Assembly (NCBI GenBank): GCA_012729505.1 | Contig: JAAYDA010000036.1 | Location: forward strand, 1 to 46,403 | DNA from: Syntrophomonadaceae bacterium | GTDB lineage: Bacteria > Bacillota > Syntrophomonadia > Syntrophomonadales > DTU052 | Direction: 5' to 3' | Length of the DNA: 46,403 nucleotides | In this document: positions 1 to 46,403 of the stretch, in pieces | How positions within the stretch are numbered: the stretch's first letter is position 1 | How the letters are laid out: the number at the start of each line of letters is the position of its first letter | The notes under the pieces: generated by a model | What the model saw: only the letters and a program-made list of their open reading frames with translations | The model's database searches: none | Told to the model about the DNA's origin: nothing | Translations under genes and position numbers: made by a program

Positions 1-36
1 ATGTATCGCCCATAACATGAGAAAGGTTGCAGGAGC

Positions 37-63
37 CAGAGCTTAACAGCTCTGTTCTTTTTT
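37..63 (+). terminator. Rho-independent terminator at left edge
   Basis: The stem CAGAGC (37-42) pairs with GCTCTG (49-54) around a 6-nt loop and is followed by TTCTTTTTT. It would end a rightward transcript that enters from outside the window. A possible coding tail (frame 2, stop at 44-46) lies in front but is too short to identify. Confidence 0.65.
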
Positions 64-113
64 AATTTTATAATTTTAGCCAATTAAGCTTAGTTTGAAG
101 GACAGATTAAAGA

Positions 114-160
114 GAGGCTGACCCTATCCATTTTTGGATTTGGGACAGCCTCTTCTATTC
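114..160. terminator. Bidirectional terminator-like hairpin
   Basis: GAGGCTG (114-120) pairs with CAGCCTC (146-152), with further internal pairing (CC/GG tracts) and a T-rich flank after it. It lies beyond the 3' end of the leftward molybdopterin oxidoreductase gene, so it could terminate that operon as well as rightward transcripts. Confidence 0.5.
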
Positions 161-225
161 TGTGTGCCCGGCATGGGCGCAGTCTCAAGGGTGAAAATCC
201 CCCAAACCATTGGCTTGAGGGATTT
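161..225 (+). other. Group II intron domain I-like fragment
   Basis: The stretch has a GCCC-GGCAT-GGGC hairpin followed by a segment reading AGGGTGAAAATCCC, enclosed by CTCAAG and CTTGAG that can pair. This arrangement resembles the 5' domain I region of bacterial group II introns as I remember it. No reverse transcriptase frame or domain V is present in the remaining 35 bases before the next gene, so if real it is only a relic. A covariance search would decide. Confidence 0.3.
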
Positions 226-260
226 AAAACAACCATAAATATTAAAGCCTAACGTGTCTT

Positions 261-2501
261 TTACGCGATCTTCTCCACCCGGCAGGGTATGCGCCGGTGC
301 ATGGGCGTACCCATCTCATCGCGGTCAGTGGTCTTCACTAATTCGTTTACATTGACCCCGTATTTCTTCCCTTGATAAATCAGCCCGCCGCCATGAGGGA
401 TATAGACACAGCCGATGGCCGCTCGGGGGCTGATTTCCACCGGGATCTCCACCGTTGAGGCTGCAGTGATAACCCGCACCAATTCCCCGTCGCCAACCTC
501 CAGACCGATGGCGTCGGTTTCATGGACCAACAGGGTCGTCCGGCCGCGGGTTTTATTCCATTCCGGGTTGCGCAGGGTGGTATTTATATTAGTTTCCACA
601 TGCAGACCGGAATGGAGAATCAGCGGAAAATCATCCGGCATTTTTAAGTTTGCCAATTCGTTATCGATGGTAGCCGCCCTGATTGGCTCGTACAGTTCTT
701 CTATTTTGATGGCCAGCTTCTTATCCTCGGTCTTGAGCATACTAAAATTATCTCCCTGGAATTTCGCCAGAATCATCCCTTGGGGATGAGCCAGGATATC
801 CTTGAACATAGTCTCGATCATAGTAAAGTCAGCCGGATATCCCATAGCCACAGCACCGGCTTTGAATTCTTTGCTGCTGCTGGCTAAAAGCCCCACCAGC
901 ATTGCCTGATTAACTGAGCCCAAGGTGCGCCCCAGGGTTTCGGCCATGATCAGGGGAACCATGCGGGCATACTGCGGGTTTTCTTTCACGAACCCATTTA
1001 ATACCCCCAAGTAAGCAGTGATTCCCTTTTTGCCGGCCTCGTAGAGGGATTCCGGCAGTTCCGGAAGATAGCCCATGGTTTTGGCAATCTCCAGCAATAT
1101 GGCGGCCCCTTCTTTACATTCATCACTGATAGGCTCCACCACCGGCTGACGTAATTGGAAGAAACAATCAGGATAGGAGAAGGTCATGCAGGTACAGTCG
1201 TAGGACTCCATATAGCTGAGACAGGGCAGGACGTATTCACAGGCCCGAGCGGTTTCATTGTAAACCACCTCCAGGCTGACGGACAGCTCCAGGGCCTCGA
1301 AAGCCTCTTCGTAAGCTTTGGTGTCGGGATATGATCTGAGGGGATTGCAGGCGCTGACGATCAGAGCCCGGAGCCGCTGGGGATGATCATGTAATACTTC
1401 CTCCGGAAACATGGACGGAGGAAAAACACCGCATACCGGAAACATATCATGCTTTACCGTACGCCAGGTTTTAGGATCCCGCTCATCGCTGTGGCTTCCC
1501 ATGGGATAAAGAAATGCGGGATATATCTGACCGCCTTCCACACAGAAGCGTCCGCAAATAGCTCGCAGGATATGAAGCATATAGGCATTGATACTGGAGT
1601 TTCGATTCATGTAAATGCCCAGATCCTGATGGATGCAGGATTTAGTCTGGGCAATCAGACGTGTAACCTCAACAACAGTATCATAGTCCAGCCGGCAGAC
1701 TTCTTCCACGGCCCGGCGGGCGTCAAATCCGTCGAATAAAGGCTGCACATCCTCCCAACCGTTGACGTGGGCCTCGATAAAAGCATTATCCTGCCAGCCA
1801 TTGTCCAAAATGATGCGAATCATGGCCTTAAGGAGCATGGCATCCGTGCCAGGCCTGATAGGCAGGTGAATATCGGATCGTTCGGCTGTCTCCGAACGTC
1901 GGGGATCAATGACGATAAGCTTGCGCTCGGGATCGCCACGAAGCTCTTTGATCAGTTCCCGGGTACGGGGTTCCTGGTGGCTCAGCCAACCATTCCATCC
2001 CCAGGCTACTACCGTATCGGCATTGTGTACGTCTGATCCGCTCACCATACCTTGTCGTCCGCATACCCGCCCCTCGACCCAGTAGCTGTTGGAAAATTCC
2101 TGGGCCAGAGAGGAATAAAAGTAGCGCGATCCCATAGCACCTAACAGGCGCAGACCGACCCCAACCTCCATTTGCCCGCCCAATCCGCCGCCACCCATGT
2201 ACGAGATGGCTTTAGGTCCATGTTCCTGTTTGATAGCCAGCAACCGGTCGCTTATTTCACTGATGGCTTGATCCCAGCTTATTCTTTCGTGTTTACCGTT
2301 GATCTTCTTCATAGGATAGAGCAGCCGGTCGGCATTATGCTGGTAATGGGCAATGTTAAGCCCCTTGCGGCAGCAGTAGCCCTGGCTGCGCAGATTGCTT
2401 TTGTCACCGCGAACCTTTACTATTCGGTTGTCTTCGATCTTCATTTCCAACCCGCAATTCAGACCACAAAGTACACAGCTAGCCTTTTTCCATGTCTCCA
2501 T
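261..2501 (-). CDS. Molybdopterin-dependent oxidoreductase (DMSO reductase family)
   Basis: A 746-residue catalytic subunit of the molybdo/tungsto-bis-MGD family. The N-terminus carries a [4Fe-4S] motif, C9-x2-C12-x3-C16 with C43/C44 near the fourth ligand, followed by the long molybdopterin domain. The segment GRVCGRQG places C147 where formate dehydrogenase H carries its selenocysteine (ARVUHGPS), so a Cys ligand to Mo/W is likely. The last 110 residues form the molydop-binding beta-barrel (HVETNINTTLRNPEWN, GGGLIYQGKKYGVNVNEL). There is no signal peptide, so it should be cytoplasmic. The start is ATG at 2501 behind GGGAGGG. No electron-transfer subunit is adjacent; the upstream gene is a PNPOx-like flavoprotein 32 nt away. 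The substrate cannot be read from sequence; formate-dehydrogenase-like and other oxidoreductases are both possible. Confidence 0.9.
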   Translation of the reverse strand: METWKKASCVLCGLNCGLEMKIEDNRIVKVRGDKSNLRSQGYCCRKGLNIAHYQHNADRLLYPMKKINGKHERISWDQAISEISDRLLAIKQEHGPKAISYMGGGGLGGQMEVGVGLRLLGAMGSRYFYSSLAQEFSNSYWVEGRVCGRQGMVSGSDVHNADTVVAWGWNGWLSHQEPRTRELIKELRGDPERKLIVIDPRRSETAERSDIHLPIRPGTDAMLLKAMIRIILDNGWQDNAFIEAHVNGWEDVQPLFDGFDARRAVEEVCRLDYDTVVEVTRLIAQTKSCIHQDLGIYMNRNSSINAYMLHILRAICGRFCVEGGQIYPAFLYPMGSHSDERDPKTWRTVKHDMFPVCGVFPPSMFPEEVLHDHPQRLRALIVSACNPLRSYPDTKAYEEAFEALELSVSLEVVYNETARACEYVLPCLSYMESYDCTCMTFSYPDCFFQLRQPVVEPISDECKEGAAILLEIAKTMGYLPELPESLYEAGKKGITAYLGVLNGFVKENPQYARMVPLIMAETLGRTLGSVNQAMLVGLLASSSKEFKAGAVAMGYPADFTMIETMFKDILAHPQGMILAKFQGDNFSMLKTEDKKLAIKIEELYEPIRAATIDNELANLKMPDDFPLILHSGLHVETNINTTLRNPEWNKTRGRTTLLVHETDAIGLEVGDGELVRVITAASTVEIPVEISPRAAIGCVYIPHGGGLIYQGKKYGVNVNELVKTTDRDEMGTPMHRRIPCRVEKIA

Positions 2502-2533
2502 CTGAACCTAACCCTCCCTTTCGAATGAGTAAA

Positions 2534-2959
2534 TCAGAATTTGATGATCGTTTTCGGTTTCATATTGTCTTTCATGGTCCAAAAGTGGGCTGCCCCATGT
2601 GATAGCCTGAAAATTATCAAATCAGGGCTATCCGGACGCAAGCCGAATTGTTTCAGAAAGGGTCTATCCATAATAACCTTTGTTTTTAATTCCGGGTCGT
2701 CCAAAAATTCCACCCGACCGCTTAAACGCATCATTCTGCCCAACCCTTCCCCGGATTCATAAAAAGCCGCTTCGATAATAGGGTTTTTCTGCAATTGCTG
2801 ATATAAATCTTTGCTGGCGGCAGTTTGGAAATAAAAGCCGCCTTCATCGGCAAACCACATGCCTAAGGGTCTTACCCGAGGCTGATCACCCTCAACTGTT
2901 GCAATCCAGGCAATAGCGTTTTTATTAGCAAACTCAACCATGTTTTTCAAATCCATCAT
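2534..2959 (-). CDS. Pyridoxamine 5'-phosphate oxidase-family flavoprotein
   Basis: A 141-residue split-barrel FMN protein of the PNPOx-like type (N-terminal WIATVEGDQPRVRPLGMWF, then a beta-barrel ending in ...FWTMKDNMKPKTIIKF). Small members of this family bind FMN or F420/heme and act as general reductases; the exact substrate is unknown. It has no lysine-rich PLP-oxidase C-terminus, so vitamin B6 synthesis is unlikely. Two ATGs (2959 and 2956) follow GGGGAGGGAG; the second has the better spacing. It is the first gene of a leftward pair with the molybdopterin oxidoreductase. Confidence 0.8.
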   Translation of the reverse strand: MMDLKNMVEFANKNAIAWIATVEGDQPRVRPLGMWFADEGGFYFQTAASKDLYQQLQKNPIIEAAFYESGEGLGRMMRLSGRVEFLDDPELKTKVIMDRPFLKQFGLRPDSPDLIIFRLSHGAAHFWTMKDNMKPKTIIKF

Positions 2960-3047
2960 ACTCCCTCCCCAATAGTACTTCCCGCCTAATTGTCACACCG
3001 TATTATTTGTATACTAAATATTCATATGCTAATGATATTATACAATT

Positions 3048-3066
3048 AATATGTTTGCAACATATT
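3048..3066. promoter_or_regulatory. Perfect 8-bp inverted repeat (operator candidate)
   Basis: AATATGTT (3048-3055) and AACATATT (3059-3066) are perfect inverted repeats separated by TGC. They lie in the AT-rich divergent gap between the leftward flavoprotein operon and the rightward carboxyltransferase gene, the usual place for a shared operator. No consensus sigma-70 promoter stands out nearby, and no regulator gene is adjacent. Confidence 0.35.
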
Positions 3067-3244
3067 TATGATTGTCCCTTCTTCAATACATTGTCCGCCA
3101 CAGATGCAAATACAGGGCAGGAATGACGCCTTCAAAAGAAGAACTAGATTGATAACTCCTATTGGCAATATTCTGGGATGTGAAGGACTTTTCATGAAAG
3201 ACATTATGAAGATGATAAAATTCAGACGAGAGGAAGGCAGCTTT

Positions 3245-4795
3245 ATGACGCAACATGAAAAATTAGTTGATGAATTAAGAGAGAGAAAGGCACGTGCTCT
3301 GCAAATGGGTGGTGCGGAGAAAATAAAACGCAAGCACGAATCCGGTTGGTTAACGGCTCGTGAGCGCATTAATCGTTTACTTGATCCGGAAAGTTTTTTT
3401 GAAATGGGAATGCTGGCTCATTCCGATATGCCGGGAATGGAAGATAAGACACCGGCTGATGGATTAATAATGGGCTATGGCAAAATAAATGGCCGCCGGG
3501 TAGCAGTGATAGCCAATGACTTTACGGTATTGGCTTCAACCAACGCCCGAATTAATTTAAAAAAAGTACTCCAATTCAAAGCGCAGGTTAAAGATCAGTA
3601 TCAAATCCCTCTGATTTGGCTTGGAGAAGCCGGCGGAGCACGTATGCCTGACTGTCAGGGTTCAAAGGAAGTATGCTCGCTGGGCGGAGGTGGGGTTTCA
3701 ACTTGTATGCCCGAATTTACAAACTTCAGGAAGCAACCGTTTATATTTGCGGCAATGGGTGACTGTTTCGGGGTAGCGGACTTTCAGGCATCGATTGCGG
3801 ATTTTGTGGTTCAGGTAAAAGGAAGTGCGATAGCAGTATCCGGACCGCGGGCTCTAACCAGGGCCATTGGGCAGTCTCATAGTGCGCAGGACATGGGAGG
3901 CTGGGAAATCCATTCCAAGATTACCGGTATGGCCGATCAGATAGCCGAGAATGAGGAGGATTGCTTCCGCATAATTAGGGAGTACCTTGATTACATGCCC
4001 AATAATAATAGTGAACTTGCCCCAACAAGGGAAGTTCCAGCCGGCTCAGGAGAAAAGATGGAAGATATACTTAAACACCTGCCTGAGAAACGAACTCGGG
4101 GATATGATATGCATCGTATTGTGGAATGTATTGTCGATGGTGGGAACATATTTGAGCTTAAACCCGAATTCGGGAAGATGCTGATCACCTGTCTGGCAAG
4201 AGTAAACGGTAAGGTAGTAGGCCTTGTTGCCAACAATCCCATCTACAAAGCAGGGGCTATGGATACCGACGGCCTGGAAAAAATGACCAGCTTCCTTTGC
4301 TTGTGCGATTCGTATAACATACCATTGATATTCCTGCATGATACACCAGGCCACCTGGTGAGTAAAGAAGCCGAGCTTAAACGGGTTGGTTCCCGGGTTG
4401 TCAATGCACTGCAGGCTCTCTACCAAGTTACGGTTCCCAAAATATCGATAGTTATCAGGAAATCGTATGGACAGGCGGCTCTGAATATGTGCGGCGCCGG
4501 TTCAGGAGCCGATTTTTCTGTGGCCTGGCCTACCGCCGAAATTGGTTTTATGGATCCTTATATCGCCGCCGATGTAGTATATGGGAAACTCCCTGAAGAG
4601 GAACGAATGAAAGAAGTAGATAAAATGCTGGGTGACAATTCACCTTATCCAGCAGCAGGAAGTTATTACTTGCAAGATGTAATTGAGCCCAGTGAAACGC
4701 GAAACTACATCATAAAAGTCCTTAACTTAATATGTGATTCCAAGGAAAAAGGAATCAGCAAACACTATTTGTCTAATTGGCCGACCAAATTTTAA
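3245..4795 (+). CDS. Acyl-CoA carboxyltransferase subunit (propionyl-CoA carboxylase beta / decarboxylase alpha family)
   Basis: A 516-residue carboxyltransferase of the crotonase superfamily with N-CT and C-CT halves. Typical stretches are WLTARERINRLLDPESFFE near the N-terminus, GEAGGARMPD, and GSGADFSVAWPTAEIGFM in the C-terminal half. Relatives transfer or release carboxyl groups from methylmalonyl-, glutaconyl- or propionyl-CoA, with biotin carried on another protein. The frame stays open upstream to 3068, but ATG at 3245 has a good site (GAGGAAGG, 3229-3237) and starts at the conserved HEKLVDELRERK helix. No biotin carrier, biotin carboxylase or membrane beta-subunit lies next to it, so it is an orphan here and its substrate is undecided. 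It converges on the MaoC-like gene with only 21 nt between stops. Confidence 0.88.
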   Translation: MTQHEKLVDELRERKARALQMGGAEKIKRKHESGWLTARERINRLLDPESFFEMGMLAHSDMPGMEDKTPADGLIMGYGKINGRRVAVIANDFTVLASTNARINLKKVLQFKAQVKDQYQIPLIWLGEAGGARMPDCQGSKEVCSLGGGGVSTCMPEFTNFRKQPFIFAAMGDCFGVADFQASIADFVVQVKGSAIAVSGPRALTRAIGQSHSAQDMGGWEIHSKITGMADQIAENEEDCFRIIREYLDYMPNNNSELAPTREVPAGSGEKMEDILKHLPEKRTRGYDMHRIVECIVDGGNIFELKPEFGKMLITCLARVNGKVVGLVANNPIYKAGAMDTDGLEKMTSFLCLCDSYNIPLIFLHDTPGHLVSKEAELKRVGSRVVNALQALYQVTVPKISIVIRKSYGQAALNMCGAGSGADFSVAWPTAEIGFMDPYIAADVVYGKLPEEERMKEVDKMLGDNSPYPAAGSYYLQDVIEPSETRNYIIKVLNLICDSKEKGISKHYLSNWPTKF

Positions 4796-4816
4796 TTCAG
4801 TCGGAATAATCTTCGA

Positions 4817-5725
4817 TCAGTAGGTAAGCCGGGCGTAACCCCCGCTTATGGCTTTATGGCCTTGACTGTTGATAACCTGAAAGTACAACTCTGCAGAATC
4901 GCTCTTCTCCAGACGCTGCAGCAATTGAATACTGATATTAGTACCGGGGAGCACCATCCCGCCAAACCTTGCCGATAGGAGGTTTAATCTTGCCGGGTTC
5001 CCCCCCGCCTCACGATTGACAAGCTCCCGCACTGCCAATGCCAGGGTGGCGGTTCCCTGATAGATAATACCAGAAAGGCCCACCGATCGAGCAAACCGGG
5101 GTGAGGTATGTATGGCGAAAACTATGTTGGTGCAGCCATCATATACGTAGGGTGCATCTTTACTGATGGGGATATCAGCTTGCCAGACCTTGGAGGAGTT
5201 GGGCACATGTCTCGGAGCCACCGGCAGGTTCTCCCAACCTTTGCCGCCATCGCTGCACCTGACCCCTCGCATCATCCCTCCCACATATTCGGTAACAATG
5301 GGATTTCCATCCCCATCCTCGACCGGGAGTTTAAAAACCAGGTAGGTGCCTGCATCATGGGGCATCACGGCCAGAACCTCACCACGTATGACTACCCTAT
5401 CTCCAGGCTTTATAGGCCGGAACACTTCCAGACGTTCCGTATAATGCACTGCGGTACGGAATGCTTCCTGAATCTGGGCAATATCCACGTACTGGTGCAG
5501 GTTCTGCTGGATGGGCCACGTCAAAGCTGCCACAAACATCGGGTGGGCGATCAACTCTTCCGGCCCTCTATCATCTAAATAACACGGATTGTTGTCCCCC
5601 ACCGCTGCCGCATAATTTGTGGTCTGGCGCCAGGTGACTTCGGTCCGGTACTCTTTGAACTTCATCCCTACGATATCAGAGGAGATATGCAATACTTGGC
5701 CCCCTTTCACTAAAACCGATGCCAA
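4817..5725 (-). CDS. MaoC-like double hot-dog protein
   Basis: A 302-residue protein with two hot-dog folds. The N-terminal half (about residues 20-150) has AVGDNNPCYLDD, resembling the MaoC dehydratase N-terminal domain. The C-terminal half has IHTSPRFARSVGL and GIIYQGTATLALAVREL, as in (R)-specific enoyl-CoA hydratases. The usual catalytic pattern D-x4-H is not intact: the only nearby Asp is ten residues before the His, so activity may differ from a standard hydratase. The start is TTG (5723-5725), which overlaps no other start, with AAGGAGAGTT immediately upstream; this site reaches the stop of the CoA-transferase gene, so the two are probably translationally coupled. The likely role is acyl-CoA hydration or thioester handling alongside the transferase. 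Confidence 0.78.
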   Translation of the reverse strand: MASVLVKGGQVLHISSDIVGMKFKEYRTEVTWRQTTNYAAAVGDNNPCYLDDRGPEELIAHPMFVAALTWPIQQNLHQYVDIAQIQEAFRTAVHYTERLEVFRPIKPGDRVVIRGEVLAVMPHDAGTYLVFKLPVEDGDGNPIVTEYVGGMMRGVRCSDGGKGWENLPVAPRHVPNSSKVWQADIPISKDAPYVYDGCTNIVFAIHTSPRFARSVGLSGIIYQGTATLALAVRELVNREAGGNPARLNLLSARFGGMVLPGTNISIQLLQRLEKSDSAELYFQVINSQGHKAISGGYARLTY

Positions 5726-5739
5726 GGTTTAACTCTCCT

Positions 5740-7071
5740 TTAACTGAGGTAACCCATCTTTTCGGCGGCGAATTTAAGTTCATCCCGGAAATCCGGATGA
5801 GCAATAGAGATTAGCCGGGCCACCCGCGTTTTAATGCTCTGGCCCTTCAATAAAACCGCCCCAAATTCAGTAACCACCCAGTGAACCTCCGTGCGGGAGG
5901 TGGTTACAAAGCTGCCTGGATTAAGCTGAGGCACTATCTTGGAGTGCCTCTCTCCCTTTTTATCAACAAAGGACGACTCCAGACCGAGGAATGATTTGCC
6001 CCCCTTGGACATCCAGGCACCCTGGACAAAGTCGACCTGTCCCCCGGTAGCCGAATACTGGACCGGCCCGATGGATTCAGAGCAGCATTGACCGGTGAGA
6101 TCAACCTGCAGGGTGGCATTGATGGAAATCATGTTGTCATTTTGCGCAATATTATATGGGTTGTTTACAACACCAAGGGTGTGCATCTCAATCATCGGGT
6201 TTTCGTGTACAAAATCATAAAGCTTCCTGGTCCCGGTGGCGAAAGATGCAACCCACTTATTCGGCATGAAGGTTTTCCTGGCACAGGTGATGGCGCCAGC
6301 TTCGTACAATTCCATAAGAACGTCGGGAATTACTTCCGTATGAACTCCCAGATCGCGTTTGTCTTTCAGAGCCTGACCGACTGCGCCCGGAATCCCTCCA
6401 TAACCGATCTGTAAAGTGGCACCGTCAGGAACCATATCCGCAATATATCCGGCCATTATTTCCCATTCTTTTTTGACGGGCGGTGGGGGAAGCTCCGCCA
6501 GAGGCAAATCACATTCTATAACCACATCCACTTCTGATATATGAACGTGGTTGTTGCCGTAGCTTCTTGGCATTTGAGGGTTTACTTCAAGAATAAACAG
6601 GCGCCGGTTTGGGTTTGACTTGGCTATTCCCCAACCAAAGTCCACACTGATTCCAGTGCTGAAAAACCCGTGATTATCCATGGGAGATACGGTAAGAGCT
6701 GAAACCTGCACGGGCCGCAATCCCTCACTGGATATGCGGTCTAAATCGCCGAATTTGGCTGGGGAGTGAGTATGAAAACCCTCCTTCACCCAACCCCGTT
6801 CATCTCCCACAAAAAAAGAATCCCATTCTATTAGTCCCTTTATCGCAGGATCTAGCAGGGGATGGACCGCACCACGATACATGCAAGACGCTAAAACTTT
6901 AGGGTTGTGGAGCTTGCCCTCGATGACTCTGTCTTTCAAGGCGCGGAATAACCCAAGAGGGTGTCCTATGCCGAAGGAGGAACTGATTACCTCGTTATCC
7001 CGGATCATCGCTGCCGCTTCCTCGGCAGTTTTCAATTTGGATTTGTACATATCAAGCCATTTTTGATTCAT
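5740..7071 (-). CDS. Acyl-CoA:acetate CoA-transferase / acetyl-CoA hydrolase family
   Basis: A 443-residue family I-type CoA-transferase of the 4-hydroxybutyrate / butyryl-CoA:acetate group. The sequence LGVHTEVIPD puts the active-site glutamate at E246, and SATGGQVDFVQGA is the conserved glycine-rich CoA-binding segment. The enzyme moves CoA between acyl-CoA and a free acid through a glutamyl-CoA intermediate. In a syntrophic butyrate degrader this would activate butyrate with acetyl-CoA. It is first in a leftward pair with the MaoC-like gene (14-nt gap). ATG at 7071 is preceded by a GGGGGAAAG-like site. The substrate range within the family cannot be fixed by eye. Confidence 0.9.
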   Translation of the reverse strand: MNQKWLDMYKSKLKTAEEAAAMIRDNEVISSSFGIGHPLGLFRALKDRVIEGKLHNPKVLASCMYRGAVHPLLDPAIKGLIEWDSFFVGDERGWVKEGFHTHSPAKFGDLDRISSEGLRPVQVSALTVSPMDNHGFFSTGISVDFGWGIAKSNPNRRLFILEVNPQMPRSYGNNHVHISEVDVVIECDLPLAELPPPPVKKEWEIMAGYIADMVPDGATLQIGYGGIPGAVGQALKDKRDLGVHTEVIPDVLMELYEAGAITCARKTFMPNKWVASFATGTRKLYDFVHENPMIEMHTLGVVNNPYNIAQNDNMISINATLQVDLTGQCCSESIGPVQYSATGGQVDFVQGAWMSKGGKSFLGLESSFVDKKGERHSKIVPQLNPGSFVTTSRTEVHWVVTEFGAVLLKGQSIKTRVARLISIAHPDFRDELKFAAEKMGYLS

Positions 7072-7582
7072 GTTCTTTCCCCCGCTTCAATCTTGTTAAA
7101 CAAATTATACCTCGATGATCTTGAGCCGCCTAATCTTATGTACAGAGCCACATATTATTCAAACATCCTCATCGCCCATTAGATAATACCGCTTAACTTA
7201 TCTAAATGTTCTCACATTTAAGAATGTATTGGCAGGTATGAGCATCCCAATATTGAATATGTTACTTTAAAGAAGCCTTGTCGCGTCTTATCGCATTCAA
7301 AACTGGGTTCATTCGCCGCGATCCCAGACTATTCCGCGAAAGAAAGGAGGGAGTATCGTTCATTTTAACCCTTCTGATTAAGCGCTTCCACGTGGGGTTT
7401 GCTCTTTAAAAAGCATTTTAATGCGTCCGGAAATCTTGGCAAACAGGCCTGGGCAGATGCCTTGTGATATTTGTTTGAAGTGATCCATATGGGACATAAT
7501 ACGACCAGCTGAATGTCCCATATAGAAACAGTTATTAATTGTTGATGGGTACAATAATGCCAATAGAACAAGCATCTCAGTA
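7072..7582. other. Intergenic regulatory region, no convincing gene
   Basis: This is the first half of a 928-base divergent gap. It holds the inverted repeat at 7487-7523 and a strong but orphan ribosome-binding-like AAAGGAGGG at 7343-7351 that has no ATG, GTG or TTG start at suitable distance. A leftward open frame (7378-7575) has no ribosome site and overlaps the inverted repeat, so I do not call it a gene. Confidence 0.5.
7487..7523. promoter_or_regulatory. 11-bp inverted repeat, candidate enhancer for sigma-54 activator
   Basis: ATATGGGACAT (7487-7497) and ATGTCCCATAT (7513-7523) are perfect inverted repeats with a 15-nt spacer. They lie about 60-100 bp upstream of the sigma-54 promoter at 7583, a usual position for the upstream activating sequence of a bacterial enhancer-binding protein. 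The pairing could also form an RNA or DNA hairpin, but there is no T-run, so a terminator is unlikely. Confidence 0.55.
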
Positions 7583-7599
7583 TTGGCACGAATTTTGCA
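7583..7599 (+). promoter_or_regulatory. Sigma-54 (RpoN) promoter
   Basis: TTGGCACGAATTTTGCA matches the sigma-54 consensus YTGGCACGRNNNTTGCW at every defined position, with the GG (-24) and GC (-12) elements spaced correctly. It reads rightward to a start near 7610. The first downstream gene is the acyl-CoA synthetase at 8000, giving a leader of about 390 nt. Sigma-54 promoters need an ATP-dependent activator; none is encoded in the window. Confidence 0.8.
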
Positions 7600-7757
7600 T
7601 TGTTAACAATGAAGGGACAATTATCGGAACATGCAAAACGAATTCCCAGAGAAGAAAGGGGGATAACTGCCGAAGAGAATTGCACCAGACGGTAAATTGC
7701 GAGACAATCATTACTTAACGTCTTGAAATCACATCAACATTTTTATAGTGCCCAATA

Positions 7758-7949
7758 TTACGGTGCCGTGGAAATGATAGTACCTTCTAATAATTCCTCC
7801 TGCATTATTTCAATATCTAAGCTTATTGGCTCTACCAGGTAGCACAATTCGTCGCGAATTACTTTTAACATTCGCTTTTGATCGGCTAGGGGTAAATATC
7901 CAGGGAACAAACTCCAAGACGTTATATCTATGACGAGGTTTTGTTGCTT
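7758..7949 (-). pseudogene. Coding-like open frame without a start (possible remnant)
   Basis: A leftward frame stays open for 63 codons between stops and reads like real protein (for example RDELCYLVEPISLDIEI and MQEELLEGTIIST). There is no ATG, GTG or TTG with a ribosome site at the 5' end; the only internal ATG, at KRMLKV, lacks one. It lies antisense to the leader of the sigma-54 transcript. It may be a remnant of a lost gene or chance; I do not recognise a family. Confidence 0.2.
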
Positions 7950-7999
7950 TTACAGTGTCTGTCATTTGGCAGAAGAAATGGATTTGACGGGAGGAATAA

Positions 8000-9694
8000 A
8001 TGATGGCTTATTTAACCCCTGAAGCTTTAGAACGAAGATTCTGGCTCAAAAATTACGACAATGAGGTTAGGCCTGCCCTTAATTATCCTGACATTCCCGC
8101 CCACGAGGTACTGCACATAGCAGCGACCCTGGACCCTGATCAGGCAGCCACCGACTTTTTTGGGACGAAGATTACATTCTGGGAATTGTATCTAGATACA
8201 GTTCGCCTTGCAAATGGTTTTATCAGTGCGGGTATCAAAAAGGGAGACCGGGTAGGATTAATGCTTCCCAATAGTCCGCAATTAGTTATGTCATTTTGGG
8301 CCTTGCTGCAGGTGGGGGCCATAGTGGTCAATTTAAATCCCATGTATACCACAGATGAATTGGAAGTCATTTTCGATAAGACGGGGGCGACTGGTCTGAT
8401 AACATTTGATGGGGCAGTTCCCAATGTTCGCAAATTATACAATATGATAAAGTTGTCCTTTGTAATAGTCACTCGTCTATCCGATTATATTGACGGTCAG
8501 GGTGTAAGCACCCATGAAGAGTTGGAGTTAATGCCTGACTGGCATCACTTCACCCGGTTTCTGGAGCAGAATACGAACACAAAACCTCCTGCAGTTCCAA
8601 TAGACCCATATGAAGATCCTGCAGTGCTTCAATTTACGGGAGGAACTACTGGGGTGCCCAAGGCGGCTACATTAACTCACCGCAACTTGGTGGCGGCTAT
8701 ATACCAGCTTTATGAGTGGACAAAACCAATTGTTGATCAAATCCCGGTACCACGACGGGCTATCATTGGCGTTTTACCTTACTTTCACGTATTCGGGGAA
8801 ATCTGTATCAATGCAGTGTCGGCAATTACCAGATCAACTCAGATACTTTTCCCCCGTTTCGAAGTAAATGAATTTATGGATGTAATAGAAAATGTTCCTG
8901 AAGCCTGGTATTTTCCGACAGTCGCGACAATGTTAGGTGCAATTCTAAGCCATCCCAAAGCGGAGAAACTTGAACTGGCACGGAAATTTAACGTTATTAA
9001 CCCCGGTGCGGGACCATGCACTATGCAGCTGCTGGAAAAGGCCCGGGATATGCATATTCACGTTTGCCAGGGATTTGGAATGAGTGAGACCACGTCTCTC
9101 GGTACTTCCCAGCCATTTAAGGGTCGCACCAAGCCTTGCTGCATAGGTATTCCCTTCCCGGATACCGATTTTCGGTTTGTTGATATCGACACGGGGGAAG
9201 ATGTACCTTTTGGCAAGCCTGGAGAATTGTTAATCAAATCTCCCTTAGTAATGAAAGGGTACTGGAACAATCCGGAGGAAACCGCCCGGGTATTGAAGGA
9301 CGGTTGGCTGCATACGGGAGACATTGCCTACATGGATGAAGACGGTTATGTATTCATAGTAGACCGTGTCAAAGATATGGTCATAGCTGGTGGATTTAAC
9401 ATCTATCCGCAGGAGATTGATGCAGTGCTGTTAAAGCACCCGCAGGTTATAGATGCTATGGCGGTCGGGATACCAGATGAATACCGCGGAGAAACCCTTA
9501 AAGCATTTGTGGTGCTAACCAGCGGTGCTGCCGTCACAGCCGAGGAATTATCTGATTTCTGCCGCCAGCAGTTAGCTGCGTATAAGCTCCCAAAGAGCAT
9601 TGAGTTTCGCTCGTCCTTACCCCGTTCTGCCGTAGGTAAGGCATTGCGCAGGGTTCTGCGAGATGAGGAAATTGCAAAAATGAAATCTTCTTAG
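8000..9694 (+). CDS. Long/medium-chain acyl-CoA synthetase (AMP-forming)
   Basis: A 564-residue member of the ANL adenylating superfamily that activates a fatty acid to acyl-AMP and then acyl-CoA. Visible motifs are the P-loop FTGGTTGVPKAATLTH (about 212-227), GFGMSETT (358-365), GWLHTGD (435-441), the hinge DRVKDMVIAGGFNIYP (about 455) and the C-terminal catalytic lysine in SAVGKALRR (about 551). Length and full motif set suggest an active enzyme. Tandem ATGs at 8000 and 8003 follow GGGAGGA. It is the first gene downstream of the sigma-54 promoter at 7583. A close paralogue follows 225 nt later. In a syntroph this is the entry step for fatty-acid beta-oxidation; chain-length preference is not readable. 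Confidence 0.92.
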   Translation: MMAYLTPEALERRFWLKNYDNEVRPALNYPDIPAHEVLHIAATLDPDQAATDFFGTKITFWELYLDTVRLANGFISAGIKKGDRVGLMLPNSPQLVMSFWALLQVGAIVVNLNPMYTTDELEVIFDKTGATGLITFDGAVPNVRKLYNMIKLSFVIVTRLSDYIDGQGVSTHEELELMPDWHHFTRFLEQNTNTKPPAVPIDPYEDPAVLQFTGGTTGVPKAATLTHRNLVAAIYQLYEWTKPIVDQIPVPRRAIIGVLPYFHVFGEICINAVSAITRSTQILFPRFEVNEFMDVIENVPEAWYFPTVATMLGAILSHPKAEKLELARKFNVINPGAGPCTMQLLEKARDMHIHVCQGFGMSETTSLGTSQPFKGRTKPCCIGIPFPDTDFRFVDIDTGEDVPFGKPGELLIKSPLVMKGYWNNPEETARVLKDGWLHTGDIAYMDEDGYVFIVDRVKDMVIAGGFNIYPQEIDAVLLKHPQVIDAMAVGIPDEYRGETLKAFVVLTSGAAVTAEELSDFCRQQLAAYKLPKSIEFRSSLPRSAVGKALRRVLRDEEIAKMKSS

Positions 9695-9925
9695 GCATTA
9701 AGAAAAGTCATAAAAGAGATCGACGCCACAAGGAACACCTGCAGCATTCACCATTTCTTTGTCTTCAGTTAACATAATGCGAAAAATTAATGTTTATTGA
9801 TCGGTTAGCATCGAGATATTCTCTCATCACCTATTTGAAAATGTACAGCCTATTTAAAAAATGAATGGCACCGAGAAGAAGTAAGTCGCTGTTGTTAAAA
9901 ATAGCAAAGAATTGAGGTTATGTTA

Positions 9926-11623
9926 ATGAAAAATTATAATGTTGATCAGCTTTTGCAAGAAAGGCCCTGGCTCAAAGAATACGATCCCGATGTACCTTAT
10001 ATTGCCCGTATACCCGAATTCGGCGCCGCTGATGTCTTAAGGAACACCTCAACCCAATATCCTGATAAACAAGCCATTTGGTTTTACGGCTGGACCTGCA
10101 CCTTCTGGGAACTATTCATGACTGTCAATCGCTTTGCCAATACCATACTGGACTTGGATATCCAACAAGGCGATCGCGTTGGTATCCTGCTTCCCAATTG
10201 CCCGCAATTTGTTATTGCCTTCTGGTCCATACTGACTATGGGCGGCGTAGTTGTCAATATGAATCCACTGTATACAGTTGATGAACTGGAACATATGGTC
10301 ATGAACACCCATATGAAAGCTCTCATAACACATGATGAGCTAATCGACAAGATTGATGCTCTCACCCAACGCGTCATCATTCCGAATGTTATTATCACCC
10401 GCATGGGCGACTATATTCCCGGTCAAGAACTGGCTGCCGCTGAAAGCCTGGGGATAAAAAGCAAAGGCTGGCACCATTTTGGAGAAATCCTTGACGCGAC
10501 TACCAAAGGCTACCGGCCACGCCCGGTTATCAAATCAGAAGACCCTTGTGTTATTCAGTTCACCGGAGGAACTACGGGCAGCCCTAAAGGCGCCACATTG
10601 ACTCACGGCAATATCGTCTCGGGTATTTACCTAGTCATGTACTGGGGAAGTTCACTGTTAGGGAAAATACCAGTTGAGCGACGTGCAAACATCTGTGTAC
10701 TTCCTTACAGCCATGTCTATGGGGAAGTCTGGCAGATGAGTTGGTCGATTATTATGGCGGCCACCCAGATACTCCTTCCCCGTTTTGATGTTGAAGAAGT
10801 TTTAGATACCTTTGACAAGTTTGACGATATAAGTTTTTTTTGCGGCGTTCCCACCATGTTTAACGCTATCGTGAACCACCCCCGAGCTAAAGAGATGGAC
10901 CTGGGCCGGAAGATTGTGGTGGCTGGTTGTGGCGGCGCTCCCTGCCCTCCGGATCTCATCGAAACACTCCTGGATATGAACATTTTCTTTTCAGACGGCT
11001 GCGGCATGAGTGAAACCGTCGCTATAAATATACACCAGCCTAACATGGGCAAAAAGAAGGTCGGCAGCATCGGCGTCCCTTTTCCCAATGTCGTTGTCAG
11101 GCTGGTGGACCCGGAGACGGGAGAGGACGTCCAAGGCGAGCCCTTCAAGGTTGGAGAGATCGTTACCAAAGGACCTTTGGTTATGGCCGGTTATTGGAAC
11201 AACCCGGAAGAGACCGCCAAACAGCTTAGGGATGGATGGCTCTATACCGGAGATCTGGCCTACCGTGATGAGGACTGGCATGTTTTTATAGTTGACCGTT
11301 CCAAGGACATGGTTATTTCTGGAGGTTATAATGTTTTTCCTACGGAAGTTGACGGTGTTATTTTCGCCCATCCCAAAGTGTTTGACGCGATGTGCATAGG
11401 AATCCCCGATGATTACCGAGGAGAATCACTAAAGGCTTTCGTAGTGCTAAAACCCGGAGAAACCTGTGAACCCGAAGAAATAATCTCCTGGTGTCGCGAA
11501 AAACTTGCTCCGTACAAGATTCCCAAGGAAGTTGAGTTCCGGGATTCCGTCCCCAGAAGTGGAGTAGGCAAGGCCCTGCGCCGTATCCTCCGCGACGAGG
11601 AAATGGCCAAGCGTGCCCGCTAA
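9926..11623 (+). CDS. Second acyl-CoA synthetase (AMP-forming), tandem paralogue
   Basis: A 565-residue ANL-superfamily ligase with the same domain order as its upstream neighbour: FTGGTTGSPKGATLTH, GCGMSETVA, GWLYTGD, DRSKDMVISGGYNVFP and the terminal SGVGKALRR lysine. By eye about half the positions in the aligned core match the first copy, so this is an old duplication or two related acquired genes. Start: ATG at 9920 and 9926 are in frame; GAGG at 9914-9917 fits the second better. No sigma-54 site is visible in the 225-nt gap (TGGCACC at about 9867 lacks the -12 element). It could be read through from the first gene or have its own promoter. Confidence 0.92.
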   Translation: MKNYNVDQLLQERPWLKEYDPDVPYIARIPEFGAADVLRNTSTQYPDKQAIWFYGWTCTFWELFMTVNRFANTILDLDIQQGDRVGILLPNCPQFVIAFWSILTMGGVVVNMNPLYTVDELEHMVMNTHMKALITHDELIDKIDALTQRVIIPNVIITRMGDYIPGQELAAAESLGIKSKGWHHFGEILDATTKGYRPRPVIKSEDPCVIQFTGGTTGSPKGATLTHGNIVSGIYLVMYWGSSLLGKIPVERRANICVLPYSHVYGEVWQMSWSIIMAATQILLPRFDVEEVLDTFDKFDDISFFCGVPTMFNAIVNHPRAKEMDLGRKIVVAGCGGAPCPPDLIETLLDMNIFFSDGCGMSETVAINIHQPNMGKKKVGSIGVPFPNVVVRLVDPETGEDVQGEPFKVGEIVTKGPLVMAGYWNNPEETAKQLRDGWLYTGDLAYRDEDWHVFIVDRSKDMVISGGYNVFPTEVDGVIFAHPKVFDAMCIGIPDDYRGESLKAFVVLKPGETCEPEEIISWCREKLAPYKIPKEVEFRDSVPRSGVGKALRRILRDEEMAKRAR

Positions 11624-11668
11624 AATAGACAACAGCTTTGAATGCCACATGGTCAAATGATTGCCCTG

Positions 11669-11698
11669 GATCCTCCGGAAGACCTCCGGGGGATCTTT
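11669..11698 (+). terminator. GC-rich hairpin after second acyl-CoA synthetase
   Basis: GATCC-T-CCGG pairs with CCGG-GGATC around a short loop, followed only by TTTAC. The poor T-run makes it a weak terminator candidate. Confidence 0.35.
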
Positions 11699-11790
11699 AC
11701 ATCCCAAAGCCTTCTTGACCCAGTTCGGTAGCAGCGCCCCGGCCAGAGTAGCGAAGTCCTGCTGGTTCTCATCGGTTTTTTTTGGAGACA

Positions 11791-11820
11791 AAAAAAGCCG
11801 CTCTAAGCGAACGGCTTTTT
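11791..11820. terminator. Bidirectional terminator between acyl-CoA synthetase and tRNA operon
   Basis: AAAAAGCCG pairs with CGGCTTTTT across an 11-nt loop. On the minus strand the stem is followed by TTTTTTT, directly after the tRNA-Gly 3' end, so it ends the leftward tRNA operon; on the plus strand it can stop transcripts from the acyl-CoA synthetases. Confidence 0.8.
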
Positions 11821-11828
11821 AATACATA

Positions 11829-11903
11829 TGGAGCGGGAAAAGAGATTCGAACTCTCGACCCTCGCCTTGGCAAGGCGATGCTCTGCCGCTGAGCTACTCC
11901 CGC
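11829..11903 (-). tRNA. tRNA-Gly (anticodon GCC)
   Basis: Cloverleaf folds fully: acceptor GCGGGAG pairs with TTCCCGC, anticodon loop CTTGCCAAG holds GCC, TTCGAAT is in the T-loop, and CCA is encoded (A at 11829). Last of three tRNAs in a leftward operon. Confidence 0.96.
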
Positions 11904-11909
11904 AATATA

Positions 11910-11985
<76 letters not shown>

Positions 11986-11999
11986 TTATGATACAAATA

Positions 12000-12075
12000 T
12001 GGCGGAGCTGACGGGACTTGAACCCGCGATCTTCGGCTTGACAGGCCGACATGTTAACCACTACACCACAGCTCC
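12000..12075 (-). tRNA. tRNA-Asp (anticodon GTC)
   Basis: Acceptor GGAGCTG pairs with CAGCTCC, the anticodon loop CCTGTCAAG holds GTC, T-loop is TTCAAGT, and CCA is encoded. It is the first tRNA after the promoter at 12089-12117. Confidence 0.96.
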
Positions 12076-12088
12076 AGACGCAAGTATT

Positions 12089-12117
12089 ATTATAACATCG
12101 GCCTTAAATCATATCAA
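12089..12117 (-). promoter_or_regulatory. Sigma-70 promoter of tRNA Asp-Phe-Gly operon
   Basis: On the minus strand TTGATA is followed after exactly 17 nt by TATAAT. The predicted start is a few bases before the mature tRNA-Asp, so the 5' leader is short. Confidence 0.8.
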
Positions 12118-12166
12118 GAGGCTAAGAGATTTTTTTGTTTTTGGGCATCAAACCCGGTCTGATCCC

Positions 12167-13048
12167 CTATTTATCAAGAAGCTTCTTGATAAAGTTGGGC
12201 AACACAAAGGAGGCTTTGTGAATGCCTTCGTTATAATAATTGGTTTCCGGGTTTGTTTTCAGATATCTGTTCAGGTCAAAGTCTGTAATAGGATCATACT
12301 TCTTGGAGCAGAAGGTAAAACTCCATATCGCACTGGGATATGTGGGAATATATGCCCAGTAAACCCTTACTATAGGAAATATCCTGGACAGATTCTGATA
12401 CATATTTTTAAGAGTTCTTTGATGAAAAAAGGGTGATTCAGACTGGGTTACAAATATTCCGTCATCATTCAAACAGTCATAGGCCATCTGATGAAATTCC
12501 TTCTGGAATAGCACTTCCGCAGGACCAATGGGATCTGCGGCATCACATAGAATAACATCAAATTTCTCAGAAGTTGTCGCCAAATACTTTTCCCCATCTT
12601 CAAATAAAACCCGGGCCCGGGGATTGCTGAGCTGCCCGGCAACATCAGGAAAATACTCCTGGCATTTCTGCACTACCATCTCATCGATCTCCACCAAAGT
12701 TGCCCGCTCCACCTGGGGATGTTTCAAGACTTCCCGGACCGTACCGCCGTCACCACCGCCAATAACCAAGACTTGTTTCGGATCAGGATGAGTAAACAGA
12801 GGCACATGCCCCAACATCTCGTGATAAACGAATTCGTCCTTTTCGGTAATCATTATGGAACCGTAAAGCACCAACATCTTCCCGAATTCGTAAGTATCAA
12901 TAATGTCAATTCTTTGGAAGGGGCTTTCTCCACTGTACAACAGCTTTTTGATTTTAATGGTCAAACCGGCCCGATTCTGATGAAGCTCCGTAAACCACAC
13001 ATTCCACAAGTCTGTCATAGATTCCTCACGGATAATCTCGTTTGACAT
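12167..13048 (-). CDS. speE: Spermidine synthase (polyamine aminopropyltransferase)
   Basis: A 293-residue aminopropyltransferase that adds an aminopropyl group from decarboxylated S-adenosylmethionine to putrescine. The fold is a small N-terminal beta domain (about 1-70) plus a Rossmann methyltransferase-like domain. Diagnostic residues are VLVIGGGDGGTVREVLKH (nucleotide-binding loop), VEIDEMVV, and CDAADPIGPAEVLF with the catalytic Asp. ATG at 13048 has AAGGGG 8 nt upstream. It follows the ornithine-decarboxylase-like gene by 18 nt, which would supply putrescine; no S-adenosylmethionine decarboxylase is in the window. Confidence 0.93.
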   Translation of the reverse strand: MSNEIIREESMTDLWNVWFTELHQNRAGLTIKIKKLLYSGESPFQRIDIIDTYEFGKMLVLYGSIMITEKDEFVYHEMLGHVPLFTHPDPKQVLVIGGGDGGTVREVLKHPQVERATLVEIDEMVVQKCQEYFPDVAGQLSNPRARVLFEDGEKYLATTSEKFDVILCDAADPIGPAEVLFQKEFHQMAYDCLNDDGIFVTQSESPFFHQRTLKNMYQNLSRIFPIVRVYWAYIPTYPSAIWSFTFCSKKYDPITDFDLNRYLKTNPETNYYNEGIHKASFVLPNFIKKLLDK

Positions 13049-13066
13049 TCTTTCATCCCCTTTCTT

Positions 13067-14176
13067 TTAGTCGATAACTATGGTTTTGGCAGGTACAAAG
13101 CCATTAAAATTCGTGGCACTGCAGCTTGTATATGCCCCCATTGAGCTGACTATCAGCATATCGCCAATATCTAACCGTGGCATAGCTGAGTTCTGATAAG
13201 TGATATCAAATGAATCACAAGTGGGTCCTGCTACTATACATTGTTCTCGCTTTCCTTTACGCTCGGAGAGCAGCGGATAATCGCAATGGTCGAAAACTTT
13301 CCCGGAAAACGAACCATATACACCATCATCAACGTAATACCACCATACGTTATCCCTTTTGGCTTTACCTATTACGGTCAGAATCAGATCGACGGCATCT
13401 GCCACAACAAAACGACCTGGCTCCGCAATAATCCTGGTGTTGCTAAAGTATCTGTTCAATGCATCGTAAATCGGATTGAAGAAATTCCGCAGTGGCATAA
13501 TATGCTCATTATACTCTACTGGAAATCCTCCCCCAATATCCAAAACCTCCAGAATTAAACCCTGCAAAGCCAGCAAGTTGAAAATCCGCTTGCATTCAGC
13601 AATAGCATCCACATATTTAAAGGGGTTAAGATTCTGAGAACCCACATGAAAACATAAGCCTTTAACATTCAAGCCCATATCCCGGGCCATCAATGCTAAC
13701 TCTATAGACTGCACCGGATCTGCCCCAAACTTATATGATAGATTAACCACACAATCAGGGTTGGGAAAACTAATCCTCATCAGCAGGTTAACCCGGTCTT
13801 TATAGGGCAAAAATTTCTGCAGTTCATATTCATTGTCAAAAACAAACCAATTAACCCCATTCTCCAATGCAAACCTTATGTCCTGATCTCTTTTGATCGG
13901 ATGGGTGTGCAGCATGTTAGACCCTTTTACCCCAAATGCCTTAACAACTTCAATTTCGGCATTAGAGCAGATATCAAAATACTCATTGCTTGAATTGATA
14001 ATCTTCAAAATCTCTGGATTAGGATTAGCTTTCACCGCATAATACATTTGAACCTGAGGGAGATAATCTTTCCAGATCTGGATTTTGTCTTCAATCCGTC
14101 TTTTCGATACCACCAACAGCGGCGTACCATGCTGCTCTTTAAATTCTCGGGCTTCTTTCATTCCAATTACGGCCAT
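13067..14176 (-). CDS. Ornithine decarboxylase-like PLP enzyme (fold type III)
   Basis: A 369-residue alanine-racemase-fold decarboxylase of the Orn/DAP/Arg type. MYYAVKANPNPEI holds the PLP lysine, CFHVGSQ and LDIGGGFPV form the phosphate/PLP site, EPGRFVVADA follows, and GPTCDSFD carries the cross-subunit active-site Cys-Asp pair characteristic of ornithine decarboxylases. The frame is open to 14257 but ATG at 14176 has GGAGG at good distance. Downstream spermidine synthase supports putrescine production. Diaminopimelate decarboxylase is less likely because of the shorter substrate loop and the partner gene; lysine/ornithine dual use cannot be excluded. Confidence 0.87.
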   Translation of the reverse strand: MAVIGMKEAREFKEQHGTPLLVVSKRRIEDKIQIWKDYLPQVQMYYAVKANPNPEILKIINSSNEYFDICSNAEIEVVKAFGVKGSNMLHTHPIKRDQDIRFALENGVNWFVFDNEYELQKFLPYKDRVNLLMRISFPNPDCVVNLSYKFGADPVQSIELALMARDMGLNVKGLCFHVGSQNLNPFKYVDAIAECKRIFNLLALQGLILEVLDIGGGFPVEYNEHIMPLRNFFNPIYDALNRYFSNTRIIAEPGRFVVADAVDLILTVIGKAKRDNVWWYYVDDGVYGSFSGKVFDHCDYPLLSERKGKREQCIVAGPTCDSFDITYQNSAMPRLDIGDMLIVSSMGAYTSCSATNFNGFVPAKTIVID

Positions 14177-14203
14177 ACTGCTGCCTCCTCTCTCTGGGGC
14201 GCT

Positions 14204-14232
14204 AGTATATATTTCTAACAAATTTCTGAGAA
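14204..14232 (-). promoter_or_regulatory. Putative sigma-70 promoter for the polyamine operon
   Basis: On the minus strand TTCTCA and TATACT are separated by 17 nt, 28 nt upstream of the decarboxylase ATG. Four of six -35 and five of six -10 positions fit. It sits just after the lysR terminator, as expected for a new transcription unit. Confidence 0.4.
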
Positions 14233-14276
14233 AAAGGCAAGCCATAATTACCGACATCAGATAGCCTTATACAGCC

Positions 14277-14306
14277 AAAAAAGAAGGGCCCCTCTATTGG
14301 CCCCAC
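14277..14306 (-). terminator. Terminator after lysR
   Basis: On the minus strand GGGCC pairs with GGCCC around an 8-nt loop and is followed by TTCTTTTTT. It overlaps the end of the intergenic gap and separates the Fe-S/lysR cluster from the polyamine operon. Confidence 0.7.
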
Positions 14307-14309
14307 CAC

Positions 14310-15206
14310 CTAACTATTGCTGCTGTTCCGGAGAAAATCCAGGAAGTTGTCCACCGTCTTACGTCGATACCTCTGCTTGGGATAAATCACATAAATATCT
14401 CGGGCAGCTACACCTCCGGCTATTCTTAAAGAGACCACTCGCTCCCTGCGAATCCATTGTTGCACAACATAGCTTGACGCCAGAGCCACCCCCATCTCGG
14501 CCTCTATCGCAGCTACAACAGCCTCGGTACTGCCTAATTCCATCTGGATATTGAGGTCATCTTTCCCTAGGCCCTGCTGGGCCAATATTTCTTCAGTAGC
14601 CATCCGTGTACCCGATCCTTTTTCCCGAAAAACCCATTTTTCCCCAAGCAGCTCCCGAAACTCCACTTGCTCCTTGGATGCCAAAGGATGGTTAGCTGGA
14701 ACCAGAACAACCAGTTCATCCTTTGTCCACTGAATACAGTCTACCTTTCGGTTTTGCAGCTTAGCGCCAACTACACCGATATCAAGTGTACGTTCAGCTA
14801 CTTGAGCAAAAATGTTTTCGGTGTCGGCCACTATCATAGAAATATTTACATTGGGATATTGGTCCTTAAATTCTTTCAGATACTGAGGTAAAATGTACTG
14901 ACCTGGAATGGTACTGGCCCCCAGAAGCAGATTGCCCCGGCAGCTTTCTGAGATATCTTCCATAATGCTGTCTGTTTTTTCCATCACCTTTAATATCTCG
15001 CGGGCACATTGGTACAAGGCATCTCCCGCTACAGTTGTCTTGAGCTTACGACCTGATCTTTCCAATAGCAGAACTCCATAGATACCTTCCAGGGCCTGAA
15101 TCTGTTTGCTTACCGCCGGTTGAGAAAGATTCAGCTCCTCCGCAGTACGGGAAAGATTATGATTCTCAACTACTTTGACATACGTCTTGAATAAAGCCAG
15201 ATTGAT
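14310..15206 (-). CDS. LysR-family transcriptional regulator with non-canonical start
   Basis: A 298-residue LysR regulator: N-terminal winged helix-turn-helix (NLSRTAEELNLSQPAVSKQ, about 17-35) and a C-terminal effector domain beginning GNLLLGASTIPGQYILPQY. The effector half resembles the LysR group linked with selenium or sulfur metabolism. The HTH is encoded upstream of the first TTG (15065), so the gene must start earlier. Between the in-frame TGA at about 15225-15227 and the HTH there is no ATG, GTG or TTG: the only candidates are ATT (15209), ATC (15206) and CTG (15200), behind a near-perfect AGGAGGTGAT. ATC has the best spacing (7 nt) and gives the family-like N-terminus xNLALFKTYVKVVE. 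It starts 18 nt after the sufB-like stop and ends before a terminator, so it is probably co-transcribed with the Fe-S genes. Confidence 0.85.
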   Translation of the reverse strand: MNLALFKTYVKVVENHNLSRTAEELNLSQPAVSKQIQALEGIYGVLLLERSGRKLKTTVAGDALYQCAREILKVMEKTDSIMEDISESCRGNLLLGASTIPGQYILPQYLKEFKDQYPNVNISMIVADTENIFAQVAERTLDIGVVGAKLQNRKVDCIQWTKDELVVLVPANHPLASKEQVEFRELLGEKWVFREKGSGTRMATEEILAQQGLGKDDLNIQMELGSTEAVVAAIEAEMGVALASSYVVQQWIRRERVVSLRIAGGVAARDIYVIYPKQRYRRKTVDNFLDFLRNSSNS

Positions 15207-15224
15207 AATATCACCTCCTGTTGG

Positions 15225-16145
15225 TCATCTCAAAAAGGCTGCCAGAATAGTGTCTATCGCCTCCTGTTCATCAAGTCCCAACGTCATCAGCTTAATCAAC
15301 TGATCACCAGCAATCCTTCCGATGGCCGCTTCATGGGTAAGGACCGCTTCAGCGCTTTCCGCCGTAAGTCCCGGGATAGCCCGGATTTGAGCAGCTCCCA
15401 TGATAATCGAATCACATTCAACATGACCACTGCAGCGATTCTTCCCCACCAGAGCAGCCTTGAACAACTGATTGGAATTATCCTGAGCAACAGTTCTGGA
15501 CAGGACTTGCCCCGAAGCATCTAACCCCAAAAGATTAAGAGTTACGTTAGAAACCGCCTCCTGTTCCCCGTGAGTCAGAAGCCTTTCTATTATCTTAAGC
15601 GCCCCTCTGTCATGTATAAAAGCATCAGTATTTCGTACGGTATTATCTACTCCTTTGATCTGAACCATTTCCATTTCCACATAGGCGCCATTCTCAACCG
15701 TAACAATAGTAGTCGGATTTAATACACGCCTACCCGTGCCATCTCCCTGGCCATAGTGCCGCTCAATATATTTCAGCCGGGCACCACTTTTCACAAAGAA
15801 CTCATGAATGCCATCATGTTCAGAAACATCTTCCCCCGAATTGTGAATTCCACATCCGGCAATTATGGTTACATCAGCATCCTCACCGATAATAAAAGTA
15901 TTATATACTAAGTCCTTCAACCCACTTTTAGTAAGGATCACTGGTATATGCACCGACTCATCCTTGGTTCCCGGCTTTACCACAATATCAATACCAGGTT
16001 TGTCCTTTTTGGGGATAATCTCAATATTGGCCGAAGACTGTCTGAAACCTTCCCCATCTTTGCGTATATTAAATGCTCCCTGGGGGATACCGTGCAAATC
16101 AGCTATCGTTTCCAGAAGCTTGCTATCAAGAGGGCTGTACTTCAT
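15225..16145 (-). CDS. sufB: Short SufB/SufD-family Fe-S assembly scaffold (SMS-type)
   Basis: A 306-residue SufB/SufD-family protein made almost entirely of the right-handed beta-helix core and C-terminal helices. Classical SufB is about 470 residues and SufD about 420. C-terminal features are GKNRCSGHVECDSIIMG (with Cys and His where SufB/SufD carry cluster-assembly residues), IPGLTAESAEAVLTHEAAIGRI and a final DEQEAIDTILAAFLR. A single short B protein with one ATPase is the layout of the SUF-like minimal system (SMS) of archaea and anaerobic bacteria. The open frame reaches 16196, but ATG at 16145 follows GGGGGTGG and overlaps the last 20 nt of sufC, so translation is coupled. It likely forms a B2C2 complex that builds clusters for the many Fe-S enzymes of this organism. 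Confidence 0.88.
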   Translation of the reverse strand: MKYSPLDSKLLETIADLHGIPQGAFNIRKDGEGFRQSSANIEIIPKKDKPGIDIVVKPGTKDESVHIPVILTKSGLKDLVYNTFIIGEDADVTIIAGCGIHNSGEDVSEHDGIHEFFVKSGARLKYIERHYGQGDGTGRRVLNPTTIVTVENGAYVEMEMVQIKGVDNTVRNTDAFIHDRGALKIIERLLTHGEQEAVSNVTLNLLGLDASGQVLSRTVAQDNSNQLFKAALVGKNRCSGHVECDSIIMGAAQIRAIPGLTAESAEAVLTHEAAIGRIAGDQLIKLMTLGLDEQEAIDTILAAFLR

Positions 16146-16884
16146 AAAAACCACCCCCACACTGATTACGTATCTGGCAATCACAAATGATATCATCTCT
16201 TATCAACGGCCAAATAGCATTAGTTGGACCCTGCTCCTGGATTTCACCATCAGCAACTAAAACAAGCTCATCACAAACCGGAAGAAATTGCTCATTATGG
16301 GATATGATCACAGCAGTCCGGTTAGCCCCGCCGCGATGCCTGGTTACAATCAAATTAATCAGTTTTTGAATGGTCCACAAATCCACACCGGCTTCAGGCT
16401 CGTCAAAAATAGTAAGCTGGGATTCCTTGGCCAGAACCTGGGCTACCTCCAGGCGTTTAGTTTCCCCCCCGCTAAGATTGGCGCCCAAATCTCTCGCCAA
16501 ATAGTCCTCCGGACATAGCCCAACATCCCGCAAATACCCTCTGATACTCATTTCATCAATACCAGGTTTAGCAATACGCATTACCTCTTCAACCTGTATC
16601 CCCTTGAAGCGAGGAGGATTTTGAAAGGCATAGGCCAGTCCCTTGCGGGCTCGTTCAGTGATACTTAGATTAGTAATATCTTCTCCATTAAATAAAACCT
16701 GTCCCTGGGTAGCCGAAAATATACCCATTATCACCTTGGCAATCGATGTCTTGCCACCGCCATTAGGGCCGGTTATCCCATACAGCTTACCCTCTTCCAA
16801 GGTAAGATTAATGTTGCGCAATATTTCCTTGGCTTCGCCACTTTCCCCATTTAAACTTAGTCCAATATTTCTAAGCTCTAACAC
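16126..16884 (-). CDS. sufC: SufC-family Fe-S assembly ATPase
   Basis: A 252-residue ABC-type ATPase of the SufC family. Walker A is GPNGGGKTS, the signature is LSGGETKRLEVAQ, Walker B LTIFDEPEAGVD and the switch His lies in VIISHNE. No transmembrane partner is nearby; the partner is the SufB-like scaffold whose start overlaps its end. The C-terminus has an extra cysteine cluster, CDC and a further C (about residues 234-241: DDIICDCQIRNQCGGG), not part of the usual ABC fold. The start is GTG at 16884 with GGAGGGG 7 nt upstream. The gene follows mrp by 34 nt. Confidence 0.92.
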   Translation of the reverse strand: MLELRNIGLSLNGESGEAKEILRNINLTLEEGKLYGITGPNGGGKTSIAKVIMGIFSATQGQVLFNGEDITNLSITERARKGLAYAFQNPPRFKGIQVEEVMRIAKPGIDEMSIRGYLRDVGLCPEDYLARDLGANLSGGETKRLEVAQVLAKESQLTIFDEPEAGVDLWTIQKLINLIVTRHRGGANRTAVIISHNEQFLPVCDELVLVADGEIQEQGPTNAIWPLIRDDIICDCQIRNQCGGGFYEVQPS

Positions 16885-16918
16885 TATTCATCCCCTCCTC
16901 CAGGTGTCAGCAATTCCA

Positions 16919-17767
16919 TTATAGTCCCTGCCCATCCGCCAATATTTTAACTAAGTTAGTCACCTCTTCACTGGAATAACCTTCAATTTTGCCTTCATCC
17001 ATCATCCGGCTTAACTGAGGATCCCAGCCCAAAGCAGCCAACAAGGGAATATCCATCTGCTGTGCCGCCTCATCAGCATGAGAAACTCCAAAAAGCTCAA
17101 GCTTCTCATCACAATGCGGACACGAAGCATAACTCATATTTTCAACCAACCCCAAGACAGGAATATTTAATTTATTAGCCATTTTGACCGCTTTTTTAAC
17201 CACCATTAAAACCAATTCCTGGGGTGATGATACTACCACTATTCCATCTACCGGAAGCGACTGCATCACCGTAAGGGGAACATCCCCTGTTCCGGGCGGG
17301 AGATCAACCAGTAAATAATCCAGATCCCGCCAATCAGTTTCACCCCAAAACTGTTTCACCATTCCGGCCAACACCGGACCTCTCCAGATTACCGGCTCAT
17401 CTTCGTTAGGAAGAAGAAGATTAACCGACATAATTTTGATGCCCTGTTCAGTAGTCGAAGGAATAATCCCATAATCAGTAGCTTTGAGATTGCCTCCCTT
17501 TACACCGAAAATCCTAGGTATAGTAGGCCCGGTAATATCAGCATCCAGGACACCCACCTTGTAACCCAGCTGATTCATCCCTACCGCTAAAAGACCGGTA
17601 ATCGTTGATTTCCCCACTCCACCCTTGCCACTCATTACCGCTATGACCCGCTTGATCTTGTTAAGCTTCCCCAGAAGATTTTGTTCCGGCAAAGTGCAGC
17701 TTTCGCTGGCACATCCGCCAGCCTGATTCTGCGAACAAGTCTGACATTTTGTTTTATCTTCAGCCAT
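16919..17767 (-). CDS. mrp: Mrp/Nbp35-type P-loop Fe-S carrier ATPase
   Basis: A 282-residue Mrp (ApbC/Nbp35) ATPase that binds and transfers [4Fe-4S] clusters to apo-enzymes. It has a deviant Walker A GKGGVGKST (about 47-55), DADITGPTIPRIFG, LLVDLPPGTGD and the C-terminal CPHC pair of the family. The N-terminus adds a four-Cys segment (C8, C11, C19, C24). It lies between prsA and sufC in the same direction, so cluster assembly and delivery are encoded together. ATG at 17767 follows AAAGGGTGAAG. Confidence 0.92.
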   Translation of the reverse strand: MAEDKTKCQTCSQNQAGGCASESCTLPEQNLLGKLNKIKRVIAVMSGKGGVGKSTITGLLAVGMNQLGYKVGVLDADITGPTIPRIFGVKGGNLKATDYGIIPSTTEQGIKIMSVNLLLPNEDEPVIWRGPVLAGMVKQFWGETDWRDLDYLLVDLPPGTGDVPLTVMQSLPVDGIVVVSSPQELVLMVVKKAVKMANKLNIPVLGLVENMSYASCPHCDEKLELFGVSHADEAAQQMDIPLLAALGWDPQLSRMMDEGKIEGYSSEEVTNLVKILADGQGL

Positions 17768-17817
17768 TTCTTCACCCTTTTCTTTAATTCCCTTTTTCCA
17801 GCCAGCCGACTCGTTAA

Positions 17818-18738
17818 CTAATTAGTCTTGATATCACCTTCCGAACGAAGCTTTTCTATTAAATCCTGCCACGCCTGCTCTTCCTTGGCTCGCAGAGTCA
17901 AAGACTGAGCCTGATCTTTGACCTGCTCAAAAGCCTCTATTTTGGCTGCCCGTTCCTCAAATGCCTTGATAACGTGAAAACCGAACTCAGATTGGACCGG
18001 TTCTTCGGTCATCTCTCCAGGCTTCAGTTTCAGTGCCGCCGTTTTAAATTCATTAACAAAATTAGTCTGCTCATTTATAAAGCCCAAATCCCCCCCGGAT
18101 TCCTGAGCATTTTGTTCAGTTGACAATTCTTTGGCCAGCTCCGCAAAATCTTCTCCATCCTTGAGTCTTTTGATCACATCCTCAGCTTCAGCCTTAGTAT
18201 CCAGCAATATATGCGATACTCTCAACTCATAAGGATTACCAAAATACTCAGGATAGTCCTCATAAAACTTTTTAACCTCCTCGACAGTTACCTCAACTCC
18301 GGACATAACCTTCTCATACAATTCGTCTATGAGAACTTGGTTGTGCATCTCCTCTTCAAATTCCTCTTCAGTGTAACCCGCAGATGATAAAAAGCCTTTA
18401 AAGCCTTCAGTTCCCGCTGCTTCTTTAAATTGGTCGATAGCAGTGCTAACTTCTTCTTCCGTAGCCTCCATACCCTGTCTTGCCGCTTCCTGGAGCAGCA
18501 AAGTCTGATCAATCAAGCTTTCCAAAGCCGCTTCCCTGATTTGTTCCATAAATTCAGCATCTTCACGCGGATCCGTTCCGTAAGTCTGCTGGGCCTGAAC
18601 TACAAATAGGTTTACAACCTTGTCCAACTGGTTCTGCTTCAACTTCTCCCCATTCACAGTAGCAACATTATCTCCGCATCCTGCCAGTAGTACGCCAATC
18701 ATAAGTACTAATCCGACGACAACAAGTCTCTTTTTCAT
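17818..18738 (-). CDS. prsA: PrsA-like foldase lipoprotein (peptidyl-prolyl isomerase)
   Basis: A 306-residue extracytoplasmic foldase. The N-terminus is a lipoprotein signal peptide with lipobox LAGC (Cys at about residue 21). A SurA-N-like chaperone region follows (about 30-165), then a parvulin domain (ELRVSHILLDTKAEAED, GGDLGFINEQ, SEFGFHVIKAFEE; about 170-270). It should sit on the outer face of the membrane and help folding of secreted proteins. Strong AGAGGAGG precedes ATG 18738. It is first in the leftward cluster with mrp-sufC-sufB-lysR; the gap to mrp is 50 nt, so co-transcription is possible but not proven. Confidence 0.88.
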   Translation of the reverse strand: MKKRLVVVGLVLMIGVLLAGCGDNVATVNGEKLKQNQLDKVVNLFVVQAQQTYGTDPREDAEFMEQIREAALESLIDQTLLLQEAARQGMEATEEEVSTAIDQFKEAAGTEGFKGFLSSAGYTEEEFEEEMHNQVLIDELYEKVMSGVEVTVEEVKKFYEDYPEYFGNPYELRVSHILLDTKAEAEDVIKRLKDGEDFAELAKELSTEQNAQESGGDLGFINEQTNFVNEFKTAALKLKPGEMTEEPVQSEFGFHVIKAFEERAAKIEAFEQVKDQAQSLTLRAKEEQAWQDLIEKLRSEGDIKTN

Positions 18739-18915
18739 AAGATCCTCCTCTTCCCTCGTGAAAGCCCTGTGAAAGACCGGGTCTTATGAACTAATCTGCC
18801 CGTTCCACCAATACTATTTTGCAGGCTGGAATAATTCACAGTTATTTTCAATGTTAGTCAAATTATATATTGACAGTTGGCAGGCCGCAAGTTCTCGATT
18901 CATATTCGACTTCAA

Positions 18916-19971
18916 TTACATGTTTTTCAGAGTACGAACCCCTCGGCACAAATAATAGAGAGCATTGCTTCCTTGTCCTGCCGAACCCAGCAGTTGGTGA
19001 GCTGAATCCGAAAAACCCTGTCGTCTTACTTTATCATCACTCAAATACATGGCTAAAAGCCCATTGACTACCAGCCTGTGCAGACCGGGAGAAGGCAAAC
19101 CGCTTGCCAAACCTGACGATTGTTCCGCAAACCGCCGGATCGCTTTCCATCCGTCCTTAACATCTGAATAGTAAGATACAAAATTGAGATCTCCCTCACG
19201 CACATCCTCCTCTTGGTCAATCAGATAATCCAGGAGAATATGCATGGCATTTATCCAAGGGAAATACCCTTCATAGACAAGTTTAGTGTCATCTCTCCGA
19301 CAATCAGGATTTGCCGCCATGGCCCATAAAGCGAAAATGCCCAGGGTAGAGCCGGTAGCAGCCGCTAATTCCCACCAACTCAAGCCATGGGGATTGTCTA
19401 CCTGTTCTTCTATATATTGCTGAAGCCGTAAGCTGCGGGACTCCGGCTCGGCATGTTTTAGTGCCTGTAAATGAGCATAATAATTCACCATCTGCATTAT
19501 CGGTTCATAGACTTGGTCTAAACCCGGTAAGGCCGCCACTCTTTTCTGACAATTGACCACGAGATAATTCAAGTATTCAAATTCCCTGTAAGACCCGTAC
19601 AGACTGTAGTAATCGATTATCGCCCGGCCAGGGGAAGCCGCATCCGACATGGAATGATGCAGATGAAAAAATGCCGCTTCATCTTGGATTCCGGCCCGAT
19701 CACACAGGTTATCCAGATAGTCCGATATAGTCTGAAAAGTCACAATCAGATTAATCAAATCCCGCCATCGATCCGAAGGCCCCAAAAGGGCCATAACCGC
19801 TCCTCCATAACAATGGAAGGCTTTGCTGTTCAGACTGCTCAATGCCTGCCGGCGAAGCTCATAGTCTCCAAGTTGATTTGCTTTATCCTTCAGTTGAAGC
19901 AGTTCTCCGTCAACACGGGGAATCACTCTGACCAGGTAGTTATAAAGCCAGGGAAATCTGGCGACGGACAC
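18916..19971 (-). CDS. ytpB: YtpB-like DUF2600 terpene synthase
   Basis: About 351 residues, all-alpha DUF2600 family. The B. subtilis member YtpB makes tetraprenyl-beta-curcumene from heptaprenyl diphosphate (C35). An Asp-rich DYLDNLCDR segment and a later LLDYLIDQEED fit metal/diphosphate binding. The frame is open to 19989, but GTG at 19971 has GGGGAGGGG 7 nt ahead and is the better start. It overlaps the end of the polyprenyl synthase gene by 49 nt in another frame, so the two are coupled. Product prediction is by family; the exact chain length is not known. Confidence 0.75.
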   Translation of the reverse strand: MSVARFPWLYNYLVRVIPRVDGELLQLKDKANQLGDYELRRQALSSLNSKAFHCYGGAVMALLGPSDRWRDLINLIVTFQTISDYLDNLCDRAGIQDEAAFFHLHHSMSDAASPGRAIIDYYSLYGSYREFEYLNYLVVNCQKRVAALPGLDQVYEPIMQMVNYYAHLQALKHAEPESRSLRLQQYIEEQVDNPHGLSWWELAAATGSTLGIFALWAMAANPDCRRDDTKLVYEGYFPWINAMHILLDYLIDQEEDVREGDLNFVSYYSDVKDGWKAIRRFAEQSSGLASGLPSPGLHRLVVNGLLAMYLSDDKVRRQGFSDSAHQLLGSAGQGSNALYYLCRGVRTLKNM

Positions 19972-20978
19972 GAAATATCCCCTCCCCATATCTGCTGACC
20001 AGGTGATGAACCATCTCTCCAGGGGGATGGTGGGACACTAAAAATTTCAGAACAAAACTCCAAAAGAGCTTCCCGTCCCTGACTGCAAGGAAACGATTCC
20101 ACTATCTTTTTAGCTCTGTCAAAGCTCTCCAGAGCCTGTTCCCAAGCGTAATCAAACGCTCCGCACCTGCCGATTATGGTAATGGCCCGGTTAATATGGT
20201 CATTTTGAATTTCTCGCGATACAATCAGATCTCGCAGTTCCTCACCATGTTCTGATACTTCCAAGGCTCTTATTATTGGAAGTGTTATAACCCCATTACG
20301 AAGATCACTTCCCACCGGCTTTCCCATTAATTTTTCCTGACCGACAAAGTCAATAATGTCATCCCTTATCTGGTACGCATAACCCAGGTAATCCCCAAAC
20401 ATCCCAATCCGGTAAACCTCTTCCCGGGGCGCCCCCGCAGTCAGAGCTCCGCTTTGACAGGCAGCCTTGAACAAGCTAACCGTTTTTCCGTAAATATTAA
20501 AATAATAATCCTCTTCAGAAATATATGGATTATACAAATTCAAATCCTGGCTTATTTCTCCCTGGCACATGCTTCGAATAGTATCAGTTACTTCTTTTAA
20601 TACATCATACCTCTGGCAGTATGTGAGCAGCCAGAATGCGGAAGCAAACAGATGATCCCCAATTAGTACTGCGGTTTTGCTGCCGAACCGACAATTGGAG
20701 CTGAGACTTCCGCGGCGAAGATCAGCTTCATCTACAATATCGTCATGAACCAGAGATGCAGTGTGTATAAACTCAATTGCAGCCGATACATCTATGGCCT
20801 CATCACTGACAGGTCCAAAAAGCTCATGAACCAGCAATACTAATCGGGGACGGGTCAGTTTACCTTTATGCTCTAAAGGCTGGAGCATCACTTTATCAAT
20901 CGGCTCACAGCCAGAAGAGCCCATTTTTAATAACCGTTCGTAAATTCGAGTCAAATAATAGTCCACAGAATAATTCAT
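19923..20978 (-). CDS. Trans-polyprenyl diphosphate synthase
   Basis: A 351-residue isoprenyl diphosphate synthase that adds isopentenyl units to an allylic diphosphate. The first aspartate-rich motif is DDIVDEADLRRG and the second DDIIDFVG; GKPVGSDLRNGVITLPII is typical of medium-chain (C30-C40) enzymes. The last ~36 residues, rich in Pro/Gly/Ser, go beyond the usual end and are encoded by the segment overlapping the downstream ytpB-like gene, so they may be a by-product of the overlap. ATG 20978 has AGGAGG at good distance. With the cyclase it forms a C35 terpenoid module; a quinone side-chain role is also possible. Confidence 0.87.
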   Translation of the reverse strand: MNYSVDYYLTRIYERLLKMGSSGCEPIDKVMLQPLEHKGKLTRPRLVLLVHELFGPVSDEAIDVSAAIEFIHTASLVHDDIVDEADLRRGSLSSNCRFGSKTAVLIGDHLFASAFWLLTYCQRYDVLKEVTDTIRSMCQGEISQDLNLYNPYISEEDYYFNIYGKTVSLFKAACQSGALTAGAPREEVYRIGMFGDYLGYAYQIRDDIIDFVGQEKLMGKPVGSDLRNGVITLPIIRALEVSEHGEELRDLIVSREIQNDHINRAITIIGRCGAFDYAWEQALESFDRAKKIVESFPCSQGREALLEFCSEIFSVPPSPWRDGSSPGQQIWGGDISCPSPDFPGFITTWSE

Positions 20979-21065
20979 GGCTCTACCTCCTAAACCAAGC
21001 TGTTACTTAGGTTTAACAAGTCAGAGCCATTTAATGAATTATTTTAATTAATTAAATCGCCTGCA

Positions 21066-22070
21066 TCATCGGATCAATCCCTGCAAAACCATGATGAAGA
21101 ATAGTACATAAAACACTCCTGACATAATCAGGGTCCAGGCTTCTACTCGGCGCAGGCGTAAAACCTGCACGTACAAAATTGCAGCGGCGATAAGGGCCAA
21201 TAGTCCCGTCAGCAGACCTCCTGCACTCAACTGCCAGTCAGACATAAATATTCCCAGTGCCGGAATGAGCGAACTCTGAAATACCATAGCACCGGTAATA
21301 TTTCCCAAAGCCAGAGTATCCTTACCCCGGGAAATCCAAATAACACTGTTAAATTTCTCGGGCAGCTCCGTAGCAATCGGCGCTATCACCAACGCCAGTA
21401 TGAAGGCCGGCACTCCAAAGGCCAGGGCCACCGTCTCTATCCCGCCCACAAACAGATGTGCTCCGCCAATGATTAAACCTAAAGCCACCACTAACTGAAT
21501 AAGGACAATTGACATAGAAGGTGTCGGCCTGCGGGGTGAAAAATAGCATGCTTTGAGTTTTTCATCATCATGATCACGTTCAGCGCTGAGAGTCACCCAC
21601 AGATGCATCATATACCCGAAAATCATTAAACAGGCCGCAATAAGCTGCCATTTTCTCATAGATGCAGGCATGGTGCCGGCAATCAGGGCTGCGGCAAAAA
21701 CGATCAGGAAAAGACCCAGGTCTCGTTTCATCACTTCAGGATTAGCCGTAACCTGAGTCCCAAGGGGACGCCGATACTTAAAAATATAAACGGCGCAGCC
21801 CGTAACAAACATGGCTAGGGTAGCCAACATCATCGGTGCGCCTAATATGGCTCCCGTCCCGATACTGACAGCTTCTTCTCCACCCTTAATAAAAGCGATC
21901 ACCGGAATCATCGTTTCAGGCAAAGCAGTTCCCACCGCCGCCAAAACACTTCCTACCGCACCTTCAGACAAATTCAGCTTTTTTCCCAACCACTCTATTC
22001 CATTGCTAAATACCTCAGCACCCACCAAGATAATACCAAGACTGAGAAGCAAAAGGGCAATACTGCTCAA
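21066..22070 (-). CDS. Na+/Ca2+ exchanger-family membrane transporter
   Basis: A 334-residue CaCA-family antiporter with about ten hydrophobic segments. Two inverted alpha-repeats are visible: GSVLAAVGTALPETMIPVIA and ALVIAPIATELPEKFNS, each with the ion-binding Pro-Glu. It should exchange Na+ or H+ for Ca2+ (or another cation) at the cytoplasmic membrane. The start is TTG at 22070 with TAGGAGG 8 nt upstream; 16 nt separate it from the PHP gene upstream, so they are one operon. Confidence 0.85.
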   Translation of the reverse strand: MSSIALLLLSLGIILVGAEVFSNGIEWLGKKLNLSEGAVGSVLAAVGTALPETMIPVIAFIKGGEEAVSIGTGAILGAPMMLATLAMFVTGCAVYIFKYRRPLGTQVTANPEVMKRDLGLFLIVFAAALIAGTMPASMRKWQLIAACLMIFGYMMHLWVTLSAERDHDDEKLKACYFSPRRPTPSMSIVLIQLVVALGLIIGGAHLFVGGIETVALAFGVPAFILALVIAPIATELPEKFNSVIWISRGKDTLALGNITGAMVFQSSLIPALGIFMSDWQLSAGGLLTGLLALIAAAILYVQVLRLRRVEAWTLIMSGVFYVLFFIMVLQGLIR

Positions 22071-22086
22071 GATTAATGCCTCCTAA

Positions 22087-22872
22087 TCAATTACTTTTAG
22101 CCATTAAATGCCATGTCTTGCGGCGTCCTGAAAAGCCTGCCATGCTGCGATAGCCTACATTCCATGCCATCCGGCAGGCATCTGAAAGCCCATCTCCAAG
22201 CTGATTAGGGTGATGAGCATCTGAACCGAAAGTAATAGGAATATTGTTCTCGAAAAGACTATGTAAAATGTTTTCACTGGGATAGATTTCCCCTATCGGT
22301 TTGCGAAGGCCGCCGGTGTTAACCTCAACCGCCATCCCCGATTTTCTGATCTCTCCCAGCAAAGCCTTCAGCCGGGAAGAATCCTGGTATTTACTGGATC
22401 TAAACCCCCACACCTTGACTAAATCCAAATGTCCTACTATGTCAAACAACTGAGAGCGAACCGCTTGTTGCACTAACATATAATATTCTTGGTAAACCTC
22501 ATCAATGTCACAGTGCAAAAATTTATCTTTGTAATCGGCATGATCGAAAGGCCATTCTCCAATATGGTGAACCGAGCCTATAACATAATCGAGAGAATTC
22601 TGTCCCAGAAGGGCTTTTATTTCATTTTCAGTTTCCGGTCTGTAATCAACTTCTATCCCGACCCGGATACTTATATCGGCATTTTCCGGTTTGGGAGCCA
22701 ATTCCTGAACCGCTGACAAGTCTATGCCAGACCATAGCCAGTCATGCTCACTGAAACCCAAATGAGAAATTTTACGGGCCCGGGCCTGGTTTATATACCC
22801 CTGCAACCAGTCTGCAGAATATTTATATTCTCCATGAGCCATGGCATGAACATGGTAATCGATTAACACCAT
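22087..22872 (-). CDS. PHP-domain phosphatase (histidinol-phosphatase-like)
   Basis: About 261 residues of the PHP superfamily. Metal-binding residues are DYHVHAMAHG near the N-terminus, GFSEHDW, GIEVDYR, GSVHHIGEWPF, DIVGHLDLVK and the C-terminal FGSDAHHPNQLGDG. Members dephosphorylate histidinol phosphate or other small phosphates. The frame is open to 22923 without a ribosome site; the internal ATG at 22872 (or GTG at 22869, with better spacing) next to GGAGG fits better. No other histidine-biosynthesis gene is nearby, so the substrate is unknown. Confidence 0.82.
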   Translation of the reverse strand: MVLIDYHVHAMAHGEYKYSADWLQGYINQARARKISHLGFSEHDWLWSGIDLSAVQELAPKPENADISIRVGIEVDYRPETENEIKALLGQNSLDYVIGSVHHIGEWPFDHADYKDKFLHCDIDEVYQEYYMLVQQAVRSQLFDIVGHLDLVKVWGFRSSKYQDSSRLKALLGEIRKSGMAVEVNTGGLRKPIGEIYPSENILHSLFENNIPITFGSDAHHPNQLGDGLSDACRMAWNVGYRSMAGFSGRRKTWHLMAKSN

Positions 22873-23010
22873 ATCCTCCATTAATTCCATAAAAATCGTT
22901 ACAATTTCGGCAACATCAGCCATAACACTTATTAATTAAAGCACTACCATTTATTATTTGCAAGATTTCCATGCCCAATAAAAGAAACCCATTGCAGAAC
23001 TACTTTGAAG

Positions 23011-23016
23011 TATAAT
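23011..23016 (+). promoter_or_regulatory. Consensus -10 box upstream of DUF1015 gene
   Basis: A perfect TATAAT lies 41 nt before the ATG at 23057. No good -35 is visible at 17 nt, so only the -10 is supported. Confidence 0.35.
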
Positions 23017-23056
23017 AGACTTGTGTGGAACGAAATAGATAGGAGGAATCTGCCTA

Positions 23057-24370
23057 ATGGCTGATATTGTCCCATTTATTGGGTTGCGCTATAATCAGAA
23101 CAAAATTGCAAACCCAGCTTCAGTAATGACTCCCCCTTACGACGTAATCAACGAAAAAGCCCAGGCCAGATACTATGCGGAGAACCCAGCGAACATTATT
23201 CGTCTCGAATTAGGGTTAATATTCCCTGATGATGATGACAAAAACAATCGTTATTCCCGGGCCAAGAAATACTTGGACAAATGGTTGGAAGATGAATGTC
23301 TCCTTCCCGAGTCAAAGCCATCCCTTTACGTTTACCAGCAAGAATTCAAGGATAATCAAGGCCGGAAAGCTATCCGCAACGGCTTCATCTGCGGCCTTAA
23401 AGTGGAAGAATACGCCCAAGGGAACATTCTGCCCCATGAGGAAACCCTGTCAAAACCAAAAACTGACCGGCTCAAGCTGATGCATGCTACTCAGAGCAAT
23501 TTCAGCTCAATTTTTGGCCTATACAGTGACTCCGAAAAATTGGTGGACAATACCCTGGCTCAGGCTATTGCTGATCGTCGGCCGGATATGGAGATAATCG
23601 ACGAAGCTCAGGAAATCCACCGTATTTGGGTGATAACCGATGAGCGATCCATAACCAAAGTACAGGAAGCGATTAAAGCCAAACAGATCTTTATCGCCGA
23701 TGGGCACCACCGCTATGAGACTGCCCTTCAGTATTCCAAGGATATGAAGGAAGCAGGACAATCAGGCTATGACTACGTCCTGACCACCCTGGTCAACCTA
23801 TATGATGAAGGTCTGGTGGTCTTCCCCACCCATCGGGTGGTTAAGGGAATTCGGAATCTTGATTTAGTAAAATTGAAAACTGACTTAGGGCAGTTGTTTG
23901 ATATTGAAGAGTATGGCACCAAGGACGACCTGCCCGGATTTATGAATGAACTGGCTAGGCGGGGCAAAAGGAAGCACGTATTTGGTCTCTACACTTCGGA
24001 AAATACCCTATACCTTCTGTCAGTGAAAAATATGAATCAAGCGAAAAGGCATCTGCCCAAAGATAGATCAGATGCCTGGAAAAAGCTTGATGTTGCATTG
24101 CTGGATAACCTGATTCTGGCAGACGTCCTGGGGATCGATGAAAGCAACCGAAAGAATCAGGACAGCTTGAGTTATACCAGAGATGAAGCATGGGCCATCG
24201 CCAAAGTCGATGAGGGGTCCCACCAATTAGCCTTGTTGCTCAATCCTACCCGGGTAGAAGAAGTGGTGGCGGTAGCTCAGGCCGGAGATAAAATGCCCCA
24301 AAAATCAACTTATTTTTATCCGAAGCTTATGACCGGCGTAGTCATCAATCCATTATTTATGAATCTCTGA
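23057..24370 (+). CDS. DUF1015 family protein
   Basis: A 437-residue full-length DUF1015 protein, a cytosolic family common in Clostridia and methanogens with no settled biochemical role. The conserved IADGHHRYETAL (about residues 215-226) and TPPYDVI near the N-terminus are diagnostic. No signal peptide or membrane segment is present. ATG 23057 follows TAGGAGG at good spacing. It is monocistronic, ended by a strong hairpin at 24384-24440. Confidence 0.85.
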   Translation: MADIVPFIGLRYNQNKIANPASVMTPPYDVINEKAQARYYAENPANIIRLELGLIFPDDDDKNNRYSRAKKYLDKWLEDECLLPESKPSLYVYQQEFKDNQGRKAIRNGFICGLKVEEYAQGNILPHEETLSKPKTDRLKLMHATQSNFSSIFGLYSDSEKLVDNTLAQAIADRRPDMEIIDEAQEIHRIWVITDERSITKVQEAIKAKQIFIADGHHRYETALQYSKDMKEAGQSGYDYVLTTLVNLYDEGLVVFPTHRVVKGIRNLDLVKLKTDLGQLFDIEEYGTKDDLPGFMNELARRGKRKHVFGLYTSENTLYLLSVKNMNQAKRHLPKDRSDAWKKLDVALLDNLILADVLGIDESNRKNQDSLSYTRDEAWAIAKVDEGSHQLALLLNPTRVEEVVAVAQAGDKMPQKSTYFYPKLMTGVVINPLFMNL

Positions 24371-24383
24371 TTCTGCCGAAACT

Positions 24384-24440
24384 AAAACACCCCACCTGAC
24401 GCCGGGGTCCTTATGACTCCGATTCAGGCCGGGTGTTTTT
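24384..24440. terminator. Bidirectional terminator between convergent genes
   Basis: AAAACACCC (plus CCTG) pairs with CAGG-CC-GGGTGTTTT; T-run on the plus strand and on the minus strand (complement of the A-run). It separates the rightward DUF1015 gene from the leftward ASKHA gene that ends at 24447. Confidence 0.8.
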
Positions 24441-24446
24441 ATATTC

Positions 24447-26255
24447 CTATTTAAAAGCCATGCTTTCCACGAACAAGCTGGCAAAATCAGGATGGTCAGC
24501 CAAGTCAACTGCAGTGATGCAGCTTGCCAGGCGCATGGCTTCTTCCCGCTCCCGTACCGAAACCAAAGCAGCTAAAGCTCCCCGTAAGGAGGCGTTCCCA
24601 ATCGGCTTAATCCGATGCTCCTCGAACCCGGGTATCATTCCGATTCCAATAACCGCTTCGGGATTCAAATAATGGCCAAATGCTCCTGCAAACATCACCT
24701 CATCAATTCCCTGAGGGTTGATCCCGGCTTCTTTCATCAAAATATCAATGCCGGTTCGAACCGCACCTTTGGCCAACTGAAGCTGACGTACATCCTGCTG
24801 GTTTAAGACCAAAGGCAAGCCCTGGGAAGACTCCGCCTCATCTACAATTATCAACTCCGTACCACGCGGAGTATTGCGCCATTTGCCCGCATATTTATCC
24901 GGCTGTATAAGGCCGGTTTCATCAATTACTTCTAAGTCCAGAAGAACATTAAGCAGATCCACCAGGCCTGATCCGCATATTCCCTCGGGGCGCTCGATAC
25001 CCAATACACTATATTTCATCTCACCGTCTTCCAGCCAAAAACGGTCAATGGCGCCGCCACGGGCGACCATGCCGCTGGTAATGCCTCCTCCCTCAAAAGC
25101 AGAACCTGCAGCTATTGAGCAGGCAAAATACATATCATCCTTCACAATAACCATTTCACCATTCGTTCCAATATCCAGAACCAGAAAATTATCCAGGGAA
25201 TTACCCGCCACCGCCAGCAAACAGGCAACCACATCAGAACCAAGAAACCCTGCTACCTGGGGCAGAATAAGAACCCGTCCCGCCGGATGCATAGGCATAC
25301 CCAAGGTTGCCGCACGCCTGCTGATCCCTCGGCGAAACAGCCCCACATAAGGCGCGCGTCCTAACCCTCGGGGATCCAAGCCCACAAACAGATGCAGCAT
25401 AACCGGGTTGCCAACCACAGTCATCTCCAGAATATCTTCAGAACCAATCTCCAGGCCGTCCAGAAGCTCCTCAACAATTAAAGAAATATCTCGAACAACT
25501 TTTTCATTCAATTCCTCAATGCCGGTGTCGTTATCCATAACATAACTAATACGTGCCAGAATATCTCTTCCATATTCTATCTGGGAGTTTAGCGCGCCGG
25601 TCTCCCCCAGCAGCTCTCCGGTTATAAGATCGATTAAAGCGCATGATATCCAGGTTGTGCCAATATCAACCGCCAGTCCGCAAAAGCGCCCCTGACCCTG
25701 GGGATGTATCCTCAGCACAGTTTTATCCAGCAGACCACCGTTTATTCGGAAACCGTCTCCCTGATCCAATTCGGCAATATGGTTCAGATTTGCCGACGAA
25801 ATTTCAAGTTCATAATCCTTAAAAGACCATTGAACCCGCTCCATAAGCGGAATTGGATTGTTGCGGTTAAACGGAGGAATATGAGTATCTACCTTCTTTA
25901 TAGCAGCCAATACTCCCGGGTATCTTTCGAACATAAGCAGACCGCCCTTGAGGTGAGCAATTCTGGTTTCCGGCAAAAATACTGAAGTTTCGCCCATTAC
26001 GTGGCATTTGCATGTCAAACGAAATCCGCCCTGTTTTTCCTCAACACTCAATACTTCTTCTTCTTCACTGGTTAAGGACAGTACATCACCTTCCACCCGG
26101 GCCTTACATTTGCCACAGATACCGCGGCCTCCGCAATCCCCTCTCTGAAGGACTCCCGCCTTCTGAACCGCCTGCCAAACTGTTTGCCCTTCATAAATCC
26201 AGGATACCAGCGGTTCCGACGCTGTATATATTTTAACTTTCACCAGGCTGCTCAT
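24447..26255 (-). CDS. RACo-like ASKHA-domain ferredoxin (corrinoid activation family)
   Basis: A 602-residue protein with an N-terminal plant-type [2Fe-2S] ferredoxin (about 1-95; CGGRGICGKCK and a later C) and a large actin-like ATPase region (DUF4445/RACo C-terminal; VDIGTTWISCALID, LVLDIGTNGEM, GSAFEGGGI). Relatives reactivate corrinoid proteins by ATP-dependent reduction of Co(II) to Co(I). No corrinoid protein or methyltransferase is in the window, so the partner is elsewhere or different. ATG 26255 follows GAGGTG; it starts 4 nt after the end of mobB, so both are one operon. Confidence 0.85.
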   Translation of the reverse strand: MSSLVKVKIYTASEPLVSWIYEGQTVWQAVQKAGVLQRGDCGGRGICGKCKARVEGDVLSLTSEEEEVLSVEEKQGGFRLTCKCHVMGETSVFLPETRIAHLKGGLLMFERYPGVLAAIKKVDTHIPPFNRNNPIPLMERVQWSFKDYELEISSANLNHIAELDQGDGFRINGGLLDKTVLRIHPQGQGRFCGLAVDIGTTWISCALIDLITGELLGETGALNSQIEYGRDILARISYVMDNDTGIEELNEKVVRDISLIVEELLDGLEIGSEDILEMTVVGNPVMLHLFVGLDPRGLGRAPYVGLFRRGISRRAATLGMPMHPAGRVLILPQVAGFLGSDVVACLLAVAGNSLDNFLVLDIGTNGEMVIVKDDMYFACSIAAGSAFEGGGITSGMVARGGAIDRFWLEDGEMKYSVLGIERPEGICGSGLVDLLNVLLDLEVIDETGLIQPDKYAGKWRNTPRGTELIIVDEAESSQGLPLVLNQQDVRQLQLAKGAVRTGIDILMKEAGINPQGIDEVMFAGAFGHYLNPEAVIGIGMIPGFEEHRIKPIGNASLRGALAALVSVREREEAMRLASCITAVDLADHPDFASLFVESMAFK

Positions 26256-26259
26256 GAAT

Positions 26260-26763
26260 TCACCTCACATGATTCTGTAAGAAATTATCCACAATAAACC
26301 GGCTGATTTCCTCTATCTCATGAAATCCAAAAACCGGAACTCCAATTTCTTTGTCTACGGGAAAATCAGTTACCAAGGCGGTAAGATTTGAGGGCTTGAT
26401 CAACTCGGTGGAAATTTCGCGGCGGGCCACCTCGATTTTGGGTCGATCTTCGCGTTTATATCCTTCGGTAATGATAATGTCCAGCTCATCTCCCAGCAAA
26501 GCCACCAATTCCGTCAGGGACATTTCCCGCTCCACATCCCGATAATACGCAAAACGGCTGGCCGAAGAAATGGTCAGAGCCTTGGCCCCGGCCTTGGCCA
26601 GGCGAAATGTATCCTTTTCCGGTACATCGATATCGAATTGTTCAGAAGAATGTTTGATTATCCCTACCCGAAAACCGCCCTCACTCAGAACCTGGACCAC
26701 CTTTTCCAAAACACTCGTCTTGCCTGAATTGTGACGACCAACAAAAGAAATTACTGGAATCAA
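26260..26763 (-). CDS. mobB: Molybdopterin-guanine dinucleotide biosynthesis protein MobB
   Basis: About 167 residues with P-loop GRHNSGKTS, IIKHSSEQFDID and TEGYKRED, typical of MobB, a GTP-binding accessory for molybdopterin-dinucleotide attachment. The frame opens at TTG 26769, 1 nt behind GGAGG; the next TTG, at 26763, has 7-nt spacing and is the better start. It agrees with the presence of a bis-MGD enzyme at 261-2501, though the two genes are far apart. Confidence 0.87.
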   Translation of the reverse strand: MIPVISFVGRHNSGKTSVLEKVVQVLSEGGFRVGIIKHSSEQFDIDVPEKDTFRLAKAGAKALTISSASRFAYYRDVEREMSLTELVALLGDELDIIITEGYKREDRPKIEVARREISTELIKPSNLTALVTDFPVDKEIGVPVFGFHEIEEISRFIVDNFLQNHVR

Positions 26764-26896
26764 TCTCAAGCCTCCTCACCACTAACCGCTGAGTCTTCTT
26801 AACCAAGGTTTGCTTCATTATTATATCCCGTCTCGAACTCCTTAACAATGAGAGTAATATAGTTGGTCAGAAATGTGGCGCAAAGAATATTCCCAC

Positions 26897-26920
26897 AAAA
26901 AAAGGCGGCCATCGCCGCCT
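26897..26920 (-). terminator. Terminator of small membrane protein gene
   Basis: On the minus strand GGCGGC-GATG-GCCGCC is followed by TTTTTTT, 13 nt beyond the stop of the small membrane protein. Confidence 0.85.
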
Positions 26921-26932
26921 CTTATCCTCAGC

Positions 26933-27235
26933 CTATTCTTTGGTCTCAGCCATCAAAGCAAAGGAGAAAATAAATACGATTACTAATGAAATAGCCAATG
27001 CAATATACATCAGCGTTGGATTAGTCATCACCGCAGCCAGTCCCAGCCCTGTTTTAGCAGCACTAAAAAGATAATTCATAATAAACAAGCTCAGAGCAGT
27101 CAAAATATAAGCTGACAATTTCACTTTGCCCGGAAGAGAATACTTCTTGGCAAAGGAACAGAATTTTACAAATGCGTATATTGCCAGAGCTATTATAATC
27201 AATTGAACCGGTGCGCTATTCACTAATGCTCCCAC
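26933..27235 (-). CDS. Small membrane protein of unknown function
   Basis: A 100-residue hydrophobic protein with about three membrane segments (roughly 10-25, 42-60 and 74-94) and a short basic loop (KKYSLPGKVKLS). I do not recognise a family. It is expressed alone: GTG start at 27235 with GGAGGTG at good distance, and a strong terminator just after it. Confidence 0.6.
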   Translation of the reverse strand: MGALVNSAPVQLIIIALAIYAFVKFCSFAKKYSLPGKVKLSAYILTALSLFIMNYLFSAAKTGLGLAAVMTNPTLMYIALAISLVIVFIFSFALMAETKE

Positions 27236-27531
27236 TACTTCACCTCCTCCAGCTACTGTTACATAAATACCGTTCCGTTCCTGGGTAACCTTTTTATAAC
27301 CGAACTACCGAAAATCATTCAATCCTATATATTATTCTCCCCTGATTAGTTATTTCCTGCAAAAAAATAAGTGATTTATAAATGTCGGCTGCTATTTATT
27401 TTATACACATATGATAACGCAAATATCAGAAATCGGGAAGCAAAAGCCGACACTGAATTACCCGCTTCCCACCTCTTCCCTTCTCGCCTCCAACATCCCG
27501 CTTCCCACCTCTCAATTGCCAACTATTTCTC
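27236..27531. other. Intergenic region before rnpB
   Basis: About 295 bases without a convincing gene. It contains a 16-bp direct repeat CCCGCTTCCCACCTCT at 27461-27476 and 27497-27512 (36-bp period). Confidence 0.4.
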
Positions 27532-27560
27532 TTGTTTGTCAATCATAATCATCGTATAAT
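27532..27560 (+). promoter_or_regulatory. Sigma-70 promoter of RNase P RNA
   Basis: TTGTTT (27532-27537) and TATAAT (27555-27560) are 17 nt apart. The predicted start, about 27566, coincides with the 5' end of the P1 helix of the RNA. Confidence 0.75.
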
Positions 27561-27565
27561 ACAAG

Positions 27566-27946
27566 CGCGAGTAAATTGGATAGTCGCGGGTCTTTAAGGC
27601 CTGAGGAAAGTCGGAGCTCCATAGGGCAGGGTGCTGGGTAACACCCAGTGAGGGCAACCTCAAGGAAAGTGCCACAGAAACAAACCGCCGGCAGCGGAGA
27701 GCCAACTCTGCGTTTTTTAACGGGACTTGACTCTCCACTGCCGGTAAGGGTGGAAAGGTGAGGTAAGAGCTCACCAGCGTCCAGGTGACTGGTCGGCTAG
27801 GTAAACCCCACCTGGTGCAAGACCAAATAGAGGAGCATTGGAGCGGCCCGCTCCGCTCCCGGGTTAGGTCGCTAGAGATGTCAGGCAACTGGCGTCCCAG
27901 ATAGATGACTATCTATAACAGAACTCCGCTTACAGATTTACTCGCG
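27566..27946 (+). ncRNA. rnpB: RNase P RNA (class A)
   Basis: The RNA subunit of RNase P, which matures tRNA 5' ends. The P1 helix forms between CGCGAGTAAATT (27566-27577) and GATTTACTCGCG (27935-27946). Conserved segments include GAGGAAAGTC, AGGGCAGGGTGCTGGGTAAC, GAAACAAACCGCC, GAGGTAAGAGCTCACCAGC, AAACCCCACC, GCAAGACCAAATAG and AGATAGATGACTATC with ACAGAACTCCGCTTACA at the 3' side. The length (381 nt) and element order match type A. Gene ends without a strong plus-strand terminator; the next hairpin serves the opposite strand. Confidence 0.95.
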
Positions 27947-27960
27947 GTATTTAAACAAAA

Positions 27961-27994
27961 AGGAACAGCCGGCATATTTCATCTGGCTGTTCCT
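27961..27994 (-). terminator. Terminator of HU gene
   Basis: On the minus strand AGGAACAGCC pairs with GGCTGTTCCT and is followed by TTTTTGTTT. It faces the rnpB transcript and may also stop it. Confidence 0.75.
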
Positions 27995-28018
27995 AATTGT
28001 TCCTTGGATTAAAATTTA

Positions 28019-28342
28019 CTATTTCTTTTTGCCCTTGGCAGCAGGTTTTTTCTTGTCTGCAGCTTTGACTGCTACCGCTTCTTTTAATGATTTGCCCGGT
28101 TTGAATGCCGGAACTCTGGTAGCGGGAACTTTAATCTCTTTCCCAGTAGCTGGACTGATGACGTTTCTGGCTTTACGGTCTCTGACTTCAAAGGTCCCAA
28201 AGCCAATAATTTGGACCTTTTCCCCTTGTGCTAAGGTGGATTGGATAGACTCCAATACAGCGTCTAATACCTTAGCCGCATCTTTCTGGGTAACTCCTGT
28301 TTTTTCCGCCAAAGATTTTACCAGTCCCGTTTTATTCACCAC
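28019..28342 (-). CDS. hup: HU-family DNA-binding protein
   Basis: A 107-residue histone-like protein: N-terminal helices and the DNA-bending arm (GFGTFEVRDRKARNVISPAT) typical of HU/IHF. The C-terminal ~17 residues are Lys/Ala-rich (KKKPAAKGKKK), an extension seen in some Gram-positive HU proteins. It should be an abundant nucleoid protein. Two tandem GTG codons begin the frame behind AGGGGG; the first is at 28342. Transcribed alone with its own terminator. Confidence 0.93.
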   Translation of the reverse strand: MVNKTGLVKSLAEKTGVTQKDAAKVLDAVLESIQSTLAQGEKVQIIGFGTFEVRDRKARNVISPATGKEIKVPATRVPAFKPGKSLKEAVAVKAADKKKPAAKGKKK

Positions 28343-28616
28343 GGTACCCCCTTTTAGGATTTTTCAATGATTAGATTTCCTCAAGAATCAAGGAATTCCT
28401 TCTTTTTTCGCATATTTTTTTATAAGATAACCAATTTAATCGGAAACCATCCGTATACAACTGATTTATTTCCCAATTTCCCTTGGTTTTCGACCCAAAA
28501 ATACTACCCGGTATGCAAAAGGGATAAAGCGGAGAAGATGGTTGTCTCGGGCTTTAACCTCTTTGTTTTTATCATACCCATTTACAGTCAAATAGATCTG
28601 TACTTTATTCAGGTGG

Positions 28617-29735
28617 TCAGATTCGCTTCCACAGCGGCACGGCCCGATAGCCATGAACATCTATTCCCCATCCTTCTTTCCGACCCACATCTGTCAGATA
28701 GGGGACCAGCATATCAGCTACTCCCAATTCCAAGCCATCATGGCCCGCGTCAATCAAAGAAAGTCCCTTTTCCAAAGCCTCCTGTGCTTCGTGGTATTTG
28801 ATATCACCGGTAATCAGCACATCACAGCTTTCCTGGCCGGCAATTTTTATCATTGAAGAACCCGCACCGGCTGCTATTCCCACCTTTTTAATCTTGCGAT
28901 CCGAATGATTTCCGGCAACTGCCACATGATCAAGCCCCAAGCACCCCTTGACTGTTTCAGCAAGATCAAGCAGTGATACTTCATGAAATAATTCTCCCTG
29001 CCTGCCATAGCTGTATACCATCCCCTGGTTAGCCAGAGGAATAATGTCATGGGCCACTTCTTCATAGGGGTGAGTATGCAGCATGGCACTCACAATGCGG
29101 TTAAGCTTCTCTTCCGGGACTATTACTTCCAGACGATACTCGTCCGCCTCCTCCAAAGCGCCAATCTCACCCAAAAAGGGTTGACTGCCTTCCAAGGGGC
29201 GAAAGGTGCCTATTCCCTTTTGACGAAAACTGCAATCACGATAATTGCCTATAGACCCTGCACCGGCATCATTAATCCCCTGACGCACCTGTTCCAGGTG
29301 ACTTTCGGGAACAAATACCACTAGTTTGAAAAGTTTTTGGATTTTAACCTTCCCCAGAGGGAGAATGTTAACCAGGCCCAATCGGGCGGCCAGGAAATCA
29401 TTTAATCCCCCTGATGCTAAATCAAGGTTGGTATGGGCGGCATAGACTGTCATTCCCTGAGAGATTAATCTTCTGATAAGCTGCCCGCGCGGCTCTCCAT
29501 AGTCTATCTTTTTCACTCCCTGAAAAAAAAGGGGGTGATGGGTAATGATCAGATTGGCACCTAGGGCTTGAGCCTTATCTACAGCCTTTTCATCCACATC
29601 CAGAGCGACCAGAATTCCGTTTACATTTTCTTCGCCGGAGCCAATTTGCAGCCCGCAATTATCCCAGGCTTCGGCTAAAGCAATCGGGGCCAGCTCCTCC
29701 AGTTTCTCAATTATCTTCCGAACCTTTATCGCCAC
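28617..29735 (-). CDS. Nif3-like dinuclear metal protein
   Basis: A 372-residue Nif3/YqfO family protein. Conserved AEAWDNCGLQIG, ITHHPLFFQG and AAHTNLD carry metal-binding residues in the N-terminal half, GDIKYHEAQ and DAGHDGLE in the C-terminal half; the middle (about 130-235) is the YqfO insert domain. Often annotated as GTP cyclohydrolase I type 2, but its role is unsettled. GTG start at 29735 overlaps trmK by 10 nt, an arrangement conserved in Firmicutes. Confidence 0.88.
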   Translation of the reverse strand: MAIKVRKIIEKLEELAPIALAEAWDNCGLQIGSGEENVNGILVALDVDEKAVDKAQALGANLIITHHPLFFQGVKKIDYGEPRGQLIRRLISQGMTVYAAHTNLDLASGGLNDFLAARLGLVNILPLGKVKIQKLFKLVVFVPESHLEQVRQGINDAGAGSIGNYRDCSFRQKGIGTFRPLEGSQPFLGEIGALEEADEYRLEVIVPEEKLNRIVSAMLHTHPYEEVAHDIIPLANQGMVYSYGRQGELFHEVSLLDLAETVKGCLGLDHVAVAGNHSDRKIKKVGIAAGAGSSMIKIAGQESCDVLITGDIKYHEAQEALEKGLSLIDAGHDGLELGVADMLVPYLTDVGRKEGWGIDVHGYRAVPLWKRI

Positions 29736-30421
29736 CTGAGCATCTCCTCCAATTCTTTAATAATTTCGTTCCAGGCCTGTTTTTGTTTCAAAGATCGGGG
29801 ACTGCTGTCTGACGGTATGCCTGCTGCTATCTGGTGGTATTTTTTAAGATGGTATTTGAAATAATCCATTACCTCCAGTGTCCCGCAACTGTCTAAAAGC
29901 CGGGGCCCCCATCGCAGTTCCCGCCGGGAAAGGATATAGGGTGTTCCCCTGTGGGGATTAAGCACCAGGTTCACATAGTAATCGCCATCTTTTATCACGG
30001 TTTCTTTCTCAATCTCCCACCCCAAAGTACTTGCCATTAATCGCACTTCCGGCAAGGCATTCATGGGCTGAAGAACTAAGCGCCGGTAGCTCATAGTCCT
30101 GGTTATTGACCTCCGCAGAATCTCAATTATATTGTTACCGCCCATTCCTGCTAATACTACGGTAGCAACCTCATTCGGCGCCAATATCTCCAGACCGTTG
30201 CCCTGACGCACCTGTATAAGATGGCTTAGGCCTGCGTCATCCACTGCCTGACGAGTCCGACAAAAAGGCCCATCTCCCAGTTCACCGCAAATGGCCCAGG
30301 GACATATACCCTCTGCTACAAGGTAACAGGGCAGGAGGGCATGATCTGATCCTATATCAGCCATGGGTTCATTACGAATTATATGTTCAGCCACGCCAGC
30401 TAAACGGAGGGGTAATTTCAT
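29726..30421 (-). CDS. trmK: tRNA (adenine-N1)-methyltransferase TrmK
   Basis: A 231-residue SAM-dependent methyltransferase that makes m1A22 in tRNA. The Rossmann motif is MADIGSDHALLPCYLV and the following VVLAGMGGNNI is characteristic. It overlaps nif3 by 10 nt. In many Firmicutes the pair lies next to dnaG-rpoD; here rpoD is 7 kb away, after transport and copper genes. The upstream ribosome site is weak (AAGTGG). Confidence 0.88.
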   Translation of the reverse strand: MKLPLRLAGVAEHIIRNEPMADIGSDHALLPCYLVAEGICPWAICGELGDGPFCRTRQAVDDAGLSHLIQVRQGNGLEILAPNEVATVVLAGMGGNNIIEILRRSITRTMSYRRLVLQPMNALPEVRLMASTLGWEIEKETVIKDGDYYVNLVLNPHRGTPYILSRRELRWGPRLLDSCGTLEVMDYFKYHLKKYHQIAAGIPSDSSPRSLKQKQAWNEIIKELEEMLRWR

Positions 30422-30547
30422 AATTCAACCACTTTTTATTTATTTACCAGTTCATCTGATCCCTATATATTCTCTGTCCCAGCCCCTTCCACCTTCAGCT
30501 AGAGCCGAATCTCTCCCTAAGATAACACTGTTTTTTTTAGTGTGCTG
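30422..30547. other. Gap between trmK and the structured RNA
   Basis: 126 bases with no gene; a short ACACT/AGTGT hairpin around a T-run at about 30525-30545 is the only structure seen. Confidence 0.4.
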
Positions 30548-30577
30548 TTGCTATTTTCTATAGGCAGCGCATATAAT
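30548..30577 (+). promoter_or_regulatory. Sigma-70 promoter of structured RNA
   Basis: TTGCTA (30548-30553) and TATAAT (30572-30577) are 18 nt apart. The predicted start, near 30583, falls on the closing stem of the RNA that follows. Confidence 0.7.
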
Positions 30578-30580
30578 GAA

Positions 30581-30792
30581 AGTGGTGGCGGAGGTCAGTT
30601 TCCTTCCCTAAGAAGCGTGTGTATCCTGTTGAGAGGTTATTACCTGTTTGAGTGAGTTCATCTCCCTGGAATTGGGCTAGTTTCTTTCTTATAGGGCCTG
30701 GGTTTCTTTCCGCGTTAGGTTATCGGGACCTCCGCCGCCACTTGACTGAAAATCTTAACATCTTCCCGATTCTGCCTGGAATCGGTTTTTTT
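30581..30792 (+). ncRNA. Structured ncRNA, 6S RNA candidate
   Basis: A free-standing transcription unit with promoter, no open frame and its own terminator. The ends pair over 17 bp with one G-U: AAGTGGTGGCGGAGGTC near the 5' end and GACCTCCGCCGCCACTT at about 30726-30743. Inside lies a large internal loop and a second helix (CCCTAAGAA with TTCTTA-TA-GGG), then a variable tip. A long closed rod with a central bubble, about 170 nt plus terminator tail, is the plan of 6S RNA, which binds housekeeping RNA polymerase. I cannot confirm a 6S consensus by eye, so identity is inference. Confidence 0.55.
30766..30792 (+). terminator. Terminator of the structured RNA
   Basis: CCGATTC pairs with GAATCGG (6-nt loop) and is followed by seven T. 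Confidence 0.88.
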
Positions 30793-30952
30793 ATTTGACC
30801 TTCGGCTCTCTTCATTCCTCAGTCACTCCTGGAATCAGGATGTATCGAGACTTCTGACAATCCTATTTATAATTACTCGAATTTATAGGTTTACTAGGGC
30901 ATTTTAATAAAGTAAAGTATACTTGAATATATTTATTGAGGAGGTTGGGGAA

Positions 30953-31777
30953 TTGCCAAGAAAAAACATAATGCTGTTACTGTTGTTAATGTCCCTTGCT
31001 GCAGTCGTCCTTTTAGCCGGTTGTGCTAAAGAGCCCGCTGAAAATGACGGGGTCGATAGCTCCTTGACCAGGATCCAGGAACAGGGATATTTCGTGGTTG
31101 GCCTGGATGACGCTTTCCCGCCGATGGGATTCAGAGAACAAGGAACCAACGAAATAATTGGCTTTGACATCGATCTGGCCAAGGCAGTCGCTGAGAGAAT
31201 GGGAGTAGAAGCCCAGTTCACCCCTGTTATATGGGATACTATCGGAGATACTTTGAACAAGGGCGATATTGATGTGATTTGGAACGGATGTACTATTACT
31301 GAACCAAGACTCGAAATAATGAACTTTACCAAGCCCTACCTGGGCAATCGTCAAATTATCATAGTGCAGAAAGACTCCCCTATTACTGCTAAAACAGACC
31401 TGGCCGGAAAGACTATCGGTTTGCAGGCCGGCAGCAGTGCCAAGATAGCAGTTGAAAAAGACGCTCCTACTTACGAATCATTCGGCAGATTGGTGGAATT
31501 CACCAGCAACGACGAAGCTCTGCTGGACCTGGGGGCCGGCCGTCTGGACGCAGTGGTGGTTGACGAAGTTGTGGGCCGCTACTATACTACCCTAAAGCCC
31601 GATACTTACACGGTTCTCACTGAAGATTTCGGCGACGAGGAGTATGGTGTAGGGGTAAGAAAAGCTGATGAAGCATTTCTCGCCGAACTGAATAAAACCC
31701 TGGATGCCATGAAAGAGGACGGCACCGCCGCTCAGATATCGGAAAAATGGTTTGGGGAAGATATAATCGCGAGATAA
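30953..31777 (+). CDS. Polar amino-acid ABC transporter, substrate-binding lipoprotein
   Basis: A 274-residue family-3 solute-binding protein. A lipoprotein signal peptide (LLLLLMSLAAVVLLAGC) tethers it outside the membrane. Conserved ligand-binding segments are GFDIDLAKAVAERMG, VIWDTIGDTLNKGDIDVIWNG and KTIGLQAGSSA. The frame is open to 30923, but TTG at 30953 has GAGGAGG 8 nt ahead and gives a normal signal peptide. First gene of a binding protein-permease-ATPase unit. Confidence 0.9.
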   Translation: MPRKNIMLLLLLMSLAAVVLLAGCAKEPAENDGVDSSLTRIQEQGYFVVGLDDAFPPMGFREQGTNEIIGFDIDLAKAVAERMGVEAQFTPVIWDTIGDTLNKGDIDVIWNGCTITEPRLEIMNFTKPYLGNRQIIIVQKDSPITAKTDLAGKTIGLQAGSSAKIAVEKDAPTYESFGRLVEFTSNDEALLDLGAGRLDAVVVDEVVGRYYTTLKPDTYTVLTEDFGDEEYGVGVRKADEAFLAELNKTLDAMKEDGTAAQISEKWFGEDIIAR

Positions 31778-31802
31778 CGATTCTATATCTAACGGCGGCT
31801 TG

Positions 31803-31835
31803 GACAGGCTAACAGCATAATGCTGTTGGCCTGTC
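31803..31835 (+). terminator. Long hairpin between binding-protein and permease genes
   Basis: GACAGGC-T-AACAGCAT pairs almost perfectly with ATGCTGTT-G-GCCTGTC, followed by ATTTTGACC. The T-run is short, so it may act as a partial terminator or as an mRNA-stabilising 3' end, letting the binding protein be made in excess over the membrane parts. Confidence 0.5.
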
Positions 31836-31865
31836 ATTTTGACCTAACTACAGAAGGGAACATTT

Positions 31866-32510
31866 ATGGAATATCTGCTGATCTTAATTCCTTCACTATT
31901 GGAAGGAACAGCCCTGACCCTCAAATTTTTCTTTATTACGCTGGTGATTTCACTGCCTCTGGGTATGATTGGGGCCGTGGCGAGGATATCCAAATTTCGC
32001 CCCCTCAACATCTTTATGCAGTTTTATATCTGGGTTTTTCGCGGCACTCCTCTGCTTTTGCAGGTGCTCTTTGTATACTTTGGACTATGGCTGCAATTCG
32101 GTATCACACTTGATCAGATGACAGCAGCTTTACTGGCCTTCATCCTCAACTACGCCGCTTATCTGGCGGAGGTTTTCCGTTCGGGGATTCAGTCCATTGA
32201 CCGCGGGCAATTTGAGGCAGCCGATGTTCTGGGGCTTTCTCGCTTTCAGACTATGAAAACCATTATTATGCCGCAAATGTTTAAGCGGGTCTTACCGCCG
32301 GTCAGCAATGAGGTTATCAACCTGATTAAAGATACCGCCCTTATTTATGCCATCGGAATAACCGAACTCCTCCGGGCCGCAAAGATAGCAGCTGTGAGAG
32401 ATTTCGTTTTTACACCTTTTTTGGTGGCGGCTGTTTTCTATCTGATCATGACGGCGGTAATTCAATTATTCTTTAAGTGGCTGGAAGCCAAAAATGATTA
32501 TTATCATTAG
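31866..32510 (+). CDS. Polar amino-acid ABC transporter permease (HisM type)
   Basis: A 214-residue inner-membrane permease with about five membrane segments and the EAA motif (DRGQFEAADVLGLSRFQTM, about 110-128) that docks the ATPase. The N-terminal TM pattern and WVFRGTPLLLQ match glutamine/histidine-type permeases. ATG follows AGAAGGGAA. A single permease suggests a homodimer. Its stop TAG is followed in the same frame by the ATPase coding sequence. Confidence 0.92.
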   Translation: MEYLLILIPSLLEGTALTLKFFFITLVISLPLGMIGAVARISKFRPLNIFMQFYIWVFRGTPLLLQVLFVYFGLWLQFGITLDQMTAALLAFILNYAAYLAEVFRSGIQSIDRGQFEAADVLGLSRFQTMKTIIMPQMFKRVLPPVSNEVINLIKDTALIYAIGITELLRAAKIAAVRDFVFTPFLVAAVFYLIMTAVIQLFFKWLEAKNDYYH

Positions 32511-32525
32511 GAGTGGATTAACATA

Positions 32526-33290
32526 CTGATACTGGAAGCATGTGAAATATATAAAAATTTTGGTTCCCTTGAAGTATTGAAGGGAGTATCTCTGCAAATT
32601 AATAAGGGCGAAATTATTGCCATCATCGGTCAATCCGGCTCAGGCAAGAGCACTTTTTTGCGCTGCTTGAACAGCCTGGAAACCGTTGATCGGGGCAGTA
32701 TTGAAATAGATGGGCAATTCCTGGTGAAAACCGGCCCGGATGGTAAAGCTGTATATGCCAACACCGTGGATGCGGCCCAGATGAGGCGCAAAATCGGCAT
32801 GGTTTTTCAAAACTTCAACTTGTTTCCCCATAAGTCAGTTCTGGAAAATCTGATCCTTGCTCCTATTCTGGTGCAAAAAACCGATCCGGCCGAAGCCGAG
32901 AAGAGAGCACGGATTCTTTTGGAAAAGGTGGGTCTGGAGCTTAAAGTGGACAATTACCCGTTTGAATTGTCGGGAGGTCAGCAGCAACGGGTAGCAATTG
33001 CCCGGGCCTTGGCCATGAACCCTGATATACTCTGCTTTGACGAGCCCACTTCGGCATTGGATCCCGTATTAACCGGTGAAGTTCTTAAAGTTATGAAGGA
33101 TCTGGCCTTGGAACGAATGACGATGGTGGTCGTCACCCATGAAATTGGGTTTGCCCGCGAAGTAGCTCATCGGGTTCTTTATATGGAAGATGGCTATATA
33201 GTTGAAGAAGGTCCTGCCGAAGCGGTATTGCTTAACCCCCGGCAAGAGAGCACCAAAGCCTTCCTGAGCACAGTATTAATGGCTAGGTAG
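32526..33290 (+). CDS. Polar amino-acid ABC transporter ATPase (GlnQ type), non-canonical start
   Basis: About 254 residues. Walker [10 protein letters not shown], signature [15 protein letters not shown], Walker [13 protein letters not shown] and switch VVTHE are intact, and the insert after Walker A ([18 protein letters not shown]) is typical of this subgroup. Protein-like sequence continues upstream of the first TTG (32577) to the permease stop TAG (32508-32510): [19 protein letters not shown] includes the conserved first strand and the A-loop aromatic. No ATG, GTG or TTG lies between. Candidates are ATT 32517, ATA 32523 and CTG 32526; CTG gives the family-like N-terminus and stands 12 nt after AGGAG. 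Stop-codon readthrough from the permease is an alternative because both share a frame. Confidence 0.88.
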
Positions 33291-33297
33291 GCGTTCC

Positions 33298-33771
33298 TTA
33301 CATTTCTTCCAAATAGTTGCGCAGTTCTACCAGGTGCATTTTCTCTTCCTTGAGCAATTTGCCTACCATATCACGCTCCAGCCCGGGTGGCAAGGTTTCG
33401 AATAATTCATGATACATGAGAATAGAATCCTTTTCCGCCTGTATCCCCATGGCAATGGCCAGACGGGGATCATTGGGCACCTCTTCCTCAGTGGCTGCCT
33501 TCCCCATTAAGCTATGTCCCTGCAGTGCGCATATATAGGCAGTACTTTCACTGGTAATATGGTGAGCATTCCCAGGTTCCTCCTGCATCTCTAATATCCT
33601 GGTAAACTGATGAGCATGTTCTTTCTCGTCCTCTGCCAGCCGATGAAACATATCTCTGACTCTTTGATTGGAAGCCCTGCGTTCTAATTCTGAGTAGTAT
33701 TCAAATCCTTTTCTTTCTAACAGGAGTGCCAGTTGGAATATGTCCTTGAGATTTTGACCAGGAACGGTCAT
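33298..33771 (-). CDS. Ferritin-like / rubrerythrin-related protein
   Basis: About 157 residues, a four-helix bundle with two metal-binding ExxH-type pairs: EDEKEH (about 50) and EEKMH near the C-terminus, plus EKDS in helix 3. No rubredoxin domain is present. Relatives detoxify peroxide or store iron in anaerobes; here the role is inferred. The frame reaches GTG 33780; ATG 33771 has AAGGAAGG 8 nt ahead. It converges on the ABC ATPase gene with a 7-nt gap. Confidence 0.75.
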   Translation of the reverse strand: MTVPGQNLKDIFQLALLLERKGFEYYSELERRASNQRVRDMFHRLAEDEKEHAHQFTRILEMQEEPGNAHHITSESTAYICALQGHSLMGKAATEEEVPNDPRLAIAMGIQAEKDSILMYHELFETLPPGLERDMVGKLLKEEKMHLVELRNYLEEM

Positions 33772-33867
33772 TAGACTCACCTTCCTTATTATATTGACTC
33801 TAACCCTATTCTCCCCCTTACTTTCTTATTCAGTCAAGACTGGCGTCCGAAGTCCTTCTGGGTATAA

Positions 33868-33906
33868 TTGATATATAAGAAAGCGTGGCACAATATACTA
33901 TTGTGC
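33868..33906 (+). promoter_or_regulatory. copA promoter with palindromic operator
   Basis: GCACAATA (33888-33895) and TATTGTGC (33899-33906) are a perfect 8-bp inverted repeat around TAC. A -35-like TTGATA is at 33868-33873, and the repeat covers the -10 position (TATACT 33894-33899, 20-nt spacer, or CAATAT, 17-nt spacer). A repressor or a MerR-type activator acting on a long spacer would fit. No copper-responsive regulator gene lies in the window. Confidence 0.5.
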
Positions 33907-33937
33907 TTGATCCCCAATAGTTTTTGAAGGTGATATT

Positions 33938-36646
33938 ATGAATAATACGTCAGACAATAAGGCTTCTGTTAAGATTTCCGTTCATGGTATGAGCTGCCAG
34001 CACTGTGTACGGCAAGTAACTACGACTTTAGAACAGCTTGCCGGGGTGGAAGATGTTCAGGTGTCTCTGGAGAATAGCCAAGCCAGCTTTCACTATAATC
34101 CGGAACAGATTGACATGACTGCAATTCACGCTGCCATTGAAGATGCCGGGTATTCTACGGAGCCTGAGCCGACTGAAGGCCCGGCAGAGCTCCCGGAAAA
34201 CCATCTCAATACTGAGGCTGAACAAAATCCCGCTGCCGTGCAAAAAAAACAGTTTAACATCAGTGGAATGACCTGTGCCAATTGTGCCCTGACTATAGAA
34301 AAAGGTATCGGCCGAATGAAGGGCATTAATTCGGCCAATGTTAATCTTGCTTCTGAGAAGCTGACTCTGGATTTCGATCCTTCCGCAGTAACGGAAAAGG
34401 AGATCTTGGCCAAAATAGCCGATCTTGGCTATAAGGCCCGCAGTGAAGATGGCGATGACGGTCACCGGCAGTTTAAGGTCAGTGGAATGACTTGCGCCAA
34501 CTGTGCTTTGAGTATTGAGAAGAAGCTTAAAGGAACCCCGGGGGTAAACACTGTGTCTGTCAACTATGCCAATGAGACAGTAACCGTTGATTATGACCCA
34601 CAGGCCCTAAGTCTGAATGATATTTATGCCAAGGTCAGAGATGCAGGTTATATGCCTTTAAAGAGCATGGAAGATGACGATAAAGACCGCGATGCCATCA
34701 TACAACGAAACTGGGTAATTTTTAGCGCCATTCTTTCTTTTCCGATTATGCCCCTGATGTATCTGCCCATGACGGTACCAATAATGCTGTTGATCTTTGC
34801 TTTAGCTACCATAGTGCAGTTTACAGCCGGCGGAATATTTTATCGCGGAGCATACCACGCCCTGAAAAACCGTTCGGCCAATATGGATGTTCTTATTGCC
34901 ATGGGAATTACTGCCGCTTATGGCTATAGTCTTATGACTACTATAAACATGTTCTTCCCGGCTCTGTTTTTTACCGGGCCAAACTTCTTCGATACCTCGG
35001 CTTTGCTGATTACATTTGTGCGCTTCGGAAAATATCTGGAAGCTAAAGCTAAAGGTCAAGCCGGTCAAGCATTAAAACGATTGTTAGAGCTGCAATCTGA
35101 TAAAGCCCGGATTCTGGTTAATGGTGAAGAACAGGAAGTGGCTGCAACCGACCTTATAATTGGTGATGTGGTAGTGGTTAAACCTGGAGAAAGAATACCT
35201 GTGGACGGTGAAATCATAGCAGGTCAAGCCAGTATTGATGAGGCTATGCTCACGGGAGAATCCATTCCCGTTGATAAGAGCGTGGGAGACCCGGTTATTG
35301 GGGCCACCATAAACCGTTCCGGCAGCATTAAAGTAAAAACCACTAAGACCGGTAAAGACACGGTGCTGGCCGGAATTATTAAGATGGTGGAAGATGCTCA
35401 GGGGGTAAAGCCCCCTATCCAGCGATTAGCCGACCTGATAGCCAATTACTTTGTTCCTGCGGTTGTAATCATATCCGCCGTCACTTTCTCGGTCTGGTAT
35501 TTTGTTCTTGACAGCACCTTTGTTTTTGCTTTCACGGCGGCAATTGCTGTACTGGTAATCGCCTGTCCCTGCGCATTGGGGCTGGCAACCCCAACGGCCA
35601 TTATGGTTGGAAGTGGGGTAGGCCTGAATCGCGGCCTGCTCTTTAAATCTGCGGCGGTCCTGGAAAGCATTGCGAGCCTGCAGGCTATCGGTTTTGATAA
35701 GACCGGTACCTTGACCAAAGGTACTCCTGAGGTTACGGACATAATAGCAGTTGCTCCTCTCACAGAAAGAGACCTCTTGCAAATAGCGGCAGCTGGGGAA
35801 AACCCATCTATTCATCCCCTGGCTCAAGCTATTGTCAGCCACGCCCGAGAGGAAGAAGTGGAAATCGCTGATGTCAAAGACTACACCGAGGAAAGCGGCC
35901 ATGGAATCTCATGTTCTTACCAAGGCAAACCCTTGCTTATTGGCAATATGAAGCACATGCAGAAAAACGGAATTGACATCGGAGAAATTGAACCGGATTT
36001 TCAGCGCCTGGCTTCCGAGGGAAAGACCACTATGTTTATCGCTCTTGATGGCCGTGGAATTGGTTTGATCGCCCTGGCAGACGTGCTCAAAGAAAGTACC
36101 CGGGAGGCCATCAGACGCCTGCATAAAATGGGCTTAAAAACATTTATGATCACCGGAGATAATAAGAAGGTTGCACATGTTGTCGGGCGAGAGGTTGGTA
36201 TTGAGGAAATAAACGCAGAGGTTCTGCCCCAGGACAAAATTAACATCGTCAAAAAATATCAGGAACAAGGACTGAAGGTGGCCATGGTGGGGGATGGGAT
36301 TAACGATGCTCCGGCACTGGCCCAGGCTGATATTGGCATTGCCATTGGTTCGGGAACTGATGTGGCTAAGGAAACCGGCGATGTTATTCTGGTGCGAAAC
36401 GACCTGATCGATGTAGAAAAGGCCATTCGTTTAGGCAGAAAAACACTGACCAAAATCAAGCAAAACCTGTTCTGGGCTTTGATTTATAACATGATTGGAA
36501 TTCCAGTGGCAGCCGGGGTCCTATTTCCCTTTACCGGCACTCTCCTGCCGCCGGAATGGGCCGGACTGGCTATGGCCTTTTCTTCTGTATCGGTGGTGAC
36601 CAATTCCCTGCTCCTCAAAGGTTTTGACAAACAACTGCTTGAGTAA
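33938..36646 (+). CDS. copA: Copper-exporting P1B-type ATPase CopA with three HMA domains
   Basis: A 902-residue Cu+ pump. Three N-terminal metal-binding domains are visible: CQHC (about residue 21-24), then two CANC (about 110 and 185). The core has TGES, the membrane CPC ([14 protein letters not shown]), DKTGTLTKG, and [17 protein letters not shown] drives export of Cu+ across the cytoplasmic membrane. ATG 33938 follows GAAGGTG. The copZ chaperone follows 55 nt later, so cytosolic copper trafficking and export are one unit. Three metal-binding domains are more than the one or two common in Firmicutes. Confidence 0.94.
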
Positions 36647-36701
36647 GCTCGATAGTTTCCAGCGCTTATAGCTGCTTGGAGAATAAGTTGCCGGGAGGGA
36701 G

Positions 36702-36911
36702 GTGAAACGACTGAGTAAGACTGTTATTAAAATTGAGGGAATGTCATGTAATCATTGTAAAATGGCAGTTGAAAAAGCTCTTAAGGGCATATCCGGCGTA
36801 ACCGACGTTAAGGTTGATCTGGATAAAAAGGAAGCTGTTGTTTCCGGTTCGCCCGAAAAGGCCGCTATGGTTAAAGCTATTGATGAGGCCGGCTTCAAAA
36901 TAGTAGTCTAA
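36702..36911 (+). CDS. copZ: Copper chaperone CopZ
   Basis: A 66-69-residue HMA protein with the Cu-binding motif GMSCNHC (CxxC) that hands Cu+ to CopA. Two starts are possible: GTG at 36702 (MKRLSKT...), with GGGAG 4 nt before it, or CTG at 36711, giving MSKTVIKIEGMSCNHC, the usual CopZ N-terminus, 8 nt behind a near-perfect GGAGGTGA. I list the longer frame but consider the CTG start at least equally likely. Confidence 0.9.
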   Translation: MKRLSKTVIKIEGMSCNHCKMAVEKALKGISGVTDVKVDLDKKEAVVSGSPEKAAMVKAIDEAGFKIVV

Positions 36912-36967
36912 GGACTCCCAAGGTTGTCAGATCGGTCCGGTCAAGTTGTTGGCTTGGTCAAGAATCT

Positions 36968-36997
36968 ATAAAGGGTTCCTTTTCAGGAACCCTTTAT
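36968..36997. terminator. Hairpin between copZ and tRNA operon
   Basis: ATAAAGGGTTCCT pairs perfectly with AGGAACCCTTTAT (13 bp, 4-nt loop). It lies between the convergent copZ transcript and the leftward tRNA operon; a downstream T-run is short, though the stem itself ends in A/T pairs. Confidence 0.7.
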
Positions 36998-37005
36998 ACT
37001 CGTAA

Positions 37006-37081
<76 letters not shown>

Positions 37082-37088
37082 TTAGATA

Positions 37089-37163
37089 TGGTGACCCCAT
37101 GGGGATTCGAACCCCAGTTACCGCCGTGAAAGGGCGGTGTCTTAACCGCTTGACCATGGGGCC
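37089..37163 (-). tRNA. tRNA-Glu (anticodon TTC)
   Basis: Acceptor GGCCCCA pairs with the 3' strand TGGGGTC, anticodon loop CTTTCAC holds TTC, T-loop TTCGAAT, CCA encoded. Confidence 0.95.
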
Positions 37164-37170
37164 ATGATAA

Positions 37171-37246
37171 TGGTGGGCCTACCAGGATTCGAACCTGGGA
37201 CCAACCGGTTATGAGCCGGTAGCTCTGCCAGCTGAGCTATAGGCCC
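37171..37246 (-). tRNA. tRNA-Met (anticodon CAT), possibly tRNA-Ile2
   Basis: The anticodon loop CTCATAA holds CAT; acceptor GGGCCTA pairs with TAGGCCC and CCA is encoded. It lacks the C1-A72 mismatch and GGG/CCC anticodon stem of initiator tRNA, so it is elongator Met or the lysidine-modified tRNA-Ile2, whose acceptor can also begin GGGCCTA. Sequence alone does not settle which. Confidence 0.9.
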
Positions 37247-37252
37247 ATATAT

Positions 37253-37327
37253 TGGCTCCTCGAGTAGGACTCGAACCTACAACCTACCGGTTAACAGCCG
37301 GTTGCTCTACCATTGAGCTATCGAGGA
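37253..37327 (-). tRNA. tRNA-Asn (anticodon GTT)
   Basis: Acceptor TCCTCGA pairs with TCGAGGA, anticodon loop CTGTTAA holds GTT, T-loop TTCGAGT, CCA encoded. First tRNA after the promoter at 37346. Confidence 0.95.
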
Positions 37328-37345
37328 GCATGCTCAGCAAAATCT

Positions 37346-37374
37346 ATTATAAAGCGGTTTTCATACAAAGTCAA
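37346..37374 (-). promoter_or_regulatory. Sigma-70 promoter of tRNA Asn-Met-Glu-Val operon
   Basis: On the minus strand TTGACT is followed by 17 nt and TATAAT, a close-to-consensus strong promoter, just upstream of tRNA-Asn. Confidence 0.85.
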
Positions 37375-37386
37375 CTGGCTAAGGCC

Positions 37387-37411
37387 AAAAAAAAATGGGC
37401 GGCCATGCCGC
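37387..37411 (-). terminator. Terminator of rpoD operon
   Basis: On the minus strand GCGGC-ATG-GCCGC is followed by CCATTTTTTTTT, about 22 nt after the rpoD stop. Confidence 0.8.
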
Positions 37412-37433
37412 ACTTTAGACTCGCCAACTCCAT

Positions 37434-38528
37434 CTATTCGATGTAGTCTTTAAGCCTTCGGCTGCGGGAAGGATGTCTTAACTTGCGCAGTGCTTTAGCC
37501 TCAATTTGTCTTATTCTTTCCCGAGTTACTCCGAACTCCTGTCCAACCTCTTCCAAAGTCCGTGGTTTACCGTCATCCAACCCGAAGCGGAGTCTCAGAA
37601 CCTTTTCCTCCCGGTCGGTCAGGGTCTGCAGAATACCATCCAAATGCTCGCGAAGCAGAACAAAGGATGCAGATTCTTCAGGGGACTCGGCATCGTCATC
37701 GGTAATAAAATCACCCAGGTGGCTATCATCTTCCTCACCAATGGGGGTTTCAAGCGAAACCGGTTCTTGGGCCACTTTCATTATTTCCATAACCCGCTCA
37801 ACCGGTATTTCCATTTCCTTGGCAACCTCAATAGGCAGGGGCTCACGGCCCAATTGCTGCAGAAGTGACCGCTGGACCCGGGAAAGCTTGTTTATAGTCT
37901 CTACCATATGCACCGGTATCCTTATGGTACGAGCCTGATCAGCAATGGCCCGGGTAATAGCCTGACGAATCCACCAGGTGGCATAAGTACTGAATTTGAA
38001 TCCTTTTTGATAGTCAAATTTTTCTACGGCCTTCATCAGCCCCAGATTCCCCTCTTGAATCAAATCCAGAAAGAGCATTCCCCGGCCTACATAACGTTTA
38101 GCTATACTTACCACTAATCGCAGATTAGCTTCTACTAATTTTCGTTTGGCTTCCTCATCACCATCATCGATGCGCTTAGCCAGATCAATCTCTTCGGCAG
38201 CACTCAGCAAAGCAACCCGGCCAATCTCCTTGAGATACATCCGGACGGGGTCATCAACTTCAATTCCTTCCGGGGCGGTGGCCGTCGGCTCATTTTCTTC
38301 AGAATCTTGCTCCGAAGCCTCCTCAGCCTCCTCTAATTCTTCCAGTGTTTCAGACACCAACTGAATGCCTTGGGTTTGCAGTGCATCATATATGTCTTCA
38401 ATCCGGTCCGGATCCAGACTAAAATTCTGCAAATCATCCATCACCTCTTCAAAGGTGAGTTTTCCTTTTTTCTTACCCTTTTCGGCTAGGCTGTTGATGG
38501 CCTCTTCCAATTTCTTTTCGGGTTTCAT
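37434..38528 (-). CDS. rpoD: Housekeeping sigma factor RpoD (SigA)
   Basis: A 364-residue primary sigma factor. Region 1.1 is followed by an acidic linker, region 1.2 ([18 protein letters not shown]), region 2 ([40 protein letters not shown]), region 3 ([16 protein letters not shown]) and region 4 ([39 protein letters not shown]). It directs RNA polymerase to the TTGACA/TATAAT promoters noted in this window. ATG 38528 follows AAGGAGGAA and starts 11 nt after dnaG. Confidence 0.97.
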
Positions 38529-38538
38529 AGGTTCCTCC

Positions 38539-40338
38539 TTATCGAGCCTTACAAGTCAAATTCCCTAGCCTGACTATAGTCTTCAAAACAGAGAAAAAAT
38601 CACCATCTGATTCAAGTGCCTTGATTTCTGAAGCAAATTGCTGCCATTGGAGCCTTTGCTGTTTTGCCAATTGATGCCTGATATAATCTTCTATTTCGAA
38701 TGCGGTCAGCGGTTTTTCCTCCTCAAGAATGCTTATTCTGGCCCATACACTAAGCATTCCCTCATCTTCAAAGATAGCTTCTTCAATTAATGACCGGGTT
38801 TTATGGGAATCATCAGCAAATCCAACTTCATCAAAAATTGCTGCCAAACCACTAATTGCAGGATCCGAAAAGAAATCTAATCCTAATTCAGCCTTTATCC
38901 TTAAAAACAATTCGGGCTCAGCCATCATTTTAGCCAGCATTTTTTCTTCAAATACGCTATTTTCCCGTTTTTCTTCGCGTTTTCTATTATTTCTTAATCC
39001 ACGGTTTCTATTCCTTATACTGCCAGTAAGCCCATTACCTTTTTTCCATAACTGGAATTCCTTTTTTACCTCCCCTTCCGGGAGATTAAGGCGATAGGCT
39101 AAGTTTTTGGTTTGCTGCTCTCTTGCAATAACACTCTTGATTCGGTCAACTTCGGGAAACACATTCCAAAGAATTTCGATTCTTTCGTCTAAATCTGACG
39201 CCAAGCCCGAACTAATGTATTTGTCGAGCTTATACTCGGCGACAGTACATTTATTATTCTGTATGAAATTCAAGAATTCCTCTTTTCCTTGTTTACGTAC
39301 TAAATCATCCGGATCATTCCCTGGTGGCAAGGGCACAACCATGGAATCCAGGTTTTCTTCCCGCAAAATCGCCAACGCCCGCAGTGTCTCTCTCTGGCCT
39401 GCCTCATCACCGTCGTACATTAATATAACCGTTTCAGTAGACCTTTTCATTAATTTTGCCTGTTGACGAGTCAAAGCAGTTCCCAGGGTTGCCACAGTAT
39501 TAGGAATTCCATGCTGATGCAGGGAAATGCAGTCCAGATACCCTTCAACCAGAATCACTTCGGAACTGTTTCTGATGGCATCCCTGCCCTGAAAGAGCCC
39601 GAATAAATTGGAACGTTTGGAAAACACTGAATTCTCCTGAGAGTTAAGATATTTTGGGCCATCGCCAGACAGCAACCGACCTCCAAATCCAATAACCCTT
39701 CCGCCCTGGTCATAAATTGGAAACACAATTCGGTTTCTTAAAAAATCCATATACAGGTTGGCATTACGGCTTCTCTTCACCAATCCGGATTCAGTAATAT
39801 TTTCAATGGAAAAGCCCCGGGCCAGTAAATGTTCTTCCAGCTGACGCCAATCATCGGGCGCATAACCCAGATTAAATCGTTCTATTGAATCCCGGCTTAT
39901 GTGGCGGCCGTCCAGGTATTTTACAGCATCCTTTCCAGCCTGGCTCTTCAGAAGTTCGTGATAAAATCTGGCCGCTTCTTGATTAATCTCGACAATAGCT
40001 GAATCTTGTCTGCTCTTGGCCGAAGAAGAGGCCGTCTGATAACGGCTTATATCCAATCCCGCTTTTTGAGCCAGGTATTGTATCGCTTCCCGAAATTCAA
40101 GCTTGTCATTATTCTTAAGGAAACTAAAAATATTTCCTCCCTGATGACATCCAAAACAATAATATAGCTGTCTTTCCTGGGATACAGAAAATGAAGGGGT
40201 CTTTTCCGAATGAAACGGACACAGGCCCCAGTAACGATTGCCTTTTCGGGTTAATTCAACCCGTTCGCCAATTATATCCACAATATCAATGCGTGATTCA
40301 ATTTCCCGAATTAGTTCATCATCAAAACCTCGGGTCAA
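38539..40338 (-). CDS. dnaG: DNA primase DnaG
   Basis: About 599 residues. An N-terminal zinc-binding domain (CPFH about 40, then [10 protein letters not shown]), the catalytic core with Toprim residues ([17 protein letters not shown]) and a C-terminal helicase-binding region (from about 430). It makes RNA primers for replication. The frame opens at GTG 40359, but GAGAGGA a few bases before TTG 40338 suggests that start ([20 protein letters not shown]). Middle gene of dgt-dnaG-rpoD. Confidence 0.96.
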
Positions 40339-40430
40339 AATTCCTCTCCCCCCCCTCACTCACCAGCACTCTGACAGGTGAGAGTTTTTACTCCCCAACT
40401 TTCCGGATACCATTCTTGGCTTTGGAATTC

Positions 40431-41441
40431 TCACTCAATGCCTGATCTTATTTCCGCCCGTTGATAAGGAAGAAAGTGGCTGTTAAAGAAATTAAGGGCA
40501 TACCGATCTGTCATGCCGGCCACAAAATCTACTACCCTCCTGGCCAATGCCTCATCCGGCAAACCGGAATCAACACCCATAAGCTCCGGCTGCTGCATTA
40601 CCAGCTGATATATTTTTTGAATAATGTAGTGAACCTTTTCTTCTTCTCGTAATGCCTGTGGGGCCAGATACACTCTGGCAAACAGAAACTCACGGAGTTT
40701 TTCGGTTGCTTCAGCAATCAACGGGCCCATCATTATCGAAGGTTGGTCCACACTGTTTCTGATAGTCTCTTTAACCATAGTATCGATTCTTTCCCCATGC
40801 TCCATACCCAAAACTTTCATACAGTCCCGGGGAATATCATCAATGCCTATAAGACCAGCTCGTAATGCATCATCAATATCATGGTTGATATAAGCGATTC
40901 GGTCAGAAATCCTTACCACCATACCTTCCAGGGTAGTGGGCAAGATTTCTCCCGTATGTCTCAAGATGCCGTCCCTTACCTCGCAGGTGAGATTTAATCC
41001 CCTCGGCCCTTCCAGAACATCCACAACTCGCATGCTTTGTTCATAGTGACGAAATCCTCCCGGGAAAAGCCCGTTCAGAGCTTTCTCTCCCGCATGTCCG
41101 AAAGGTGTATGACCCAAATCATGAGCAAGTGCAATGGCTTCGGTCAGATCTTCGTTTAATCTTAGGGCCCGGGCAATCGTGCGAGCAATTTGAGCGACCT
41201 CAAGGGTGTGAGTCAGCCTGGTTCTAAAATGATCACCCTCAGGTGCAATGAACACCTGGGTTTTTTGTTTCAACCGTCGAAAGGATTTAGCATGAATAAT
41301 GCGGTCCCGGTCTCTTTGATATTCAGTTCGAACCTCGCAAGGGGCTATTGGAAAAACTCTTCCCCGCGAATTTGTGCTTCTGCTGGCATGGGGAGATAGC
41401 ATATTATCTTCCAATAGTTCATATTGCCGGCGAATATTCAT
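40431..41441 (-). CDS. dgt: dGTP triphosphohydrolase-like HD protein
   Basis: A 336-residue HD-domain hydrolase that cleaves dNTP to nucleoside and triphosphate. The metal-binding residues are in HTLEVAQIAR (H), AIALAHDLGHTPFGHAGE (HD) and a later DRIAYINHDIDDAL. RDRDRIIHAKSFRRLKQKTQV is typical of the family. First gene of the dgt-dnaG-rpoD operon, conserved in Clostridia; the gap to dnaG is 71-92 nt. ATG 41441 follows GGGAG. Confidence 0.93.
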   Translation of the reverse strand: MNIRRQYELLEDNMLSPHASRSTNSRGRVFPIAPCEVRTEYQRDRDRIIHAKSFRRLKQKTQVFIAPEGDHFRTRLTHTLEVAQIARTIARALRLNEDLTEAIALAHDLGHTPFGHAGEKALNGLFPGGFRHYEQSMRVVDVLEGPRGLNLTCEVRDGILRHTGEILPTTLEGMVVRISDRIAYINHDIDDALRAGLIGIDDIPRDCMKVLGMEHGERIDTMVKETIRNSVDQPSIMMGPLIAEATEKLREFLFARVYLAPQALREEEKVHYIIQKIYQLVMQQPELMGVDSGLPDEALARRVVDFVAGMTDRYALNFFNSHFLPYQRAEIRSGIE

Positions 41442-41914
41442 AATCTCCCATCCTCATCTGTCTAGATTACTGAAGATCTCAATTTTGGTCTGCAGCGAAT
41501 AACTAATCCGGTATTCCCCGGCTTACCCAGGTAAGAGAAGCCCTTGAAATACGTCAGGACAATTGACCTCTCTTTTCTTCTATTGTAATACGCTTTTGTT
41601 CTAACATCTTCCTCTTTAATGTCGTAGAATAGTACAGGAGCAGCCGCTGACTGAATATTAAAAATAATGTGCCTTTCGCCCTACCACCACCTTGGGATTA
41701 ATGATATATTAGGATATAGAAGCATTAACAATAATCCACTCAGCTCTTCTCGATATCATGATTTTACTCTATTTAGCAAAAACCGGATCCGCCGGTAATA
41801 CAAGTGCACCAGGTTATTAATTAATGACCATCGCCCGTCCGGTCAAACAGAATATCGAACGTTAAATGAACTCACTCCTCTGAAAAGGAAATATGTTGTT
41901 AAGGGAGGATTGCT
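41442..41914. other. 473-bp divergent intergenic region
   Basis: No gene is seen between leftward dgt and rightward DUF342 gene. A TTGACC at about 41564 with TAATAC 17 nt on (plus strand) is only a weak promoter. AT-rich content otherwise unremarkable. Confidence 0.4.
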
Positions 41915-43384
41915 ATGTCGTCTGGTTACGAAATCATTGAAGCGTTTGAAGGTTTCTATATTAAAAAATTGGGCAGAGTCGACTTTAATACCCTTTCTAA
42001 TGATCTTAATCGGCGGCAGCTCCAGGTGGATATCAGCAAAATGATGCGCGACCTGGTCAATGCCGATATAGGCCAGCAAATATTGATAGTCGCCAAACAG
42101 CAAAATTTTTCCGCACCTGTTGTGATAGCTGTTTCTCCCGGCAAGATGTCGGCCGTTCTAACCCTCAACATCAAACCGGGAGAAAAGACAATTCCCTTGG
42201 ATGAGTTTTTTCAGCGCCTCAAAGACCAAGGGATAGTATATGGAGTAAATCTGGAACGAGTCAAGACTCTCTTGAAGTTAAAACGCCCGGCTTTTCGTGA
42301 GGTTATTGCCACCGGTGAGCCCCCCCAAAACGGCAATGACGCCAAAATAAACTATTACTTCCAAGAACCTTCACTTAATCCCCTTCCCGATAAAAACGAT
42401 TTTGTCTTTCGGCCGGGAGGGATAATCCCAGTTGAGGAAGGGGAAGTTCTGGCAACACGAACACCTGCCACTATAGGAGTCTTTGGCTGCAACGTTCTGG
42501 GAGAAATCGTTCTCCCCCTGCCGGGAAAAAACCTAGATTTTAATGTAGGTAGCGGCATATCTGTTGAAGTCAACTCAGCGGTGGCAATTCACAGCGGAGC
42601 TTTGCATTGGGATAATTCCATTATGACTGTAGTAAGTTTAACAACTCTGTCAGGAGACAGTCAGAGCGGAGAAGTCTTTATTCCAGGCAAAGCAATCATA
42701 ACAGGAAATTTATCCTCAAATACAACTATCATTGCTGAGGGCGATATCGAAATACAAGGAAATATTGAAGGTGGAACAGTAATATCCGAAACAGGCTCTG
42801 TCTATGTCCGGGATGGAATTATAGGCAACAGCCGCAGTATTGTAAAGGCCGATGGAAATGTTGAAGCTTCCTATGTATACAAGACTATTATTGAAGCCAA
42901 ACAGAATCTCATTGTGGATAAGTACATACTTCAGTCTGATCTCACCGTGGGGCAGGGTATCTACTGCAAAGCCGTCAAGCAATTTACTTTTAATGATAAA
43001 AGAGACCACCCAAAACCGCCCCCTGCTGAAGTAGGCAACGACATTGATCTATTAGCGGCTGCCAAATCGTCGAAAGATCTGGAACGGGAATTGAAATACC
43101 TGATCAAAAGTATCCAGGGGTTGATAAAAAAGACCGATGCCACCAATCAAGTCAGGGAACTGCTGGAACGATATGTGGAAACCTCCAATCAATTGAACAA
43201 GCTGAAAAAAGAGCGTCAGGATTTTATCAATCGCCAGAAAAAAAACAGTTTGGGTTTGCAGGGATTATTCAACAAGCCCGGCATTGATTACCGGATAAGA
43301 TACGAAAAAGTCCCTGATGAACGCATCACTCCCCCAACTACGGTTTTTTACGACTACTATCGAACAAAGCTGTTTATTATCTAA
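41915..43384 (+). CDS. DUF342 (FapA-like) protein
   Basis: A 489-residue DUF342/FapA family protein. The central part (about 165-350) is a repeated beta-helix (GEVFIPGKAIITGNLSSNTT, GDIEIQGNIEGGTVI, GSVYVRDGIIG) and the C-terminus a coiled coil (about 385-440, SKDLERELKYLIKSIQG onward). Relatives include cytoplasmic proteins linked with polymerised surface or motility functions; no certain biochemical role. ATG 41915 follows AAGGGAGGA. It converges on the hydrogenase genes. Confidence 0.82.
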   Translation: MSSGYEIIEAFEGFYIKKLGRVDFNTLSNDLNRRQLQVDISKMMRDLVNADIGQQILIVAKQQNFSAPVVIAVSPGKMSAVLTLNIKPGEKTIPLDEFFQRLKDQGIVYGVNLERVKTLLKLKRPAFREVIATGEPPQNGNDAKINYYFQEPSLNPLPDKNDFVFRPGGIIPVEEGEVLATRTPATIGVFGCNVLGEIVLPLPGKNLDFNVGSGISVEVNSAVAIHSGALHWDNSIMTVVSLTTLSGDSQSGEVFIPGKAIITGNLSSNTTIIAEGDIEIQGNIEGGTVISETGSVYVRDGIIGNSRSIVKADGNVEASYVYKTIIEAKQNLIVDKYILQSDLTVGQGIYCKAVKQFTFNDKRDHPKPPPAEVGNDIDLLAAAKSSKDLERELKYLIKSIQGLIKKTDATNQVRELLERYVETSNQLNKLKKERQDFINRQKKNSLGLQGLFNKPGIDYRIRYEKVPDERITPPTTVFYDYYRTKLFII

Positions 43385-43410
43385 CCCCTCATACAGGTGT
43401 ATATAAGAAA

Positions 43411-43440
43411 GCAAGGGGTCGCCCCCTTGCTCCAGACCGA
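43411..43440 (-). terminator. Hairpin after hydA
   Basis: GCAAGGGG pairs with CCCCTTGC (4-nt loop). On the minus strand it is followed by TTTCTTATAT, so it would end the leftward hydrogenase operon; it may stop the DUF342 transcript too. Confidence 0.6.
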
Positions 43441-43472
43441 TGAAAAAGCGAATCACCGCCTTGCCAGATTGT

Positions 43473-45203
43473 TTATAAATGTTTTTTGTGTTGCTGATGA
43501 TAATGAGTATGCAGGAGTTCATGAGACTTGTGTCCCAATGGCTCATGGAGGAACTCATCATACAAAGTTTTTACCTCTTGATTTTCATGGGATTTCCTCA
43601 CCGGCAATCCTTCATCCTCAATATAAATGCAGCCTATACGCTCAGTTCGTTTCTTATTGGATTTGGTTAAGGGCTGGCCGCCTCCGCCGATACATCCGCC
43701 GGGACAGGCCATGATCTCTATAAAGTGATAGGGCGATTCCCCTGCTCTGACCAGATCCATCAGCTTGCGAGCGCTGCCCAGACCATGTCCCACCGCAACC
43801 TTAACCACAGTTCCGTCGAGATCCACCTCGGCTTCCTTGATGCCATCCATGCCACGTACTCCGGTGAATCTTACATCCTCCAGGGTTTTCTTGGTAACAA
43901 CCTCATATACTGTCCGCAAGGCCGCCTCCATAACTCCTCCGGTAGCTCCAAATATAACTGCTGCCCCGGTGTACTCACCCATCCAGGAATCAAATGCCGA
44001 AGGTTGAAGACGGGTGAGGTCCAAACCGGACATAGCGAAAAGACGCCCTATCTCCCGAGTGGTAAGGACCAGATCCACATCCTGGTAGCCACTGGCATTC
44101 ATCTCTGGGCGGGCCGCCTCGAATTTCTTGGCGGTACAGGGCATAATGGATACTGAGTAGATCTTGGAGGGATCTATTCCCATCTTCTCAGCCCAATAGG
44201 TCTTTACTAAAGCCCCGAACATCTGTTGAGGCGACTTGCAGGTGGAGAGATTATCCAGCAGATCCGGATAGAAGGTTTCACAGAAGTTTATCCATCCCGG
44301 ACTGCAGGAGGTAAACATGGGCAATTGGCCTTGACCTGTAGTCAGCCTGCTCAGAAGCTCATGGCCTTCTTCGAGTATAGTCAAATCAGCGGTAAAATTA
44401 GTATGCAAAACATAGTCAAATCCCAATTGGCGCAATCCGCCGACGAAAACCTCCATATCAAGTTCTCCGGAGTTCATCCCCACCAGTTCGGCTATGGCCA
44501 GCCGCACTGCCGGAGCAATCTGAGTAACAACCACCTTGTCCGGATCGGCTACTGCCGCCAGGAATTCATCAATCTGCTCATTTTCATAGATAGCCCCCAC
44601 CGGACAAGCATGGATACATTGACCACAGAGAATACAAGGGCTATCGCTGAGTAATCCTCCCATAGAGGGTACGACCATAGACTGGTGACCGCGTTTCTCA
44701 ACACCCAGGGCATGAACGGTCTGAATCTCACTGCAGGCGCCTATACAACGCCGGCAGTTTATACACTTGTTCTGATCTCTGACCAAGCTGATAGTTGAAC
44801 GATCTAAAGGATATTCTTCGACTTTGAGTTCGAAGGGGTTATCCCTGATCATGTACTCCGCTGCCAGATCTTGCAGTTCACAAACACCATTTCTTATGCA
44901 GGTTAAACAATCCTGGGGATGATGTGCCAGGATCAGTTCTAAAATAGTTTTTCTCGCCTCAATAACCTTCGGGGTTTTGGTTTTTACAACCATTCCATCC
45001 CATACCGGCGCGGCACAGGCTGCTGACAACAGACTTTGCCCCTCGACTTCACAAACACATATCCTGCAGTTCGCCTTGACCTCCTGATCAGGATGGAAGC
45101 AAAGGGTGGGGATTATGATTCCAGCCTCTTGTGCCGCATAAAGAATAGTTGAGCCGTCGGGTACGGACACGTTAATTCCGTCTATGGTTACATTCGCCAT
45201 CAT
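43473..45203 (-). CDS. hydA: [FeFe]-hydrogenase catalytic subunit HydA
   Basis: About 576 residues. An N-terminal [2Fe-2S] domain (C37, C48, C51, C65), a NuoG-like HxxxC-x2-C-x5-C site (about 97-110), two [4Fe-4S] motifs (CINCRRCIGAC, CILCGQCIHACP) and the H-cluster domain with TSCSPGW (301-307), MPCTAKK (357-363) and MACPGGCIGGGGQP (500-513). All four H-cluster cysteines are present (C302, C358, C502, C506), but the adjacent proton-transfer position of many enzymes (TSCCPGW) is Ser here. It reduces protons to H2. With HydB it belongs to the trimeric NAD(H)-linked type; the S. wolfei enzyme of this kind makes H2 from NADH without ferredoxin. AAGGAG precedes ATG 45203 and it follows hydB by 11 nt. 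No hydC lies in the sequence present. Confidence 0.95.
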   Translation of the reverse strand: MMANVTIDGINVSVPDGSTILYAAQEAGIIIPTLCFHPDQEVKANCRICVCEVEGQSLLSAACAAPVWDGMVVKTKTPKVIEARKTILELILAHHPQDCLTCIRNGVCELQDLAAEYMIRDNPFELKVEEYPLDRSTISLVRDQNKCINCRRCIGACSEIQTVHALGVEKRGHQSMVVPSMGGLLSDSPCILCGQCIHACPVGAIYENEQIDEFLAAVADPDKVVVTQIAPAVRLAIAELVGMNSGELDMEVFVGGLRQLGFDYVLHTNFTADLTILEEGHELLSRLTTGQGQLPMFTSCSPGWINFCETFYPDLLDNLSTCKSPQQMFGALVKTYWAEKMGIDPSKIYSVSIMPCTAKKFEAARPEMNASGYQDVDLVLTTREIGRLFAMSGLDLTRLQPSAFDSWMGEYTGAAVIFGATGGVMEAALRTVYEVVTKKTLEDVRFTGVRGMDGIKEAEVDLDGTVVKVAVGHGLGSARKLMDLVRAGESPYHFIEIMACPGGCIGGGGQPLTKSNKKRTERIGCIYIEDEGLPVRKSHENQEVKTLYDEFLHEPLGHKSHELLHTHYHQQHKKHL

Positions 45204-45214
45204 GCTCACTCCTT

Positions 45215-46276
45215 TTACCCTGTTACCTTCGCTTCGTAGTCGGCCTTAAAATGCCGCATAGTGGTTAAGACCGGAACAGGCGCCGCCTGACCTAAACCAC
45301 ACAAGCAGGAGACAGACATAACCCGTCCCAGCTTTTCCAGTACAGCCATATCCTTGGCTATGCCTTTCCCTTGGTTTATCTTCTCAATTATTTCGCAAAC
45401 CCTCATAGTTCCTTCACGGCAAGGGGCACACTTGCCACAGGACTCATGCTCAAAGAACTGAGCAATACGCTCAATTACATCTACAATATCTCTCGTTTGA
45501 TCCATGACAAAAACTGCACCAGACCCAAGTGTGGCCCCGATTTTCTGCATGGAATCGAAATCAGCCGGAGAATCCAGCAAATCTTCAGGAATAAAACCTC
45601 CTGAACTGCCGCCGATTTGAACGGCTTTGAACTTCTTACCCTGGGGAATACCGCCGCCAAAATCGAAAACAATCTCTCTTATGGTTGTGTCGGTAGGCAC
45701 CTCAATAAAAGTCTTGTTGACTACATCACCGGTCAGAGTGAATACTTTTGTTCCCGGATAACCGGCGGCGCCAATCGACTTGAACCAGTCGGCCCCCTTC
45801 TCAATAATTACGGGTAAATTAACAAAGGTTTCCACATTGTTTACTATTGTGGGTTTGCCCCAAAGTCCGGCCACACCCGGATAAGGCGGCTTATAACGGG
45901 GTTCGCCGCGTCCGCCTTCGATAGATTCTATCAAAGCAGTTTCCTCGCCACAGACATAAGCTCCGGCCCCCATGCGCACCTCAATATCAAAATCTCCAAG
46001 CAGGCCTTTGTCTTTAGCCTGGATAATTGCTTTTTTAAGCAGATCCACTACATAAGGATACTCTCCCCGGCAATAGATAAACCCCTTGGTGGCGCCAATG
46101 GCATAAGCACAGATGGCCATACCTTCCAGCAAGCTCTGGGGATCGTTCTCCATTATGATTCTGTCTTTATAAGTGCCGGGCTCGCCCTCGTCGGCATTAC
46201 ACACTACATACTTTTGGTCGGCGGAAGCTCGGTAGGCAAAATTCCACTTCTGACCTGCATTAAACCCTGCGCCTCC
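45215..46276 (-). pseudogene. hydB: HydB/NuoF-like NADH-dehydrogenase subunit, 5' truncated
   Basis: The C-terminal 354 residues of a NuoF-like diaphorase that passes electrons from NADH through FMN and Fe-S clusters to HydA. Visible are GGAGFNAGQKWNFAYRASAD, VVCNADEGEPGTYKDR, GAGAYVCGEETALIESIEG (FMN/NADH site) and the [4Fe-4S] ligands in ESCGKCAPCREGTMR with the later CLCGLGQ. It ends at ADYEAKVTG with no C-terminal ferredoxin domain. Homology begins abruptly at GGAG (46276); immediately upstream in frame is TAG (46277-46279), where the family continues with ...RGRGGAGF. So the 5' end is cut by the element that fills 46277 to the window end. The gene may be inactivated in this copy, or this may be an assembly junction. 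Confidence 0.82.
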
Positions 46277-46403
46277 CTATAGTGCCCCCTGTTGTCAAGA
46301 CACATTGCTGATAAAAATAAGCTAATGTGTCCCTCCTTTGCTAAATTGCTAATTTCATCGGCATTTGCTGATAGTATTCAGCGGGGCATCTATCTCCAAG
46401 CGA
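46277..46403. mobile_element. Probable terminus of an insertion sequence
   Basis: From 46277 to the window end the sequence is unrelated to NuoF and abruptly replaces it at CTATAG/GGAGGC. It contains an 8-bp inverted repeat GACACATT ... AATGTGTC (about 46299-46331) and repeats of TTGCT(A/G)AT, features of IS ends. No transposase frame fits in the remaining 127 bases, and the family is not recognised. The other end lies outside the window. Confidence 0.45.

Follow-up and report, generated by a model that had tools for sequence, protein, structure and literature searches.

In the genome of a Syntrophomonadaceae bacterium, the ancestral ATG of an amino-acid ABC transporter ATPase gene appears to have become ATA, and translation would still begin there at reduced efficiency, guided by an unchanged Shine-Dalgarno (SD) sequence. 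This explanation is held with moderate confidence, and the same confidence extends, as part of the whole, to the ATPase being made as an ordinary protein of its own from a three-gene operon for amino-acid uptake. Coordinates without a contig refer to the window, the whole 46,403-nt stretch that was analysed; the genome it comes from is called G000. The features at the junction are as follows.

30953–31777, plus strand: solute-binding protein SBP_bac_3 of the same operon, with a probable, inferred TTG start at 30953 (longest ORF 30923–31777)
31866–32510, plus strand: amino-acid ABC permease (BPD_transp_1, HEQRo_perm_3TM), stop TAG 32508–32510
32509–32513, plus strand: AGGAG, the SD sequence of the ATPase gene, which shares bases with the permease stop (TAGGAG)
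32523–32525, plus strand: ATA at the position of the ancestral ATG, proposed start codon, 9 nt behind AGGAG
32526–32528, plus strand: CTG, next-best candidate start, at 12 nt from AGGAG
32523–33290, plus strand: polar amino-acid uptake ABC ATPase, with Walker A (residue 36), signature (150), Walker B (169) and H-loop (203)
32559–32561, plus strand: F13, the aromatic residue of the A-loop, absent from a product started at TTG 32577

The permease–ATPase junction

In the ORF reading of the window, the frame that is closed by the permease TAG is then open to a stop at 33288–33290. After the TAG it reads GAG TGG ATT AAC ATA CTG ATA CTG GAA GCA TGT GAA ATA TAT AAA AAT TTT GGT, and reading the frame codon by codon gave no in-frame ATG, GTG or TTG between the TAG and TTG 32577, confirming the claim of an earlier, sequence-only reading that the ATPase lies directly after the permease stop, in the same frame and without a canonical start. 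ATA 32523 follows the permease stop by 12 nt and has normal SD spacing behind AGGAG, and the mRNA structure around the start was ordinary (z 0.03). Counting against the ATA start, the SD is without compensating strengthening, in contrast to that of the LysR gene described below.

The order was searched for permease–ATPase pairs in the same arrangement, 29 of which were readable across the junction. The codon aligned with ATA 32523, for which an ATG had been proposed as a check, was ATG in all 29 syntenic relatives, making the window genome the sole lineage of 30 with ATA, a single transition away; the ATA is thus aligned with the canonical start of its orthologues in a gene with no usable canonical start of its own. 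Orthologues with a canonical start in this gap, one of the two things that the earlier reading had named as refuting it, are therefore present; the other was a base error in the assembly, considered below. In 27/29 relatives the ATG was found 10–14 nt after the permease stop and 7–11 nt after the SD core, while the remaining two had a longer gap and their own SD. The permease stop was TAG in 29/29, and its conservation is explained by its role in the ATPase SD, in 24 of these genomes as TAGGAG.

It had been proposed that a CTG, ATA or ATT start is used behind AGGAG; the non-canonical start stood, and the choice was narrowed to ATA 32523–32525, the other candidates fitting worse. ATT 32517 follows the SD too closely, at 3 nt, and ATA 32529 lies even farther away than the CTG. 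CUG is a near-cognate start codon, and beginning at CTG 32526–32528, the codon after the ATA, would change the product by a single residue, but its 12-nt distance from AGGAG compares with 7–11 nt in the relatives, none of which (0/29) starts at the equivalent codon; a CTG start is considered improbable.

The same earlier reading had also suggested that some ribosomes read through the TAG to make a permease–ATPase fusion, and the frame is indeed open across the stop in the window genome. Among the 29 relatives, however, the ATPase frame relative to the permease was 0, +1 and +2 in 9, 7 and 13 cases, placing it in another frame in 20. Of the four family relatives, three (G001, G003 and G004) have TAG GAG TGA, with a second in-frame stop. 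The conserved frame-0 arrangement that read-through requires was therefore not found, the TAG is conserved as part of the SD, and the check for permease–ATPase fusions returned none in the relatives compared. Read-through was rejected on the frames in relatives and is given almost no weight. On this comparison it is by accident that the two genes share a frame in the window, TGA having become TGG here, because all three relative frames occur and family relatives carry the second stop.

For the preferred ATA start, the proposed sequence of events is one ATG-to-ATA transition in the lineage of the window genome, after which initiation with fMet would take place at the ATA, directed by the unchanged AGGAG overlapping the permease stop. 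Independent initiation on the gene's own SD would be a better model than termination–reinitiation, because coupling is reduced at such an intergenic distance: termination–reinitiation falls off at about +13/+14 nt, and independent initiation is favoured for pairs at about +10 nt (PMC10666635). No special aid to the weak ATA from termination–reinitiation is claimed. We infer that ribosomes of this organism would use AUA, with lowered ATPase output.

Integrity of the ATPase gene

The ATPase is preceded by the solute-binding protein and the permease, and the next gene, on the opposite strand, is rubrerythrin-like. Its Walker A, signature, Walker B and H-loop motifs are all intact, and its PAAT-type similarity places it in the polar amino-acid uptake family; the best NCBIfam scores (EhuA, TcyN, GlnQ) all fell below the equivalog cutoff, hence the assignment is at family level, without a substrate. 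Counted from ATA 32523, F13 aligns with the aromatic residue in HisP 'KRYG' and ArtP 'KSFG', and residues 4–13, encoded 5' of the first canonical codon, are conserved relative to the solved ArtP and HisP structures. The expectation that a start at TTG 32577 would cut off the A-loop strand was borne out by this alignment, in which F13 and the first strand would be lost.

The ORF is uninterrupted, with no stop or frameshift, and its product is 80–83% identical to those of family relatives. In the family comparison pN/pS was 0.14–0.17 for the ATPase and 0.14–0.15 for the permease, values that are ratios of proportions only, with synonymous sites near saturation. An old pseudogene is argued against because the ORF is intact, its motifs are kept and its pN/pS is like that of the permease. 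That the gene is intact and constrained argues that AUA is probably used as its weak start.

Recent loss of function, on the other hand, may be compatible with an intact ORF and such pN/pS values. The gene would then be silent, or yield a fragment from TTG 32577, with paralogous ATPases elsewhere serving the transporter. Gene decay often begins with a start-loss mutation, and related ATPases are present on G000 contigs C35 and C30. Against this, the ATPase has no other lesion and is as constrained as the permease, and TTG 32577, rejected as a start, has no SD before it and would give a product without the A-loop; we regard recent start loss as quite unlikely.

Assembly quality and other candidate AUH starts in the family

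Two readings of the ATA are still in contention, a genuine AUA start and a base error. A sequencing or assembly error at a genomic ATG would account for an ATA seen in just one lineage of 30 and one transition away from ATG, in a genus represented by one genome. Scanning of genome contigs gave no second strain, the relatives being at most 61% identical, and the assembly was checked indirectly by comparing about 436 kb of G000 with about 1.28 Mb of the family relative G003. Among 113 well-matched proteins (about 40,000 codons), no frame-split gene was found and there was one internal disruption, an odd 51-nt insertion with two stops, which counts on the side of an error; with no other internal stops, the assembly otherwise looks clean, which counts against it. 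A base error is judged unlikely, though it keeps a real share of the probability.

The disruption itself, on the minus strand of G000 contig 18 at about 5960–6015, is in frame and lies immediately ahead of the conserved motif CHWCHVM of a thioredoxin-like protein, which we take to be DUF255-like. It may be a real insertion or an assembly fault.

The comparison was also read for other non-canonical starts. Among 144 compared pairs, 27 were flagged, and by hand all but three of these were shadow frames or alignments into the leader. The three genes whose conserved N-terminus offers no canonical start were the ATPase, a LysR regulator and holA. The basis for the rate of AUH starts is the roughly 436 kb of the window genome that were compared. 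The starts considered, together with that of infC, are as follows.

14310–15206, minus strand: selenium metabolism-associated LysR regulator (NF040786, above cutoff), ATC start behind AGGAGGTGAT
G000 contig 14, 4975–5946: holA (DNA polymerase III delta), apparent ATT start
G000 contig 51, 1486–1494: infC start region, ATT/ATC behind GGAGGTGAA, conserved across the order

The LysR start region in the window consists of AGGAGGTGAT, a perfect SD, followed by ATT ATC AAT CTG. The start codon aligned as ATC or ATT in 5/5 family genomes, versus ATG, GTG or TTG in 25/25 other genomes of the order; one family genome (G002) has GTG codons 3–4 codons upstream, inside the SD-aligned region. Because five separate assemblies agree, the LysR AUC/AUU codon, as read from these alignments, is not an assembly error and is a firmer example than the ATPase ATA.

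Upstream of the LysR gene, on the minus strand at 15228–18783, lie SufB/SufD-like, SufC-like and Mrp/ApbC-like Fe-S assembly genes and a peptidyl-prolyl isomerase, which suggests that a minimal SUF cluster adjoins the regulator.

For holA, ATC or ATT was found at SD distance in 5/5 family genomes, and an AUC/AUU start is probable; it is less certain than that of LysR because in four of the five a GTG in the same frame stands three codons upstream. For infC, an ATT/ATC start behind GGAGGTGA was seen across the order, and the family also has, two codons ahead of the ATT, an in-frame TTG that is a possible start and the one that gene callers would choose. Since LysR, holA and infC show AUH at the start position, AUH initiation in this family is plausible apart from the ATPase. 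A broader view, that the family has a relaxed start-codon choice, with AUA, AUC or AUU in several ordinary genes (LysR, holA and the ABC ATPase, besides infC), perhaps under IF3-level control, and with gene callers truncating or missing all of them, is put forward as speculation and is more doubtful than not by a wide measure.

Relation to known non-canonical starts

Should the ATA prove real, it would be a further natural AUA start, this time belonging to a transporter ATPase, and would show cleanly that an intact gene can tolerate a start-codon mutation. Standard gene callers would either miss this gene or cut it back to TTG 32577. The LysR AUC/AUU start makes start-codon tolerance in the family directly testable.

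The encoded protein is like ArtP (2olj, 3c41, 4yms) and HisP (1b0u), the window ATPase differing only in its start codon. Natural AUA starts are already known from S. aureus, where they were mapped in infC, ccpN and citZ (NCTC 8325 lineage), with output of about 10% of AUG and up to 30% for ccpN in rich medium (PMC13009471); the ATPase would add one more case. Start codons of the AUU/AUC/AUA type are repressed by IF3, and the non-canonical start of infC is itself already known (PMC5472188).

Like the ATPase, infC and ccpN have an AUH start (AUU/AUC/AUA) behind an SD (PMC13009471, PMC5472188), but theirs are long conserved and regulatory (IF3 autocontrol and catabolite control), whereas the ATPase ATA occurs in one genome only. 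The GTC start of Streptomyces sigR is likewise natural, non-canonical and overlooked by gene callers; unlike the ATPase ATA, it is a different codon, is conserved and has been shown to be under IF3 control (PMC5472188). The nearest parallel is S. aureus citZ, an ordinary metabolic gene whose AUA start is confined to one lineage and works at about a tenth of AUG in reporters (PMC13009471). The citZ start was established by ribosome profiling and reporters, whereas that of the window ATPase, which has no extended SD, is proposed from sequence comparison.
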